From: Rhodocyclaceae bacterium
Lineage (GTDB): Bacteria > Pseudomonadota > Gammaproteobacteria > Burkholderiales > Rhodocyclaceae
Reading direction: 5' to 3'
DNA: 64,000 nucleotides
NCBI GenBank assembly: GCA_020445765.1
Contig: JAGRFY010000019.1
Span: 62,001-126,000 of the forward strand
The position numbers and the translations under genes are program-made. Below the pieces are notes generated by a model that made no database searches, had not been told where the DNA came from, and saw only the letters and a program-made list of their open reading frames with translations. Of this stretch, positions 1 through 64,000 are shown one piece after another (position 1 is the first letter of the stretch; every line of letters starts with the position of its first letter).

Positions 1-777
1 CGCCAGTACCGCCTCGATGTTGGCGATCGCTTCCCGCGTCTGGGCCAGCACGTCGCCGTCATGCAGCGAGCGATGACCGACGATGGCCGCAGTGCCGGAG
101 ATCATCAGCAGTTGACCGCCACCGTGACTCAACAGGGCCGCCCGCGAGAAGGTCGGGCTGCGCTCGCCGTACTCGATCGGATAGCGATAGGCACTGGTCT
201 GGCGCGGATTTTCGATCGGCACGAAGGCCTCACGGGCGGCGAGAAAGGCGATTCGCAGCCGATCGCCACCGGTTCCCAGCGCGCAGGCTGCCGGCACCGC
301 GCCGATCAGCGCACGCCCGGCGGCCTCGAAAGCCTGTTGCCGACCTGCATTGAAGCGCCGGTAGCGTTCCTCGCCGTGCTCGATTTCGTTGATCCGCGGC
401 AGGTAGTTCCAGACCCGCACCAGGTGACGGCAGCCGAGCGCCTCGAGGCAGTCGAAGACCGAGCGGTAGGCCGCCCGCGTCGCATTCGCCAGCCGTGCCG
501 GCGAATCCGGGCCGAACTCGGCTTCCGAGACCTGCAGGCAGCCGAACAGCAGCCCTTCGCCGATGCGATACCGAACCGGTCCGGAGCGACCCTCGGCTTC
601 GATTTCGCCGTCCCTGAGCAGGCAGACGGCCGGTCCGTCCGCCTCCAGCAGTGGTGCCTCGACCTCGAGCACGCTGGGTGAAGGAGCAGCGACCGGACCG
701 AATCCGAGGCCCCCGATCACGCGGCCGACCGCCGCCGTCTGCGCCATCGCCGCCCGAGGCACGATCTCGAATCTCAT
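1..777 (-). CDS. Chorismatase-family (FkbO/Hyg5/XanB2-like) enzyme, 3'-truncated by the window edge
   Basis: The minus-strand frame is open from ATG at 777 to base 1 (259 codons) with no stop, so the C-terminus lies outside the window. Residues read directly include VRVWNYLPRINEIEHGEERY followed by RFNAGRQQAF, a block typical of the FkbO/Hyg5/XanB2 chorismatase family. Members hydrolyse chorismate to dihydroxycyclohexadienoate or to 3- and 4-hydroxybenzoate. XanB2-type enzymes supply hydroxybenzoate starters for xanthomonadin and related aryl polyenes. The start overlaps the stop of the upstream FAD oxidoreductase gene as ATGA, so the two are translationally coupled. Family assignment is strong. 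The product (3-HBA, 4-HBA or diol) cannot be decided without the missing C-terminus and pocket residues. Confidence 0.8.
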   Translation of the reverse strand, partial: MRFEIVPRAAMAQTAAVGRVIGGLGFGPVAAPSPSVLEVEAPLLEADGPAVCLLRDGEIEAEGRSGPVRYRIGEGLLFGCLQVSEAEFGPDSPARLANATRAAYRSVFDCLEALGCRHLVRVWNYLPRINEIEHGEERYRRFNAGRQQAFEAAGRALIGAVPAACALGTGGDRLRIAFLAAREAFVPIENPRQTSAYRYPIEYGERSPTFSRAALLSHGGGQLLMISGTAAIVGHRSLHDGDVLAQTREAIANIEAVLA

Positions 778-2090
778 GCGCCGCCCGAAGCCTCGCCGTC
801 TTCCAGCGGGCGGATGTTGCTGCGCCGCTGACGCCATGCGCCGATGCTGCGCGGCAGATGACGCAGGGCCAGCAGGTAGTACAGGGTCTTGAACGCATAC
901 AGCGAGGGCATGATCGGCGTGGACCGGTAGATGTCGCCCGCAAGCATCGACAACAGCGCCTCGCGCATCCGCAACAGGTTGCGAGGCCCCATGAACAGCT
1001 CGCGCATGGTCGGCGTGGTGATGCGATAGATGAACCACGAGAACTGCTCCGGCCCATGGCGGACCATGCGGTCGAAGCGGGCCAGAACCGGCGCCCGCTG
1101 CGCGGGATCGCGCAGGATCGTGTCGATCGCCTCGGTGCCGCAGACCGCGCTCTGCATCGCCAGCATTACGCCGGACGAGAACACCGGATCGATGAAGGCG
1201 AAGGCGTCGCCCAGCAGCAGAAAGTCGTCGCCATGGCTATGGCGACTCAGGTAGGAATAGTTGCCGGTTGCCTCGACTTCAGTGACCAGTCGGGCATCCC
1301 GCAGGCGCTCCGCCAGTGCCGGGCACATGGCGATGGTGTCGCGGAAGAACTGATCGAGAGGCTGGTCACGGCGCTTCAGGTAATACGGCCAAACCGTCGC
1401 ACCGACGCTGGTGATGCCATCGCGCAGCGGTATGAACCAGAACCAGCCATGCTCGAACCAGAAGATCGTGATGTGGCCTTCGGCCTTGCCCTCGAGTCGC
1501 CGTGCACCGCTGAAATGGCCGTAGATGGCCGAACTGTTGTGCTTGGGGTTGCGCATTTTCCAGCGCTGGCGATTGGCCATCAGGGTATCGCGGCCGGACG
1601 CATCGGCCAGGAACCGGGCCCGCCAGCGCTGCTCTCGGCCGTCGTCGTGGCGCCCCACGACGGTCACGCCCTGGCCCTGCCCGGCCGTCTCGACTGCGGT
1701 CACGCGACAGCCTTCGATCACGCTCGCCCCTTTGGCGGCGGCGTTGCGAATCAGGATCTCGTCGAATTCGGAGCGGCGCACCTGGTAGGCCTGGGGCATG
1801 CTCTTGTCCCAGGCATCCGCGAATTCGAAGGTCTGGCGGTGCGCGTGCCACGGCGAGACGAATTCGGCGCCCCGCTTCTCCATGCCGATCGCTCGCACCG
1901 CGTCGGCGACGCCGAGTTGCTCGAAGATGCCGAGATTGGCCGGCAGCAGCGACTCGCCGATGTGGAAGCGCGGATGCCTGGCCTTCTCCAGCAAGGTCAC
2001 CCGATGGCCCTTGCCGGCAAGCAGCGCAGCGGCGGTCGAACCCGCAGGTCCGCCCCCGACCACCAGCACGTCACAATCGAAATCCTGCAC
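774..2090 (-). CDS. FAD-dependent oxidoreductase (tryptophan-halogenase/geranylgeranyl-reductase-like), probable pigment-cluster enzyme
   Basis: About 438 residues. The N-terminus carries the dinucleotide-binding motif VVGGGPAGSTAAALLA, followed by ARHPRFHIGESLLP, typical of flavin-dependent halogenase-like and GGR-like oxidoreductases. The second FAD motif LLGDAFAFIDPVFSSGV lies about two thirds along. I do not see the WxWxIP motif of true tryptophan halogenases; the related segment reads HGWFWFIPL, so reduction or dehydrogenation is more likely than halogenation. I chose GTG at 2090 because CAGGAG lies about 8 bases upstream; a longer GTG start at 2120 has no visible ribosome site. The gene is coupled to the chorismatase gene (ATGA at 774-777). 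Xanthomonadin and aryl-polyene clusters commonly encode such an oxidoreductase, which supports a pigment role by inference. Confidence 0.8.
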   Translation of the reverse strand: MQDFDCDVLVVGGGPAGSTAAALLAGKGHRVTLLEKARHPRFHIGESLLPANLGIFEQLGVADAVRAIGMEKRGAEFVSPWHAHRQTFEFADAWDKSMPQAYQVRRSEFDEILIRNAAAKGASVIEGCRVTAVETAGQGQGVTVVGRHDDGREQRWRARFLADASGRDTLMANRQRWKMRNPKHNSSAIYGHFSGARRLEGKAEGHITIFWFEHGWFWFIPLRDGITSVGATVWPYYLKRRDQPLDQFFRDTIAMCPALAERLRDARLVTEVEATGNYSYLSRHSHGDDFLLLGDAFAFIDPVFSSGVMLAMQSAVCGTEAIDTILRDPAQRAPVLARFDRMVRHGPEQFSWFIYRITTPTMRELFMGPRNLLRMREALLSMLAGDIYRSTPIMPSLYAFKTLYYLLALRHLPRSIGAWRQRRSNIRPLEDGEASGGA

Positions 2091-2215
2091 CCTGACGACT
2101 CCTGTTGCGGCAGCGCCCACGGCAGCGCCCCGGCCCGATCGCGCGCCGCACCGGCACTATGCCGTATGAGTCGATCCGGAAACAGCGGACGAGGGCTCGC
2201 GCAGCGCCGACAAGC

Positions 2216-3835
2216 CTACTCTATACCCTGGCTCGCGAGGTATTCGTCGTAACCGCCACGGTAGTCGATGACCTGATGATCCTGACGGATGTCGAGGATT
2301 CGGGTGGCCACCGACGACACGAACTCACGATCGTGCGAAACGAAGAACAGAGTACCGTTGAAGTCCGCCAGGCCCATGTTCAGCGACTCGATCGATTCCA
2401 TGTCGAGGTGGTTGGTCGGTTCGTCCATCAGCAGCACGTTGCGTCGCCACAACATCAGCTTGCCGAACAGCATCCGGCCCTGTTCGCCGCCCGAGATCAC
2501 ATTGACCGGCTTCTTCACCTCGTCGCCCTTGAACAGCAGGCGCCCGAGGGTGCCCCGCAACAGGGTTTCGGCATCGTCCCCTTCGTAGCCACCGGCCCGC
2601 ACGTAGCCGGCGATCCAGTCGGTGAGACTTTCATCACCCGCAAACTCGGCGGCATGGTCCTGCGCGTAGTAGCCGAGCTTGGCCTTCTCGGCCCACTTGA
2701 TCGAACCGCCCTGCGGCTCGAGTTCGCCGACCAGCAGCTTCATCAGCGTGGTCTTGCCGACGCCGTTCTCGCCGATGATCGCCACCTTGTCGCCACCGTC
2801 AGCGGTGAAGCTGAAATTCTTGAACAACAGTTCGTCGTCACTGTAGCCGAAGCGCAGGTTCTCGATCTCGACCGCCTGCCGGTGCAGCTTCTCCCTGTCT
2901 TCGTACTCGAACCGGATCCACGGATATTGCCGGCTCGAAGGCTTGAATTCGTCGACCTTGATCTTCTCGATCTGCCTGGCCCGGCTGGTGGCCTGTCGCG
3001 CCTTCGACTTGTTCGCCGAAAAGCGGCGCACGAAGGCCTGCAGTTCGGCCACCCGTTCCTTGGCCTTCTGGTTGGCCGCAGCCTGACGCGCCCGTGCCTG
3101 GGTCGAGGCCTCGATGTAGTCGTCCCAGTTGCCGGGCCAGACCTGGATGCGGCCGTAATCCAGATCCGCCATGTGGGTGCATACCTGATTCAGGAAGTGG
3201 CGGTCGTGGGAGATGATGATCATCGTGCTGCTGCGTTCGTTCAGCACGTTCTCGAGCCAGCGGATGGTGTTGATGTCGAGGTTGTTGGTGGGCTCGTCGA
3301 GCAGCAGGATGTCCGGACTCGCAAACAGCGCCTGGGCCAGCAACACCCTGAGCTTCCAGCCCGGTGCCACCTCCTTCATCGGTCCGAAATGCTGTTCGGT
3401 GGGAATGCCGACACCGAGCAGCAGTTCGCCGGCGCGGGCCTCGGCGGTATAGCCGTCGTACTCGGCAAATCTGGCCTCGAGTTCGGCGGCGTGCATGTAG
3501 TCGTCCTCGCTCGCCTCCGGATTGGCGTAGATCGCGTCCTTCTCCTGCATGCAGGCCCACATTTCCTCGTGGCCCATCATCACCACGTCGATCACCCGTT
3601 GGTCCTCGAAGGCGAACTGGTCCTGCTTGAGGAAGGCCATGCGCTCGCCGGTGTCGAGCGCGACGTTGCCCGCGGTCGGCTCCAGCACGCCGGCGAGGAT
3701 CTTCATGAAGGTGGACTTGCCGGCCCCGTTTGCGCCGATCAGGCCGTAGCGGTTGCCATCGCCGAACTTGACGGAGACGTTCTCGAACAGGGGCTTGACC
3801 CCGAACTGCATGGTGATGTTGTTGGCGATCAGCAC
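2216..3835 (-). CDS. ybiT: ABC-F family ATPase YbiT
   Basis: 539 residues, normal length for the YbiT branch of ABC-F. The first ATP-binding cassette has Walker [10 protein letters not shown] near residues 34-42 and Walker [12 protein letters not shown]. The second has GENGVGKTT near 352-360, signature [13 protein letters not shown] and [11 protein letters not shown]. The linker between cassettes is Lys/Arg-rich ([19 protein letters not shown]), as in ribosome-binding ABC-F proteins. There are no membrane segments. ABC-F proteins act at the ribosomal E site and influence translation; YbiT's exact role is poorly defined. The sequence matches E. coli YbiT from recollection along its whole length, including the ending [10 protein letters not shown]. 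It is a stand-alone gene. Confidence 0.95.
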
Positions 3836-3849
3836 TGCTCACTCCGGAC

Positions 3850-3878
3850 AAAAACGCAAAGCCGGCGCATGGGCCGGC
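3850..3878 (-). terminator. Rho-independent terminator (minus strand)
   Basis: Read on the minus strand, a GCCGGC stem (3873-3878 with 3861-3866) encloses a 6-base loop and is followed by a broken T-tract (TTTGCGTTTTT). It lies between the DUF1857 gene stop (3941) and the ybiT start (3835), so it would end the DUF1857 transcript before ybiT. Confidence 0.6.
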
Positions 3879-3940
3879 ACTATTTGATCATTCTACCGCG
3901 ATGCACCAATGGATTGGTAAGCCGCCGGTCACCGCCGGCG

Positions 3941-4411
3941 CTAATGCGGCCGCGCCTGCTCCGCGATGCGCCGGATCAGGCGCACGGTCTCGATGTCCGA
4001 ATCCTCGTAGGCCGACTTGACGTACTCGGCGACCGCGACACCGTCGCTTGCGGCACCCTCGGCCAGCGTCGTCCGATACAGAAAGCGCAGGAACAAGGCC
4101 ATCGGGCTCGGCTCCTCGATGCTGATCCGGAGACTGCCGCCGGCATGCTCGGCGCCGGGCTCGATCTCGAAGCACATCCACTCGAGCGGCTCGAATGTGA
4201 CGCGGTCGCGCACCGTCGTGGCGCCGAATTCGAGGTCTCTGACCAGTTCGCGATCGCCTCGCTCGACGATACGGCATTGGCCGAGGCCGGGCAGGAAGGC
4301 CGCCGGATCCTCGGCCCTGTACAACAGGCCGAACCACACCTCCTCGCGCGTCAGGTCGGCCACTGCCGGATTGCCGAGGTCGTTGATCTCGACCAGGTGT
4401 TCGAACTGCAT
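3941..4411 (-). CDS. DUF1857 (SRPBCC superfamily) protein
   Basis: 156 residues from ATG at 4411, which gives the family-like beginning MQFEHLVEINDLGNPAVADL and TREEVWFGLLYRAEDP. Longer in-frame starts add non-homologous sequence. The START/SRPBCC-like fold of DUF1857 is a small helix-grip domain that could bind a hydrophobic ligand; some fungal members (AtaL-like) are aromatic polyketide-associated, but bacterial members are uncharacterised. No signal peptide or membrane segment, so cytosolic. It is a single gene, divergent from the COG0523 GTPase. Function unknown. Confidence 0.85.
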   Translation of the reverse strand: MQFEHLVEINDLGNPAVADLTREEVWFGLLYRAEDPAAFLPGLGQCRIVERGDRELVRDLEFGATTVRDRVTFEPLEWMCFEIEPGAEHAGGSLRISIEEPSPMALFLRFLYRTTLAEGAASDGVAVAEYVKSAYEDSDIETVRLIRRIAEQARPH

Positions 4412-4576
4412 CGGTCCACTCGTCGCCTTACAGGCTGATCGATTCATTTTAAGGCATCGGTTTCCCTGCCCGGCAAGCCGCAGCCCCGCCGATGCAGCTA
4501 CAGGCGAGAGCGAAGGCTGCCGCGGGGACCGCTACAATGGTGCCCGATCCCACGTTGCCCACAGCTCGTCCACAAC

Positions 4577-5623
4577 ATGTCCACCGATTGTCCCCAGGAC
4601 CGACGGATTCCGGTCAGCGTGCTCAGCGGCTTTCTCGGGGCCGGCAAGTCCACCTTGCTGAATCACCTGCTGCGCCAGCCGCAGATGCAGGGCGCGGTGG
4701 TTCTGATCAACGAATTCGGCGAGATCGGTGTCGATCACCTGATCGTCGAAGTGAGCGCCGAGCGCATGGTGCTGCTCGATTCGGGTTGCCTGTGCTGTAC
4801 CGTCCGAGGCGAACTTCCCGGCGCCTTCAAGGATCTGTTCATGCGCAGCCTGCGGCGGGAAATCGAACCGATCCGACGGCTGCTGCTCGAGACCACCGGC
4901 CTGGCCGACCCGGCACCGCTGCTGCACACGCTGATGGAGGACTTCTTCATCGTCGAGCGATTCCGCCCCGATGGCATCATCACCGTGGTGGACGCCCTCG
5001 CCGCAGCGGGCCAGCTCGACCGGCACCGGGAGGCCCTGGCCCAGGTAGTGGCCGCGGACCGCCTGATCGTCAGCAAGATCGATCTGGCGAGCGACGACGC
5101 GCTCGCAGCGCTCGACGCGCGCCTCGAACGACTCAATCCGACCGCCGAGCGCCTCCATGCCACATTCGGCCGAATCGACGCGACGGCGCTCTGCGACCTG
5201 GGCCCTCTGGCTGCGGACGCCGACCCTATGGCTGCCCGACGCTGGCTCGGCGAGTCGCGGCTCGACGCCATCGTGCCGCGCTATCGCCCGGCATCCCGCG
5301 GCGGCATCCACGACAGCGGCGTCACCAGCCATCTGCTGCGCTTCCCGGAGGCTGTCGACTGGCCGAGCTTCGCCGAAGCCCTGGACGTGCTGCTGCAGGC
5401 GGCCGGCGACCGCATCCTGCGCGTCAAGGGGCTAGCCAAGGTGATCGGCGTCGACGGACCCAGGGTCGTCCAGTGTGCCGGCCGTATCCGCTTCGCCGCG
5501 CGCGACCTGCCGGCCTGGCCGCCCGACCAGACGCACGGGGCCCTGGTCTTCATCGTCGACGGTCTCGAACGGGACTACCTTGTCAGGACCTTCGAGATGT
5601 TCTGCGACACCAGCCCCGACTAG
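4577..5623 (+). CDS. COG0523 (CobW/ZNG1-type) metallochaperone GTPase
   Basis: 348 residues. Walker A GFLGAGKST lies at 18-26. The metal-binding CxCC motif is at Cys71, Cys73 and Cys74 (GCLCCTVRGEL), LLLETTGLADP follows, and SKID near 167-170 is the guanine-specificity motif. A C-terminal CobW_C domain runs to the end (HGALVFIVDGLERDYL). COG0523 GTPases deliver metals, usually zinc or cobalt, to client proteins; the subgroup (ZigA, YeiR, YjiA, CobW, nitrile hydratase activator) cannot be told from context. There is no His-rich tail and no adjacent Zur-type gene. The gene is monocistronic and converges on rsuA, with a 15-base gap between stops. Confidence 0.9.
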   Translation: MSTDCPQDRRIPVSVLSGFLGAGKSTLLNHLLRQPQMQGAVVLINEFGEIGVDHLIVEVSAERMVLLDSGCLCCTVRGELPGAFKDLFMRSLRREIEPIRRLLLETTGLADPAPLLHTLMEDFFIVERFRPDGIITVVDALAAAGQLDRHREALAQVVAADRLIVSKIDLASDDALAALDARLERLNPTAERLHATFGRIDATALCDLGPLAADADPMAARRWLGESRLDAIVPRYRPASRGGIHDSGVTSHLLRFPEAVDWPSFAEALDVLLQAAGDRILRVKGLAKVIGVDGPRVVQCAGRIRFAARDLPAWPPDQTHGALVFIVDGLERDYLVRTFEMFCDTSPD

Positions 5624-5638
5624 CCCAACTCGCCGTCC

Positions 5639-6343
5639 TCACTCGGCCGAGAGTGCCGCGATCGCCGCGTCGTCGAGCCAACGCCACTCGCCTTCGGCGA
5701 GGTCGCCGGGCAGCGCCAAACCGCCGATGCGGATGCGTCGAAGACCTTCGACGTGTCCGCCGGCGGCAGCCACCATGCGCTTGACGAGATGGTATTTGCC
5801 CTCGGTCACCGTCAGTTCGAGCAGGCGCGGCTCGATCAGCCGGCACGAGACGGCTCGGATAGGCTCGGGTTCATCGTTCAGACCGACCCCGGCCAGCAAG
5901 CGATCGACAAGCGTGCCGCCACCATCCTCACTGAGCCATGCCCGGTAGACCTTGGGAACCTGCTTCTTGCCCGAAGACCAGCGGTGGATGAACTGGCCGT
6001 CGTCGGAGAACAACAGAAGACCGCTGCTGTCCTGATCGAGACGACCCACCGATTGTACGCCGCGCTGTACCACCGGCCATGGCAGCAGGGCATAGATCGA
6101 CGGGTGACATTGCGGCTGCCGCGAACACTCGTAACCGGGCGGCTTGTTGATCATCAGATGGGCTTGCGCACGATAGCACCAGCGCTCGCCATCCACCTCG
6201 AAGTGCAGCGACTCGGTCGCAAAGTCCCGCTTCGGGTCGAGTACCGGTTCGTCGTCTATGCTGACCATGCCGGCGCGAATCAGTGCACGGCACTCCTTGC
6301 GACTGCCAAATCCCTGGCTATGGATGATTCTTTCGAGTTGCAT
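5639..6343 (-). CDS. rsuA: 16S rRNA pseudouridine(516) synthase RsuA
   Basis: 234 residues from ATG at 6343 (MQLERIIHSQGFGSRKECRA); the upstream in-frame ATG adds 16 residues without similarity. An N-terminal S4 RNA-binding domain covers roughly residues 1-60. The pseudouridine synthase catalytic motif GRLDQDSSGLLLF contains the essential Asp. The C-terminal EGKYHLVKRMVAAAGGHVEGLRR is typical of the RsuA/RluE/RluF family. It modifies U516 in helix 18 of 16S rRNA during assembly of the small subunit. The closely related RluE and RluF act on 23S rRNA, but overall form fits RsuA best. Single gene. Confidence 0.85.
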   Translation of the reverse strand: MQLERIIHSQGFGSRKECRALIRAGMVSIDDEPVLDPKRDFATESLHFEVDGERWCYRAQAHLMINKPPGYECSRQPQCHPSIYALLPWPVVQRGVQSVGRLDQDSSGLLLFSDDGQFIHRWSSGKKQVPKVYRAWLSEDGGGTLVDRLLAGVGLNDEPEPIRAVSCRLIEPRLLELTVTEGKYHLVKRMVAAAGGHVEGLRRIRIGGLALPGDLAEGEWRWLDDAAIAALSAE

Positions 6344-6604
6344 CGATGCAGTGGTCTCTTTCTTGTTTACTTGTCTTATAAAAGACAACAACGTTAACTA
6401 TGCTCGGTCGAATTCTGTGCACAAGCGGGTTTTCTGCTGTCCAATCATTGCGTTGCCCTGTTGGCAGTGACGGGGAAAAGCCACGGGAACAAGTGTGGGG
6501 CATTTGTTGATCGAAATCGGCAAGAGCAGGGTGAGGCGACTTTCACACAATGTTCCCACAGCTTGGTCCGGTGCTTGTCCCCAGGCGACGACGGTCTTCG
6601 GCCG

Positions 6605-7759
6605 ATGACCGTGCCGTCGAAACCCCACTGGGACTTGTTCTGCCGGGTTGTGGACAACTTCGGGGATATCGGTGTGTGCTGGCGTCTGGCGCGTATCCTG
6701 GCAGCGGAACACGGAATCGCGGTGCGATTGGTAGTCGATCGACCCGAAATTCTCGACAGGATCGCCAATTCGCATGAAATTTACAATAAATCAGTATGTT
6801 ATCATCATGTCGAGGTCGTTCGCTGGAGCGACTCCATACGACCTTCGACAGATACCTCGGTCGTAGTCGAGGTTTTTGCCTGCGATCCGCCGGAGCCGTA
6901 CCTCGCAGCCATGGCCGAATTGGCGCGATGCCCGCTGTGGATAAATCTCGAGTACCTCAGCGCGGAATCCTGGGTTGCCGGCTGTCACGGCATGCTGTCG
7001 CGCCATCCGCAACTCGGAATCGACAAGCTGTTCATGATTCCCGGATTCGATCGCGCCAGTGCCGGGCTGTTGCGTGAATCCTCGCTCGACGAGCAGCGCC
7101 GGCGATTCCTGTCCGACCCCGAGGCCCGGGCCGCGATGTGGTGCGGTCTTGGCGTGCCGCCGCCCGCGCCCGGTGAACTGCGGGCGAGCCTGTTCGGCTA
7201 TGAAAACCCTGTGGTCGTGAGGCTGCTCGACGTCCTGTCGCGCCATTCGCGACCGGTCACCGTCGTCGTCCCAGAAGGCCGGAGCGTCGCCGATCTGTCG
7301 CGACGCCTAGGGCTCGGCTTGGCGCGGGCGGGTGATGTCTGGCGAGAAGGCAGCCTGCAGGTCGCGGTCGTACCCTTCACCGATCAGCACAGCTACGACC
7401 GCCTGTTGTGGTGCTGTGATCTGAACATGGTCCGCGGCGAGGACTCCCTGGTGCGGGCATTGTGGGCAGGCCGGGCGATGTTGTGGCAGGCCTATCCCCA
7501 GCAGGACGATGACCATCATGCCAAGGTCGAGGCCTTGCTCGGCCGGCTTCTGCCCTTCGTCGAGCCGGCTGCCGCCGACGATGCCGCCGCGCTCTGGCGC
7601 CACTGGAACGGGATGTCCGGCCGTGGACCGGCCTGGGCAAGGCTGGAGAGCACGGTGGCTGCGCTGACGTCCGCGATCGATGCGTGGCGGCAGGCACTGG
7701 CAAAGGGGCCGGAACTCGCGACGAGTCTGGTAAATGCGGCCACTTCGCAGATACAATGA
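6605..7759 (+). CDS. earP: EF-P arginine 32 rhamnosyltransferase EarP
   Basis: 384 residues from ATG at 6605 ([20 protein letters not shown]). The in-frame extension to 6461 lacks homology, and most EarP proteins begin just before the [16 protein letters not shown] segment. The two aspartates Asp17 and Asp21 correspond to the catalytic and sugar-binding aspartates of EarP. The late [14 protein letters not shown] block holds the conserved Glu that contacts the nucleotide-sugar. EarP (GT104, inverting, GT-B-like) transfers rhamnose from dTDP-beta-L-rhamnose to Arg32 of EF-P, activating it for relief of polyproline stalling. The target gene efp lies 52 bases downstream, the classic arrangement in Neisseria, Pseudomonas and betaproteobacteria. 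Confidence 0.95.
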
Positions 7760-7811
7760 CGGGTTTATCGAACATACCCGCAGCGATGCGGACAGAGGCA
7801 GGCAAAGCGCA

Positions 7812-8369
7812 ATGAAAACCGCACAGGAACTTCGCTCCGGCAACGTCATCATGGTCGGTGCCGACCCGCTGGTGGTGCAGAAGACCGAGTACAACAAGTC
7901 CGGCCGCAACGCCGCAGTCGTCAAGATGAAGCTCAAGAACCTGCTGACCGGTGCGCCGTCGGAGACCGTCTACAAGGCCGACGACAAGTTCGAGATCGTG
8001 ATCCTCGATCGCAAGGAGGTCACGTACTCCTACTACGCCGACCCGATGTACGTGTTCATGGATGCCGAATACGAGCAGTACGAGGTCGAGGCTGAAAACA
8101 TGGAAGACGCGCTGAAGTACCTCGAGGACGGTCTGGCCTGCGAGGTGGTCTTCTACAACGGCAAGGCGATCTCGGTCGAACTGCCCAACAGCGTCGTTCG
8201 CGAAGTCAGCTATACCGAGCCCGCCGTCAAGGGCGATACCTCGGGCAAGGTGCTCAAGCCGGCCAGGATTTCGACCGGCTTCGAACTGATGGTACCGGCC
8301 TTCGTCGAAATCGGCGACAAGATCGAAATCGACACGCGTACCGACGAATACCGCAACCGCGTCAAGTGA
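7812..8369 (+). CDS. efp: Translation elongation factor P (Arg32 type)
   Basis: 185 residues from ATG at 7812. The KOW-like domain I contains [20 protein letters not shown], with the modified residue being Arg32 in SGRN rather than lysine, which fits the rhamnosylating EarP encoded just upstream. Domains II and III follow ([15 protein letters not shown], then [25 protein letters not shown]). EF-P binds between ribosomal P and E sites and rescues ribosomes stalled on consecutive prolines. Spacing of 52 bases from earP suggests one transcript. One possible client is in this window: the cytochrome b561 gene encodes eight consecutive prolines near its C-terminus. Confidence 0.98.
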
Positions 8370-8500
8370 GCTTTCGGATCGTGCCGGCATTCGGCGTGAT
8401 CCCGACATCAGCGTCGAGCAGGCGACGCGGATAGATTGCCCCGACCCGTGGTCCCATCGTCATCGGTGGCGACCGCGTACAACGAGAGGAGAACATAACA

Positions 8501-8980
8501 ATGACGATCCGGTGGCTGGCGACCACCCTGGCGGCGGTTTCGATGGCCGCCTGTACCCAACAACAGGGCCAGTCGGCGGAGAGGGCCAGCGACGCGGCAT
8601 CGGAAGCGGTCGATGCTGCCCAGCAGGCGGGCCGCAAGGCGGCCGAGGCCGTCGGCAAAGCCGGCGAGGCGGTGGTGGAAGCCGGCAAGGCGGTCGGCGA
8701 GACTTCGACCCCGCCCGCAGCGGCGCCTGCCGCACCGGTCGAAACGACCCAGTCGGCTGCAGTCCCGGCGCCGGCGGAATCGCGCGACGCGATGGAGGCG
8801 ACGCGCGAAGCCGCCCAGAAGGTCATCGAGCTGACGCGACAGGCGGCTGCCCGCATGACCGGACGGGATCCGGCGGCTGCGTCGCCGGACGCCGCGAAGG
8901 AAGCGGCCGGCGATGCACCGACGACCGAGCCCGCCAAGGCCGAAGAGTCTCCGGCCGCCGACAAGGCTCAGGGCAACTGA
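8501..8980 (+). CDS. Ala-rich putative lipoprotein
   Basis: 159 residues. A short hydrophobic signal (IRWLATTLAAVSMAAC) ends in a weak lipobox with Cys18, predicting export and lipidation. The mature part is mostly Ala, Glu, Lys and Thr in heptad-like helical stretches (AERASDAASEAVDAAQQAG; EAVGKAGEAVVEAGKAV), followed by a Pro/Ala/Thr-rich linker and a second helix. This is reminiscent of small envelope lipoproteins and LEA-like repeats, but I recognise no family. A good ribosome site (GAGGAG) lies 9 bases upstream of ATG. The 3' end overlaps the convergent 90-residue gene by 13 bases. Function unknown. Confidence 0.7.
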   Translation: MTIRWLATTLAAVSMAACTQQQGQSAERASDAASEAVDAAQQAGRKAAEAVGKAGEAVVEAGKAVGETSTPPAAAPAAPVETTQSAAVPAPAESRDAMEATREAAQKVIELTRQAAARMTGRDPAAASPDAAKEAAGDAPTTEPAKAEESPAADKAQGN

Positions 8981-9240
8981 CGGGGCACCGGATATTTCCG
9001 GTTGAACGCTTCGTAGGTGCTTCGAAGCCGTTTTTCGTCGGCCAGATGTCCACGGTCGGCCGCGCTTTCGATCAGATCGCGGTGCATCACGTGAAGACGG
9101 TAGATGCCCCGCAGATCGCCGATCAGTTGGTGACCCAGTTCTGCCGCCACGATCATCGGCAGGTCTTCATGTAGCGCGATCACTTCGATCGTCGCTGCGT
9201 CCAGATCGACGAAATCCAGACAATCGGTCAGGCTCAGCAT
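8968..9240 (-). CDS. 90-residue helical protein of unknown function, downstream of the Rieske kinase
   Basis: 90 residues from ATG at 9240, chosen because GGGAGGAG lies about 8 bases upstream; a longer in-frame start at 9336 lacks a ribosome site and adds basic, non-protein-like sequence. The protein begins MLSLTDCLDFVDLDAATIEV and continues with predicted helices (HEDLPMIVAAELGHQLI; YRLHVMHRDLIESAADRG). It is acidic-neutral, with one Cys and no membrane segment. I do not recognise a named domain. It lies 177 bases after the hydrogenase-associated kinase on the same strand, so it could be the last gene of that operon, though no transcript evidence exists here. Confidence 0.7.
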   Translation of the reverse strand: MLSLTDCLDFVDLDAATIEVIALHEDLPMIVAAELGHQLIGDLRGIYRLHVMHRDLIESAADRGHLADEKRLRSTYEAFNRKYPVPRQLP

Positions 9241-9417
9241 TTGCCCGTCTCCTCCCGGTATCCGCGCAACTCTCTGCGCACCCTTGTGGTGCAATTCGGC
9301 CGCTTGTTGGTGCGCAACGCGGGTTTTCCGATCCATTGTGCCCGCTTCGACGACTTTCAGGCTATTGATTTTTCGGTCGAAAGTCGGATCGAATCCGCGT
9401 AGCGCGACGCGTGCAAG

Positions 9418-11514
9418 TTACGTGCCGGAGATTCCGTCCGCAGCGTCGGGCGCGGCGCGTCGCGGCACCAGCACGGAGAAGACGGCACCGCCTTCGGAAT
9501 GGTTGCCGGCCCGGATCGATCCGCCGTGAAGCGTGACGATTTCCCGGGTGATGGCCAGGCCGAGGCCGGTGCCGCCGGCGCCGGTCTTGGTCTTGGAACT
9601 CTGGACGAACTTGTCGAAGATCGATTCCAGTTCACTCTCGGGAATGCCGACGCCCTGGTCGCGAACGCTCATGCACAGTGCTGGCCGTCCCGATGGCAAT
9701 TCGCCGTCACCGAAGGCGATCGTGATCTCGCTCTGTGACGGCGAGAACTTGACCGCGTTCGCCACCAGATTCTGAATTACCGTAAGGAACTGCCGACGAT
9801 CGACGTAGGCCCGGGTGTCATCGGTCTGGCGGCTGACACGCAGCGTCAGCTGTCGGCTGTCGGTCAGGGCAGCGAGATCCCTGGCGATGACGCCCACCAG
9901 TTCGCGCACGTCGACGCGCCTGCATTGGAGCTTGGTCTGACGCGCTTCGAGCTTGGCGAGGTCGAGCAGATCGTCGACCAGTTCGCCGAGTCGATTGCCG
10001 CTTTTCACGATGCTCGCGAAATAGCTCCGCAGCTTTTCGGGTGATGAAGAATCGACCCGCTTCAGGCCGAGCGCCGCAAACGATCCGATGCCGTGCAACG
10101 GCGTCCGGAACTCGTGCGACATGTTCGCCAGGAATTCGCTCTTCGCCTGGTTGGCACGTTCTGCCTGTTCCTTCGCCGCCAGCAGATCGGCGGTCTGGCT
10201 GGCGACCAGCTCGGTCAGGTGGTCGCGGTGCATCTGCAGCTCCCGCTCGGCCAGTTTGCGCGACGTGATGTTCTTGATCGTTCCGCGGTAGCCCACGAAG
10301 CGGTCGGCCGGATCGAATACCGGGCGGCCGCTGAGACTCAGCCATTCCCAACCCTCGACCGCTTCATGCAACTGGAACTCGAGGTCGCGAAATTCCTGAC
10401 GATCGCGCATTGCCGTCTCGATCGCCCTGCATGCGGCCACCTGTTCGCGCGTCTGGCTGCGGGCGATCGATACCACGCTGGCGCCGACCACTTCGCGATG
10501 GCCGAACACCGGGCGAACGAACCGCAGGTTCTCGTCCGCCTCCCAGAAGCCGTCAGACGAGACCGAACTGAAGTCCCGGAAGCGCTGCTCGCTCTGCTGC
10601 AGCTCGCGCTCGCGCTCGCGCAGCAAGCTGATGTCCGACGCCACCACGACAGCACCCTCGAGCTTTCCACTACGCTCGTATAGCGGTGTGCCGCGGATGA
10701 TGAAGTGCCTTTCGCTACCGCTGCCCATCGCGTGCGCAAGGTTCGTCTCGAAGGCCAGACGCCCCCTGTCGAGGATCGTCCGGAAAAGCGTCAGGCCCGC
10801 TGGCAGGCCACTCGCCGGTGCGGCATCGCGCAATTCGGCCAGGCTTTGCGACGAGAGCAGAACGTCCCCGGGCCTGCCGACGACGTCGCTCGACTGGAAA
10901 CCGAGCTGCCCGGTGACGGCGGCGTTGATCTGGCTGATCCGGCCGCGAGCGTCCAGCACGACCAGCAGGTGCTCCATGCTGTTGATGACGTTGTCGATGA
11001 AGCGGCCGAGCCGTCCCTGCTCCTGTGCGCGCCGCTCGAGTTGACGGGATTTCTCCGACAGTTCCGCGATGATGCCGTCCATCACCTCGCTGATCGTCGT
11101 GACCTGCGCCTCGAGCACCGAGTTGGCTTCGCGCAGGGCACTGACTTCGTCCTTGAGCCGCGCCATCTCGTCCCGACTTCCGAAGATGTCGATCGCAACC
11201 GATTGCTGCAGGAAGAAGCGATCGCCCTGCCTGTCGACGAGGAAGGAGGCCGAGTTCGACTCGACTGGCACTTTCAAGCCATGAGCGCCGCAGATCAGAT
11301 TGCCTTCGCCGTCGCTGCGACAGCGATCCATCCGGCTGCCGTCATGGGGGCACTGCGCCGGGATACCGATCAGGCGACTGCCGCGCTGCAGGATCAGAAC
11401 GTGGGTCCTGGCATCGCCACCGGGGATGTCGACGTAGCCGCACCAGCGTCGATCGACACCAGCCACCGGTGTCACCGAGTGGATCGGTATCACGAACGCG
11501 CGCGTCGGTTCCAT
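9418..11514 (-). CDS. Soluble Rieske-PAS-PAS histidine kinase encoded with the hydrogenase
   Basis: 698 residues. Residues 1-110 form a Rieske-like domain with a full [2Fe-2S] ligand set: Cys55-Pro-His57 and, 17 residues on, Cys75-Gly-Ala-His78 ([18 protein letters not shown]). Residues 115-170 look like a coiled coil ([20 protein letters not shown]). Two PAS-like domains follow (about 172-298 and 305-420). HisKA has phospho-acceptor His467 in [12 protein letters not shown]. The HATPase domain has [17 protein letters not shown] and GGTGLGLAI. There is no transmembrane segment, so it is cytosolic. The start overlaps the endopeptidase gene by 25 bases, making it the last gene of a tight hydrogenase operon. 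Inference: the kinase senses redox state or H2 through the Rieske cluster. No cognate response regulator is adjacent. Confidence 0.9.
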
Positions 11515-11957
11515 CGGAGCCAGGCCATCACTGTCCGCGTCGCCGCCGGCATAGCCGCCGCGACCGCGCGCGACAGGCCGGGACGGAATGGGTCGATGCG
11601 ATCGGCCTCGACACCGACGATGCTGATCTGTGGCGGCTGCGGCAAGACCTTGAGAACGGTCTCGAGCAGGCAGCCGACGCCGGCGCCGTGACCCGGGGTC
11701 TCCTCCCGGGCGATCGCCTCGGCGGCCAGCACGTGCAGCGAGCCGGGCGGGCCATAGCCGCTCAGGGCGTCGATGACGAGGACCTGGTCACAGCCCTCGA
11801 AGCAGTCGATCGCGCTCGGGCTGGCGGCATCGGCGCGCATCAGGCGGGTGTCCGGCGGCAGGCCGAGCCCAGTCAGCTCGGCGTGCAGTGCAGGCCCGAA
11901 GCCGTCATCGCCGTGCAGCTCGTTGCCGAAACAGATCACGTGTGTGCTACACGCCAT
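11490..11957 (-). CDS. [NiFe]-hydrogenase maturation endopeptidase (HyaD/HupD/HupW family)
   Basis: 155 residues, normal length. The N-terminal [19 protein letters not shown] matches the GNxLxxDDGxG nickel-sensing motif of hydrogenase maturation proteases; Glu16 or nearby Asp residues and the later [17 protein letters not shown] supply metal ligands by family analogy. The enzyme removes the C-terminal extension of the large subunit after nickel insertion. The start overlaps the large-subunit gene by 11 bases and the stop lies inside the start of the kinase gene, so all are co-translated. Its presence agrees with the 12-residue extension after the last His of the large subunit. Confidence 0.9.
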
Positions 11958-13482
11958 AGCGCACCCGCTTGCCGCTGCCGGCGAAATGCACCGTGCATAC
12001 GAGGCAGGGATCGTGGGAGCGGACGATGTGTCCGAGTTCGACCGGATCGTCGGTATCGGCGATCTCCAGGCCGATCACGCTCTGTTCCCAATGACCATGG
12101 CGTCCGTGACTGTCCTTCGGCGACGCGTTCCAGGCCGTCGGCGTGACGATCTGGTAGCGAGCGATGCGGCCGTCACGCACCTGCAGCCAGTGGCCCAGCG
12201 TGCCGCGCGCCGCCTGCACGAGGCCGAATCCGTCCCCATCCGAGAGGGCGCCGGCGCTCGGGTTCAGGTAGTGTGGCTCACCGAGCCGGCGGGCCAGGTC
12301 CTCGACCTGGCTGCGCATCAGCGCGAGCGTGGTCGCGGACCGCCGTAGTCGGGCGAACTGGCGCAACCAGGTATTCGGCCCGAGTTTCGTCAGCATGTCG
12401 CGACACAATGCATCACCGGCCGCGAGCAACTCGGCCAAGGGACCGGTCTCGACCACGCGGCCGTCGTAGCGTGGCGCCTTCGCCCAGCTGTAGCGATCGC
12501 TGCCCGGCTGGTAGTCGGGCACCGTTTCGCCATCGAAGGGATGCCGACCGCCATCGTATGGGCGGAACCAGGAATGCCGCACATGTTCCGCGATCAGGGA
12601 CGGATCGAAGGCCGTCAGCGAGCCCTCGTCGGCGTCGTAGATGCCGGCCGCGAGCAGGGTTTCCTGCCCCCCGTACGGGGGGCCCCAGCGTTCGGGATGG
12701 TGGTAGCTGCCCCCCGACAGAAAGCTGCGCGCGCCGCCGCCCATTCGGTCGAGTCCGACCGAGCGGCTGAAGCGGCAAAACAGCGGCATCGCCAGTCGGG
12801 CCCGTTCCGGCTCGGCGAGCCAGCGTTCGAGCGCGTCGAGCGAATCGATCGACAGGAAGCACTCGAGGCGGTCGCCGAGCACGGCGTCTTCGAGCCACTC
12901 GATGGTGGTGCCGACCAGTTCCCGGCAATCGACGATGTCGCGAGCATTGGCGCCCCGTGTCACGCCGCCGGGCAGCATGTACGAGGAATGGGGCCACTGC
13001 CCGCCGAAGATCGCGACGACCTGCAGGATCCGGCGGCTGACGCCGAGGGCACCGATCACCGCGCTGCCTTTCAACGGCCGGAACGCGCTCGCGATCTCGG
13101 CGGCCAGCGGATGGTCGGCGTAGCGAGCATTCAGGAAGTCGGGCACGAAGAAGAGGAAGGTCTGGCGCAGGTCGCTCTGTACGTTCTCGGCCATCAGGCA
13201 GAGGTTTCTGATCAGCGTTGCCTGCGGCGGTACCGGCAGCCGCCCGAGCCGTTCGAGGGACAGTACGGCGGCGTAGAGATGGGCGGTGCCGCAGATGCCG
13301 CAGACACGCGGCGTGATCACCAACGCGTCGCGCGGCGCGCGATCCACCAGCAACTGTTCGAAACCGCGGAACAGGGTGCCGATACAGCGGGCATCGACGA
13401 TGCGACTGCCTTCGACATCGACCTCGAATTCGAGGTCTCCCTCGACCCGGTTGAGATCGACACCAATGGTTCGCCGCGCCAT
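11947..13482 (-). CDS. hupL: [NiFe] hydrogenase large subunit, group 2-type
   Basis: 511 residues from ATG at 13482, two bases after the small-subunit stop (TGAGGATG). The N-terminal L1 motif RVCGICGTAH supplies Cys61 and Cys64; the C-terminal L2 motif DPCLVCTVH supplies Cys493 and Cys496. These four cysteines bind the NiFe(CN)2CO centre. After His499 comes a 12-residue tail ([12 protein letters not shown]), the expected substrate of the adjacent endopeptidase. Sensor hydrogenases of group 2b (HoxC/HupV) lack a processed tail, so the tail argues for a catalytically mature, 2a-like enzyme. No hyp genes for cofactor synthesis lie in the window; they must be elsewhere for activity. Confidence 0.95.
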   Translation of the reverse strand: MARRTIGVDLNRVEGDLEFEVDVEGSRIVDARCIGTLFRGFEQLLVDRAPRDALVITPRVCGICGTAHLYAAVLSLERLGRLPVPPQATLIRNLCLMAENVQSDLRQTFLFFVPDFLNARYADHPLAAEIASAFRPLKGSAVIGALGVSRRILQVVAIFGGQWPHSSYMLPGGVTRGANARDIVDCRELVGTTIEWLEDAVLGDRLECFLSIDSLDALERWLAEPERARLAMPLFCRFSRSVGLDRMGGGARSFLSGGSYHHPERWGPPYGGQETLLAAGIYDADEGSLTAFDPSLIAEHVRHSWFRPYDGGRHPFDGETVPDYQPGSDRYSWAKAPRYDGRVVETGPLAELLAAGDALCRDMLTKLGPNTWLRQFARLRRSATTLALMRSQVEDLARRLGEPHYLNPSAGALSDGDGFGLVQAARGTLGHWLQVRDGRIARYQIVTPTAWNASPKDSHGRHGHWEQSVIGLEIADTDDPVELGHIVRSHDPCLVCTVHFAGSGKRVRYGV

Positions 13483-13484
13483 CC

Positions 13485-14426
13485 TCAGGGTTCCATTTCG
13501 CGCTTGATCAGTCGCACCGGCGCAGCGGCCTTCGCCAGGTTCTTGTAAGCCATGTAGCGGGCACGGGAGACCCCCAGCGGCAGCGTGACCGGGACGTCCC
13601 CGATCTTGTCGGTTCGGAAGAGGTCGCCGTCCCGTGGGAAGTCCGGCGATGTACAGCCGAAGCAGGGCACCCCGGCGCGCGTCTTGCTGCTGCGGTTGTT
13701 CCACAGCTCGGCATTGCAGTTGGCAAGCGTGCCGGGTCCCTGGCAGCCGAGATTGAAGTACATGCACGCCTTGCCACCCGGCTCGTGATCCTCGACATCG
13801 TATTCGTGGTACTCGTTGCGCGTGCACCCCTGATGCACGGTGGACGCGTAGAAGACTCGCGGCCGATTCAGGAAGTCGAGTTCGAACGGCGTGTCGGAGG
13901 CCAGCATCGCCAAGCTGCGGGTGATCGTCAGCGGATGCACCGGACAACCCGCCAGATTGATCACCGGGCGACCATCGCCCGAGCGCCAGTCGGCGCCGAG
14001 CAGCCCCCCCGGTTCGGCGTGGTCGTACTGCAGACCGGTCGCATCGGACGGATTGGGAGGTGCGGCATGGACACCGCCGAAGGCGGCACAGGTGCCCACC
14101 GCCACCACGGTGCGCGCACGGGCGGCGAGCGCGGCGGCGATCTGCATCTTCGGGCGCCCGCGATGGCTGTCGAACATGCCGCTGCCGTAGGGTCCGGTGA
14201 TGATGCTGCCTTCGATGCAGAGGATGTCGAGTGCCTGGCGACCCGACTCGATGCGCTCGACCAGGCGCGCGAATTCACCGGAGGGATGATCGCTCAGCGA
14301 TGGATGCCAGAGCAGCTCGATCGCACCGCTGCGGATCAGGCCTTCGATCGATGGACCGTCCGCATTCAGCAGCGACATGCTGTCGCCACTGCAGGCGCCA
14401 GTCTGCATCCACAGCAAGTTGGCCAT
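13485..14426 (-). CDS. hupS: [NiFe] hydrogenase small subunit, group 2-type, cytosolic, with Asp at a proximal-cluster position
   Basis: 313 residues from ATG at 14426 with GGAAGAG upstream. It begins directly with MANLLWMQTGACSGDSMSLL, with no Tat signal and no C-terminal anchor, so the enzyme stays in the cytosol. Proximal-cluster ligands are Cys12, Cys113 and Cys161; the usual fourth Cys is Asp15 (CSGD). Group 2a cyanobacterial enzymes have CSGN here, from recollection. Distal-cluster candidates are His198, Cys201, Cys221 and Cys228; medial candidates are Cys237, Cys255 and Cys258 (PCFGCTSP). It is the first gene of the operon and is divergent from uvrA across a 170-base gap that must hold the promoter. 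Confidence 0.95.
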   Translation of the reverse strand: MANLLWMQTGACSGDSMSLLNADGPSIEGLIRSGAIELLWHPSLSDHPSGEFARLVERIESGRQALDILCIEGSIITGPYGSGMFDSHRGRPKMQIAAALAARARTVVAVGTCAAFGGVHAAPPNPSDATGLQYDHAEPGGLLGADWRSGDGRPVINLAGCPVHPLTITRSLAMLASDTPFELDFLNRPRVFYASTVHQGCTRNEYHEYDVEDHEPGGKACMYFNLGCQGPGTLANCNAELWNNRSSKTRAGVPCFGCTSPDFPRDGDLFRTDKIGDVPVTLPLGVSRARYMAYKNLAKAAAPVRLIKREMEP

Positions 14427-14596
14427 CGCGTCTCTTCCGTTGTCGGTTCCCGCCTCGTGTCTTCCGAGGCTGCGTCGGAGTTGAACGGGACGTCGGCGGA
14501 TAACTTGAGGCAATTCCGCCGAGCGTCGACCGCGGTACGAAACCCGGACTCGCGACTAGAATCTCCTTCTTCCCACCGGCCCCGATACGCCTGTCC

Positions 14597-20095
<5,499 letters not shown>

Positions 20096-20232
20096 GTTCG
20101 ATGCCCGCGGCATGGGGCATCATGAAAACATTGTCTAGGATCAACATCGCCCTACATTGGTGCGCCCGTCCGCTTCCCAACAAACGCTCAGCCGTGGAAA
20201 ATACTGCACTGCACAATAACGAGGTGGACGAC

Positions 20233-20919
20233 ATGAAGCGGAGCGTGGCGGTCTGGGATCTGCCGACCCGCATCTTCCACTGGTCGCTCGTGCTGCTGGT
20301 CGTCGGTTCGTTCACCAGCGGCAAGATCGGTGGCAATGCGATGCTGTGGCACGGCACCTTCGGGGTCGCCATCCTCGGGCTGCTGAGTTTTCGCCTGGTA
20401 TGGGGACTGATCGGTTCGACCTACGCCCGTTTCTTCACCTTCGTGCGTGGTCCGCGCGCGATCATCGCCTACCTGCGCGGCGAGTGGCGTGGCCTGGGGC
20501 ACAATCCGCTGGGCGCGCTGTCGGTGGTCGCCTTGCTCGCGGTGCTGTCCTTCCAGGCCTTGAGCGGCCTGGTGTCCAACGACGACATCGCCTTCAACGG
20601 CCCGCTGTATCCGCTGGTAAGCAAGGACTATTCCGACTGGATGACGGGGCTGCACCGTCGCTCGGAGCTCATCATCCTGGTGCTGGTCTTCCTGCACGTC
20701 GGCGCGATCGTCTATTACCTGCGGGTGAAGAAACAGAATCTGGTGCGGCCGATGATCACCGGCCTCACGCGGACCACCGATGCCGACGCCAGGCCCGCCA
20801 CCGGCGGTGGCCCGCTCGCCTTCCTGATCGCCGTGGTGGTCGCCCTGGCCGCCGTCTGGGCGGCGTCGGGCGGTGTGCTGCCGCCACCGCCGCCGCCGCC
20901 GCCGGCGCCGGTCTGGTAG
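20233..20919 (+). CDS. Cytochrome b561-family diheme membrane protein with a polyproline tail
   Basis: 228 residues from ATG at 20233 (GAGGTGG upstream). It begins MKRSVAVWDLPTRIFHWSLV, the hallmark start of the prokaryotic cytochrome b561 / hydrogenase-type b family, with His16 as a heme ligand. Other candidate ligands are in LWHGTFG, GLHRRSE and FLHVGAI. Four transmembrane helices are followed by a fifth hydrophobic segment (LAFLIAVVVALAAVWAA). The C-terminus encodes eight consecutive prolines before APVW, unusual for this family. It converges on a cytochrome c' gene; such b561/c' pairs are common and suggest electron exchange between quinone pool and periplasmic c-type cytochrome. It is not in the hydrogenase operon. 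Confidence 0.92.
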   Translation: MKRSVAVWDLPTRIFHWSLVLLVVGSFTSGKIGGNAMLWHGTFGVAILGLLSFRLVWGLIGSTYARFFTFVRGPRAIIAYLRGEWRGLGHNPLGALSVVALLAVLSFQALSGLVSNDDIAFNGPLYPLVSKDYSDWMTGLHRRSELIILVLVFLHVGAIVYYLRVKKQNLVRPMITGLTRTTDADARPATGGGPLAFLIAVVVALAAVWAASGGVLPPPPPPPPAPVW

Positions 20920-20949
20920 GCGGTCGGGCGGCAGCGGCGCGAAGCGCGC

Positions 20950-21429
20950 TTACTTGTCCTCTTCCTCGCGGAACTTGTCGTGGCAGGCCTTGCAGGCCTT
21001 GCCGGTTTCGCCGAATTGAGCCTTGATCGCCGCCTTGTCGCCACCGGCGGCGACCTTCTTCAGTTCGTTGGCCTGCTTGACGAAGTTCAGCGCGACTTCC
21101 TTGACCTCGTCGGGCTTCTCGAAGAATTCCGGCTTGAGCCGGGTCTCCTTCCAGCCCTTGCCCTGGTCCGTGCCCGGGGCGAACAGCGCGCCGAGACCGG
21201 AGTTGGCGACCGCCGCGACGACATCGGCCGCCGCAGCGACCTGCCCGGCATCGAACGGCACCTTGTCGTCCACCGCCATGGCCTTGATCTTGCCCATGTT
21301 CCAGGCCATGAAGGTATAGCCTGACTGACGGAACTTGATCATCTCCTCGGGTTTCAGCTGGGCGCTGGCGGCAGTGACCACGCCCAGGCAGGCGAGCGCG
21401 AGGATCGGACGGACGATATTCTTCTTCAT
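20950..21429 (-). CDS. Cytochrome c' (c-556-like) periplasmic protein
   Basis: 159 residues. The signal peptide MKKNIVRPILALACLGVVTA is cut after ASA near residue 23. The single heme site CKACH (Cys146, Cys149, His150) is near the C-terminus, the diagnostic position of cytochrome c', whose four-helix bundle precedes it. Arg34 in IKFRQSGY corresponds to a conserved helix-1 arginine. Cytochromes c' bind NO and CO at a five-coordinate heme and help protect against NO in denitrifiers. The stop converges on the cytochrome b561 gene (30 bases apart); a start at 21429 follows a modest purine tract. Confidence 0.92.
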   Translation of the reverse strand: MKKNIVRPILALACLGVVTAASAQLKPEEMIKFRQSGYTFMAWNMGKIKAMAVDDKVPFDAGQVAAAADVVAAVANSGLGALFAPGTDQGKGWKETRLKPEFFEKPDEVKEVALNFVKQANELKKVAAGGDKAAIKAQFGETGKACKACHDKFREEEDK

Positions 21430-21548
21430 GACTTGAGCAACCTCGATTGACGTTTTGGATTATTGCGGGGATGGCGGGCCCGAACGGACCCGCACGCCGT
21501 CTCAACAGGACAGCGTCCACGATTATTCCAGACGGGAGGATCGAGTGC

Positions 21549-22193
21549 TCAGGCGGACGCCGGCGCAGCCGGCTTGCGATGCGCCCAGGCGAGTGCGTCC
21601 TCGAGGCGGTCGTTGCCCCAGAACAACTCGCCCGCGACGACGAAGCTCGGCGCGCCGAACAGCCCCGACTGGCAGGCCCGCTCGGTCTGCCGGCGCAATG
21701 TCTCCTTGCCGTCCGGCGCGCAGGCAGCGGCCAGCAGCGCGCCGGCCGATGCCGGCAGTGGCAACCCGGCCAGCAGTTCGGTGATCACCTGCTCGGAGCC
21801 GATGTCCCGGTCATCGGCGAAATTGGCCTGCATCACGCGTCGGCTGAACTCGCCGATCCAGGCCTGGTCCTGGCCGAGGCAGGCCACCCGGGCGGCCAGC
21901 AGTCCGTTGCGCGGAAACACGCTGGGACGCTTCAGGCGCAGGCCGTAGCGTTCGCACAGGCGCTCGAGATCGCGCCACATGTAGCGCCCCTTCGGCGGGT
22001 AGATGTTGAACGGCGAATCGTTCCAGCCAAGGCTCATGAATACCGGGCCCAGCAGGAACGGGCGCCATGCCACGTCGACCTCGGCGGCGGCCGCCAGTGC
22101 CTCGATGCGCATCACCGACAAGTAGGAATAGGAGCTCGCGAACTCGTACCAGAACTCGATGGTCGGGCGCCCGGTGCCCGTTTCGCCGCTCAT
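21549..22193 (-). CDS. DsbA-family / 2-hydroxychromene-2-carboxylate isomerase-like protein
   Basis: 214 residues from ATG at 22193. The N-terminal IEFWYEFASSYSYLSVMRIE and late FGAPSFVVAGELFWGNDRL are typical of the HCCA isomerase / GST-kappa branch of the DsbA thioredoxin-fold family; the CxxC of true DsbA is absent, the FASSYSYL segment holding the catalytic Ser region instead. Known members isomerise 2-hydroxychromene-2-carboxylate in naphthalene degradation or act as glutathione transferases. Start and stop of the upstream hydrolase overlap as ATGA, so both proteins are made together. Substrate unknown. Confidence 0.88.
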   Translation of the reverse strand: MSGETGTGRPTIEFWYEFASSYSYLSVMRIEALAAAAEVDVAWRPFLLGPVFMSLGWNDSPFNIYPPKGRYMWRDLERLCERYGLRLKRPSVFPRNGLLAARVACLGQDQAWIGEFSRRVMQANFADDRDIGSEQVITELLAGLPLPASAGALLAAACAPDGKETLRRQTERACQSGLFGAPSFVVAGELFWGNDRLEDALAWAHRKPAAPASA

Positions 22194-23071
22194 GAGGCCT
22201 CCAGGAAGGCGAGCAGCGCGGTGCTGACCTCGGCAGGCGCTTCCTCGGGCAGGAAATGGCCCGATGGCACGGTGTGGCCGGAAACGTCGCTGGCATACTG
22301 CCGCCAGACGTCGAGCACATCGTAGCTGCAGTGCACGAAACCATGCTCGCCCCACAATACCAGCAGTGGGCAATCGATTCGTCGGCGTCCGAAATCGGCT
22401 TCGTCGTGTTCGAGATCGATGTCGGCTGCCGCCCGGTAGTCGTCGCAACTCGCACGGATGCCTTCCGGTCCCGAAAAGCAGCGCAGGTATTCACGGACCG
22501 CCCCTTCGTCGAACTCGGCGCCGGGGGCCGCCCAGCGGCGCAGCTTCTCGCGCAACCAGTATTCGGGATCGGCGCCGATCAGGCGCTCGGGCAGTCCGTC
22601 GGGCTGGATCAGGAAGAACCAGTGGTAGTAGCCGGTGGCGAAATGACGGTCGGCCGTAACGAACATGTGGCGGGTCGGCGCGATGTCCATCACGCACAGG
22701 CGCGTCACCCGATCTGCGTGATCGAGCGCGAGCCGGTGGGCGACCCGGGCGCCGCGGTCGTGGCCGGCGACAGCAAAGCGACGGTAGCCGAGCGCCGCCA
22801 TCACCGACACCATGTCCCCGGCCATCGCCCGCTTGGCGTAGGCCGCCTGGCGTGCGCCGCCCGGTGGTTTGGCGCTGTCACCGTAGCCTCGCAGATCGGC
22901 ACAGACGACATGGTGGCGTCGGGCCAGTGCCGGCGCCACCCGATGCCACATGTGGCGGGTCTGCGGATAACCGTGCAGCAACAGCAGCGGCGACCCCTCG
23001 CCGCCGTGGCTGATCCGGATCGACATCGCATCGACGGCGATGTCCTGTTCGACGAAGTGGTCCGGGAGCAT
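22190..23071 (-). CDS. Alpha/beta hydrolase, fluoroacetate-dehalogenase-like
   Basis: 293 residues from ATG at 23071 (AGGAGG upstream). The nucleophile is Asp105 in AGHDRGAR, followed by Arg106 and Arg109, which bind the carboxylate in fluoroacetate dehalogenases. His150-Trp151 (YHWFF) and Tyr212 (CDYRA) match the fluoride-stabilising triad; Asp129 (MDIAP) and His272 (SGHF) complete the charge relay. All these residues of the characterised Rhodopseudomonas enzyme (RPA1163) can be aligned by eye. Defluorination or hydrolysis of another haloacid is plausible; the family also contains epoxide hydrolases, so activity needs testing. Coupled to the HCCA-isomerase-like gene downstream. Confidence 0.85.
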   Translation of the reverse strand: MLPDHFVEQDIAVDAMSIRISHGGEGSPLLLLHGYPQTRHMWHRVAPALARRHHVVCADLRGYGDSAKPPGGARQAAYAKRAMAGDMVSVMAALGYRRFAVAGHDRGARVAHRLALDHADRVTRLCVMDIAPTRHMFVTADRHFATGYYHWFFLIQPDGLPERLIGADPEYWLREKLRRWAAPGAEFDEGAVREYLRCFSGPEGIRASCDDYRAAADIDLEHDEADFGRRRIDCPLLVLWGEHGFVHCSYDVLDVWRQYASDVSGHTVPSGHFLPEEAPAEVSTALLAFLEAS

Positions 23072-23208
23072 CGTGGGGTCCTCCTGGTTCGGCGACTGCG
23101 CGGTCTTGCGCAGGGCGGACACGACCGATTGTGGCGTTCGCGGGGTCCAGCAGCAAGCGGGCCCCGCTGGCTGCCGTCGGCATGGCAGTCGGCGTTGGCC
23201 GCTGGCGC

Positions 23209-23559
23209 TCACGGCGCAGCGCGCCGTATCCGATCGTGCAGGCCGCGTGCGGCGGCGCCGCTCCAGCGCGGATCGAACAGCCCGAGCACGCGCTTCGCCC
23301 AACCGGCCCGGGTCCGTACCTGTCGATCCGCCGGCCGGCACCGCAGCGTGGCGCCGTCGCGCGATGTCACGACGATCGCGGTCGGCAGGGACAGCACGAT
23401 CCGGCATCCGGGGCGCAGGACCACGTCACGTTGGTCACCGAGCTGGGTGATCCACGCGGTACCGTCGATGCAGTGCAGTTCGAGACCGGCAGCGTGTTCG
23501 ATCAGGCGCGTCGTCGCGCGCGGCACGGTCAAGGTCTTCCATGCGTTTTGATCATTCAT
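23209..23559 (-). CDS. DUF2917 protein
   Basis: 116 residues from ATG at 23559, with GGAGG seven bases upstream; four extra codons upstream lack a site. The core GLELHCIDGTAWITQLGDQRDVVLRPG and CRIVLS fits DUF2917, a small cupin-like beta domain common in betaproteobacteria. It is divergent from a GcvA-type LysR regulator 117 bases away, an arrangement I recall as frequent for this family. Function unknown. The 117-base gap likely carries LysR binding and both promoters. Confidence 0.8.
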   Translation of the reverse strand: MNDQNAWKTLTVPRATTRLIEHAAGLELHCIDGTAWITQLGDQRDVVLRPGCRIVLSLPTAIVVTSRDGATLRCRPADRQVRTRAGWAKRVLGLFDPRWSGAAARGLHDRIRRAAP

Positions 23560-23676
23560 GACGTCCTCCATCGGCTATTCTGACAGCAGACAGACTGCGA
23601 TCTGCAGAAGCAGTATCGAGGTTGAACGGCAGCCCGAACAAGCGCCCATTTCGCATCCTGTTCATGAGAATAACGC

Positions 23677-24597
23677 ATGGATAAAACCCGTCGCCGCCTG
23701 CCCCCGCTGGAGCCCCTGAAGGGCTTCGTGGCGTCGGCCCGCAGCCTTTCCTTCACCCGGGCGGCGGCGTCGCTGCACCTGACCCAGTCGGCCGTCAGCC
23801 GCCAGGTACAGACCCTGGAACAGGCCCTCGGCGTCGCCTTGTTCGAGCGTGGCGTCCGCGAACTGCGGCTGACGGCGGATGGTGTCCGGTTGTTCGATGC
23901 CGCTGCCGGCTGGCTCGAACACTACGCGCGCCTGGCCGACGAATTCGCCCGGCACGAGCTGCGGCAGCCGGTCACCGTCACCGCCAGCATCGGCATTGCG
24001 GCGCTATGGCTGGTGCCGCGACTGTCCGGCTTCCAGACGGCGAATCCGGGCATCGACATCCGCATCGCCGCCGGCAACCGGATCGTGGACATCGGGCGGG
24101 AGGGCATCGACCTGGCGATCCGCTACTGCCGCGATGTCGATGCCCCGAGCGGTTCCGAGCGCCTGTTCGGGGAATCGGTGGTGCCGGTGGCGAGTCCGGC
24201 GCTGGATGTGCTGGAGATCGATCGCGAGACCCTGCCGACGCTGACGCTGCTCGAATTCGACGATCCGCGATATCCATGGTTGCGCTGGAACGACTGGCTG
24301 GCGGCGATGGGGCTCGAGCAGGTGGCGCCGGCGGCGACGCTGGCGTTCTCCCATTACGATCAGTTGATCCAGGCCGCGGTCGCCGGTCAGGGGGTGGCGA
24401 TCGGTCGTGCCGAACTGGTCGACCGGATGACCCGCAGCGGCCAGCTGCACATCGTCGGCAGCCGGCGCCGGCAGGTCGAGGGGCGAGGTTTCTGGCTGAT
24501 CCAGCCGGCGCCGCCGTGGCGCGACGAAGTGGCACGCTTTGCGGCATGGGTCCGTGGCGAAGCCCGGGCCGCGGTCGCTGCGGCTGCAGCCGCCTAG
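23677..24597 (+). CDS. LysR-type transcriptional regulator (GcvA-like)
   Basis: 306 residues. The N-terminal helix-turn-helix is seen in SFTRAAASLHLTQSAVSRQVQTLEQALG, followed by an effector-binding domain with VTASIGIAALWLVPRLSGFQ, typical of the GcvA/AmpR branch. The Ala-rich tail (VAAAAAA) is unusual but short. It is divergent from the DUF2917 gene, which it probably controls along with itself. Effector unknown. The stop overlaps the stop of the next, convergent gene by 4 bases. Confidence 0.93.
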   Translation: MDKTRRRLPPLEPLKGFVASARSLSFTRAAASLHLTQSAVSRQVQTLEQALGVALFERGVRELRLTADGVRLFDAAAGWLEHYARLADEFARHELRQPVTVTASIGIAALWLVPRLSGFQTANPGIDIRIAAGNRIVDIGREGIDLAIRYCRDVDAPSGSERLFGESVVPVASPALDVLEIDRETLPTLTLLEFDDPRYPWLRWNDWLAAMGLEQVAPAATLAFSHYDQLIQAAVAGQGVAIGRAELVDRMTRSGQLHIVGSRRRQVEGRGFWLIQPAPPWRDEVARFAAWVRGEARAAVAAAAAA

Positions 24598-25139
24598 GGC
24601 AAAGGCGACCGCGCGAACAGGTCGGTTTGGCGTGCGGCATCCAGGCGGACGCCGGCGATACCGCCGTTGTCGATATAGAGCCGCACGCTGGCCGGCAGGG
24701 CCTCGCTCCCGCCCGCTGCCTGCTGCAGCAGCGCAGCGAGGCCGTTGCTGTCCATCGCCGCGCGCAGCACGCCGAGCGCCTGTGGCGTGTCCTGCAGCAG
24801 GGTGGCCAGCCGTACCGGGTCGAAGCCGCCGCGGCCGATGCCTTCGGTGGCGACGGCGCGACCGTCATCGACAGCGCCGGCGTCCGGCAGCGGCAGCCGC
24901 GATGCGGCTTCCGCGAACATTGGCGATTGCCCGATCAAGCGGGCGACCGCCGACACGTCGATATGCTGGTCATTGGCGTCCAGCATCCGCGCCACCAGGC
25001 TCGCCAGGCGTCCGTCGGTACTGAGGCTGACTGTCGCAGAGGGCGCGGGCGCCGTCACCTGCTCGTTCGACGTCTCCCGCAACTGCCGCAGCAGCCTGGC
25101 CGGAGATATCGCTTCGTTGGTGACCGCAGGAATGTGCAT
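24594..25139 (-). CDS. Uncharacterised 181-residue protein
   Basis: 181 residues from ATG at 25139, which has GGAAGGGA upstream. No signal peptide or membrane segment. The first third (AISPARLLRQLRETSNEQVT) is Ala/Ser/Thr-rich and probably disordered; later parts are helical (DGRLASLVARMLDANDQHIDV; FDPVRLATLLQDTPQALG) and the end contains a short beta-like VRLYIDNGGIAGVRLD. I do not recognise a family. Codon use and GC match the neighbours, so it is likely a real gene. The gap of 76 bases to the DUF938 gene upstream would allow cotranscription with it. Confidence 0.65.
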   Translation of the reverse strand: MHIPAVTNEAISPARLLRQLRETSNEQVTAPAPSATVSLSTDGRLASLVARMLDANDQHIDVSAVARLIGQSPMFAEAASRLPLPDAGAVDDGRAVATEGIGRGGFDPVRLATLLQDTPQALGVLRAAMDSNGLAALLQQAAGGSEALPASVRLYIDNGGIAGVRLDAARQTDLFARSPLP

Positions 25140-25214
25140 CGTCCCTTCCATCGTCCGGGCGCAGCTCGTTACCCCTTCCTGCAACTGACCGCATGGCCGG
25201 CGCCGAGTGCCGCG

Positions 25215-25817
25215 TCATCGTCCCGTCAGCTGCCAAACCAGCATCAGGTTATTGGCCGGCATTGCCCATTCGGCGACACGACCCAGGCCGGCCTCGCACG
25301 CCAGGGCCTCGACCGCGGCAAGGTCGCGGATGCCGGCCGCCGGATTCGATTGGCGCAACGATCGGTCGAAGGCGGCGTTGCCGGGGCTGGTCGGGCGCCC
25401 ATCCCGGTGAAATGGTCCGTACACGATCAACCGACCCATCGGCCGCAGCCAATGCGGTGCCTGCCGGAACATCAGTTCGACTTCCCGCCACGCCATGATG
25501 TGCAGCGTATTGGCGGTGAACAGCGCGTCGTGGCGGCCGGGATCGGGCGGATCATTGACGTCGAGCTCGATCGGCGCCGGCAGATTCGGCAAGGCCGCCT
25601 CGTCAAGCCAGCATCGGATCCCGGCCAGCATCGCGCGCCGGTCGGAACACTGCCAGCGCAGCCAAGGCATCGCCGCGCCGAAATGGACGGCATGCTGGCC
25701 GGTGCCGCTGCCGATCTCGAGCACGCTGGCGCTGTACGCGAGCAGTCCCTCGAGCCTGTCCACGATCGGCTCGCGATTGCGAACGCAGGCTGCCGAAAAG
25801 GGCTTGTCGCTGTTCAT
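25215..25817 (-). CDS. DUF938 SAM-dependent methyltransferase-like protein
   Basis: 200 residues starting MNSDKPFSAACVRNREPIVD. The glycine-rich SAM-binding motif SVLEIGSGTGQHAVHFG is near residues 31-47, and the DUF938-specific NTLHIMAWREVELMF and GRLIVYGPFHRDGRPTSP follow. It is cytosolic. The family is widespread in proteobacteria and its target is unknown. It is divergent from arsC, 48 bases from its start, so both promoters must be close together. Confidence 0.9.
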   Translation of the reverse strand: MNSDKPFSAACVRNREPIVDRLEGLLAYSASVLEIGSGTGQHAVHFGAAMPWLRWQCSDRRAMLAGIRCWLDEAALPNLPAPIELDVNDPPDPGRHDALFTANTLHIMAWREVELMFRQAPHWLRPMGRLIVYGPFHRDGRPTSPGNAAFDRSLRQSNPAAGIRDLAAVEALACEAGLGRVAEWAMPANNLMLVWQLTGR

Positions 25818-25864
25818 CGGTGGTATCGGCTATGATCGTGCGGTCGGCCGGCAGGAATTCAGGG

Positions 25865-26215
25865 ATGTCCGATCTGGTGATTTACCACAATCCGCGTTGC
25901 GGCAAGAGCCGCGGTGCGCTCGCCTTGCTGCGCCAGCAGGGTTGCGAACCCGAAATCGTCGAATACCTCAAGCAAGCACTCGATGCCGCTACGTTGAAGG
26001 ATTTGCTGGCGCGTCTCGGGATGCCGGCGTCGGAGCTGGTGCGACGCGGCGAGAGCGTGTTCAAGGAGAAATATCGCGGCCGGGAGATGAGCGAGGACGA
26101 ATGGATCGCCGCAATGCTGGCCGATCCGATCCTGATCGAGCGGCCGATCGTCGTGCGCGGCGAGCGCGCGGTGGTGGCGCGGCCGCCGGAGCGCATTGGC
26201 GAGTTGTTCGACTAG
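25865..26215 (+). CDS. arsC: Arsenate reductase, glutaredoxin-dependent (ArsC)
   Basis: 116 residues from ATG at 25865 (MSDLVIYHNPRCGKSRGALA). The catalytic Cys12 sits in HNPRCGKSR. The thioredoxin-like ArsC fold continues with RGESVFKEKY (Arg near 60) and IERPIVVRGERAVVARPPE (Arg near 94 and 107), the three arginines that bind arsenate in the E. coli R773-type family. It reduces As(V) to As(III) using glutaredoxin and glutathione. No arsR, arsB or acr3 is nearby, so this is the chromosomal stand-alone form (YffB/ArsC family); some stand-alone homologues have no arsenate activity. Its stop overlaps the convergent Na/Pi cotransporter gene by 4 bases. Confidence 0.88.
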   Translation: MSDLVIYHNPRCGKSRGALALLRQQGCEPEIVEYLKQALDAATLKDLLARLGMPASELVRRGESVFKEKYRGREMSEDEWIAAMLADPILIERPIVVRGERAVVARPPERIGELFD

Positions 26216-27834
26216 GCGGTCGCCTTGCCGGCGTCGTCTGCGACGTGGGCGTGCTCGAGCAATCGGGCCGCCTTGCCAGCCTGGTCGAGGGCGCGACGCA
26301 GGGCGCTGAGCCCGTGCAAGGATGTGTCCATCACGTCGAGTTCGAGTCGGTCGGACGCACCGGCAGCCAGCACCTCGGCCTTGACCCGCTGGTAGCTGGC
26401 CTCGAATTCGGATTCGCGATCCCGCTGTTGCGGCGCGAAATCCTCACCCTGGGGATCGAATTGGCGCAGCAGGCGATCCGCCTTGCGTTCCAGCTCGATC
26501 AATGGTTCGGCGACGTCGCTGCCGATGGTCAGCTTGCGCGCCTTGTGCATCGCGGCCAACTGCTCGCTGCAGTTCTCGTAGTAGTGCAGTACCCGTAGTT
26601 GTGCGGCCAGCTGCGCCGCCGTTTCGGACGACATCGAGCGTCTGCTGAGGCCGGTGACGAATTCTTCGACCTGGGCCACCAGGCCTGCCGCCCCGGCCAG
26701 AGGCATGACCCGCGTCGGCGTGCCGGAGGCGGGACGGTGCACCGCTTCCCTCAATTCCGCGATGCACATGCCGCCGAGCCGGCGCAGTTCGAGGTCCAGC
26801 GCCTTGATCGCGAGTGCCGGCACCGAAGCGACGTTCCGATCGAGGTAGCGCGGTCGCAACCGTTCGTCGCGAGGCCCGAAGCGCGCGGACAGGGCGCTTT
26901 CCATGCGGCCGGCCAGCGGCCACATCAAGGCGACGCCGAGCAGGTTGAAGACGCTGTGAAACAGGGCCAGGTTGATGGCCGGCGAGGCGTCGAGGCCGAA
27001 CGCCTGCTGCAATCCGTCGACGGCGCGGATCAGCCCCGGCAACAGCAGCAGCGCGACGAAACCGGTGATCAGGTTGAACAGCACGTGTGCGGCCGCCGCC
27101 CGTCGCGCGTTCGGCGTCGCGCCGAGGGCGGCGAGAATCGCCGTGATGGTGGTGCCGATGTTGGCGCCGATGACGCCGGCGGCCGCCTCCGACAGCGGCA
27201 GCACGCCGGTCTGGGCGAGGGTCAGCACGACGGCGAGGGAGGCGCTGGACGATTGCATCAACATCGTCAGCACCGCTCCGGCCATGACGAATGCCAGCGT
27301 CGACAGCACGCCGTGGCCGCCGAGCCGGGCCAGATCGAGACCCTCGCCGCTGTTCGAGAACGCCTGCTGCATGAAGCCGATGCCGATGAACAGCACGCCG
27401 AATCCGGCCAGCACCTGCCCGATCGCGGGGCGCCGGCCCTCACCACCGCTGAGCTGCAGCGCCATGCCCACGCCGACCAGCGGCAGTGCGGCCGCTTCGA
27501 TCTTGATCTTCAGTCCGATCAGGGCCACCAGCCAGCCGGTCATCGTGGTACCGACGTTGGCACCGAACAGCACCCACAAGGTCTGGCCGAAGGACAACAG
27601 GCCGGCATTGACGAAGCCGATCGCGGCGACCGTGACCGCCGACGACGACTGCACCAGGGCGGTCACCAGGATGCCCGAGGCTAGGCCTCGCAAGCGGGTC
27701 TGGGTGGAGGAGGCGAGCAGCCGGCCCAGGGCCGGGCCGGCCGCGAGCTTGAGGCCGTCGGTCATCAGTGCCATGCCGAGCAGGAACAGGCCGACACCAC
27801 CAAACGACAGGGTCAGCGCGGATGCGCCATCCAT
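26212..27834 (-). CDS. Na/phosphate cotransporter (NptA/PNaS family) with C-terminal PhoU-like domain
   Basis: 540 residues. The duplicated inverted membrane repeat carries the signature QSSSAVTVAAIGF (first) and QSSSASLAVVLTLA (second), with GANVGTTMTG and GANIGTTITA following each; eight or more hydrophobic helices cover residues 1-320. From about 345 on comes a soluble helical PhoU-like domain (ALDLELRRLGGMCIAELREA to the end). Family members import phosphate with sodium, or export it when fused to PhoU-like domains. It converges on arsC; arsenate is a phosphate analogue, but this arrangement alone does not prove a functional link. Confidence 0.92.
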   Translation of the reverse strand: MDGASALTLSFGGVGLFLLGMALMTDGLKLAAGPALGRLLASSTQTRLRGLASGILVTALVQSSSAVTVAAIGFVNAGLLSFGQTLWVLFGANVGTTMTGWLVALIGLKIKIEAAALPLVGVGMALQLSGGEGRRPAIGQVLAGFGVLFIGIGFMQQAFSNSGEGLDLARLGGHGVLSTLAFVMAGAVLTMLMQSSSASLAVVLTLAQTGVLPLSEAAAGVIGANIGTTITAILAALGATPNARRAAAAHVLFNLITGFVALLLLPGLIRAVDGLQQAFGLDASPAINLALFHSVFNLLGVALMWPLAGRMESALSARFGPRDERLRPRYLDRNVASVPALAIKALDLELRRLGGMCIAELREAVHRPASGTPTRVMPLAGAAGLVAQVEEFVTGLSRRSMSSETAAQLAAQLRVLHYYENCSEQLAAMHKARKLTIGSDVAEPLIELERKADRLLRQFDPQGEDFAPQQRDRESEFEASYQRVKAEVLAAGASDRLELDVMDTSLHGLSALRRALDQAGKAARLLEHAHVADDAGKATA

Positions 27835-27871
27835 CTCGTCAATCCTTGTCCAGCGAATGTTTGCCGAGCCG

Positions 27872-28900
27872 CTACCAATCGTAGCCGAGGCCGACGACCA
27901 GGCTTGCGTCCAGCGACTTGCGGCCGTCGCCCGGTTCGCCCTCGTAGTCGAGGTTGTACTGGGCGCTGGCGTTGAGGTTGTCCACCACCGGGAAGCGCAG
28001 ACCGGTCTTGGTCAGCACGCTGATGTTGGACGGCGCACCGACCTCGACGAAGCCCTCCTGCTCGTGGAAGAAGCGTGCCGTGTCCGAGAGCAGGGAGCGA
28101 CTATAGCGCAGACCCCAGCCGGCGGCCGGATAGCGCTCGTCGTCGTCGTCGATCCGGTCGAGAAACACCAGGTCGACGCCGCCGCGCAGCGACAGGCTGG
28201 TGACTGCCGTTTCGACGATCTGCCAGCCGTAGCCGGCGCCGGTGATCGAACGCAGGCGGATGTCGGCGAAGCGGTCGTGCTCGAGTGACGCGCGTGCGTA
28301 GACGAAGCGTCGCCGATCACGCCGGGTGAACTGGTCGTAGTCGGCCCCCAGCCGCCACTTGAAGGCATTGGTTTCGCCGCCCTCCTGCTGCGCCTCGCCA
28401 CTGGCGCCGAGATTGAAGCGATAGACCCGGGCGGTGCCGGACAGCGAGGTTTCGCCATACAGCCGCCGGGTGTCGCTGTTGCCCGAATTGGCGCTCGCGG
28501 CGAGACTTGCCCGACCCTTGTAGACGATGCCCCGGCCGGACTCGGCGAGCGTCGGGTTGACGAAGCCGACGTCCTGCAGCGGCACCGTGACGACCCCTTC
28601 CTGGCCGGTGTCGACGGCGATCGAATCCTCGTCGGCCGCGATCAGCGTGCCGCGCACCAGCCGGTCGTCGGAGCGGCGCTGGATGGTCAGCTGACGCTCG
28701 CTGGTGACCGCGACGACATGGCTCCAGCGCACCGACACCGTTCCGGCATAGCGGGTACGAATGTCGAGCCGGTCCTTGTTCTTGTGAACGATCTGGCCGC
28801 TGATGCGGTCGCCGTTCGCGAGCAGCACGGTATCGCCGATCGCCGATCGGCTGGCGACCAGTGCCACCAGCATCAGCCCGAAACCGATCAGGCGCTTCAT
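27872..28900 (-). CDS. DUF481 outer-membrane beta-barrel protein with signal peptide
   Basis: 342 residues from ATG at 28900 (AGGAG upstream). A cleavable signal peptide (MKRLIGFGLMLVALVASRSA) precedes an N-terminal small beta module (TVLLANGDRISGQIVHKNKD). From about residue 120 on, alternating strands with aromatic ends (GKASL-type, ASANSGNSDTRRLYGETSLS, YDQFTRRDRRRFVYARASLE) fit DUF481/YdiY barrels, ending in the outer-membrane C-terminal aromatic GYDW. The role is unknown; E. coli YdiY is acid-inducible. A 9-bp hairpin sits in the 5' leader region. Confidence 0.9.
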   Translation of the reverse strand: MKRLIGFGLMLVALVASRSAIGDTVLLANGDRISGQIVHKNKDRLDIRTRYAGTVSVRWSHVVAVTSERQLTIQRRSDDRLVRGTLIAADEDSIAVDTGQEGVVTVPLQDVGFVNPTLAESGRGIVYKGRASLAASANSGNSDTRRLYGETSLSGTARVYRFNLGASGEAQQEGGETNAFKWRLGADYDQFTRRDRRRFVYARASLEHDRFADIRLRSITGAGYGWQIVETAVTSLSLRGGVDLVFLDRIDDDDERYPAAGWGLRYSRSLLSDTARFFHEQEGFVEVGAPSNISVLTKTGLRFPVVDNLNASAQYNLDYEGEPGDGRKSLDASLVVGLGYDW

Positions 28901-28916
28901 CCACAACTCCTGTTCT

Positions 28917-28937
28917 CGCCCACCGCGACGGTGGGCG
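28917..28937. other. Perfect 9-bp hairpin upstream of the DUF481 gene
   Basis: CGCCCACCG and CGGTGGGCG are separated by CGA. It lies 17-37 bases before the DUF481 ATG on the minus strand, just upstream of the ribosome site. It could be an operator or a 5' leader stem-loop; without a T-tract it is not an obvious terminator. Confidence 0.5.
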
Positions 28938-29113
28938 AATTGCTTTGCCGTCATGCCCTGAATCGGCAGCTGCTGGCGATTCTTGACGCGACGCCGCGGC
29001 CGAATGGCATGAGCGCGGAACGCTATCACGGTGACGACTTGTTTCAATGTGAGATGGATCATGGCCGGCGGCCTGCCGTGCGGCCCGCGTGCAGGGCAGG
29101 CAGCGCCGCCGGT

Positions 29114-29151
29114 GGGTGGGGAAATTGGGTGAACTGCCGGGTGGGGTGGGG
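29114..29151 (+). other. G-rich tract with six G-runs (quadruplex-like), in the 438-base gap before the DUF5706 gene
   Basis: Runs of three or four G lie at 29114, 29118, 29127, 29139, 29143 and 29148, meeting a standard G-quadruplex pattern on the plus strand. The rest of the 28901-29338 gap shows no convincing gene; its last 130 bases are lower in GC (a T-run near 29228-29233 and TTGTCACAAATTTT at 29242-29255), consistent with a promoter for the plus-strand gene at 29339. Confidence 0.45.
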
Positions 29152-29338
29152 CAAATGCCGCCACAAACGTGGGGGTAAATCCCACGCGAGCCGTCGGCGG
29201 AGTACCCGGGACATCCGGACAAACCCTTTTTTAACAGACGGTTGTCACAAATTTTCGGCCAATTTCGGCAGGCTGGCACGGACCTCGCGTCATCTGTCAC
29301 AAAACTGCAACGTTCCCCCGGTACCCCAGGAGCCCGCC

Positions 29339-30211
29339 ATGAACGCCAGAGTCGAGATCGCCGAACTGCCCAATACAGCGCTCGCAAGCGAGCACAGCGT
29401 CGAATTCGCCGGCGCCCTGATGGACGAGGCTGCACACGAACGGGTCGGTCCGCTGGTGCCGGCAATGGCCCTGGTCGACCTGCCGCGCGAAGAACGCTCC
29501 GAGCCGGCGGTCGAGCCGAAGAAGAAGGCGGACAAGGCGAAGAAGAAGGACAAGGCCAAGCTCGCCGTCGCTGCCGACGGCGAGGCAGCCGGCAGCAAGA
29601 CGGGCAAGACCAAGCCGGCCAGCGAGTTCGGCAGTGCGCGCGGCGTCGAGACCCTGTTCCGCTCGTCGTACCGCACCCAGCTCGATCTGACCGCGCTGGC
29701 CGCCACCAAAGCCAACATCATGATCTCGCTGAACGGCTTCATCCTGTCGGTGCTGACCCTCTCCGGTCCGTTCGTGCTGGTCGCCGAACCGATGTTCACG
29801 GTACCGATCGCGATTTTCCTGGCCACCTGCCTGGCCTCGATCATCTTCGCCGTGCTGGCGGCCCGTCCGCGCCTGTTCCAGACCAGGCGCTCGCCCGAAG
29901 ACTTCGGCTCCGATCGTGCCAACCTGCTGGTGTTCGAGGAGTTTTCGTCGCTGACCGAAGAGCAGCACACTGCGGCGATGCTCGATCTGCTTCGCGACAA
30001 CGGACGCATCTATCGCAACATGAGCCGCCAGATCTACTTCCTCGGTACCATGGCAAACCGGAAGTTCCGCATGCTTAGCCTGTCCTATGCGATCTTCCTG
30101 AGCGGTCTGACCCTCAGCACGCTGTTGCTGCTGGCGATCGGCTTCTTCCACAACACAGCGGATTTCGCGACCCTGCTCGGGCAGGTCCAGACCGGCCGGG
30201 TCGGCGGCTGA
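29339..30211 (+). CDS. Pycsar-effector-like (DUF5706/PycTM family) membrane protein
   Basis: 290 residues from ATG at 29339. Residues 1-100 are charged and probably disordered, with a Lys-rich stretch (KKKADKAKKKDKAK). Residues 103-272 form the DUF5706 domain: VETLFRSSYRTQLDLTALAA, then TKANIMISLNGFILSVLTL, two transmembrane helices (about 126-146 and 153-176), the motif FAVLAARPRLF, a helical cytosolic part (LLRDNGRIYRNMSRQIYFLG) and a third helix (246-270). In Pycsar anti-phage systems this domain senses cyclic UMP or CMP and damages the membrane. Here no pyrimidine cyclase gene is adjacent, so it is an orphan. It precedes a DUF3616 gene by 24 bases, suggesting an operon. Confidence 0.85.
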   Translation: MNARVEIAELPNTALASEHSVEFAGALMDEAAHERVGPLVPAMALVDLPREERSEPAVEPKKKADKAKKKDKAKLAVAADGEAAGSKTGKTKPASEFGSARGVETLFRSSYRTQLDLTALAATKANIMISLNGFILSVLTLSGPFVLVAEPMFTVPIAIFLATCLASIIFAVLAARPRLFQTRRSPEDFGSDRANLLVFEEFSSLTEEQHTAAMLDLLRDNGRIYRNMSRQIYFLGTMANRKFRMLSLSYAIFLSGLTLSTLLLLAIGFFHNTADFATLLGQVQTGRVGG

Positions 30212-30235
30212 TGGCGCGAGACCCAGCCGGAGCGA

Positions 30236-31240
30236 ATGCAATTGCCGAGCAGTCTGGAGCGGTGGTGTCTGGTGTCGGGTCTCTTGCTGCTGGCAACGGC
30301 ATGCAGCGTCGGTAACGCCGGCGATGCCGAAGAGGGCTTCCGCAAGTTCGAGAACATCTACGAACCGTCCGGTGTCCAGCAACTGCCCGACGGCCGTTTC
30401 GTCGTGGTCGAGGACGAATCGTCGCAACCGATCTCGCTGTTCACGCTGGGCCCAGATGGCAATGCCGAGGAACAGGCACTGTGGCGCAAGTCGCTGACCG
30501 GTTGGCTGTCGTCCAACCGCGCGCTCGGCAGTCTCGAGGATCTCGAGGATGTCAGCATCGACGCCGAAGGCCGCATCTACGCGATTACCTCCCATTCGCG
30601 AAAGTCCGGCGGCAAGCGCGACGACCAGCGTGAGCACATCGTGCGGTTCGGTCTGCACGGCGCGGACGTCGTCGACATGCGGATCAAGCGCGGCCTGCGC
30701 AAGGCGATCAACCATGCCCACGATTTCCTGCGTGAAGCGTCGAAGATCCGTGACGTCAAGGGCGACGATGGTTTCAACATCGAGGGCTTGAGCTTCGATC
30801 GCGACAAACGCCATCTGCTGATCGGCCTGCGGGCGCCGCTGATGGACGAGCGCGCGGTGATCGTCACCCTGCTCAATCCCCAGGCAATGTTCGACGACGA
30901 CGCGGAGCCGCTGGTCGACCCGCAGCTCCAGTTGCTCGATCTCGACCGGGGCGGCATCCGCGCAATGGCCTGGGACGAACATCTCGGCGGTTATCTGATC
31001 GTCAGCCGCCGCCCCGACAAGAATTTCAAGCTGTGGCTGTGGGACGGCCACGCCGCCAATGCGCCCACCCGCCTGCGGGCGCCCGAGCTGGGCAAGCTGC
31101 GCCAGGCCGAAGGGGTGACGCCGGTGGTCCGCGATGGTCAGCCGCTGGGTGTGCTGATCGTCAGCGACGAAGGAAACGGCCTCAGCGGCAAACCGGGGCG
31201 ATTCGTGCTGATCCCGTATGCCGAACTCACCGCCGAATGA
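30236..31240 (+). CDS. DUF3616 putative lipoprotein
   Basis: 334 residues. The N-terminal SLERWCLVSGLLLLATACSV looks like a signal peptide with a lipobox-like Cys. The body (YEPSGVQQLPDGRFVVVEDE; EDLEDVSIDAEGRIYAITSH; EGLSFDRDKRHLLIGLRAPL) matches DUF3616, probably a beta-propeller with repeated GRxxVVxD-like strands. Family members are found in periplasm or lipidated form; function unknown. It lies 24 bases after the DUF5706 gene and probably shares its mRNA. Confidence 0.85.
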   Translation: MQLPSSLERWCLVSGLLLLATACSVGNAGDAEEGFRKFENIYEPSGVQQLPDGRFVVVEDESSQPISLFTLGPDGNAEEQALWRKSLTGWLSSNRALGSLEDLEDVSIDAEGRIYAITSHSRKSGGKRDDQREHIVRFGLHGADVVDMRIKRGLRKAINHAHDFLREASKIRDVKGDDGFNIEGLSFDRDKRHLLIGLRAPLMDERAVIVTLLNPQAMFDDDAEPLVDPQLQLLDLDRGGIRAMAWDEHLGGYLIVSRRPDKNFKLWLWDGHAANAPTRLRAPELGKLRQAEGVTPVVRDGQPLGVLIVSDEGNGLSGKPGRFVLIPYAELTAE

Positions 31241-31336
31241 ATCCGGCGCATACCCGCCGGCCGGCAGCCATGCGCGACCGGGAGAGCGGTTTCACGGGCC
31301 CGAACCGGTGGTCTCGCGCGCTCATGGGGCGAATCG

Positions 31337-31555
31337 ATGCCGCGTGACGAGATCGGCCGCAAGCGCCTGCTGCGCAGGGCCAGGATGCAGCGTCTGAAGG
31401 CGCTCGCAGAGGCGGCTGACCGCCGCGGCGACGAGGCGGCCCGCCTGCTGGCGGCGGATCGATGGCGGGCGCTGGCCACCGATGCCGAAGCGGCGCGTGC
31501 GCCCCGCGCCTTGTGGTGGACGGGGCGCGGCAACAGCCGGCCCGAGCAGCCCTGA
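31337..31555 (+). CDS. Possible small basic protein (72 residues)
   Basis: 72 residues, very basic at first (MPRDEIGRKRLLRRARMQRLK) and helical (ALAEAADRRGDEAARLLAADRWR). GGGGCG precedes ATG, a poor ribosome site. It lies in the 360-base gap between the DUF3616 gene and the convergent chemoreceptor gene. No family recognised. It could be a chance frame in GC-rich DNA; the ordered helix pattern makes it slightly more likely real than not. Confidence 0.4.
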   Translation: MPRDEIGRKRLLRRARMQRLKALAEAADRRGDEAARLLAADRWRALATDAEAARAPRALWWTGRGNSRPEQP

Positions 31556-31601
31556 CGGATGATCCGCGGTCGCGCTGCGGTAGCCGGCCGCGCCGGCACG
31601 A

Positions 31602-33215
31602 TCAGGCCAGTCGGAATCGGGCGATCGACCGTTGCAGGTCGGCCGAGACGTCTTCGAGGGACTTGGCCGATTCGGCCGTGCTGCGCACCGCTGCGCTGTT
31701 CTCTTCGCTGGCGACGGCGATCTGTTCCACCCGCCGCGCGATGTCGTTGCTGGCAGCCGACTGTTCGCGCAGGGCGCTGGTGATCTCTTCGACCGAGGCG
31801 ACGACGCTGGTCGAGCGGTTGCCGATCTCGGCCATCGTCGCCTGCGCCCGCTGCGACAAGTCGTTGCCGGCGTGTACCCGGTCGACGGCCGCTGACATGC
31901 CGGCCACCGCCTCGCGGGTGACGGTCTGGATCTCGCCGATCATCCGCGTGATGTCCTGGGTCGACTGCCCGGTGCGCTCCGCCAGCTTGCGGACCTCGTC
32001 GGCAACGACGGCAAAGCCACGGCCCTGTTCGCCGGCCCGTGCCGCCTCGATCGCGGCGTTCAGTGCCAGCAGGTTGGTCTGCTCGGCGACTTCGCTGATG
32101 ACCATCACGATCGAGCTGATCTCCTCCGACAGCCGTCCGAGGTCGCGGATGCGGGTGGCGGCGTCCTCGACGGCGGCCGAGGTCTCGCGGTTGCCCTGAA
32201 GCAAGGTCTTCATGACCGCATCGCCTTCGCGCGAGGCATCGCCGGAACTCACCGAAGCCGTTCTCACGTCGCTGGCCCGGTCCGAAACATGGGTGATCGA
32301 CACCGACATCTGCTCGACGCTGGCCGCCATGGCCGAAGCGGACTCGGATTGCTCCTGGGTCGCCGCCGAAATCTGCTCGGTGGTGGTCGCCAGTTCCTCG
32401 CTCATCGCCGAGATGCGCTGGCCATTGTCCTGAAGCTGACCGACGATCTCGCGCAGACCGTCCTGCATGCGGCCGCAGGCGCTCAGCAGGTCGGCGAATT
32501 CGTCGCGGCCGGTGACCTGGACTTCGGTGCTGAGGTCGCCCCCGGCAATGCGTTGGGTCGCATCGCGTGCGGTCGACAGCGAACGCGTGATCGAAGCGGC
32601 GACGCGCAGACTGGTGACCGCGAGCAAAATCGCCACGATCACGCCGATCGCCAGGCTGTAGCGAGTGGTTCCGGCGCGGGTGTCGTCGAAGTTGCGGTCC
32701 GCCTTTGCCGCCTCGGCGAGCGTCGATTCGGCCATCGCCTTGAGGTTGCTGCGTACCGCGTCGACGTGCCTGTCGATTTCGCCGTCAATGCGCTGCACCG
32801 CCGGGTCGACCGCTTCGGCATCGCGCAGCGCCGGCACCAGGCGGGTTTCGAACAGGCTCACGATTTCGTCGATGCCGCGGCGGGCCTCGGCAACGGCACG
32901 CCGTTCGGCATCGTTGTCGGCAGCCGCGGCGAGGGCGTCGAGATCGGCCGCAGCCTCGGTCTCGAGCGCCGAGAACGCCTGTTCGGCAGCGTTCAGGTCG
33001 CGATTGATCACCGCGTCGCCGATGATGCGGTAGAACTGGGCGCCCAGCCGGGAAGCCTCCATGGCGTGGCTGGCGGTCTGAGAGCGGAGGTAGGTCTCGT
33101 CCTGCTGCTCGCCCAGCCGGCGCAGATCTGCGAAGGTCAGGCCGACGAGCAGCGCGACCGCAAGCAGGCTGAGCCCGGCGAGGGCGAAAAGTCGGAATCT
33201 GACGCTGGAGAACAT
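31602..33215 (-). CDS. Methyl-accepting chemotaxis protein
   Basis: 537 residues. TM1 is at about 7-30, a periplasmic four-helix-bundle sensor covers about 31-185 ([19 protein letters not shown]), TM2 is near 186-208, then HAMP ([20 protein letters not shown]). The signalling hairpin tip [21 protein letters not shown] continues with [20 protein letters not shown], so the CheA/CheW-contact region is intact. No C-terminal pentapeptide for CheR is present (ends RSIARFRLA). Ligand unknown. A ribosome site AAGGA precedes ATG. No che genes are nearby. Confidence 0.95.
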
Positions 33216-33334
33216 GGCGCGGGTCCTTCTGGATTCGATCGGGATTCGTCAATGTTGCAATACGGCAAACAGTGCCGAAACTTGACGGCGCGAATGCCCG
33301 GTCGGTCGATGTCGCGGTCGCTCTCGGTCCCGGT

Positions 33335-34018
33335 TCAGCGCACACTGGCGCCGCTTCCGTGCGCCTCCGATGCAGGGAGATCGCCGACGCGGCCTTCCCC
33401 GTCGCTGGCCCCTGGGGTGGCGGTCGCCACCGCCGACAGCGCACCTTCCAGCGCGACCCTGGCGACGATGCTGCGATCCAGCGCGAGCCACACCAGCACC
33501 GGCACCAGAGTGGGCAGGATCAGATAGCCGAATTGATAACCGGCGGCGATCGCGTTGACCTGCCAGGCTGCAAACCCGGTCTGTGAAGCGGTCTGGTTGC
33601 CGGCGATCACTGCCACCTGCATCAGCCAGGTCAGGCAGATGCTGGCCGCCTGGAACGGAACCAGTGCGAGGGCCGCCAGCGGCAATCGCCACCACCAGCC
33701 GCGGACACGGCTTGCCAGCAGCAGGGCCGCAGCCAGCGGCGTGCCGTAGGCGTAGCTGAGGACGTGTGCGGTCGGCAGCAGGTCGCCGATCCGCCCGTCC
33801 GGGCTGCGCACGCCGATTGCCGTCACCAGGGTCTGGATGGTGCCTTCGAGTTCGGTGTCGACCACCCAGAAGCCGAAGCCGGCACGCATCAGCTGCTCGG
33901 CCAGCCAGGCGGGCGGTTGCGCAAACCAGGGTCCCGCGGCGGCCCACAGCGGCAGCGTGACGGCCAGCCAGGCCAGCGCCCGCAGGAAGAAGCCGGCAAG
34001 CAGGCTAGTCGGTCGCAT
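33335..34018 (-). CDS. Exosortase H-associated membrane protein
   Basis: 227 residues, with several hydrophobic helices (LLAGFFLRALAWLAVTLPLW; LAAALLLASRVRGWWWRLPL; AGYQFGYLILPTLVPVLVWL). The start overlaps the end of xrtH by 14 bases, the standard arrangement for the XrtH-associated protein. It probably helps XrtH process or sort IPTLxxWG-CTERM substrates in the inner membrane. The soluble tail (ALSAVATATPGASDGEGRV) is low complexity. Function by association, not by a known catalytic motif. Confidence 0.8.
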   Translation of the reverse strand: MRPTSLLAGFFLRALAWLAVTLPLWAAAGPWFAQPPAWLAEQLMRAGFGFWVVDTELEGTIQTLVTAIGVRSPDGRIGDLLPTAHVLSYAYGTPLAAALLLASRVRGWWWRLPLAALALVPFQAASICLTWLMQVAVIAGNQTASQTGFAAWQVNAIAAGYQFGYLILPTLVPVLVWLALDRSIVARVALEGALSAVATATPGASDGEGRVGDLPASEAHGSGASVR

Positions 34019-34505
34019 CGGCGAATTGCCGCTTGGTGACCCAGCGGATCCACAGCAGCCAGACGATGACCACGTCCAGCATGATCAGTGCCTGCCACAG
34101 GTAGAGGTGCGCGAACTCGAACACCGACTGGTTCCAGCCGGCCAGATAGAACAGGGTGATGATGCGGGCGAGGTTGGCGATCTGGATCGCCGCGAAGCCG
34201 GCTACCGCTCCCCACAGCCTGGCGCGCCATTCGGCCGGATAGGCCAACAGCGCGGCCAGCAGGATCAGGCTGGCCTCGACGCCGTTGCAGCCGGCCTCGA
34301 TCGAGACGCCGACGCCGGTCGCGCTGTCGTGCAGGATGTTGCCGTGGGCGAGCACGCTGTCGTCGAAACTGCGCACCAGCGCAGCGCTGGTCGCTGCCAC
34401 CAGCGCGGTCCAAGGCTGGATCACCCAGGCCTGGACCGGCGGCGTCAATTCGGCCACCAGCAGGACCACGACTGCAATCAGGAATATCGACAGGAAGCGC
34501 AGCAT
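34005..34505 (-). CDS. xrtH: Exosortase H (XrtH)
   Basis: 166 residues, the compact XrtH length. The catalytic Cys73 is in SIEAGCNGVEASL, Arg114 in ANLARIITLF and His133 in EFAHLYLW, the exosortase triad, each at the end of a membrane helix. XrtH cleaves and sorts proteins with a C-terminal IPTLxxWG-CTERM signal. I saw no such substrate in this window, so targets lie elsewhere. The upstream 284-base gap to the lysE-family gene holds no obvious gene. Confidence 0.9.
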   Translation of the reverse strand: MLRFLSIFLIAVVVLLVAELTPPVQAWVIQPWTALVAATSAALVRSFDDSVLAHGNILHDSATGVGVSIEAGCNGVEASLILLAALLAYPAEWRARLWGAVAGFAAIQIANLARIITLFYLAGWNQSVFEFAHLYLWQALIMLDVVIVWLLWIRWVTKRQFADATD

Positions 34506-34788
34506 TGCGGGTGTCGGTCCTCACCAGGACATGTCCATCGGCGATGGGGTCAGCGGCCGATTCAAGCGAGGCCGACATGCGGCGGACATTCTGAATCAAT
34601 CGCGCGTTCGGCACCATCGACCAATCCCGTGGGCCGGCGATCGGGCGGTGCGCGCCGTCTCGTCCGATCGGAACGATGCGATGGTAGGCGCGACCGGCCA
34701 ACGATGGCGCGCACGCCGCTACGGGCTGCCGCGCCGAGGCGACAGGCGGCGCACGGCGCTTGACTGCGCCCCCCCGGTGGCCGCTCTA

Positions 34789-35442
34789 ATGACGCCTTCG
34801 AAACCACCTGCGGCCGGCACCGTGAGCCCCGAGAGCGCCCTCGCCTTCTTCTTCGCCATCTTCGTCTTCGGCATCACGCCGGGTCCCGGCGTATTCGCGG
34901 TGCTCGCCCGTGCCCTCGGCAATGGTGCCCGCGCCTGCGTCTTCCTGTCGCTCGGCATGGTGGTCAGCGACATTGCCTATCTGATCTTTGCCTGTCTCGG
35001 CCTGGCGGCGATCGCGCACAACTGGAGCGAGCTGTTCACGGCGGTACGCTGGCTCGGCGCCGCCTATCTGGTCTGGCTCGGCATCGGTATCTGGCGCGCG
35101 CCGGTCGCCGACGGCATCGACGGCGCCGCGGTGCCGCCGGCGTCACGCCGCGCGAGCTTCTTCCAGGGTTTCGTGATTTCGGCCTCGAACCCCAAGGTGA
35201 TCCTGTTCTACGTCGCCTTCCTGCCGAGCTTCATGGATCTCGCCAGCCTGAGCGCGATCGACATCGCGTTGGCCTCGGCGTTGACGCTGGTCGCGCTGAT
35301 GGCCGGACTGATGCTGATCGCGGCCGGGGCCGCCCGGGCGCGGCGCCTGTTCCGGTCAGCCCGTGCGACCCGGCTGCTGAACCGCAGTGCCGGCACCATC
35401 ATGATCGGCGCCGGCGCCTACCTGGCGAGCCGCAGCGGATGA
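34789..35442 (+). CDS. LysE/RhtB family exporter
   Basis: 217 residues. The N-terminal FGITPGPGVFAVLARALGNG, with ITPGP, is the LysE/RhtB signature. Six transmembrane helices are predicted; FVISASNPKVILFYVAFLP is the second family block. It probably exports an amino acid or a homoserine-like metabolite by proton antiport. Start choice is uncertain: no strong ribosome site before ATG 34789, and GTG at 34822 is also possible. It overlaps the next exporter gene as ATGA. Confidence 0.9.
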   Translation: MTPSKPPAAGTVSPESALAFFFAIFVFGITPGPGVFAVLARALGNGARACVFLSLGMVVSDIAYLIFACLGLAAIAHNWSELFTAVRWLGAAYLVWLGIGIWRAPVADGIDGAAVPPASRRASFFQGFVISASNPKVILFYVAFLPSFMDLASLSAIDIALASALTLVALMAGLMLIAAGAARARRLFRSARATRLLNRSAGTIMIGAGAYLASRSG

Positions 35443-36320
35443 AGCCGGTCGACGTCGCGCTGGCGCTGGTCGTGGTGCTGGTGTGGGGTCTCAATTTCGT
35501 CGTCATCAAGGCCGGCGTCGGCGAGGTGCCGCCATTGCTGCTCGGTGCCCTGCGCTTCCTCGCCGCAGCCTTGCCGGCGGTGCTCTTCCTGCAGCCGCCG
35601 AAACTGCCTCTGCGCCTCTACGTCGGCTACGGTCTGACCATCGCGCTCGGCCAGTTCGCCTTTCTGTTCACGGCGATCCACATCGGCATGCCGTCGGGTC
35701 TGGCTTCGCTGGTGCTGCAGTCGCAGGCGCTGTTCACGATGTTGTTCGCCGCCGTCTGGCTCGGCGAGCGCTGGCGGCCCGAGCAACTCGCCGGATTGCT
35801 GCTGGCAGCCCTCGGACTGGTCGCGATCGGATCGACTCACGGCGGTTCGATGCCGTTGGCCGGTTTCGTCATGACGCTGGCGGCTGCCGCGAGCTGGGGA
35901 CTCGGCAATGTCGTCGGCCGCGGGCTCTCCCGCCACGGCCCGGTCAACATGCTGGCGTTCATGGTCTGGGCCAGCCTGGTGCCGCCCGTGCCGTTTCTCG
36001 CACTGTCGCTGGCGATCGAGGGGCCGCAGGCCATTGTTGCGGCGATCGAAGGCTTCGGCTGGCTGGCGGGCGGTGCGGTGCTGTACCTGGCGTGGGCGGC
36101 CACCTTGCTCGGCTACGGATTGTGGAGCCACCTGCTGGCCCGCTATCCGGCCAACCAGGTCGCGCCGTTTCCGTTGCTGGTGCCACTGGTCGGCCTCACC
36201 GCCGGCTGGCTGGTCTATGACGAGGCACTGCAGCGGGCGCATTTCGCCGGCGGAGCGCTGCTGATGCTCGGGCTCGCCGTCAATCTGTTCGGCCATCGAC
36301 TGCGTCGCCGCGCTGGCTGA
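35439..36320 (+). CDS. EamA (DMT superfamily) transporter
   Basis: 293 residues, ten hydrophobic helices in two EamA repeats. The opening LALVVVLVWGLNFVVIKAGV and LLLGALRFLAAALPAVLFLQ are typical of the RhaT/YdcZ EamA group; the second half repeats the pattern (NMLAFMVWASLVPPVPFLAL). Likely exports small metabolites or amino acids. It is coupled to the LysE gene by an ATGA overlap, so the two may share a substrate class or a common inducer. Confidence 0.92.
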   Translation: MKPVDVALALVVVLVWGLNFVVIKAGVGEVPPLLLGALRFLAAALPAVLFLQPPKLPLRLYVGYGLTIALGQFAFLFTAIHIGMPSGLASLVLQSQALFTMLFAAVWLGERWRPEQLAGLLLAALGLVAIGSTHGGSMPLAGFVMTLAAAASWGLGNVVGRGLSRHGPVNMLAFMVWASLVPPVPFLALSLAIEGPQAIVAAIEGFGWLAGGAVLYLAWAATLLGYGLWSHLLARYPANQVAPFPLLVPLVGLTAGWLVYDEALQRAHFAGGALLMLGLAVNLFGHRLRRRAG

Positions 36321-36331
36321 CCACCCGGCGC

Positions 36332-37117
36332 TCAGCCGTTGTCGCCGTCGAGCAGGTCGCCGATGCCGCCGAGGATCGATCCTTCGCCGCGCCGCGCGCC
36401 GCCGGGCCCCGAATTGACGATGCGACCGGCCAATCTTGACAGTGGCAGCGACTGCAGCCAGATCCGCCCCGGTCCGCGCAGGGTCGCGAAGAACAGCCCT
36501 TCGCCGCCGAAGATCGCGGACTTGAGTTTGCCGACGTACTGGATGTCGAAGTCCACCGACGGCGTGTAAGCCACCACGCAGCCGGTGTCGACCCGCAGCA
36601 GCTCGCCGGCCGCCAGATCGCGCTCCAACAGGGTGCCGCCGGCGTGCACGAAGGCCATGCCGTCGCCTTCGAGCTTCTGCATGATGAAGCCCTCGCCACC
36701 GAAGAAGCCGGTGCCCAGTCGACGCTGCAGCGCAATGCCGAGGGAGACACCCTTGGCGGCGCAGACGAAGGAATCCTTCTGGCAGATCAGCGTGCCGCCG
36801 AGGCTCGCCAGGTCGATCGGCACGATGCGGCCGGGATAGGGTGCGGCAAAGGCCACCCGCGCCTTGCCCCGGCCTTCGTGGTGGAACACCGTCGTGAACA
36901 GCGATTCGCCGGTGACCAGGCGCTTGCCGGCGCCGAGCAGCTTGCCGAACAGGCCGCCCTGATCGGCCGAGCCGTCACCGAACACGGTGTCCATCTCGAT
37001 GCCGGCCTGCATGTACATCATCGCCCCGGCCTCGCCGACCGCGGCCTCGCCGGGGTCGAGTTCGACTTCGACGTATTGCATGTCGGTGCCGAAGATCTCG
37101 TAATCCACCACATCCAT
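36332..37117 (-). CDS. AIM24/TIGR00266 family protein
   Basis: 261 residues from ATG at 37117 ([20 protein letters not shown]), with AGGCAAGGA upstream. The AIM24/TIGR00266 family is a beta-rich tandem-domain fold; here [36 protein letters not shown] and [20 protein letters not shown] are the repeated blocks. No membrane segment. Function in bacteria is not established; mitochondrial Aim24 affects membrane organisation. The gene precedes tupC on the same strand reading (upstream end 42 bases from tupC's stop), so it may be cotranscribed with the ABC genes. Confidence 0.88.
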
Positions 37118-37159
37118 GGTCCTTGCCTCCCGTAGCTCGGGCGCCGCCAAGGCGCCGGT

Positions 37160-37879
37160 TCATTCGTCGAAGCGGATCCGCCAAGGCAGTTCCGCCTGGA
37201 TGAAGCGGCGGGCCGCGTTGGAGCGGGGCCGGGCGAAGAACTGCCGGGCAGGTGCATGTTCCTGCACGCGACCATCAGCGAGAAAGATGACGTCGTCGGC
37301 CAGCCGCGTCGCCTGGCCGAGGTTGTGGGTCGTCATCAGCACCTTGCAGCCGTCGGTGCGGATGCCGCGGATGATGTCCTCGACCGCATCGACCGCCGAC
37401 GGGTCGAGGCTGGCGGTCGGCTCGTCGAGCAGCAACAGCCGGGGTTGTACCGCCCACGCCCGCGCCAGCGCCAGCCGCTGGCGCTCGCCGCCGGACAGCA
37501 GGCGCGCGCTGTCGGCGGCGCGATCTGCCAGCCCGACCCGTTCGAGCATCTCGTGTGCGCGCCGGCGGCGCTCGCGGCGGCCGAAGGCCAGCGGCTTCAT
37601 GCCGAGGGCAGCGTTGTCGAGCACGCTCGCGCGCAGGATCATCGGCTGCTGGAAGACCATCGCGACCGCCTCGTCCGGCCGGCTCGCCGCGCCCCAGGTG
37701 AGCCGACCCTCGCTGACCGGCTGCAGGCCGGCGATCATCCGCAGCAGCACGGTCTTGCCGACCCCGTTCGGCCCGAGCAGGATGCTGATGCCGTCGCCGT
37801 CGAGCTGCAGGTCGATCCCGCTGAGCACGCATTGGCCGTCGGGCCGAAAGCCGACGCCGGCGAGTTCGATCGGGAACAT
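37160..37879 (-). CDS. Tungstate/molybdate-type ABC transporter ATPase (TupC-like)
   Basis: 239 residues. Walker A GPNGVGKT (near 36-43), Q-loop VFQQP, signature LLSGGERQRLALARAW, Walker B LLLLDEPTASLDP and H-loop TTHNLGQATRLADD are all present. It lacks the C-terminal molybdate-sensing domain of ModC, and pairs with a TupB-like permease, so tungstate-type. Start of this gene and stop of tupB share one base (TGATG), giving tight coupling. Confidence 0.85.
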   Translation of the reverse strand: MFPIELAGVGFRPDGQCVLSGIDLQLDGDGISILLGPNGVGKTVLLRMIAGLQPVSEGRLTWGAASRPDEAVAMVFQQPMILRASVLDNAALGMKPLAFGRRERRRRAHEMLERVGLADRAADSARLLSGGERQRLALARAWAVQPRLLLLDEPTASLDPSAVDAVEDIIRGIRTDGCKVLMTTHNLGQATRLADDVIFLADGRVQEHAPARQFFARPRSNAARRFIQAELPWRIRFDE

Positions 37880-38574
37880 CAGGCGTAGCGCCTCATTGCC
37901 CAGCGCCGGATGTGGAAGGCAGCGGCATTCAAGGCCAGCACCACTGCCATCAGCACGATGCCGAGCGCGATCGCCAGCGGCAGGTCGCCCTTGCTGGTCT
38001 CGAGCGCGATCGCGGTGGTCATCACCCGGGTGACGTGGTCGATGTTGCCGCCGACGATCATCACCGCGCCGACCTCGGACATGGCCCGGCCGATGCCCGC
38101 CAGCAGCGCGACCAGCAGTGAATGGCGGCAGTCGTGGATCAGGGTCTGCATGCTCTGGCCGCGGCTGAAGCCCATCACCCGCAATTCCGGCGCGTACTCG
38201 CGCCAGGCATCTTCGACGATCGGCCGGGTCAGCGCGGCGATCAGCGGCACCACCAGCATCATCTGGGCGATCACCATCGCCCCGGGCGAGAACAGCAGGC
38301 CGAGACTGCCGAAGGGTCCGGAGCGCGACAGCGCCAGATAGACGACGACACCGACCACCACCGACGGCAGTCCCATCAGCCCGTTGACCAGCACCACCAG
38401 CAGGTTGCGTCCGCGAAACTCCGCCACCGCCAGCCAGGCGCCGAGCGGCAGGCCGATCAGCGCGCCGAGCACGACCGCGGTCAACGACACCCGCAGCGAC
38501 AGCCAGACGATATCGACCAGCGTGCGGTCGAAGCTGCCGAGCAGGCGCAGCGCTGCGAACAAGGTGTCGATCAT
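37879..38574 (-). CDS. Tungstate/molybdate-type ABC transporter permease (TupB-like)
   Basis: 231 residues, five or six helices. The EAA loop IVEDAWREYAPELRVMGFSR and RAMSEVGAVMIVGGNIDHVT match TupB/WtpB-type permeases, which import tungstate or molybdate. A binding-protein gene (TupA) is not in the window, which is unusual because tupABC is generally contiguous. Divergent, 85 bases away, is moeA, whose product inserts Mo or W into molybdopterin, supporting an oxyanion substrate. Metal choice is inference. Confidence 0.85.
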   Translation of the reverse strand: MIDTLFAALRLLGSFDRTLVDIVWLSLRVSLTAVVLGALIGLPLGAWLAVAEFRGRNLLVVLVNGLMGLPSVVVGVVVYLALSRSGPFGSLGLLFSPGAMVIAQMMLVVPLIAALTRPIVEDAWREYAPELRVMGFSRGQSMQTLIHDCRHSLLVALLAGIGRAMSEVGAVMIVGGNIDHVTRVMTTAIALETSKGDLPLAIALGIVLMAVVLALNAAAFHIRRWAMRRYA

Positions 38575-38659
38575 GGTCCGGGCATTATCATACGGGGCCT
38601 AGGAGCGCGATTTTACCCGGGCGCCGGAGGCGCCGGCCCGGATCGACGAGGAAACCGCC

Positions 38660-39904
38660 ATGACCCAGCCCAAGCCCACTCCCCAGGATCCGAAGCTCAC
38701 CGTGGCCGAGGCCCGGCAGCATCTGCTGACGACCTTGACCCCGGTGGCCGGCTGGGAGTGCGTGGCCATCCGCGACGCCCTCGGGCGCGTGCTGTCGCGG
38801 CCGGTGATCGCACCATTCGACGTGCCGGCCCACGACAATTCGGCGATGGACGGCTTCGCGGTGCGCTTCGAGGATCTGGCCGCGGACGGCGAGACCGGGC
38901 TCAAGGTGGTCGGGACCGCCTATGCCGGGCGCGCGTTTTCGGGCATCGTCGGCGCCGGACAGGCGGTGCGGGTGATGACCGGTGCCGTCGTGCCGCAAGG
39001 GTCGGACACCATCGTCGTGCAGGAGGTGGCCCGGGTCGAGGGCGACCGGGTGATCGTGCCGGCCGGCCGGAAGCGAGGCCAGAATCTGCGCCGGGCAGGC
39101 GAGGACCTGGCCCGCGGCAAACCGGCGCTGGCCGCCGGCAAGCGCGTCGGCGCCGCCGACCTCGGCCTGCTGGCGTCGCTCGGTGTCGCCGAGGTCACGG
39201 TGTTCCGACGCCTGCGGGTGGCGTTCATGTCCACCGGCGACGAAATCGCGTCGATCGGCAATCCGCTCGGGCCCGGCCAGGTCTATGACAGCAACCGCTA
39301 TACGCTGCACGCCGCGCTGACCGCGCTCGGCGTCGACCTGGTGGACATGGGCGTCATCCGCGACCGGCCGGAACTGATCGAGGAGGCCTTCCGCACCGCC
39401 GCGGCGAGTGCCGACGTGGTCATCACCTCCGGCGGCGTGTCGGTCGGTGAAGCCGATTTCGTCCGCGACCTGATGGCGCGCCTGGGTGAGGTGCGCTTCT
39501 GGAAGCTCGACATCAAGCCGGGACGGCCGATGGCCTTCGGCCGGGTCGGCGACGCCTGGTTGTTCGGCCTGCCCGGCAACCCGGTGGCAGTGATGGTGAG
39601 CTATGCCCAGTTCGTGGTCGATTCGCTCCTGAGGTTGATGGGGGTCGACCCGCTGCCGGCGCGGCCCACCTTCGAGGTGCCCTGCGACGATCCGATCCGC
39701 AAGAACCCGGGGCGCCGCGAGTTTCCCCGCGGCGAGCTCTATCAGGCCGGTGACGGCTGGCGGGTGCGGCTGGCCGGCAACCAGGGTTCCGGCGTGCTTC
39801 GCTCGATGGCCGAGGCCAACTGCTTCATCGTGCTCGACGAGTCGCGCGGCAGCGTGGCTGCCGGCGACACCGTCGAGGTGCAGTTGTTCGACGGCCTGTT
39901 CTGA
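38660..39904 (+). CDS. moeA: Molybdopterin molybdotransferase MoeA
   Basis: 414 residues with GAGGAAA upstream. Domain blocks typical of MoeA are seen: PAHDNSAMDGFAVRFED, GQAVRVMTGAVVPQGSDTIV, then MSTGDEIASIGNPLGPGQVYDSNR, ITSGGVSVGEADFVRDL and LPGNPVAVMVSY. MoeA inserts molybdate into adenylylated molybdopterin, the last step of Moco synthesis. The C-terminal domain IV begins near 330. It diverges from the tungstate/molybdate ABC genes, a functionally consistent pairing. No mog, moaA or mobA is nearby. Confidence 0.96.
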   Translation: MTQPKPTPQDPKLTVAEARQHLLTTLTPVAGWECVAIRDALGRVLSRPVIAPFDVPAHDNSAMDGFAVRFEDLAADGETGLKVVGTAYAGRAFSGIVGAGQAVRVMTGAVVPQGSDTIVVQEVARVEGDRVIVPAGRKRGQNLRRAGEDLARGKPALAAGKRVGAADLGLLASLGVAEVTVFRRLRVAFMSTGDEIASIGNPLGPGQVYDSNRYTLHAALTALGVDLVDMGVIRDRPELIEEAFRTAAASADVVITSGGVSVGEADFVRDLMARLGEVRFWKLDIKPGRPMAFGRVGDAWLFGLPGNPVAVMVSYAQFVVDSLLRLMGVDPLPARPTFEVPCDDPIRKNPGRREFPRGELYQAGDGWRVRLAGNQGSGVLRSMAEANCFIVLDESRGSVAAGDTVEVQLFDGLF

Positions 39905-39919
39905 GTGCTCGGCACCGAC

Positions 39920-40831
39920 TCAGCGTCGGCCGCCATCCGCCGCCAGCGGTCGCCAGCGCGGCGGCAGCAGCCGGCCCAGGGTACGCCACTGGTGCAGTGC
40001 CAGACCGAGCAGTATCAGGCCGCTGCCGAGCCCGATGCGCGCATCGAGCGCCTCGCCATTGACCCAGTGGCCGAGCAGCAGCGCCAGCACTGGGGTCATC
40101 AGGGTCACCAGTGCGACCTGCGAGGCGGCCAGGTGCTTGATCACGTAGTAGTACAGCGTGAAGCTCAGCAAGGAGCCGAACACGCCGAGATAGACGATCG
40201 CCCCGATCGCACGTTCAGGCGGCGCCGACGGCAGCGTGCCGTCGTCGATCCACCATTGCAGCGCGAACATCGGCAGCGCCACCAGCAGGGTTCCGAAGGT
40301 CGTCGCCAACGGCGGATTGTCGCCGCCGATGCGTTTCAGCGCGACCAGGCTGGCCGAATGCACGAGCGACGCCAGCAGCAGCGCAAGCAGGCCGGCGGTG
40401 CCGTCCTGGCCCTCGTCGCCCTGCAGGAAGATCAGCGCCAGACCACCGATCGCCAGCGCGACGCCGGATAGCGCGATGCGCCCGGGCGGCGGTTCGGTCC
40501 GGCACGAGGCGGCGATCAGCGAGGTCAGCAGCGGCGACAGGCCGAAGATCACCGAGATCAGGCCCGAACGGACCTCGCCCGCGCCCCAATAGACCAGCGA
40601 CATGGCGAGGTACAGGCTGACGCCGCTCACCAGGTACAGCGCGCGGGCGCGGGGATGGAAGGGCACCGGCCGGCGCCACAGCATGAGCACCGCGAGCGCC
40701 AGCAGGACGCTGACCAGCATCCGCGAGAACACCGCGAAGCTGAAGCCGACGCCGTCGGCACTCCATTGCACGGCCAGCGGCGTCGTGCTCCAGGTCAGCA
40801 CCAGGCAGATGTAGGCGGCGGGAACGGACAT
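39920..40831 (-). CDS. EamA (DMT superfamily) transporter, with candidate upstream attenuator
   Basis: 303 residues from ATG at 40831 (MSVPAAYICLVLTWSTTPLA; GAGG upstream). Ten hydrophobic helices in two EamA repeats (LYLAMSLVYWGAGEVRSGLI; IVYLGVFGSLLSFTLYYYVI). Likely metabolite or amino-acid export. The 5' region is special: a 30-codon leader frame and a terminator hairpin precede it within 240 bases, suggesting attenuation. The 22-codon in-frame extension upstream of ATG 40831 would cross the region after the terminator and looks non-native. The stop is 16 bases from that of convergent moeA. Confidence 0.9.
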   Translation of the reverse strand: MSVPAAYICLVLTWSTTPLAVQWSADGVGFSFAVFSRMLVSVLLALAVLMLWRRPVPFHPRARALYLVSGVSLYLAMSLVYWGAGEVRSGLISVIFGLSPLLTSLIAASCRTEPPPGRIALSGVALAIGGLALIFLQGDEGQDGTAGLLALLLASLVHSASLVALKRIGGDNPPLATTFGTLLVALPMFALQWWIDDGTLPSAPPERAIGAIVYLGVFGSLLSFTLYYYVIKHLAASQVALVTLMTPVLALLLGHWVNGEALDARIGLGSGLILLGLALHQWRTLGRLLPPRWRPLAADGGRR

Positions 40832-40905
40832 CGTGGTTTCCTCGAAGGGCGCCGCGGATCGGCGGCGGTCGTTCGGCCAGGGCCGGTTCAGGGTCATTGG
40901 GGGCG

Positions 40906-40935
40906 AAAAAAAGGCCGCGGTGTCGGTCCGCGGCC
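40906..40935 (-). terminator. Rho-independent terminator / possible attenuator
   Basis: On the minus strand a perfect 8-bp GC stem (40928-40935 with 40913-40920) and 7-base loop are followed by seven T residues (40912-40906). It lies between the leader frame and the EamA gene start at 40831. Either it ends the transcript of the GGDEF-EAL gene, or it is a conditional attenuator for the exporter. A second perfect stem (GGGCGCA/TGCGCCC) directly follows the leader stop. Confidence 0.8.
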
Positions 40936-40969
40936 TGCTTCGAACGGTGGGGCGCAGCGTGCGCCCGAC

Positions 40970-41062
40970 TTACCGCAACGGCCCCGGAGACGCGACGACG
41001 CGCCACGCGTGCAGCGCACGTCGGCGGATCGGCATCGGGCGGAAACGGGTCAGTCTGAGCAT
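40970..41062 (-). CDS. Candidate 30-residue leader peptide
   Basis: ATG at 41062 to TAA at 40970 encodes MLRLTRFRPMPIRRRALHAW then RVVASPGPLR, with ten Arg and two Leu-rich starts. It lies 32 bases after the GGDEF-EAL stop and is followed by a stem-loop and then a T-tailed terminator, the usual order leader-pause-terminator of attenuators. The Arg-rich stretch (five Arg within residues 13-21) could make translation rate report Arg-tRNA, or the peptide may simply be chance. Ribosome site is weak. Confidence 0.4.
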   Translation of the reverse strand: MLRLTRFRPMPIRRRALHAWRVVASPGPLR

Positions 41063-41094
41063 GGCATCATGTTGCGCACAAAGCGGGCCGGACG

Positions 41095-43491
41095 TCAATC
41101 CTCGCCGGTGGTTTCCACGATCGTCTGCGGTTCGATCTGTTCCGCCGGAAGCGGCATCGCGAACAGATGACCCTGCAGCACGTCGCAGCCGGCCTCGGTC
41201 AGCAGCCGGGCCTGGGTCTCGGTCTCGATGCCCTCGGCCACCACCGACAGGCCGAGCGTGCGCGACAGCGAGATGATCGTGCCGATGATCGATCGGATGG
41301 TGGCGTCGTGGTCCACCTCGGCGACGAAACTGCGGTCGATCTTGAGCTGGTCGGCGGGCAGCCGCCGCAGATAGGCCAGGCTCGAGTGGCCGGTTCCGAA
41401 GTCGTCGATCGCGATTCGTACGCCGAGCGCGCGCAGCCGCTCGAGGATCGGCATCGCCTGATCCGGATTGTTCATGACGAAGGTCTCGGTGACCTCGACC
41501 TCCAGCAGCTGCGGGCTGATGCCGTGCTCTGCGGTCAGGGTCTCGACCAGCAGCGGCAGGTCGTCGGTGAACAACTGGCGCGCCGAGACGTTGATCGCCA
41601 CGTGCTGCCAGCCGTAGCCGAGACGGTGCCAGGCGGCGATCTGGCGGCAGCTTTCGGCCAGCACCCAGGCACCGAGCGAACCGATCAGGCCGGCATCCTC
41701 CGCCACCGGGATGAAGCGGTCCGGCGGCACCGGGCCGAGATCGCTGCTGTGCCAGCGCAGCAGCGCCTCGAAGCCGACCACCCGGCGATCGCTGGCGGCA
41801 ACCTTGGCCTGGTAGTGCAAGGTCATCTCGCCGGCGTCCAGCGCCTCGCGCAGCGCCACCTCCATGTCAAGCCGCTCGCGCGCCTGGGTCGCCAGTCGGC
41901 TGTCGAAGAAGGCGTAGGTGTTGCGTCCGGCACCCTTGGCCGCGTAGAGCGCCATGTCGGCGTTCTTGAGCAGGTCCTCGGCATTGCGGGCATCGTCGGG
42001 ATAGATCGATATGCCGAGCGAGCTGCGCATGTGGATGCGGGTTTCCGGAAAGACGAAAGGCTCGGTGAAGCTGTCCAGCAGGCGTCGCGCCAGGCGCGCG
42101 CAATCTTCGGCGCCATTGACCCGCGTCGCCACCACGACGAATTCGTCGCCACCGACCCGAACCAGCGTGTCGGATGCCTTCAGGCAGTGGGCCAGCCGCC
42201 CGGCGACGGCCTGCAGCAGCGCGTCGCCGGTATGGTGCCCGAGATTGTCGTTGACCGCCTTGAACTGGTCGAGATCGAAGAACAGCAGGCCCAGTCGCGT
42301 GCCGTCGCGCGCGGCCTGGTCGATGCCGCTCTCGAGCCGCTCGGAGAGCAGGCTGCGATTGCCGAGGCCGGTCAATGGATCGTGCATCGCCTGATGGCGC
42401 AACTGCTGGTCGAGGTGATAGTCGCCGGTGGTGTCGTTGAATACCGTGACGAAGTGGGTGGTGCGACCATCGGCATCGCGCACCGCATCCACGGTGCGGC
42501 GCTCGAGGAACTCGCTGCCGTCCTTGCGGCGGCTCCACAGTTCACCCTCCCAGCGACCGCAGTCGTCGAGCTGCTGCTCCATCCGCCGGTAGAAGGCCCC
42601 GTCCTGGCGATCCGAACGCAGCATCGTCAGCGGCCGGCCGAAGGCACTGTCCGCCGGATGGCCGGTGATCCGGGAGAATGCCGGATTGACCTGGACGATG
42701 GTGCCGTCGGCGCTGGCGACGATGACGCCCTCGGCGGTGTTCTCGATCGCCGCCAGGGCAAGCCGCATGCGTTCGGTGCGCTCCGACACCTGCTGTTCGA
42801 GTTCGCTGTTGTGAGCCAGCAGATCGTTCTGCGCGTCGATCAGCTGCTCGTTGAGATGCGCCAGTTCGCCCCGGCGCCGATGCACCTCCTCGAGCAGGTT
42901 CTGGTTCTCCAGCAGCCGGGCCTGGCTCGTGACGAGCAGGCGCCGCGCCTGATGATGGGCGGCCAGCATCACCAGCGTGAAGAACAGCCCGAGATAGCAC
43001 AGCACCGGGCCGGTCACCGGCGTGCGGTAGATCATCACCGAGGCCGGCACCAGCATGCAGAAGATGTAGATCCGGGCACACCACTTGACCGGCGCGAGCA
43101 CGGTCGCCGCGCCGCCGGCCATGCCGGCGAAGATGCACACCAGCGCGAGCTGCTCGGCCGCGTCGGCAGACGGGAACACCAGCGGCGCGAGCACCGCCCA
43201 CAGCATCGAGGTGGCCAGCAAGGGCACCGTGAACAGGGTTTCCCGCGTCGCCAGCGGGCGTCGCCGGCCATTCCTCAGGAAATCGAGGACGACGCCGCCG
43301 CGCAGGGCGATCAGCGACAGCATCGCCAGCAGCCAGGCCGGCGCCAGCACTTCGCCGGTGTTGAGCCAATGCACGCCGAAGACACCGGCGACCGCCAGTG
43401 CAGTGATCACGATGCCGCCGCGGCTCTGGGCGTAGGCTTCGTGGATCAGGCTGGCGCGGAGGTTCTCGGGCAGGCTCATCACAAGGGACAT
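41095..43491 (-). CDS. Membrane PAS-GGDEF-EAL cyclic di-GMP protein
   Basis: 798 residues. About six transmembrane helices occupy residues 25-185, followed by a coiled coil (NEQLIDAQNDLLAHNSELEQ), a PAS domain (IENTAEGVIVASADGTIVQV), GGDEF with intact RVGGDEFVVVA, and EAL with intact GFEALLRWHS, DDFGTGHSSLAYLRRL and GIETETQARLL. Both active sites look intact, but the position of the inhibitory RxxD site before GGDEF reads KASD, so product inhibition at that site is unlikely. It makes or degrades cyclic di-GMP. The leader region downstream on the same strand may be part of its 3' end. Start could also be ATG 43479. Confidence 0.94.
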   Translation of the reverse strand: MSLVMSLPENLRASLIHEAYAQSRGGIVITALAVAGVFGVHWLNTGEVLAPAWLLAMLSLIALRGGVVLDFLRNGRRRPLATRETLFTVPLLATSMLWAVLAPLVFPSADAAEQLALVCIFAGMAGGAATVLAPVKWCARIYIFCMLVPASVMIYRTPVTGPVLCYLGLFFTLVMLAAHHQARRLLVTSQARLLENQNLLEEVHRRRGELAHLNEQLIDAQNDLLAHNSELEQQVSERTERMRLALAAIENTAEGVIVASADGTIVQVNPAFSRITGHPADSAFGRPLTMLRSDRQDGAFYRRMEQQLDDCGRWEGELWSRRKDGSEFLERRTVDAVRDADGRTTHFVTVFNDTTGDYHLDQQLRHQAMHDPLTGLGNRSLLSERLESGIDQAARDGTRLGLLFFDLDQFKAVNDNLGHHTGDALLQAVAGRLAHCLKASDTLVRVGGDEFVVVATRVNGAEDCARLARRLLDSFTEPFVFPETRIHMRSSLGISIYPDDARNAEDLLKNADMALYAAKGAGRNTYAFFDSRLATQARERLDMEVALREALDAGEMTLHYQAKVAASDRRVVGFEALLRWHSSDLGPVPPDRFIPVAEDAGLIGSLGAWVLAESCRQIAAWHRLGYGWQHVAINVSARQLFTDDLPLLVETLTAEHGISPQLLEVEVTETFVMNNPDQAMPILERLRALGVRIAIDDFGTGHSSLAYLRRLPADQLKIDRSFVAEVDHDATIRSIIGTIISLSRTLGLSVVAEGIETETQARLLTEAGCDVLQGHLFAMPLPAEQIEPQTIVETTGED

Positions 43492-43768
43492 CGCTCAGCA
43501 ACCCGCGGCGGCGCGCACGGGCGCGCGCGAGCATCCGCCTGCGCGCGCGAGCGGTGTGAAGCGGCCTTGCCAGCGAAACGAGGATATTGCGGGCTCTGAC
43601 ATCGATCGGTTTGGCGCGCGGGCACGCCGGCGGACGCGGCTGCAGGCGCCGTCCGATGTCTATCGAGTCGGCCACCGCCAAACTTTAACGTCGGCCGACC
43701 GGGGGTGTGGCCTGTCTCACGGATTCGGCGATCGTGCCGTGCCGACTAGGCCGGATCCCCATCCGCGG

Positions 43769-46759
43769 TCAGGCGCTGGACGGACGCGCGCCGACGAAGC
43801 GCGTGATGTCGACCGCATCGATCTGGCCGGGCGCGAGGAAGCGCCCGGCGTAGCGCAGGTGGACGCCGCGGCGCAGGAACAGCTCGAACAGATCGCGGTC
43901 GATGTGGCCGCGATCGCAGAAGTCCGCCAGCATCTGCACCGCTTCGGACAGGCGCTTGCCCTCCTTGTACGGACGATCGGAGGCGGTCAGGGCTTCGAAG
44001 ATGTCGGCGATCGCCATGATCCGTGCCGGGATCGAGAGCTGCCCGGCGACCAGGCCGCGAGGGTAGCCGGTGCCGACCAGGGTCTCGTGGTGGGTCGAGG
44101 CGTACTCCGGCACCCGGCGCAGGTTCTTCGGCAGCGGCAGGCGGTCGAGCATCAGGATGGTCTGGATGATGTGCTCGTTCACCTTGAAGCGCTCCTCGGT
44201 CGTCAGCGTGCCGCGGGCGACCGACAGGTTGTAGTGCTCGCCGAGGTTGTAGAGCAGTTCGGGCACCGCCATGTTGAGGCCCAGGGCGGGGTCGTCGGCC
44301 ATCGGTGACCGGCGCTCGATGCGGTGGTGGTCCTTGTCGGCGAGCAGCGTCTCGGTCGCCGGCAGATTCGGCGCCGGCGTGCGCGCATGGCGCGCCGCTT
44401 CCTCGTGCGAGAGCCCCAGCCGATCGTCGAAGTGGCGCTGCCAGGTCTGTGCGGCAATCTGCCCGAGCCGCGCCAGGCAATCGTCCGGGATGCCCTCGCC
44501 GCCGATGTTGCAGGCCGCGACGAAGTCGAAATCGGCCTGCAGGCGGGCTGTGCGCTCGTCGAGGCGGCGCGCGCAGCCGGCTTCGTCGTCGCCGGCGAGG
44601 CGGGCCTCGAGCGCTTCGATGCGGGCGTCGCGCAGCAGCACCTCGAAGCGGGTGCGGATCTCGTGGATGCGGTTGTACAGGGTCTCGAGCTTGGTCGCCT
44701 TGTCGACCACGTATTCCGGCGTCGTCACCTTGCCGCAGTCGTGCAGCCAGGCGCCGATGCGGAACTCGCGCCAAGCGTCGGCGTCGGCGAAGGTGAAACC
44801 GGCGAGCGGACCCTCGTCCTCTTCGCAGGCCGCTTCGGCCAGCATCACCGCCAGCTCCGGCACGCGCTCGCAGTGGCCGCCGGTGTAGGCGCTCTTGGCA
44901 TCGATCGCACCGGCGATGATGCGGATCAACGAATCCATCATCTCGCGCTGGCTCTCGAGCAGGTGGTGGTTGTCCAGCGCCATCGCCGCCTGGGCGGCCA
45001 GCGCCTCGATGAACTTGACGATCTCCGGATCGAACGGCACCGGCTTGCCGGTTTCCGGATCGAGCGCGTTGATGAGCTGCATCACGCCGAGCAGCTCGCC
45101 ACTGGCCGCGATCATCGGCACGCTGACCTGACTGACCGTGACGTAGCCGGTGGCCCGGTCGAAATCCAGCGCGCCGCTGACGTCGAAGCGGGTCTCGCCG
45201 CGCAACTCGTCGATCACCACGGTGTGGCGGTTCAGCGCCGCATGGACCGACGCGAAATGCTGATTCGGCTCGCCGCTCTCCGGATCGTGCAGCGGGATCT
45301 CGGTCGCCGGCAGGCCGTCGTCGCGGGTGCGCAGCGCAAAGCGCAGGCTGTCATGGCCGGTCGCCAGGTAGAGCGTGCCGGCATCGGCGTTGGCGAGCCG
45401 CTTGCCGGTCAGCAGAATGCTTGCCAGCAGGCGATCGCTGTCGTGCACCGCGGCCAGCGCAAGCCCGCTGTCGACCAGGCTGGAGAGTTTGTCGCGCGCC
45501 AGTTTCAGTGCCTCGGTGCGCTCCCGCAGCGAGTGCTTCATGGTGCGGTGGGCGTCGCCGAGCACGTCGATTTCGTAGAACATCGACTCGATCCTGGTAT
45601 CGCCGCTGAAATCGAGTTCCCGCACCCGTTCGGAGTCCTCGGCCAGCCGGTCGAGCGCCCACGATGCCCGCCGCGACACACCGTAGGCCAGCGGCAGGGC
45701 GATCGCCAGCGCCACTGTCGACAGCACGATGATCTGGTCGCGCACCGCCAGCACCGGCGCCGCGAAGTGGGCCAGCGGCGCATACGACACCACCCGGTAC
45801 GCGAGCCGTGGTGCCAGCGCCACCGCGCGCACCGCCAGCAGGTAGCGCTCGCCGCCGATCTCGAGCAGCGGGGACGGGTCGTCGCCGGCGAGGCGCCGCT
45901 GCAGGGTCTGGAGGAACGGATGGCCGGATTCGCCGAGGCCCATCAGCGGTTCCGCCCGGCCACCGTCGGCCGGCAGTTGGCCGGCGCTGGCCAGGATGCG
46001 GCCACGGTGGTCGATCACGATGCTGCCGCCCGGCTGGTCACGGACGATGCGGCGCACGAACTCGCTCAGCGAGGCCAGCGACAGATCGACACCGACGACG
46101 CCGTCCGCCGCCGCGATGCGCCGAACGAGGGTAACGCCGAGCGCCGACGACGATTGGAAGCGGTAGGGATCGGTCAGGCCGAGCTCGCCGCCGGCGGGCG
46201 CGTCGGCGTACCACGGGCGCGTGCGCGGATCATAGTCGCTGTCGTCGCTGCGCTGTTCGAGCACCGTGCCGTCTTCGCCGATGAATCGCCAGTGCTCGAC
46301 CTGCCCGGCTCGCCGGCGATCGATGCTGCGCAGCGCGAAACGGGCGGCTTCGGGGGCGCCCAGCCGCCGGCCTGCGTCGGCGTCGCTGGCGAAGCCGATG
46401 ACCTGGAAGAAGCTGCCGTCGGCAAGCCCGAAGTAGGCGCCGTAGAGTGCGGGATTGACCGCCACCTGTGCCCGCAGCAGCGCCGCCATGGTCGAATCGG
46501 CCCGAGTTGCACGGTAGTCGTCGGCCGGCAAGCGGGCGACGGTCTCGACCGCCTGGGTCGCGGCCCGTACCAGTCCTTCCAGCTTCTGCGCCTGGGCATC
46601 GGCCATGCGCGAGAAGATCGCCTCGGCGTTGTCTTCGGCCATGCGGCCGAAGCGCCCGGTCGCGAACAGCAGGAACAGCGCGACCAGCGACACGACGAAG
46701 CTCGCCAGCAGCAGCGTCGCGAACACATGTACCCGGAATTTGATCGCCTTCGATTGCAC
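43769..46759 (-). CDS. Membrane dCache-HAMP-GAF-HD-GYP phosphodiesterase
   Basis: 996 residues from GTG at 46759, with GGAAGG just upstream; another GTG is at 46771. TM1 is near residues 9-32, a large periplasmic dCache-like sensor covers 33-310, TM2 is near 315-335, then HAMP, a GAF domain (SGLALAAVHDSDRLLASILL to VMQLINALDPETG) and HD-GYP. HD-GYP motifs are HDCGKVTTPEYVVDK, STHHETLVGTGYPRGL and IADIFEALTASDRPYK. About 180 residues are inserted between HD and GYP, as in a known subfamily. It probably hydrolyses cyclic di-GMP in response to a periplasmic ligand. It shares a 170-base gap with the divergent glycosyltransferase gene. Confidence 0.92.
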   Translation of the reverse strand: MQSKAIKFRVHVFATLLLASFVVSLVALFLLFATGRFGRMAEDNAEAIFSRMADAQAQKLEGLVRAATQAVETVARLPADDYRATRADSTMAALLRAQVAVNPALYGAYFGLADGSFFQVIGFASDADAGRRLGAPEAARFALRSIDRRRAGQVEHWRFIGEDGTVLEQRSDDSDYDPRTRPWYADAPAGGELGLTDPYRFQSSSALGVTLVRRIAAADGVVGVDLSLASLSEFVRRIVRDQPGGSIVIDHRGRILASAGQLPADGGRAEPLMGLGESGHPFLQTLQRRLAGDDPSPLLEIGGERYLLAVRAVALAPRLAYRVVSYAPLAHFAAPVLAVRDQIIVLSTVALAIALPLAYGVSRRASWALDRLAEDSERVRELDFSGDTRIESMFYEIDVLGDAHRTMKHSLRERTEALKLARDKLSSLVDSGLALAAVHDSDRLLASILLTGKRLANADAGTLYLATGHDSLRFALRTRDDGLPATEIPLHDPESGEPNQHFASVHAALNRHTVVIDELRGETRFDVSGALDFDRATGYVTVSQVSVPMIAASGELLGVMQLINALDPETGKPVPFDPEIVKFIEALAAQAAMALDNHHLLESQREMMDSLIRIIAGAIDAKSAYTGGHCERVPELAVMLAEAACEEDEGPLAGFTFADADAWREFRIGAWLHDCGKVTTPEYVVDKATKLETLYNRIHEIRTRFEVLLRDARIEALEARLAGDDEAGCARRLDERTARLQADFDFVAACNIGGEGIPDDCLARLGQIAAQTWQRHFDDRLGLSHEEAARHARTPAPNLPATETLLADKDHHRIERRSPMADDPALGLNMAVPELLYNLGEHYNLSVARGTLTTEERFKVNEHIIQTILMLDRLPLPKNLRRVPEYASTHHETLVGTGYPRGLVAGQLSIPARIMAIADIFEALTASDRPYKEGKRLSEAVQMLADFCDRGHIDRDLFELFLRRGVHLRYAGRFLAPGQIDAVDITRFVGARPSSA

Positions 46760-46929
46760 TTCGCCTTCCACGGCTCGCAGCCGGCGCCGGCTGCCGTGCC
46801 GACATGATGCAGCCATTCCAGCGGCAGGTCGCGCACGCCCGCGCGCCGGTCGCCGACCGGTCGCCCTTTGCAGACGGGTGCCGAACTGCGATAGTTCGCT
46901 GCTGGTCCCGGCTTTCCCCACCTTTGTCG

Positions 46930-48720
46930 ATGGCATCCAAGAGCAAGGCATCCGCCGGCAAGCGCGGCCGCACCGACGCCCAGCGCGAGCTGGTGGCGCT
47001 GTTCCAGGCCGGCCGCGCGGCCGAATTGAAGGCAACGGCCGACCGCCATGTGCGGCGCTGGCCGGACTTCGCCTTCGGCTGGAAGGCGCTCGGCGTCGCC
47101 TGCCAGTTGCTCGGCCGTGACCCGCTGCCGGCATTGCGGCGCGCCGCCGGCCTGTTGCCGGACGATGCCGAGACCCTGGCCAACCTCGGCAATGCGCTGC
47201 GCGACAGCGGTGCGCTGGCCGAGGCCGACCGCGCCCTGCGCCGGGCCGTCTCGCTCCAACCGGGTCACCCTTTGTTCCGGATGAACTTCGGCAACGTGTT
47301 GATGGACCTCGGCCACCGCGATCAGGCCATCGCCGAGTTCCGCCAGTCGCTGGCGATCGCCCCGGACACCGCCGAAGCCCACAACAACCTCGGCCACGCG
47401 CTGTTCGGCATCCCTGGCCGCCTCGACGAGGCGATCGGCTGCTATCGTTCAGCGCTGCGCTGCCGTCCCGGCTTCCTAGTGGCCGCCGACAATCTGCTGT
47501 TCGCGCTGAACTATTCCGACCGCGTCACCCCGGCCGAGATGCGCGCGGCCGCCGAGCACTACGGCGCGATCGTCGCCGCCTCGGCCCAGCCCGCGCAGGG
47601 CTGGCCGAATGCGCCCGATCCCGAGCGCCCGATCCGCGTCGGCCTGGTCTCCGGCGACCTCCGTCGGCACCCGGTGGGCTACCTGCTGCGCGACGTGCTG
47701 CCGGCGCTGGACCGCGAACGGACCCGGGTCTTCGCTTACGCCACACGGCCGGTGGACGACGACGTCAGCACGGCGCTGAAGGGCTCGGTGGCGGCCTGGC
47801 ACGGGGTCGAACGGCTCGACGACCGGCAGCTTTTCGAGCGCGTGCGCGACGACCGCATCGACCTCCTGGTGGACCTCTCCGGCCACACCGCCCACAACCG
47901 CCTGCCCCTGTTCGCGCTGCGGCCGGCGCCGGTGCAGGCGAGCTGGCTCGGCTACTTCGCCACCACCGGCATCGCCGCGATCGACTATTTCGTCGGCGAC
48001 CCTCTGGTTCTGCCCGAAACGGAGGAATCCCACTTCTGCGAGCGCGCCTGGCGCCTGCCCCGCACCTACTACAGTTTCTCGCCGCCGACCGACGCCGTGG
48101 CCGTGTCGCCGCTGCCGGCCAGGGCGCGCGGCGCGCTCAGCTTCGGCTTCTTCGGCGCACTGGCGAAGCTGGTGGCGCCGGTGCTCGACTGCTGGCGCGA
48201 GATCCTGACGCGCCTGCCAGGCGCGCGGCTGGTGGTCAAGGCCGCGGGTATCGAACAGCCCGAGGTCGCCGCCTCGCTCACCGCGCAGTTCGCGGAGCGC
48301 GGCATCGACGCCGGCCGCCTGTGCCTGCTCGGCCGCAGCGGCCGGGCCGAACACCTCGCCGCCTATGGCGAGGTGGACGTCGCCCTCGACAGCTTTCCGT
48401 TTCCGGGCGGCCTGACCACGCTGGAGGCCAGCTGGATGGGCGTGCCGACGCTGGGCCTGCGCGGTGACCGCTTCATCGCCCACCAGGGCGAGATGCTGCT
48501 CCACGCCCTCGGGCTCGATGATTGGATCGCGCCGGATCGCACCGCCTACGTCGAACGGGCCGTCGCCCTGGCCGGCCGGCTCGACGAACTCGCGGTCCTG
48601 CGCGCCGGCCTGCGCGACCGGCTGATCGCCTCGCCGCTGTGCGACGGCACGCGCTTCGCCGGCGAACTGGAGCAGGCATGGCGGGGGATGTGGCGGGCGT
48701 GGTGCGAATCGCGACGCTGA
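46930..48720 (+). CDS. TPR-SPINDLY O-linked GlcNAc transferase-like protein
   Basis: 596 residues from ATG at 46930. Residues 1-25 are basic; TPR repeats span about 30-185 (DDAETLANLGNALRDSGALA; DTAEAHNNLGHALFGIPGRL). The rest is an OGT/SPINDLY catalytic region (GT41): LVSGDLRRHPVGYLLRDVLP with the catalytic-type His, ASWLGYFATTGIAAIDYFVG, and FPFPGGLTTLEASWMGVPTL. Bacterial members O-glycosylate proteins such as flagellins or adhesins with GlcNAc or related sugars; the true donor is unknown here. It is divergent from the HD-GYP gene. No flagellin or adhesin gene is adjacent. Confidence 0.9.
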   Translation: MASKSKASAGKRGRTDAQRELVALFQAGRAAELKATADRHVRRWPDFAFGWKALGVACQLLGRDPLPALRRAAGLLPDDAETLANLGNALRDSGALAEADRALRRAVSLQPGHPLFRMNFGNVLMDLGHRDQAIAEFRQSLAIAPDTAEAHNNLGHALFGIPGRLDEAIGCYRSALRCRPGFLVAADNLLFALNYSDRVTPAEMRAAAEHYGAIVAASAQPAQGWPNAPDPERPIRVGLVSGDLRRHPVGYLLRDVLPALDRERTRVFAYATRPVDDDVSTALKGSVAAWHGVERLDDRQLFERVRDDRIDLLVDLSGHTAHNRLPLFALRPAPVQASWLGYFATTGIAAIDYFVGDPLVLPETEESHFCERAWRLPRTYYSFSPPTDAVAVSPLPARARGALSFGFFGALAKLVAPVLDCWREILTRLPGARLVVKAAGIEQPEVAASLTAQFAERGIDAGRLCLLGRSGRAEHLAAYGEVDVALDSFPFPGGLTTLEASWMGVPTLGLRGDRFIAHQGEMLLHALGLDDWIAPDRTAYVERAVALAGRLDELAVLRAGLRDRLIASPLCDGTRFAGELEQAWRGMWRAWCESRR

Positions 48721-48780
48721 TCGCTTTCCGGTTCGAGTCGCCGCTGACCATCTGCCCGAGCGCTCGCTGAGCTCCCTGGT

Positions 48781-49341
48781 TCAGTCTGCGAAGGGACTGG
48801 TGCACCACTGCTGCTGGCAGGGCACGCCATCGTGGTTGCCGTCCATCCCGACGCCCGGGCAGTTGCGCAAAAAATAAGTGGCCTCGGCGCAGGACGTCAT
48901 CTGGGAACAATGGGTACGGCCATCGCAGCGATAGGGGGAAGGCGACTTCGCGGAATCCGGCATCCTCACCGGCAGGCTGGCCGGCCAGCCGCCGCGGGAA
49001 TACTCGTCGTACGCAAAGATGCCCAGGCTGCCGACGATCAGCAGCGCGACGACGCGTCCGCGAATGCCACGGCCTGCGCCGCGGCGCAGTCGTCCCGTTC
49101 GCTGCCGCGAGGACGGTCGCGCGGCGGCCACCCGCTGCGGGCAGGCGACCTTGCGCGCACGTCGCCGGCCGCTGCTGTCGATTTCGATTTCGAAGCTGAG
49201 CAATTCCCCGGGCGTCGGACGGACGCCATCTCTCGGGAAAGCCGATATATGGACGAAGACCTCGCCATCGCCGTGTTCGGGTGTGATGAAACCGAATCCG
49301 CGCTGGTCGTTCCACTTCGACAGCCTGCCTTCCATGGGCAT
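48781..49341 (-). CDS. Cold-shock domain / transmembrane / Excalibur-domain fusion protein
   Basis: 186 residues. Residues 3-67 form a cold-shock domain with RNP1 GFGFITP (15-21) and RNP2 VFVHIS (28-33). A basic linker (RTGRLRRGAGRGIRGR) leads to a helix at about 96-111 (VVALLIVGSLGIFA). Residues 138-180 hold an Excalibur-like calcium motif with CDGRTHCSQMTSCAEATYFL and DGNHDGVPC, where Asp167, Asn169 and Asp171 can bind calcium. If the helix spans the membrane, the RNA/DNA-binding domain is cytosolic and the Excalibur domain outside. Function unknown. It converges with the OGT gene with a 60-base gap. Confidence 0.88.
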   Translation of the reverse strand: MPMEGRLSKWNDQRGFGFITPEHGDGEVFVHISAFPRDGVRPTPGELLSFEIEIDSSGRRRARKVACPQRVAAARPSSRQRTGRLRRGAGRGIRGRVVALLIVGSLGIFAYDEYSRGGWPASLPVRMPDSAKSPSPYRCDGRTHCSQMTSCAEATYFLRNCPGVGMDGNHDGVPCQQQWCTSPFAD

Positions 49342-49627
49342 TTACCGTCTCGATCGGTTTGGGAACGGATGCCAAGTAGCCGAAGGCCGAGCAACTCGAC
49401 TGCATCCACTTCGCGCCCGGTGCGGCAGTGGCGACCTCGCCCCACGTGCAAGTTTTCGCTCTCGGCCTGGTCCCCGGCCGCAGTCGTCACTCGAAGTGGG
49501 CGACCCCGGCGGCGTCACGGATCCGTGGCACGTGTTCCCCTGCAAGTCGTTCAGTTCGATGGGTTCATGTCTGCTGATGGCTTCCATGTTCGACGCCCGC
49601 TGCGGCAACCAGACCAATGTAGTCCTG

Positions 49628-49813
49628 TCACTTTCCACCCTTGCCATCGGGTTGATCGCTGAATTCGCATTCGTTCTCCGCCGATCTTTCGAGTCGCCGA
49701 GATTCCGCACGACGGATCCTCTTGCTGAGCGTCTTGGCCTCGTGGCGCTTGCCCCAGTAGCCTCCGCCATTCTTCGCGCCTGCATGTTCCGTCTTCTTGA
49801 TTCGATTGCTCAT
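49628..49813 (-). CDS. Small conserved basic protein (61 residues)
   Basis: 61 residues from ATG at 49813 with GGAGCAGG upstream. It begins MSNRIKKTEHAGAKNGGGYW and continues GKRHEAKTLSKRIRRAE. The KTEHAGAKNGGGYWG block is one I recall in many short uncharacterised proteobacterial and phage proteins. No membrane segment. It probably binds nucleic acid or a protein partner through its basic face, but this is inference. It lies beside a decayed transposase gene. Confidence 0.7.
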   Translation of the reverse strand: MSNRIKKTEHAGAKNGGGYWGKRHEAKTLSKRIRRAESRRLERSAENECEFSDQPDGKGGK

Positions 49814-49869
49814 GACCTGCTCCGCGCGGGCAATGTCGGTTGTTCTACATGAGCCGTAGATGAAGCGGT

Positions 49870-50290
49870 GCTCAAATCACGCAAAGTGCTCCACGGTCCT
49901 GCTCGACCCATTCGGCCATTCTGCCACGCGACGGGTTCAGGACGATGAGGGCGCATTTGACGCAGAAATCGGCACTGACCTACAAGAATCGCCTTGAATC
50001 GTCCCGGAAGCGGATGCCCGCTGCACCCGTGCCGACGATTCGATGCTTGGGTGAAGATGCGGTTGAGTCGGCGCATGCCCCCGTATGATCTGCCCTCAGC
50101 GTCTGAATGACCCAGTCATCGTGCTTGCCCATCGGGCAAGGGCCATGGCAAGCCAGTTGAAGCCGCGGATAACCCCGTCAAGCACCCGCGCGAACATCGC
50201 CCGGTCCTCATCGTCCCCGTTGATCAGTTCACGCCGACCTCTTCGGTGCGACCCCTGATGCAGCGCGCCGACACACTCGATTCGGAAGCG
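49870..50290 (-). pseudogene. Decayed REP-associated tyrosine transposase (IS200-like, RAYT)
   Basis: Fragments of the family are readable in all three minus frames: RFRIECVGALHQGSHRRGRR and ELINGDDEDRAMFARVLDGV from 50290; the next block in a second frame (CPMGKHDDWVIQTLRADHTG), where the expected CLMxNHYHL lost its second His; LNRIFTQASNRRHGCSGHPL and PGRFKAILV from about 50067; and LIVLNPSRGRMAEWVEQ in yet another frame near 49900. At least three frameshifts and the damaged HUH make it inactive. RAYTs act on REP palindromes; no clear REP pair is seen next to it. Confidence 0.75.
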
Positions 50291-50641
50291 TCCGCACGTG
50301 TCTTGGGCATTGACGCATGGGTCGGGTGCGGCAAGGCGGCATCTGAACCCAAGGCTTTCCCGATGTCGGGGTGGAATCACGCGCCAGGCATACCGTCGGT
50401 ATCCACACGGCATCGATCGGGCCCTGCATTGCAACGCAGCATCCATTTCGGCAAACGGGTCTCCACGGGGCTCTTGGGAAGTTGTCCACAGAGTCTCCGG
50501 ATGTCGATGTCAATCCCGCATTCCGTCCGATGACGTGTGTGAATTTCGCCGCTAGACTGTTCTTCCGAAAAGCAGGCAGCATATTGCACTGATGCAACCC
50601 AGGCGTCTTGCGCGCCGCAATATCAAGTCTTCGAGCCATCC
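50291..50641. other. Gene-free stretch upstream of the class A PBP-like gene
   Basis: No frame here has protein-like composition or a ribosome site. The last 150 bases are lower in GC than the surroundings and may contain the promoter of the gene at 50642. I see no strong hairpin or repeat. Confidence 0.4.
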
Positions 50642-53600
50642 TTGATCGAACCTGAGCCGTTCCCTGAATCCGAGCGGCGCCGCCGTCCGGCGGTGACTGC
50701 ATCGCTGCTCCTGCTATTCTCTTTCGCCGTGCTCGCGGCGCTGGCCGGCATCGTTGAACTGCGCACCTCCTGGGTTCAGTCCGAACTGCTTCCCGGCTAC
50801 GCTTCGACGCTTACCTGGCAGGTCGAGTCGGGGCCGAGCGAGCAGATCGTGTTCCCCAGGGAGGGGCCGTACGACGCGCGCCTTGGCTTTTCGCTGCTGC
50901 CCCAGTTCAGCCAGCGACTCGGCAAGCATGGCTATCGGGTGGACCGCCAGGCGCAGTTCGCGCCGGCGCTGATGAATTTTGCCAGGGAGGGCTACTTCCC
51001 GCCCTATCGGGAGAAGATGCAAACGGGCTTGGCGATGCGCGACTGCCGTGGCGAGCATTTGTTCAGAGCGGTCTTTCCCGACCGCCAGTACACGTCCTTC
51101 GCAGACATTCCCGAGTTGGTCAGAGGCACGCTGCTGTATATCGAAGACCGTTCCCTGCTCGATGCGCAGCGCCCGCGCCTGAATCCGGCGCTGGACTGGG
51201 CGCGGCTCGGCAAGGCAGTGCTGGCCCAGCTCGCCAAGATCGTCGACGGCGATTACAACGCGCCAGGCGGCAGCACGCTGGCAACCCAGGTGGAAAAATT
51301 CCGCCACTCGCCCGACGGAGTCACCTATTCGGTGCGCGAAAAGCTGCGCCAGATGGTCTCTGCCAGCGTGCGCGCCTACCGTGGTGATGCCGACACGCTC
51401 GAGGCACGCCGGAACCTGGTGCTCGCATACATCAACACCGTGCCACTCTCCGCCGCCCCGGCCTTCGGCGAAGTGTACGGCCTCGGCGACGGGTTGTGGG
51501 TGTGGTTCGGCGCCGATTTCGACGGCGTCAACCGTAGCCTTGCGTCGCGAGCGACCGACTCCGGCGCACTCCAGGCCCGGGGCCTGGCCTTGCGCCAGGT
51601 GCTGGCGCTGATGATCGCCCACCGTCGCCCCAGCTACTACCTGACACGCGGGCGCGAGGAACTGGAGCAACTGGCCGATGCCTACCTGCGGCTGCTGGAC
51701 GGTGCCGGAATCATCGACGCGGCGCTGCGAGATGCCGCGCTGGCGACGCGGCTGACGTTTCGCAAGCCTGCCGAGGACGCTGCGGTCGGCCGTAGCGGCA
51801 TCGGCAAGGGGCCTTCGACGCTGCGGGCGCGGTTGGCCGGGATGCTCGAGGTCTCCCAATACGATCTCGACCGCCTCGATCTTGAAGTCGCCTCGACGCT
51901 GGACCGTCGTCTGCAGCGCGAGGTGGACGACTTCCTCGCGAGACTGGGCGACGCGACCTTCGCGACCGGGCACGGGCTGCTCGGCGAACACCTGCTGGCG
52001 CCCGACAAGCTCGGAGCGGTGCGCTACAGCTTCACGCTGGTCGAAAGCAGTGGCGACGGCAACCGGGTGCGAGTCCAGACCGACACCGCCAACACCCCAT
52101 TCGACATCAACGAGCAGGCCAAACTGGAGTTGGGCTCGACTGCCAAGCTGAGGGTGCTCGCCAGCTACCTGGAGATCGTCGCCGAGCTGCACCAGCGGCT
52201 GACTGCGTTGAGCGCCGAAGCGTTCGACGCCACCTCGGCCGAGCGGCGCGATCCGCTGAGCCTGTGGGCGCGCGACTACCTCGCCCGCACAGGCGACCGC
52301 AGCCTGCCGGCAATGCTGGCGGCGGCCCTGGAGCGCCGCTTTTCGGCCTCGCCGAAGGAATCCTTCTTCACCGGCGGTGGGGTGCATCGGTTCAACAACT
52401 TCCGCCATGAGGACGACGGGCGCAGCCCGACCCTGCGCGAAGCGCTGCAGGGCTCCATCAACCTCCCCTTCGTGCGGCTGATGCGCGAACTGGTGCGCTA
52501 CGAGATGTACCAGGTCCGGGGTAGCACCGCGCGCCTCCTCGAAGACCACGGGGATCCGCGACGCGACGAATACCTGGCGCGATTCGCCGATCGCGAAGGA
52601 CAGGAGTTCCTGCGTCGCTTCTGGCGCAAGCACCGCAACCATCCGGCCGGCGAAATGCAGGCGAGCATCTTCGACGGACTGCGCCGGGTCCCCGACCGGC
52701 TGGCGGCAGCCTACCGGTATCTGAATCCGCAGTCCGATCTGGCCGCCTTCGGCGCGTTCATCAACGACCGCATGGGCGAGGCCCGCCTGACGCCCGCCCG
52801 CGTCGATGACCTGTATCGGCGCTTTCGGCCCGACGCCTGGGATCTCGCCGACCAGGGTTACCTGGCCCGTGTGCACCCCCTCGAGCTGTGGCTGGTCGGC
52901 TACCTGAGCAGCCATCCCGCGGCGACCTTCGCGGAACTGGTGGAGGCCAGCCGGACTCAGCGCCAGGCGGTCTATAAGTGGCTGTTCAAGACCCGCGCCA
53001 AGAATGCCCAGGACAAGCGCATCCTGTCGATGCTGGAGGTCGAGGCCTTCCTCGAGATCCATCGGCGGTGGACGCGCCTGGGCTATCCATTCGATCATCT
53101 GGTGCCGTCGCTGGCGACCGCGCTGGGCAGTTCCGGCGATCGGCCGGCGGCACTGGCCGCGCTGATGGGAGTCATCGTCAATGACGGCCGCCGGCTACCG
53201 ACCCAACGGATCACCGAGCTGCATTTCGCGGCCGCCACGCCCTACGAGACCCACTTCAGGCGAATCGACGTGACCGCCGAGCAGGTAATGCTGCCGGAAG
53301 TCGCCAGGGCGCTGCGGGAGGCCCTCGGGCAGGTGGTGGAGGCCGGCACCGCGCGCCGGCTGGCGGGCGTCTTCCGCCTGCCCGACGGTACTGCGCTGGC
53401 GGCCGGCGGCAAGACCGGCACCGGCGACAACCGGATCGTCACCAGCGGCGAAAAGGGTCGCAACTCGGTGGCGTTGAATCGCACCGCGACCTTCGTCTTC
53501 TACCTCGGCCAGCGCCATTACGGAACGCTCACCGCCTACGTGACCGGCAGTACTGCTGGTGACTACCGCTTCACTTCGGCGCTGCCGGTGCAGATCCTGA

Positions 53601-53674
53601 AGGAGATGGCGCCGATCCTGCGACCGTGGCTGGACCCCGAAGTGGCGGACCGCTGCGAGGATGCCGTGCCTTGA
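50642..53674 (+). CDS. Class A penicillin-binding-protein-like (GT51 glycosyltransferase plus transpeptidase) with an internal insertion
   Basis: 1010 residues, apparent TTG start. One TM at about 19-40. The GT51 part has IEDRSLL with Glu168, and GGSTLATQVEKF (209-220), a variant of GGSTITQQ. The transpeptidase part has LGSTAKL with Ser499 and Lys502, GSINLPF (Ser605, Asn607) and GGKTGTGD near 922. From SxN to KTG is about 315 residues, roughly 180 more than usual; the insertion is helical and charged (EFLRRFWRKHRNHPAGEMQA; TQRQAVYKWLFKTRAKNAQD). It should build peptidoglycan in the periplasm. Variant GT51 motifs make the glycosyltransferase activity uncertain. It stands alone. Confidence 0.88.
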   Translation: MIEPEPFPESERRRRPAVTASLLLLFSFAVLAALAGIVELRTSWVQSELLPGYASTLTWQVESGPSEQIVFPREGPYDARLGFSLLPQFSQRLGKHGYRVDRQAQFAPALMNFAREGYFPPYREKMQTGLAMRDCRGEHLFRAVFPDRQYTSFADIPELVRGTLLYIEDRSLLDAQRPRLNPALDWARLGKAVLAQLAKIVDGDYNAPGGSTLATQVEKFRHSPDGVTYSVREKLRQMVSASVRAYRGDADTLEARRNLVLAYINTVPLSAAPAFGEVYGLGDGLWVWFGADFDGVNRSLASRATDSGALQARGLALRQVLALMIAHRRPSYYLTRGREELEQLADAYLRLLDGAGIIDAALRDAALATRLTFRKPAEDAAVGRSGIGKGPSTLRARLAGMLEVSQYDLDRLDLEVASTLDRRLQREVDDFLARLGDATFATGHGLLGEHLLAPDKLGAVRYSFTLVESSGDGNRVRVQTDTANTPFDINEQAKLELGSTAKLRVLASYLEIVAELHQRLTALSAEAFDATSAERRDPLSLWARDYLARTGDRSLPAMLAAALERRFSASPKESFFTGGGVHRFNNFRHEDDGRSPTLREALQGSINLPFVRLMRELVRYEMYQVRGSTARLLEDHGDPRRDEYLARFADREGQEFLRRFWRKHRNHPAGEMQASIFDGLRRVPDRLAAAYRYLNPQSDLAAFGAFINDRMGEARLTPARVDDLYRRFRPDAWDLADQGYLARVHPLELWLVGYLSSHPAATFAELVEASRTQRQAVYKWLFKTRAKNAQDKRILSMLEVEAFLEIHRRWTRLGYPFDHLVPSLATALGSSGDRPAALAALMGVIVNDGRRLPTQRITELHFAAATPYETHFRRIDVTAEQVMLPEVARALREALGQVVEAGTARRLAGVFRLPDGTALAAGGKTGTGDNRIVTSGEKGRNSVALNRTATFVFYLGQRHYGTLTAYVTGSTAGDYRFTSALPVQILKEMAPILRPWLDPEVADRCEDAVP

Positions 53675-53916
53675 ACCGCTGTCCTCCAGGCGGCAGGGTC
53701 ATACCGGTGTGCTCCTGGCCAGGACCGAACGACGAGCCCATTCGCGCCGGTACCGCTCGCAGCCTTGATGGCCAATCCCCCTCGCAAGGGCCGCGGGCGC
53801 GAGCTTTCTCAGGCCGGAGGCAAGATCCCGCTCCGGCATGGGCGGCGGGGGATGCGCCGCCGGGCCGTGCCGCTCGCCTCATCGGCGAATTCCCCACGGC
53901 CGGACACCGGTTTCCG

Positions 53917-55233
53917 CTACCGCAACCGCTCCGGATCGATCCCCAACCGCGCAATGCGGTCATGCAACGTCTTCCGTGCGATCTGCAGCCGGTCTGCAGC
54001 AACGCTGATGCGCCCCTGCGATTCCCGCAGGGCTGCTTCGATCAGCCCGCGCTCGAACTGCGCGACGCGTTCGTTCAGCGAGCTTGCCGGGGCGCTGGCC
54101 GGGCCGGTGGCAACGCCGAGGCAGAAGCGGTCGACGGCGTTCCTCAGTTCGCGCACGTTGCCCGGCCAGTCGTGGGCCAGCCAATGGTCGAGCTGGCTCT
54201 GGCCGAGGGCCGGGGCTTCGAGGTGGTAGCGCTGGGCCGCCTGGTGCAGGAAGTGGGCGGCCAGAACCGGGATGTCGCCCTTGCGCTGGGCCAACGGCGG
54301 CAGTTCGAGGCAGACCACGTTGAGCCGGTAGTAGAGGTCGGCGCGGAACTCGCCGGCGTCGGACAAGGCCTTGAGGTCGCTCTTGCTGGCGGCGACGATG
54401 CGACAGTCCACCGGGATCGGCTGGTTGCTGCCGAGGCGCTCGACGACGCGCTCCTGCAGCACCCGCAGCAGCTTGACCTGGAGCTGGGGCGACATGTTCT
54501 CGATCTCGTCGAGGAACAGTGTGCCGCCGCGGGCGTGTTCGATCTTGCCGATGCGCCGCTTCAGCGCGCCGGTGAAGGCGCCGGCCTCGTGGCCGAAGAT
54601 CTCGCTCTCGAACACCGATTCCGGCAGCGCCGCGCAGTTGATCGCGACGAATTCGCCGCTGCGGCCGCTGGCGGCGTGCAGCGCGCGCGCCAGCACTTCC
54701 TTGCCGGTGCCGGTGTCGCCGTAGATCAGCACGTCGGCCTCGGTCGGCCCGATCGCCGCCACCATCCGCCGCAGATGCAGGATCTGCGGGCTGTCGCCGA
54801 GCAGCAGCACCGCGCGCTTCTCCAGCACCCGTTCCTTCAGCCGCCGGTTCTCGAGCACCAGCCGGCGGTGGGCGAGTCCGCGGCGGACGATGTCGGCCAG
54901 CCGGTCCGAGGTGAATGGCTTTTCGATGAAATCGTAGGCGCCGTCGCGGATCGCCTGCACCGCCATGCCGATGCCGCCGTGGCCGGTGACCAGGATCACC
55001 GGGATCTCGCGGTCGCGCGTCAGGATCTCGGCCAGCAGCGCCAAGCCGTCGATGCCGGGCAGGCGCACGTCGCTGACCACGACGCCGCCGAAATCGGCGT
55101 CGAGGCCGGCCAGCGCGTCCTCGCCGCGGTCGACGCCGCGGCTCGCGATGCCGGCCAGGTCGAGCGCCTGGAGCATGCCGAGGCGTACCGCCGGGTCGTC
55201 TTCGACGATGATCGCGAGGGAGGAATGGGGCAT
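53917..55233 (-). CDS. NtrC/DctD-type sigma-54 response regulator
   Basis: 438 residues from ATG at 55233. Receiver with phosphorylated Asp55 (VVVSDVRLPGIDG) and Lys105 (EKPF). AAA+ domain: Walker A GDTGTGKE (172-179), the sigma-54 contact loop GAFTGA (218-223), Walker B TLFLDEIE. C-terminal Fis-like helix-turn-helix (GRISVAADRLQIARKTLHDR). It activates sigma-54 promoters, and its pairing with a DctB-like kinase and TRAP transporter resembles DctBD control of dicarboxylate uptake. Start and kinase stop share one base (TGATG). Confidence 0.95.
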   Translation of the reverse strand: MPHSSLAIIVEDDPAVRLGMLQALDLAGIASRGVDRGEDALAGLDADFGGVVVSDVRLPGIDGLALLAEILTRDREIPVILVTGHGGIGMAVQAIRDGAYDFIEKPFTSDRLADIVRRGLAHRRLVLENRRLKERVLEKRAVLLLGDSPQILHLRRMVAAIGPTEADVLIYGDTGTGKEVLARALHAASGRSGEFVAINCAALPESVFESEIFGHEAGAFTGALKRRIGKIEHARGGTLFLDEIENMSPQLQVKLLRVLQERVVERLGSNQPIPVDCRIVAASKSDLKALSDAGEFRADLYYRLNVVCLELPPLAQRKGDIPVLAAHFLHQAAQRYHLEAPALGQSQLDHWLAHDWPGNVRELRNAVDRFCLGVATGPASAPASSLNERVAQFERGLIEAALRESQGRISVAADRLQIARKTLHDRIARLGIDPERLR

Positions 55234-57110
55234 CAGTCCGGTGGCTCCGCCGACGGCACCCGCAGTCGGAACCAGGCGCCGCCATTGTCGTTGTTGCCGG
55301 CTTCGAGACGGCCCTCTAGGCTCTCGACGATCAGCCGCGAGATGGCCAGCCCGAGGCCCAGGCCCTTGCCCGCCGGCTTGGTCGTGAAGAAGGGTTCGAA
55401 CAGGTGCGGCAGGACCTCGGGCGCAATGCCCGGGCCATTGTCGCGCAGCGTGATCTCGACCGCCTCGCCGTCGCAGTCGCAGACGATGTCGAGGCGGCCC
55501 TCGTCCTGCTGGTCCATGGCGTCGGCGGCGTTGGTGACGAGGTTCAGCAGCACCTGCTCGAGTCGCACCGGATCGGCCCGCACGTGGACGCCGGGCTGGC
55601 GGCACGAGACGCTGATGTCGAGGCCGGGGTGCTTGCCGCGGGTGCCGAACAGGCGCAGCACGTTGTTCATCGAATCCGATACCGCCACCGCCGACAGGTG
55701 CTCGTCGTCGCGCCGGGCAAAGGTCTTGAGCTGGCCGACGATGCGACCCATGCGCTGGGCCAGCTGGCTGATGTAGCCGAGGTTCTGCCGCGCCTCGTCG
55801 CTGCGTCCGCGGTCCACCAGAGTCGAGGCGTTGTCGGCCAGCGTGGTCAGCGCCGCCAGCGGCTGATTGATCTCGTGGGTGATGCCGGCGGCCATCTGGC
55901 CGAGCACGGCGAGCTTGCCGGCCTGCACCGCGCTGTCGCGGGTGCGGGTCAGGATCTGTTCGGCGTCCTTCAGCGCGGCGACACGCTGCTCCAGGCTGCG
56001 ATTGGCCACGGTCAGCGCCTCGGTGCGCTCGGCGATGCGGGCCTCGAGGTCGGCCTGGATCTTCTCGAGCGCCGCCCGCGCCGCCTGCCGCTCCTGCAGG
56101 CGCCGCCGCCGCAGCTCCAGCAGCATGCCGGCGGTCAGCACCAGCAGGGTGGCGAGGCCCACCGCCACCGCGCCGGTCAGCGCCATCACCCGCACGTCGG
56201 TGAGTTCGGCGAAGAACAGCAGTTGCCAGCCGTAGTCCGGCAGCGTCGCCGCCTGCAGCAGGTAGTCGCGCCGGGCCTGGCGGCGGGCGCTGACGAAGGG
56301 CTGGGCATCCGGCGCCAGCGACACCACCCGCGTCTCGCCCGGCATGGCCGCCATCGGCGCGCCATCGGCATCGCGCAACGGCGGCAGATCCTCGTACAGG
56401 TATTGCTGGGTGTGGGCCAGGGTTTCGGCCTGTTCGGGGCCGATCGGGCTCAGGCTGCGGAACTTCCAGCCCGGCGACGAGGCCATCAGCGCGACGCCGA
56501 GGCGATCGGTCAGCATCAGCAGGTCGCCCGAGCGGCGCCACGCCTCCTCGAGGCGATCGAGGCTGATCTTGACCACCGCGACACCGGCGATGCGCCCGTC
56601 GATGGTCACCGGCGCCGACAGGAAGAAGCCGGCCAGCTGGGTGGTCACGCCGATGCCGTAGAAGCGCCCCGCCCGCCCGTTCATCGCGTCCTCGAAATAC
56701 GGCCGGAAGCCGTAGTTGCGTCCGACCAGGCTGTAGCCGTCCTGCCAGTTGCTGGCGGCCAGCGCCGTGCCCCGCGGGTCCAGCAGAAACACGAACTGGA
56801 TCGCCGGATCGGTGCTGACCTGCTCGAGATAGCGGTTCACCGCCTCGACCTGATCACGCCGGCCGGGTTCCTCGAGCAGGCGACGGACGCGACCGTCGAG
56901 GCCGACCACGCCGGGCAGCAGGCGGAATTCCTCGAGGGTCTGGATCAGGCTGCTGCGATAGAACTCGAGACGCGCCTCGTTGGCGCGGGCGAGCTGCGCC
57001 AGTTCGGAATCGACGAAATGGCGATAGGCCAGCCCGGCCGCGAGCACGCCGGGCAGCAGGATCAGCAGCAGGCGCAGCAGGAAGCTGCGCAGTTGGCGGG
57101 CAAGGTTCAT
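55233..57110 (-). CDS. DctB-like membrane sensor histidine kinase
   Basis: 625 residues from ATG at 57110. TM1 is near 8-28, a periplasmic dCache sensor spans 30-305 (GYSLVGRNYGFRPYFEDAM, a DctB-type block), TM2 is near 308-332, then a coiled coil and HisKA with His412 (AAGITHEINQPLAALTT). HATPase motifs are NLVTNAADAMDQQ, DNGPGIAPEV and GKGLGLGLAISR. The dCache domain in the DctB group binds C4-dicarboxylates or similar acids; here it probably senses the substrate of the adjacent TAXI-TRAP transporter. Cotranslated with the response regulator. Confidence 0.95.
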   Translation of the reverse strand: MNLARQLRSFLLRLLLILLPGVLAAGLAYRHFVDSELAQLARANEARLEFYRSSLIQTLEEFRLLPGVVGLDGRVRRLLEEPGRRDQVEAVNRYLEQVSTDPAIQFVFLLDPRGTALAASNWQDGYSLVGRNYGFRPYFEDAMNGRAGRFYGIGVTTQLAGFFLSAPVTIDGRIAGVAVVKISLDRLEEAWRRSGDLLMLTDRLGVALMASSPGWKFRSLSPIGPEQAETLAHTQQYLYEDLPPLRDADGAPMAAMPGETRVVSLAPDAQPFVSARRQARRDYLLQAATLPDYGWQLLFFAELTDVRVMALTGAVAVGLATLLVLTAGMLLELRRRRLQERQAARAALEKIQADLEARIAERTEALTVANRSLEQRVAALKDAEQILTRTRDSAVQAGKLAVLGQMAAGITHEINQPLAALTTLADNASTLVDRGRSDEARQNLGYISQLAQRMGRIVGQLKTFARRDDEHLSAVAVSDSMNNVLRLFGTRGKHPGLDISVSCRQPGVHVRADPVRLEQVLLNLVTNAADAMDQQDEGRLDIVCDCDGEAVEITLRDNGPGIAPEVLPHLFEPFFTTKPAGKGLGLGLAISRLIVESLEGRLEAGNNDNGGAWFRLRVPSAEPPD

Positions 57111-57204
57111 CGCGTCGGCGGGGCTGGGGCCATCGGCCGCAAGCATACGACCGGCGTCGCCGATCGGAAACCCGGCGACCCCGGCGGCCGCTGCGCCGCC
57201 GGCC

Positions 57205-59250
57205 TCAGCCCTGGCCGGCGGTCTGCCGGGCATGCCGGCCTCGCAGCACCACGAAGACGAAGAAGGCGGCGGCCAACGCCAGCCCGACCTCGTCGGTCAG
57301 CGGCTGGGCGGCGACCAGGGTGGCGGCGGCGACGAAGGCGAACAGCCGCGCCGGCCAGGGCAGCGGCGTGCCGAGGAAGCCGATCGAGGTCGCACCCCAC
57401 AGCACGATGGCGACCACGGCCTTGAACACGATGTACAGCACCGACAGCACCGTCCACTCGCCCTGCAGCATCAGCTCCGGCGCGAACACGGCCATGTAGG
57501 GCACGATGAAGCCGGCGATCGCGATGCGCACCGCCTGCAGCCCGATCGCCATGCCGCTGGCACGGGCGATCGGCGCCGCGGCGAAGGCGGCCAGCGCCAC
57601 TGGCGGCGTCAGGTCGGCCATGATGCCGAAATAGAAGACGAACATGTGGCTGACCACCAGCGGCACGCCCAGTTCGAGCAGCGCTGGCGCGGCCAGCGAC
57701 GAGGTGATGATGTAGTTCGGGATGGTCGGGATGCCCATCCCCAGCATCAGGCACACCAGCATCGTCAGCACCAGCGACAGGAACAGGTTGTCGCGGCCCA
57801 GCGTGATGATCACGTTGGCAAAGCTGGTGGCGGCGCCGGTCAGGGTCAGGCTGCCGATGATGACGCCGACCAGGGCGCAGGCCACGCCCACCGGCAGCGC
57901 GTGGCGGGCACCCTCGGCCAGTGCCTCGACCGCGATGCGCGCGGTCTCGCGGCCGCCGGACTGGGTCAGGCAGGCCACCACCAGACCACCGATCAACACG
58001 AAGAAGACGGTGATGCCCCATTGCGCGAAGGCGCTGCAGGCGATGCCCAGCGCGATCCAGAAGGCGATCCGCAGCCCCCGCGCCGGAATCCGCAGCGCGA
58101 GCGCGCTGGCGAAGATCAGGATCGCGGTCAGGGCGAGTCCGACGGTGCCGGAGAACAAGGGCGTGAAGCCGGCGAACAGCAGCCACACCAGCACGATCAG
58201 CGGCAGCAGCAGATGCCAGTCGCGGCGCACGGCCGCCCAGGGGTCGGGGCATTCGTCCTTCGGCAGGCCGAGCAGGTGCGCCCGGCCTGCTTCGAGATGC
58301 ACCATCAGGAACGCCGTGAAGAAATAGAGCGCCGCCGGAAGCGCCGCAGCCAGGCAGACCTCGACATAGGCGACGCCGATGGTCTCGGCCATGATGAAGG
58401 CCACCGCCCCCATCACCGGCGGCATGATCTGGCCGCCCATCGAGCTGGTGGCCTCGACGCCGCCGGCGAATTCCGGGCGATAGCCGAAGCGCTTCATCAG
58501 CGGGATCGTGAACTGGCCGGTGGTGACCACGTTGGCGACGCCGGAGCCGCTGATCGTGCCCATCAGGCCGGACGACACCACCGACACCTTGGCCGGGCCG
58601 CCGCGGGTATGGCCGACCGTGCCGAGCGCGAAGTCGGTGAACAGCCGGATCATGCCGGCCTGCTCGAGAAAGGTGCCGAACAGGATGAACAGGAAGATGT
58701 AGCTCGACGACACGTAGGTCGGAACGCCGTAAATGCCCTCGGTGCCGAACGCGAGCTGATCGATCACCTGGGACACGGCATAGCCGCGGTGGGCGAGATC
58801 GCCGGGCAGGTGCTCGCCGAACAGCGCGTAGGCCAGGAACAGGCCGCAGATCAGCGGCAGCGCGGTGCCGATCACCCGTCGCGCGGCCTCGAACACCAGG
58901 ACCAGGGTGATGCCGCCGACGATCAGGTCGAGCTGGTCGGGATCGCCGGCGCGTAGGATCAGGTCTTCCTCGAACACCCAGTGATAGAAGGCCAGCACGA
59001 AGCCGGTGATGCCGAGCAGCCACGAGATCGCGCTGCGGATCGGCTGGTCGGCGCGGCCGCGGAACAGGCCGAAGCCGAGCAGCAGCAGGAAGCCGACGTG
59101 GACCGCACGCACGATGCCCGACGACAGCGGGCTGTACGAGGCAGTGATGATCTGGAACGTGGAAAAAAGGATGCCGACGACGAACAGCAGCCGGGCCGCC
59201 GGACCGGCCTGCCAACCGTACTCGCGCACGCGGGTGTCGATGTCTGACAT
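57205..59250 (-). CDS. TRAP transporter fused permease (4TM/12TM)
   Basis: 681 residues from ATG at 59250 (GGGAGGCG upstream). Residues 1-165 form the small DctQ-like part; the rest the DctM-like part, with SGSGVANVVTTGQFTIPLMK and GGVEATSSMGGQIMPPVMGA, hallmarks of the fused TAXI-associated TRAP permease. About 18-20 helices overall. It imports an organic acid with the sodium or proton gradient, using the TAXI binding protein encoded 126 bases upstream. The kinase gene starts 95 bases after its stop. Confidence 0.95.
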   Translation of the reverse strand: MSDIDTRVREYGWQAGPAARLLFVVGILFSTFQIITASYSPLSSGIVRAVHVGFLLLLGFGLFRGRADQPIRSAISWLLGITGFVLAFYHWVFEEDLILRAGDPDQLDLIVGGITLVLVFEAARRVIGTALPLICGLFLAYALFGEHLPGDLAHRGYAVSQVIDQLAFGTEGIYGVPTYVSSSYIFLFILFGTFLEQAGMIRLFTDFALGTVGHTRGGPAKVSVVSSGLMGTISGSGVANVVTTGQFTIPLMKRFGYRPEFAGGVEATSSMGGQIMPPVMGAVAFIMAETIGVAYVEVCLAAALPAALYFFTAFLMVHLEAGRAHLLGLPKDECPDPWAAVRRDWHLLLPLIVLVWLLFAGFTPLFSGTVGLALTAILIFASALALRIPARGLRIAFWIALGIACSAFAQWGITVFFVLIGGLVVACLTQSGGRETARIAVEALAEGARHALPVGVACALVGVIIGSLTLTGAATSFANVIITLGRDNLFLSLVLTMLVCLMLGMGIPTIPNYIITSSLAAPALLELGVPLVVSHMFVFYFGIMADLTPPVALAAFAAAPIARASGMAIGLQAVRIAIAGFIVPYMAVFAPELMLQGEWTVLSVLYIVFKAVVAIVLWGATSIGFLGTPLPWPARLFAFVAAATLVAAQPLTDEVGLALAAAFFVFVVLRGRHARQTAGQG

Positions 59251-59312
59251 GCACGCCTCCCGCATCCCCGGGGCGGGATGCGCCAACGTGTTGCGGCCAT
59301 AAGGGCTAAAGG

Positions 59313-59361
59313 CCGCCCCCGGTGAGCGAGGGGGCGGAAACCCGCGCCGTGCCGGCGCGGG
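59313..59361. other. Two tandem hairpins between the TAXI receptor gene and the permease gene
   Basis: Stem CCGCCCCC/GGGGGCGG at 59313-59337 (8 bp) and stem CCCGCGCC/GGCGCGGG at 59341-59361 (8 bp) lie in the 125-base gap. Without T-tracts they are not full terminators; such stems often protect the 3' end of the receptor mRNA or reduce readthrough to the permease, so more receptor is made than permease. Confidence 0.6.
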
Positions 59362-59375
59362 CGGAGGGAGCTCGC

Positions 59376-60323
59376 CTACTCGAGCAGGCCGGCTTCGCGG
59401 TAGTAGCGTTCGGCGCCCGGGTGCAGCGGAATCGGCAGGCCGCGGGCAGCGCTGTCGGCCCGGATGCCCTTGGCCGCGGAATGGGCGGCGACGAGTGCGT
59501 CGAGATTGGTGAAGATCGCCTTGGTCATTTCATACACCGCGTCGTCCTCGACCCCGGCATGGGTCACCAGGATGTTGCGGATCGCCGCGGTCGGCACGTC
59601 GGCGTCCTGGCCGCCGTAGGTACCGGCCGGAATCACGCCGGACTGGTAGGCGGAATCGCCGATGGCGGTGACCACCTCCTCGGGGATCGGCACGACGACG
59701 ATGTCGATCGAGGTCGCCAGGTCGCGGATCGACGCGACGCCGAGGCCGGCCGACTGCAGGGTGGCGTCGAGCTGCCGGTTCTTGATCAGTTCCACCGACT
59801 CGCCGAATGGCAGGTATTCGACCTTGCCGAGATCGTCGTAGGCGAGACCGGCCGCCTTGAACACCGCGCGGGCGTTCAACTCGGTACCCGACTTCGGCGC
59901 GCCGACCGACACGCGCTTGCCCTTCAGGTCGGCCAGCGAGCGGATACCGGAATCCTTGGACGCGACGATCTGCACGAAGTTGGGATAGATCGCGGCCATC
60001 GCCCGCAGCTTGTCCAGCGGCTTCTTGAAACCCACCTCTTCGTTGCCGTGCCAGGCGTAGGAGACGGTGTCGCCGAGCGCGAAGGCAAGCTCGCCGCGAT
60101 TGGCCTGCAGCAGGTTCACATTCTCGGCACTGGCCTTGGTGGACTGCACGCTGACCTTGGCATTGGGCAGCGCAGTGCCGAACAGCTGCGACATCGCGAC
60201 ACCCATCGGGTAGTAAACCCCGCTGGTGCCGCCGGTCAGTACCGTGACGAACTTCTGTTCCGCGATCGCGGGCAGCGTGGCCAGAGCGATCACGCCGACC
60301 AGCAGCGACTTGAGCAGCTTCAC
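59376..60323 (-). CDS. TAXI-type TRAP solute-binding receptor
   Basis: 315 residues, GTG start at 60323 with GAGGAG upstream. Signal peptide MKLLKSLLVGVIALATLPAIA is cut near residue 21. The family block FVTVLTGGTSGVYYPMGVAM and QSTKASAENVNLLQANRGEL, plus KRVSVGAPKSGTELNARAVF, identify TAXI receptors. They bind alpha-ketoglutarate, glutamate or other acids in the periplasm and dock onto the fused permease. Specific ligand unknown. First gene of the transport operon. Confidence 0.95.
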   Translation of the reverse strand: MKLLKSLLVGVIALATLPAIAEQKFVTVLTGGTSGVYYPMGVAMSQLFGTALPNAKVSVQSTKASAENVNLLQANRGELAFALGDTVSYAWHGNEEVGFKKPLDKLRAMAAIYPNFVQIVASKDSGIRSLADLKGKRVSVGAPKSGTELNARAVFKAAGLAYDDLGKVEYLPFGESVELIKNRQLDATLQSAGLGVASIRDLATSIDIVVVPIPEEVVTAIGDSAYQSGVIPAGTYGGQDADVPTAAIRNILVTHAGVEDDAVYEMTKAIFTNLDALVAAHSAAKGIRADSAARGLPIPLHPGAERYYREAGLLE

Positions 60324-60480
60324 CTGTGTCTCCTCGAATTGTTGTAGTGAGGTCCGAGCCCGGTCGATCGCAGGAGGGGGGGAGGGGGTTTGCGGAAGGG
60401 TCCGGGCTCGTCCTCGAAACGATCTAACGCATTTATCGGGCCAATCGTCGCGTCATCGATGATATAGTAGAAAAATCAAT

Positions 60481-60496
60481 GGCTTGGCAAGTGCCC
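60481..60496 (-). promoter_or_regulatory. Weak candidate sigma-54 promoter for the TAXI-TRAP operon
   Basis: Read on the minus strand, GGGCACTTGCCAAGCC has the GG-N10-GC spacing of -24/-12 elements, with -24 close to TGGCAC but -12 AAGC rather than TTGC. It lies 158 bases before the receptor start and is flanked by the inverted repeats at 60520-60583. It is of interest because the operon's neighbour is a sigma-54 activator. Confidence 0.3.
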
Positions 60497-60519
60497 TGGC
60501 GCTTCATAGGGGCCATCAC

Positions 60520-60583
60520 TGGCGACATGTCGCCAAGCTTGGCGAGTGGATTGGCGGATTTTCGCCAGTCTGGCGCTCCGCCA
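60520..60583. repeat. Cluster of TGGCG/CGCCA inverted repeats (candidate enhancer sites)
   Basis: Within 64 bases, seven TGGCG/CGCCA arms occur: a perfect 16-bp palindrome at 60520-60535 (TGGCGACATGTCGCCA), an overlapping everted one at 60531-60544 (CGCCAAGCTTGGCG), TGGCG-N6-CGCCA at 60552-60567 and TGGCG-N3-CGCCA at 60571-60583. The cluster lies between the TAXI receptor start and the flavodoxin-family gene. It is a good candidate binding array for the DctD-like activator or another dimeric regulator. The rest of the 60324-60664 gap holds no gene. Confidence 0.65.
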
Positions 60584-60664
60584 ATCGCATCGCGCTGGAC
60601 GCCGGCTTCCGGCCGGCATAGAACGAATCACGGAAGGTGGCAACGATCGAAGTCGGAGGCAGCC

Positions 60665-61270
60665 ATGGGTCGACCGGACATCGTCGCGGTAGTCGGCAGC
60701 TATCGGGCAGGAGGCGTCACCGAGCGACTGGTCGAGGCGACGCTGGCTGCGGCACGGGCCGCGGGCGCGAAGACCGAGATCGTTCGGCTGCGCGACCTCG
60801 ACATGCGCCACTGTGCGAATTGCCGGCTGTGCATGCAGCAGCCGGGCGAGGCGCGCGGCGAGTGCGTGATCGACGACGCGGTGCCGGCGCTGCTGTCCCG
60901 GCTCGATCGCGCCGATGCCATGGTGCTGGCGGCGCCGGTCAACCTTGGCAACGTCACGGCGGTGACCCGGATTCTGATGGAGCGCTGCGCCGGGGCCGCG
61001 TGGTGGCCCTGGGACTCGCCGGCGCCGCGGCTGCGCCGGCCGAAGCCGCGTCGGCCGGCGGTGCTGATCAGTTCGAGTGCCGCGCCGGCGTGGATGGCGC
61101 GCTGGTTCGCCGGCGCCGCGTCCGCCCTCGATCAGCTCGCGACGATGCTCGGCTTCCGGCCCCTGGGCATGGTCTGGCAGGGCTTGGTCAACCGCGACCC
61201 GATGCCGTTGTCGCCGGGCGTGGTCAGGCGCGCCGAACGCCTCGGCCGGCGGCTCGCCCGGGTCGGCTGA
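60665..61270 (+). CDS. Flavodoxin-family NAD(P)H-dependent oxidoreductase (iron-sulfur flavoprotein-like)
   Basis: 201 residues from ATG at 60665 (GGAGG upstream). The N-terminal VAVVGSYRAGGVTERLVEAT binds flavin phosphate; CANCRLCMQQPGEARGECVI carries a Cys cluster like that of the NADPH-dependent FMN reductase/Isf group, with Cys at 50, 53, 56 and 67 approximately. Later AAPVNLGNVTAVTRILMERC is the usual flavodoxin-like site. It probably reduces FMN, quinones or another acceptor. A long basic/Pro stretch (PAPRLRRPKPRRPA) is unusual. It may be controlled by the upstream inverted repeats. Confidence 0.8.
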   Translation: MGRPDIVAVVGSYRAGGVTERLVEATLAAARAAGAKTEIVRLRDLDMRHCANCRLCMQQPGEARGECVIDDAVPALLSRLDRADAMVLAAPVNLGNVTAVTRILMERCAGAAWWPWDSPAPRLRRPKPRRPAVLISSSAAPAWMARWFAGAASALDQLATMLGFRPLGMVWQGLVNRDPMPLSPGVVRRAERLGRRLARVG

Positions 61271-61353
61271 CGGACCACTTCCGCGCCGCCCTTCTGACGG
61301 CCCCGCTACAATGCGGCGATGGGCGGGCTCGCCCGACAAGCGGAGGCGCAGCG

Positions 61354-61677
61354 ATGATCACGTTCAAATCCCAGGCCAGCGGCGACGTCATGATGTTCGC
61401 GAAGAACGCCAAGGAACTGCTGCGGATTATCGGCAAGGACCCCGAAGCCGCCCAGGGCGTCGTCACCGCCGACCAGTTGCCGGACGCGATCGCGCGGCTC
61501 AAGGACGCGATCGAAGCCGACAAGTCCAGCCGTGCCGATCGCGACTCCGGTGAGCCCGATGCGGTGGACCCCGGCACCGGGCAGGCGAGAATCCACCTGG
61601 CCCAGCGGGCGATCCCGTTCCTCGAGCTGATGCAGTATGCACTGGACGACGACAAGCCGGTGACCTGGGGCGTGTGA
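61354..61677 (+). CDS. DUF1840 protein
   Basis: 107 residues from ATG at 61354 with CGGAGG upstream. The DUF1840 start MITFKSQASGDVMMFAKNAK and end QRAIPFLELMQYALDDDKPV are both clear; a low-complexity charged linker is in the middle. The family is largely betaproteobacterial, which supports the lineage assignment. Function unknown. It is 18 bases upstream of the response regulator gene, so it may be in its operon. Confidence 0.9.
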   Translation: MITFKSQASGDVMMFAKNAKELLRIIGKDPEAAQGVVTADQLPDAIARLKDAIEADKSSRADRDSGEPDAVDPGTGQARIHLAQRAIPFLELMQYALDDDKPVTWGV

Positions 61678-61695
61678 GCCACCGCCCGGCCCGTC

Positions 61696-62358
61696 GTGAG
61701 ATTGCTGTTGGTCGAAGACGACCCGATGGTCGGTGCCGCGGTCCAGCGCGGCCTGCGCCAGGAGGGGCATGCGGTCGACTGGGTGGAGGACGGTGTCGCG
61801 GCAGCGCTTGCCCTACGGGATCATCCGTTCGAACTGGTGCTGCTCGACCTTGGCCTGCCCCGGCGTGACGGCCTGGCGCTGTTGTCCGAGATCCGCGCCG
61901 GTGGCAACCCGGTGCCGGTGCTGATCCTGACCGCCCGCGATTCGATTGCCGACCGCATCGCCGGCCTCGACGCCGGCGCCGACGACTACCTGGTCAAGCC
62001 CTTCGACCTCGATGAACTGGCGGCCCGGATCCGCGCCCTCGGGCGGCGGCAGCGGGGCCAGGCCGAACCGGTGGTCAGCCACGGCCCGCTGGTGCTCGAC
62101 CCAGCCGCCCATGCCGTGACCCTCGACGAGCGGCCGCTGAAGCTGTCGGCGCGGGAGTTCGCGCTGTTGCAGGCGCTGCTCGAACAGCCCGGCCGGCCGT
62201 TGTCGCGGAGCCAGCTCGAGGACCGCCTGTACGGCTGGGGCGAGGAAGTCGAAAGCAACGCCATCGAAGTGCATATCCACGGCCTGCGGCGCAAGCTCGG
62301 TGCTGGCTGGATCCTGAACCTGCGCGGCGTCGGCTGGTACGTCCCCGAAACGCCGTGA
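61696..62358 (+). CDS. OmpR-family response regulator (QseB/PmrA-like)
   Basis: 220 residues with GTG start at 61696. Receiver: Asp8-Asp9 acid pocket, phosphorylated Asp51 (LVLLDLGLPRRDG) and Lys101 in YLVKPFDL. C-terminal winged helix (LKLSAREFALLQALLEQPGR; NAIEVHIHGLRRKLG). It ends with LRGVGWYVPETP as in QseB/PmrA. It is the partner of the kinase downstream; the two genes overlap by 4 bases (GTGA). Confidence 0.95.
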   Translation: MRLLLVEDDPMVGAAVQRGLRQEGHAVDWVEDGVAAALALRDHPFELVLLDLGLPRRDGLALLSEIRAGGNPVPVLILTARDSIADRIAGLDAGADDYLVKPFDLDELAARIRALGRRQRGQAEPVVSHGPLVLDPAAHAVTLDERPLKLSAREFALLQALLEQPGRPLSRSQLEDRLYGWGEEVESNAIEVHIHGLRRKLGAGWILNLRGVGWYVPETP

Positions 62359-63674
62359 GGAGCCTGCGCCGGGATCTGCTGGTCTACGTGCTCGGTTCGG
62401 TGGTCGCCGCCTTCCTGCTCGGCGGTGCGGCCACCTACTACATGGCGCGGGCCGAAGTGGACGAGGTGATGGACTATCACCTGCGCCAGTTCGCGCTGTC
62501 TCTGCGCGACCAGCGCTTCGGCCAGCCGATCACACCGCCCGCCGGGGTGCCCGAGGAAGCGCTCGACATCGTGATCCAGATCTGGGATCCGCGCGGCCTC
62601 AAGCTCTACCTGTCGAATCCCCACAGCCAGTTGCCGTCGACCGCGCAGCTGGGCTATTCCGACACCCGCACCGACGAGGGGCGCTGGCGGATGTTCACGG
62701 TGGCGATGCGCGACCGGGTTGTGCAGGTGGCGCAACCGATGCGCGTGCGCAGCCGGGTCGCCGCGTCGGCCGCGATCCGCACCCTGCTGCCGCTCTTTCT
62801 GATGCTGCCATTGCTCGGTGGCATGATCTGGTACATGGTCGGCCGTGGACTGCGACCGCTCGACCGGCTCGCCCGCGGCGTCGCCGCGCGGCGACCCGAC
62901 GCACTGTCGCCGCTGGCCGCTGGCGGCGTGCCGGCCGAGGCGCGGCCACTGGTGGACGCCCTCAACGACCTGCTCGGTCGCCTCGAACGGGCCCTGGCCA
63001 CTCAGCGTGCCTTCGTCGCCGACGCCGCCCACGAACTGCGCACCCCTTTGACCGCGCTCCAGCTTCAGCTCCAGCTCACCGAGCGCGCCGCCGACGACGC
63101 CGAACGCGCCGAGGCGCTGGGCGAGCTGAAACGGGGCCTGCAGAGGGCGATCCATCTGGTCGGCCAGTTGTTGACTCTGGCCCGCCAGGAACCGGACAGT
63201 GATGTCAGGCCGAGCCGGGAACCGCTCGATCTGGCCGAGCTGGCGGCCCTGGCGCTGACCGACCATTCGGCCCTGGCCCGCGCCAAGGACATCGACCTCG
63301 GCGCCGGCCGACGCGACCCGGCGGCGCATGTCGTCGGCGACGCCGCCGCCTTACGCACGATGATAGGCTGCCTGCTCGACAATGCGATCCGCTACACGCC
63401 GGCCGGGGGGCGGGTCGATCTGACGGTACGCATTGACAGCGATCGGGTCGTGCTCGAGATCGCCGACAGCGGACCGGGCATCCCGCCGACCGAGCGCGAA
63501 CGGGTGTTCGACCGCTTTTATCGGCGAGCCGGCCAGAGCCAGACCGGAAGCGGGCTCGGGCTGGCGATCGTCAAGGCGATTGCCGAGGGTCACCAGGCGC
63601 TGGTCGAACTCGGCGTCGCCGAAGCCGGCGGCCTGCTGGTGCGCATCGCCTTCCCGCCGGCCGTACCGGCCTGA
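62355..63674 (+). CDS. QseC/PmrB-like sensor histidine kinase
   Basis: 439 residues, GTG start at 62355. TM1 is about 10-30, a periplasmic part about 31-140 of the QseC type (VIQIWDPRGLKLYLSNPHSQ), TM2 near 143-163, HAMP, then HisKA with His226 (VADAAHELRTPLTALQLQ). HATPase motifs are LLDNAIRYTPAG, DSGPGIPPTER and GSGLGLAIVKAIAEG. The signal is unknown. Overlaps the response regulator gene. Confidence 0.95.
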   Translation: MRSLRRDLLVYVLGSVVAAFLLGGAATYYMARAEVDEVMDYHLRQFALSLRDQRFGQPITPPAGVPEEALDIVIQIWDPRGLKLYLSNPHSQLPSTAQLGYSDTRTDEGRWRMFTVAMRDRVVQVAQPMRVRSRVAASAAIRTLLPLFLMLPLLGGMIWYMVGRGLRPLDRLARGVAARRPDALSPLAAGGVPAEARPLVDALNDLLGRLERALATQRAFVADAAHELRTPLTALQLQLQLTERAADDAERAEALGELKRGLQRAIHLVGQLLTLARQEPDSDVRPSREPLDLAELAALALTDHSALARAKDIDLGAGRRDPAAHVVGDAAALRTMIGCLLDNAIRYTPAGGRVDLTVRIDSDRVVLEIADSGPGIPPTERERVFDRFYRRAGQSQTGSGLGLAIVKAIAEGHQALVELGVAEAGGLLVRIAFPPAVPA

Positions 63675-63756
63675 TCTCGTCGTCGCGGCTCAAGAAGCGC
63701 GTCCGCGATGCCGTGATCCCGAAGGTTCGAACGAGTAAGGGCACTCCCCGGCATCG

Positions 63757-64000
63757 ATGCAGCAAAAGCGCGTTCTGATCATCGACGACGTCGCGATCAT
63801 CCGAGCCTATGTCAAGGCCGCATTGAAGGACGAGACCCTGCTTGTGGTCGAGGCCGGAAGCGGGCAGCAGGCCCTGGATACACTGGCGATCGCGCCGGTG
63901 GACCTGATCCTGTGCGATGTGAACATGCCCGGCATGAACGGCCACGATTTCGTCGTCCGCTTGCGCAAGCAGGGCAACCGGACGCCGCTGATCATGCTAA
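63757..64000 (+). CDS. CheY-like receiver protein, cut by the right window edge
   Basis: At least 81 residues from ATG at 63757; the frame is open to the edge. Receiver features: Asp10-Asp11 acid pocket (VLIIDDVAIIR), phospho-Asp54 region (LILCDVNMPGMNG), then VVRLRKQGNRTPLIML. Whether a stand-alone receiver or a longer regulator cannot be told. The 82-base gap to the kinase gene suggests separate control. Confidence 0.88.
   Translation, partial: MQQKRVLIIDDVAIIRAYVKAALKDETLLVVEAGSGQQALDTLAIAPVDLILCDVNMPGMNGHDFVVRLRKQGNRTPLIML

What the first reader, a model, noticed from the sequence alone, without database searches (positions are those of the whole stretch)
9418..14426. Cytosolic [NiFe] hydrogenase operon that ends in a Rieske-domain histidine kinase
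Four genes overlap or nearly touch (small subunit, large subunit, endopeptidase, kinase). The kinase has a complete Rieske ligand set (Cys55, His57, Cys75, His78) ahead of two PAS domains and intact HisKA/HATPase motifs, and no membrane segment. Known H2-sensing uses a different set-up: HoxBC/HupUV sensor hydrogenase with a PAS kinase (HoxJ/HupT). Rieske-type protein HucE accompanies the mycobacterial group 2a hydrogenase Huc, but not as a kinase. Here the electron acceptor and the sensor kinase may be one protein: H2 oxidation reduces the Rieske cluster and changes autophosphorylation. This could be a new H2 or redox signalling module.
Basis: partly seen in the sequence, partly recalled or inferred. 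Interest (0 to 1): 0.88.

Follow-up and report, generated by a model that had tools for sequence, protein, structure and literature searches.

The report
Hydrogenase operon ending in Rieske kinase
A bacterium of the Rhodocyclaceae carries a hydrogen-splitting enzyme of a putatively hydrogen-sensing class next to a signalling kinase whose front end looks like a small iron-sulfur electron-accepting domain, which suggests a concrete and testable answer to how such sensors pass the hydrogen signal on.

Summary
In detail: SSU, LSU, protease and a 698-aa kinase form a tight minus-strand operon, and the kinase starts with a Rieske domain (C55, H57, C75, H78). The hydrogenase is neither Huc nor HoxBC. 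It falls in the clade with Methylobacter enzymes, reported as group 2c, which HydDB lists as a putative H2 sensor linked to diguanylate cyclases. So H2 signalling is a known prediction; the Rieske input is what I found no description of. Of the best 80 loci (94 confirmed), 28 hold a ligand-complete Rieske of one family: fused to kinases (10, one interrupted by a stop), to GGDEF-EAL proteins (16), or separate (2). All 72 readable downstream genes share a coil-PAS core. Best reading: H2 oxidation reduces the Rieske cluster, which acts through coil-PAS on the kinase or c-di-GMP enzyme. Against it as a general rule: 43 of 72 readable loci have no Rieske, a Zoogloea branch lacks it, and three Rhodocyclaceae genomes keep a ligand-less remnant. 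No cluster, electron transfer or H2 response has been measured. New variant of a known kind; it makes the unknown acceptor of H2 sensors testable.

The parts
13485..14426 (-). [NiFe]-hydrogenase small subunit, 313 aa, starts MANLLWMQTGACSGD with no room for a Tat signal; Asp at the fourth position of the proximal-cluster motif
   Evidence: Pfam Oxidored_q6 E 7.7e-25 and NiFe_hyd_SSU_C E 2e-23; alignment of 7 orthologues; motif comparison
11947..13482 (-). [NiFe]-hydrogenase large subunit, 511 aa, L1 RVCGICG, L2 SHDPCLVCTVH followed by a 12-aa C-terminal extension
   Evidence: Pfam NiFeSe_Hases E 1.8e-79; best solved relatives 7utd/7uus Hydrogenase-2 large subunit, 333.6 bits (that these are Huc is recalled); motifs
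11490..11957 (-). hydrogenase maturation endopeptidase, 155 aa
   Evidence: Pfam HycI E 3.8e-9; TIGR00072 89.9 bits, cut-off 47.45
9418..11514 (-). soluble Rieske-coil-PAS-PAS-HisKA-HATPase sensor kinase, 698 aa, no receiver domain
   Evidence: Pfam; motif positions and hydropathy; orthologues
11161..11514 (-). N-terminal Rieske-type domain of the kinase (residues 1-118 modelled; ligands C55, H57, C75, H78)
10978..11175 (-). 66-residue predicted helix (residues 114-179) joining the Rieske domain to the first PAS
   Evidence: AF2 of residues 1-317, mean pLDDT 83.9, pTM 0.45; coil-PAS1 profile
10609..10977 (-). first PAS domain (about residues 180-302), shared with the coil by the downstream genes of the family

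Best explanation
This is a cytoplasmic H2-sensing operon of the group 2c lineage. Shown here: the four genes, the Rieske-type domain, operon conservation, and the same Rieske module on kinases, on GGDEF-EAL enzymes and as a separate gene. Inferred: the two subunits oxidise H2; the electron leaves through the iron-sulfur chain of the small subunit to a Rieske [2Fe-2S] cluster at the front of the kinase; reduction of that cluster, and its reoxidation by O2 or another oxidant, moves the long helix and first PAS domain and so switches autophosphorylation. By analogy with HoxJ (phosphorylates without H2) and chloroplast sensor kinase (reduced cluster = kinase off) I expect reduction to lower kinase activity, but the sign is a guess. 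No response regulator is encoded next door; a plausible target is the genome's other, NAD-linked-type hydrogenase on contig C185.
For: Group: 79-row clade holding the window and Methylobacter sequences, 100/100, apart from references taken as group 2a (L107-L110, L113) and 2b (HoxBC L106, HupUV L111) (smaller mixture-model tree, 28-row clade 100/99). Operon conservation. Rieske family: 26 of 72 readable downstream genes fused, plus 2 stand-alone genes, 28 of 80 loci ligand-complete. Output swap: of the 26 fused, 9 carry a kinase core, 16 a GGDEF core, and L026 is cut by a stop before its kinase core; Pfam shows GGDEF-EAL in L040 and L045. Stand-alone Rieske followed by a kinase gene in L075 and L089, a gene-fusion pair. 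Purifying selection. Literature passages: a sensor hydrogenase passes electrons to a 'yet unknown cytoplasmic electron acceptor' (PMC5665086); continuous H2 oxidation with electron transfer is held to be required for sensing (PMC10073562); HucE, with a Rieske motif, is needed for activity of Huc (PMC6883350).
Against: 43 of 72 readable loci have no Rieske-family domain above 30 bits, so the lineage can evidently do without it. Zoogloea L036 and L038 have the orthologous kinase without the Rieske and no family hit elsewhere in the locus; L042 (=G305), G104 and G216 keep a ligand-less remnant, and the stand-alone one in L079 has Tyr for the last His. The window domain is below Pfam's Rieske cut-off and Foldseek E-values are weak. 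The coil-PAS1 profile matches HoxJ and HupT at 38-39 bits, but other non-partner proteins of the loci reach 35.6, 42.5 and 62, so kinship to HoxJ/HupT by this test is inconclusive. Nothing shows electron transfer, kinase activity or H2 response. Presence is patchy: 2 of 5 congeners (G001, G004) have no small-subunit hit.
Confidence: 0.55

Rival explanations
1. The hydrogenase signals mainly through protein contact with the coil-PAS core, as presumed for HoxBC-HoxJ; the Rieske is an accessory electron outlet that lets the sensor turn over, or an independent O2/redox gate, and is not the switch itself.
For: The coil-PAS1 core is in all 72 readable downstream genes (69 of them were used to build the profile) and in the cut one of L079, whereas the Rieske is fused in 26 of 72; Rieske-less orthologues persist in Zoogloea and other lineages. 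Three genomes keep the domain but not the ligands.
Against: In the 28 ligand-complete loci the ligand set is kept across fused kinase, fused GGDEF-EAL and stand-alone forms, and the module stays next to the hydrogenase whichever output it is on.
Confidence: 0.3
2. The hydrogenase is an uptake enzyme and the Rieske domain is its respiratory electron carrier, like HucE with Huc; the kinase part is secondary.
For: Closest solved structures are Hydrogenase-2 large subunits 7utd/7uus. Plasmid operons taken as group 2a carry a NifU/Rieske gene. A C-terminal extension and protease are shared with that group.
Against: No NifU domain found here; the NifU/Rieske proteins match the family profile only at 14-27 bits; tree and motifs place the enzyme outside that group; the downstream gene has a kinase or GGDEF core in 71 of 72 readable loci, the other being the interrupted L026; no membrane segment.
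Confidence: 0.1
3. The kinase senses something else (O2, NO, general redox) through its Rieske cluster and merely lies in the hydrogenase operon.
For: Fe-S sensor kinases for other cues exist: chloroplast sensor kinase responds to plastoquinol (PMC6949291, passages).
Against: In 15 of 15 genomes with a strong family hit the domain belongs to the hydrogenase operon, one of them inferred across a contig break; none of 368 other genomes drawn across the class has it at E<=1e-10, though at most 12 candidates per genome were scored.
Confidence: 0.05

Closest known systems
HydDB group 2c [NiFe]-hydrogenase, 'Diguanylate cyclase-linked (putative)' (PMC5037454 table passage; PMC4853749 passages)
   Same: Same clade as Methylobacter enzymes; cytosolic SSU-LSU; signalling gene directly downstream; putative H2 sensing
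   Different: Window output is a histidine kinase, not a cyclase; a Rieske input is not mentioned in the passages I saw (HydDB text: 0 occurrences of Rieske); L2 reads SHDPCLVCTVH against the quoted consensus SFDxCLVCTVH
Regulatory hydrogenase HoxBC/HupUV with kinase HoxJ/HupT (group 2b; PMC5665086 and PMC10073562 passages)
   Same: Cytosolic H2 sensor plus soluble PAS kinase in the operon
   Different: Separate clade; HoxC/HupV of L106 and L111 have no C-terminal extension and no protease gene beside them; CxxC instead of CxxD in the small subunit; no Rieske; response regulator encoded beside it
Huc/HucE (group 2a; PMC6883350 passages)
   Same: Rieske-motif protein encoded with a group 2 hydrogenase and needed for its activity; Huc-type large subunit is the best PDB match
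   Different: HucE has a NifU domain and is not a kinase; different clade and motifs (GDCA and QTGC against GTCA and HQGC)
Chloroplast sensor kinase / Hik2 (PMC6949291 passages)
   Same: Fe-S histidine kinase whose cluster redox state sets autophosphorylation
   Different: [3Fe-4S] cluster, plastoquinone signal, no hydrogenase

Membership tests
HydDB group 2c hydrogenase | Falls in the clade with known group 2c (Methylobacter) and outside 2a and 2b | tested here: met
   79-row clade 100/100; 28-row clade 100/99. Methylobacter genomes carry groups 1d, 1e, 2c, 3d by HydDB (PMC12810054 passage) and M. tundripaludum is the top hit of a likely 2c enzyme (PMC4853749 passage); that locus L045 is the gene meant is my inference
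HydDB group 2c hydrogenase | L2 motif SFDxCLVCTVH | tested here: inconclusive
   Window SHDPCLVCTVH, one difference, shared by all 8 clade rows shown including Methylobacter L045; sister lineage L155/L157 has SFDPCLVCTVH
HydDB group 2c hydrogenase | Linked to a diguanylate cyclase | tested here: not met
   Window has a kinase; 33 of 72 readable relatives have a GGDEF core, 38 a kinase core, 1 is interrupted. So I place it with 2c by descent and do not call it a cyclase-linked system
HydDB group 2c hydrogenase | HydDB classifier call | not testable with these tools
   web tool not available
Group 2b regulatory hydrogenase (HoxBC/HupUV) | Clade with HoxBC/HupUV | tested here: not met
   (long branches noted there)
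Group 2b regulatory hydrogenase (HoxBC/HupUV) | Large subunit without C-terminal extension, no protease gene | tested here: not met
   12-aa extension after CTVH and adjacent protease
Group 2b regulatory hydrogenase (HoxBC/HupUV) | Soluble PAS histidine kinase partner in the operon | tested here: met
   specific kinship of the coil-PAS to HoxJ/HupT inconclusive
Group 2a Huc with HucE | Clade with group 2a and a NifU-Rieske HucE gene | tested here: not met
   references taken as 2a by me from gene content
Rieske [2Fe-2S] domain (PF00355) | C-x-H ... C-x2-H ligand set | tested here: met
   C55-H57-x17-C75-x2-H78; 28 of 80 loci ligand-complete
Rieske [2Fe-2S] domain (PF00355) | Pfam gathering score | tested here: not met
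   16.2 against 20.3 bits for the window; relatives L045 26.4, L075 37.9, L089 34.8 pass, L040 17.6 does not
Rieske [2Fe-2S] domain (PF00355) | Rieske fold | tested here: met
   AF2 and Foldseek, 38 of 38 best matches Rieske, weak E-values
Rieske [2Fe-2S] domain (PF00355) | Bound [2Fe-2S] cluster | not testable with these tools
   needs EPR or metal analysis
Histidine kinase | HisKA and HATPase_c with H-, N- and G-box motifs | tested here: met

The most novel reading that the evidence does not exclude
The Rieske domain is the physiological electron acceptor of a sensory [NiFe]-hydrogenase: an old, portable redox relay of the group 2c lineage, once a separate protein, that was fused to histidine kinases in one branch and to c-di-GMP enzymes in others, so that H2 turnover is read directly as cluster reduction.
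Probability: 0.42. Interest if true: 0.85.

Novelty: new variant of a known kind. Interest (0 to 1): 0.68.

Why it matters
How H2-sensing [NiFe]-hydrogenases hand the signal to their kinase is unresolved; the spectroscopic study of the best-known sensor speaks of a 'yet unknown cytoplasmic electron acceptor' (PMC5665086, passage). Here a candidate acceptor is fused to the output protein, with natural variants: fused to a kinase, fused to a cyclase/phosphodiesterase, separate, ligand-less, and absent. That set opens the question to spectroscopy and kinase assays in named isolates such as Zoogloea oleivorans Buc (L030) or Methylobacter tundripaludum SV96 (L045; records). It would also add Rieske clusters to the inputs of two-component and c-di-GMP signalling.

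Tried and rejected
Huc/HucE-type uptake operon: rejected by tree, motifs and absence of a NifU domain. Membership in HoxBC/HupUV: rejected. Chance motif: rejected by cross-clade profile, fold and selection. HoxJ/HupT kinship of the coil-PAS1 core: at first looked positive, but the control put other proteins of the loci at similar or higher scores, so it is not used. Response regulator beside the kinase: none seen; the downstream 122-aa ORF (9336-8968) has no Pfam hit at E<=0.001 and the gene after the Zoogloea kinases L036 and L038 is SelO. Single origin of the Rieske: the tree needs 5 to 6 state changes and cannot tell gain from loss (5 on the smaller tree); left open. The hydrogenase on contig C185 I first named HoxFUYH; NCBIfam gives only sub-cut-off matches (HoxU 149 bits, NuoF family 319, large subunit best VhuA 378), so it is given here as NAD-linked type, by eye.

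Literature: no paper found that joins Rieske with a histidine kinase or GGDEF protein and a hydrogenase; the searches were over the open PMC library, seen as listings; passages were read only in the papers cited. The paper that defined group 2c (Greening et al., PMC4817680) is not held, so its figures, which may show a Rieske gene, are unseen.
Full report
Setting. The window lies in a 4.84-Mb draft genome in 210 contigs. The operon is on the minus strand, divergent from a uvrA gene at 14597.

Observation. The four genes, their spacing, the kinase domains and the four Rieske ligands are as described. The kinase has no receiver and no likely membrane segment. The Rieske call had to be earned: Pfam misses it in the full protein and gives 16.2 bits, under the cut-off, for the N-terminus alone; but 29 of 30 aligned relatives match PF00355 at E<=1, relatives L045, L075 and L089 pass the cut-off, the predicted fold matches Rieske proteins in the first 38 PDB ranks, at weak E-values, and a profile with no Rhodocyclaceae in it still finds the window domain.

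Which hydrogenase. With 7 orthologous small subunits I scanned one genome per species in genome contigs: 145 stretches matched a pattern, 94 were confirmed, the best 80 were kept. References came from annotated plasmids: HoxBC-HoxJ of Cupriavidus necator (L106), HupUV of Fuscovulum (L111), operons that I take as group 2a, four of them with a NifU or Rieske gene in the stretch (L107-L109, L113) and one without (L110), and Sulfurovum as outgroup (L112). Of 80 loci, window and 8 references, 87 rows had both subunits; L031 and L092 were dropped. The window sits in a 79-row clade (100/100) apart from 2a and 2b; the program flags L112 and the joins of the reference groups as long branches. A 38-row mixture-model tree agrees (28 rows, 100/99) and puts a further Rhodocyclaceae lineage (L155-L157) just outside. 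Residues agree: GTCA and HQGC near 2b's GTCA and HHGC, a C-terminal extension and protease as in 2a, and CxxD at the proximal-cluster motif, where 2b has CxxC and 2a CxxN (some clade members have CxxE). Methylobacter genomes are reported to carry group 2c and no other group 2 (PMC12810054 passage), M. tundripaludum is the top hit of a likely 2c enzyme (PMC4853749 passage), and HydDB lists 2c as diguanylate cyclase-linked, putative, may sense H2 (PMC5037454 table passage).

What follows the protease. In 72 of 80 loci a downstream gene could be read; L031, L072, L077 and L092 had no protease match and L037, L058, L079, L105 had no readable gene before the contig end. 38 of 72 have a kinase core, 33 a GGDEF core, none both; L026 is interrupted by a stop before its kinase core. 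All 72, and the cut gene in L079, match the same coil-PAS1 profile (117-290 bits; 69 of the 72 were used to build it). 26 of the 72 begin with a ligand-complete Rieske: 9 with kinase, 16 with GGDEF, and L026. L075 (SAR324) and L089 (Pseudoalteromonas) have a 112- and a 109-aa Rieske gene followed by a kinase. The family profile also finds a remnant in L042 and a stand-alone one with Tyr for the last His in L079. 43 of 72 readable loci have no family hit above 30 bits. Rieske presence changes at least 5 to 6 times on the tree, output type at least 2 times.

Independent genome counts. In 395 Rhodocyclaceae-family genomes the Rieske profile gives 15 genomes at 62.6 bits or more and then drops to 36.5 for ordinary small Rieske proteins; at most 11 candidates per genome were scored, and 11 of the 15 are rows of the profile themselves. 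In the same draw the small-subunit profile gives 22 genomes at 510 bits or more. 14 of the 15 are among those 22; the fifteenth, G411, has large subunit, protease and kinase on a contig that ends inside the large subunit. In G427 protease and kinase lie at the ends of two contigs. 12 of 15 have all four ligands; G104, G216 and G305 do not. 8 of the 22 have no Rieske-family hit. Of 369 genomes drawn across the class only the window's own has the domain at E<=1e-10.

Mechanism. From the literature: sensing by HoxBC is held to need H2 turnover and electron transfer, and the acceptor is unknown (PMC10073562, PMC5665086 passages). HucE, with a Rieske motif, is needed for Huc activity, and its authors argue that a potential above -150 mV suits electrons from atmospheric H2 (PMC6883350 passages). 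Fe-S redox state controls autophosphorylation in chloroplast sensor kinase (PMC6949291 passages). From the sequence: the domain lacks the extra cysteines and the Ser/Tyr after CxxHG that raise the potential in bc1-type Rieske proteins (a recalled rule), so I expect a ferredoxin-like low potential, which H2 at nanomolar levels could still reduce (own Nernst estimate, not a tool result). AF2 places a 66-residue helix between Rieske and PAS1, a usual signalling element in dimeric kinases (recalled). Hence: H2 reduces the cluster, helix and PAS relay, kinase activity changes. The same relay would serve the GGDEF-EAL partners in methanotrophs.

Limits. The Rieske is not universal in the clade, is missing in L036 and L038, and is ligand-less in one Rhodocyclaceae branch; so either contact with coil-PAS carries the basic signal and the Rieske tunes it, or lineages without it use another acceptor. 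I weigh the switch reading at 0.55 and the accessory reading at 0.3.

Cellular context. PF00374 hits in this 94%-complete draft map to two hydrogenases, this one and one on contig C185. The latter has HoxU-like and NuoF-like genes beside it (below the NCBIfam cut-offs, so NAD-linked type by eye). HypF (723 bits) and HypD lie on contig C122, beside a gene that I read by eye as HypX-like. So maturation genes exist and the second hydrogenase is a plausible regulated target.

Noticed in passing
window 14597-20095 (+): 1832-aa protein matching UvrA three times over (NF001503, 2016 bits), a tandem UvrA divergent from the hydrogenase operon; an 1830-aa ORF lies in the same place in L028.
   Followed up: partly
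L026 12913-14085 (same contig as L020): One congener's Rieske kinase has an in-frame stop after 390 codons; pseudogene or assembly error.
   Followed up: no
L155, L156, L157: A sister lineage of group 2 hydrogenases in Rhodocyclaceae (small-subunit scores 387-417 bits in 12 of 395 genomes) sits beside a PAS kinase (receiver domain seen by Pfam in L155), has FDPCLVCTVH near the large-subunit end in L155 and L157, and no Rieske-family hit.
   Followed up: partly
L042 (=L150), L148, L149: Kinases that keep the Rieske-like segment but lost its metal ligands, forming one branch: a natural cluster-free control.
   Followed up: partly
L092 7056-7976: Beggiatoa MAG with a small subunit of this family but no large-subunit match in the locus.
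   Followed up: no
L006 (contig C185 of the window's genome): A second hydrogenase with HoxU-like and NuoF-like genes and a protease-like ORF.
   Followed up: partly
window 4577-5623 (+): CobW-family GTPase (PF02492), a possible metal chaperone some 4 kb from the operon.
   Followed up: no
window 61696-63674 (+): Response regulator with Trans_reg_C domain and a 2CSK_N-type kinase, far from the operon.
   Followed up: no
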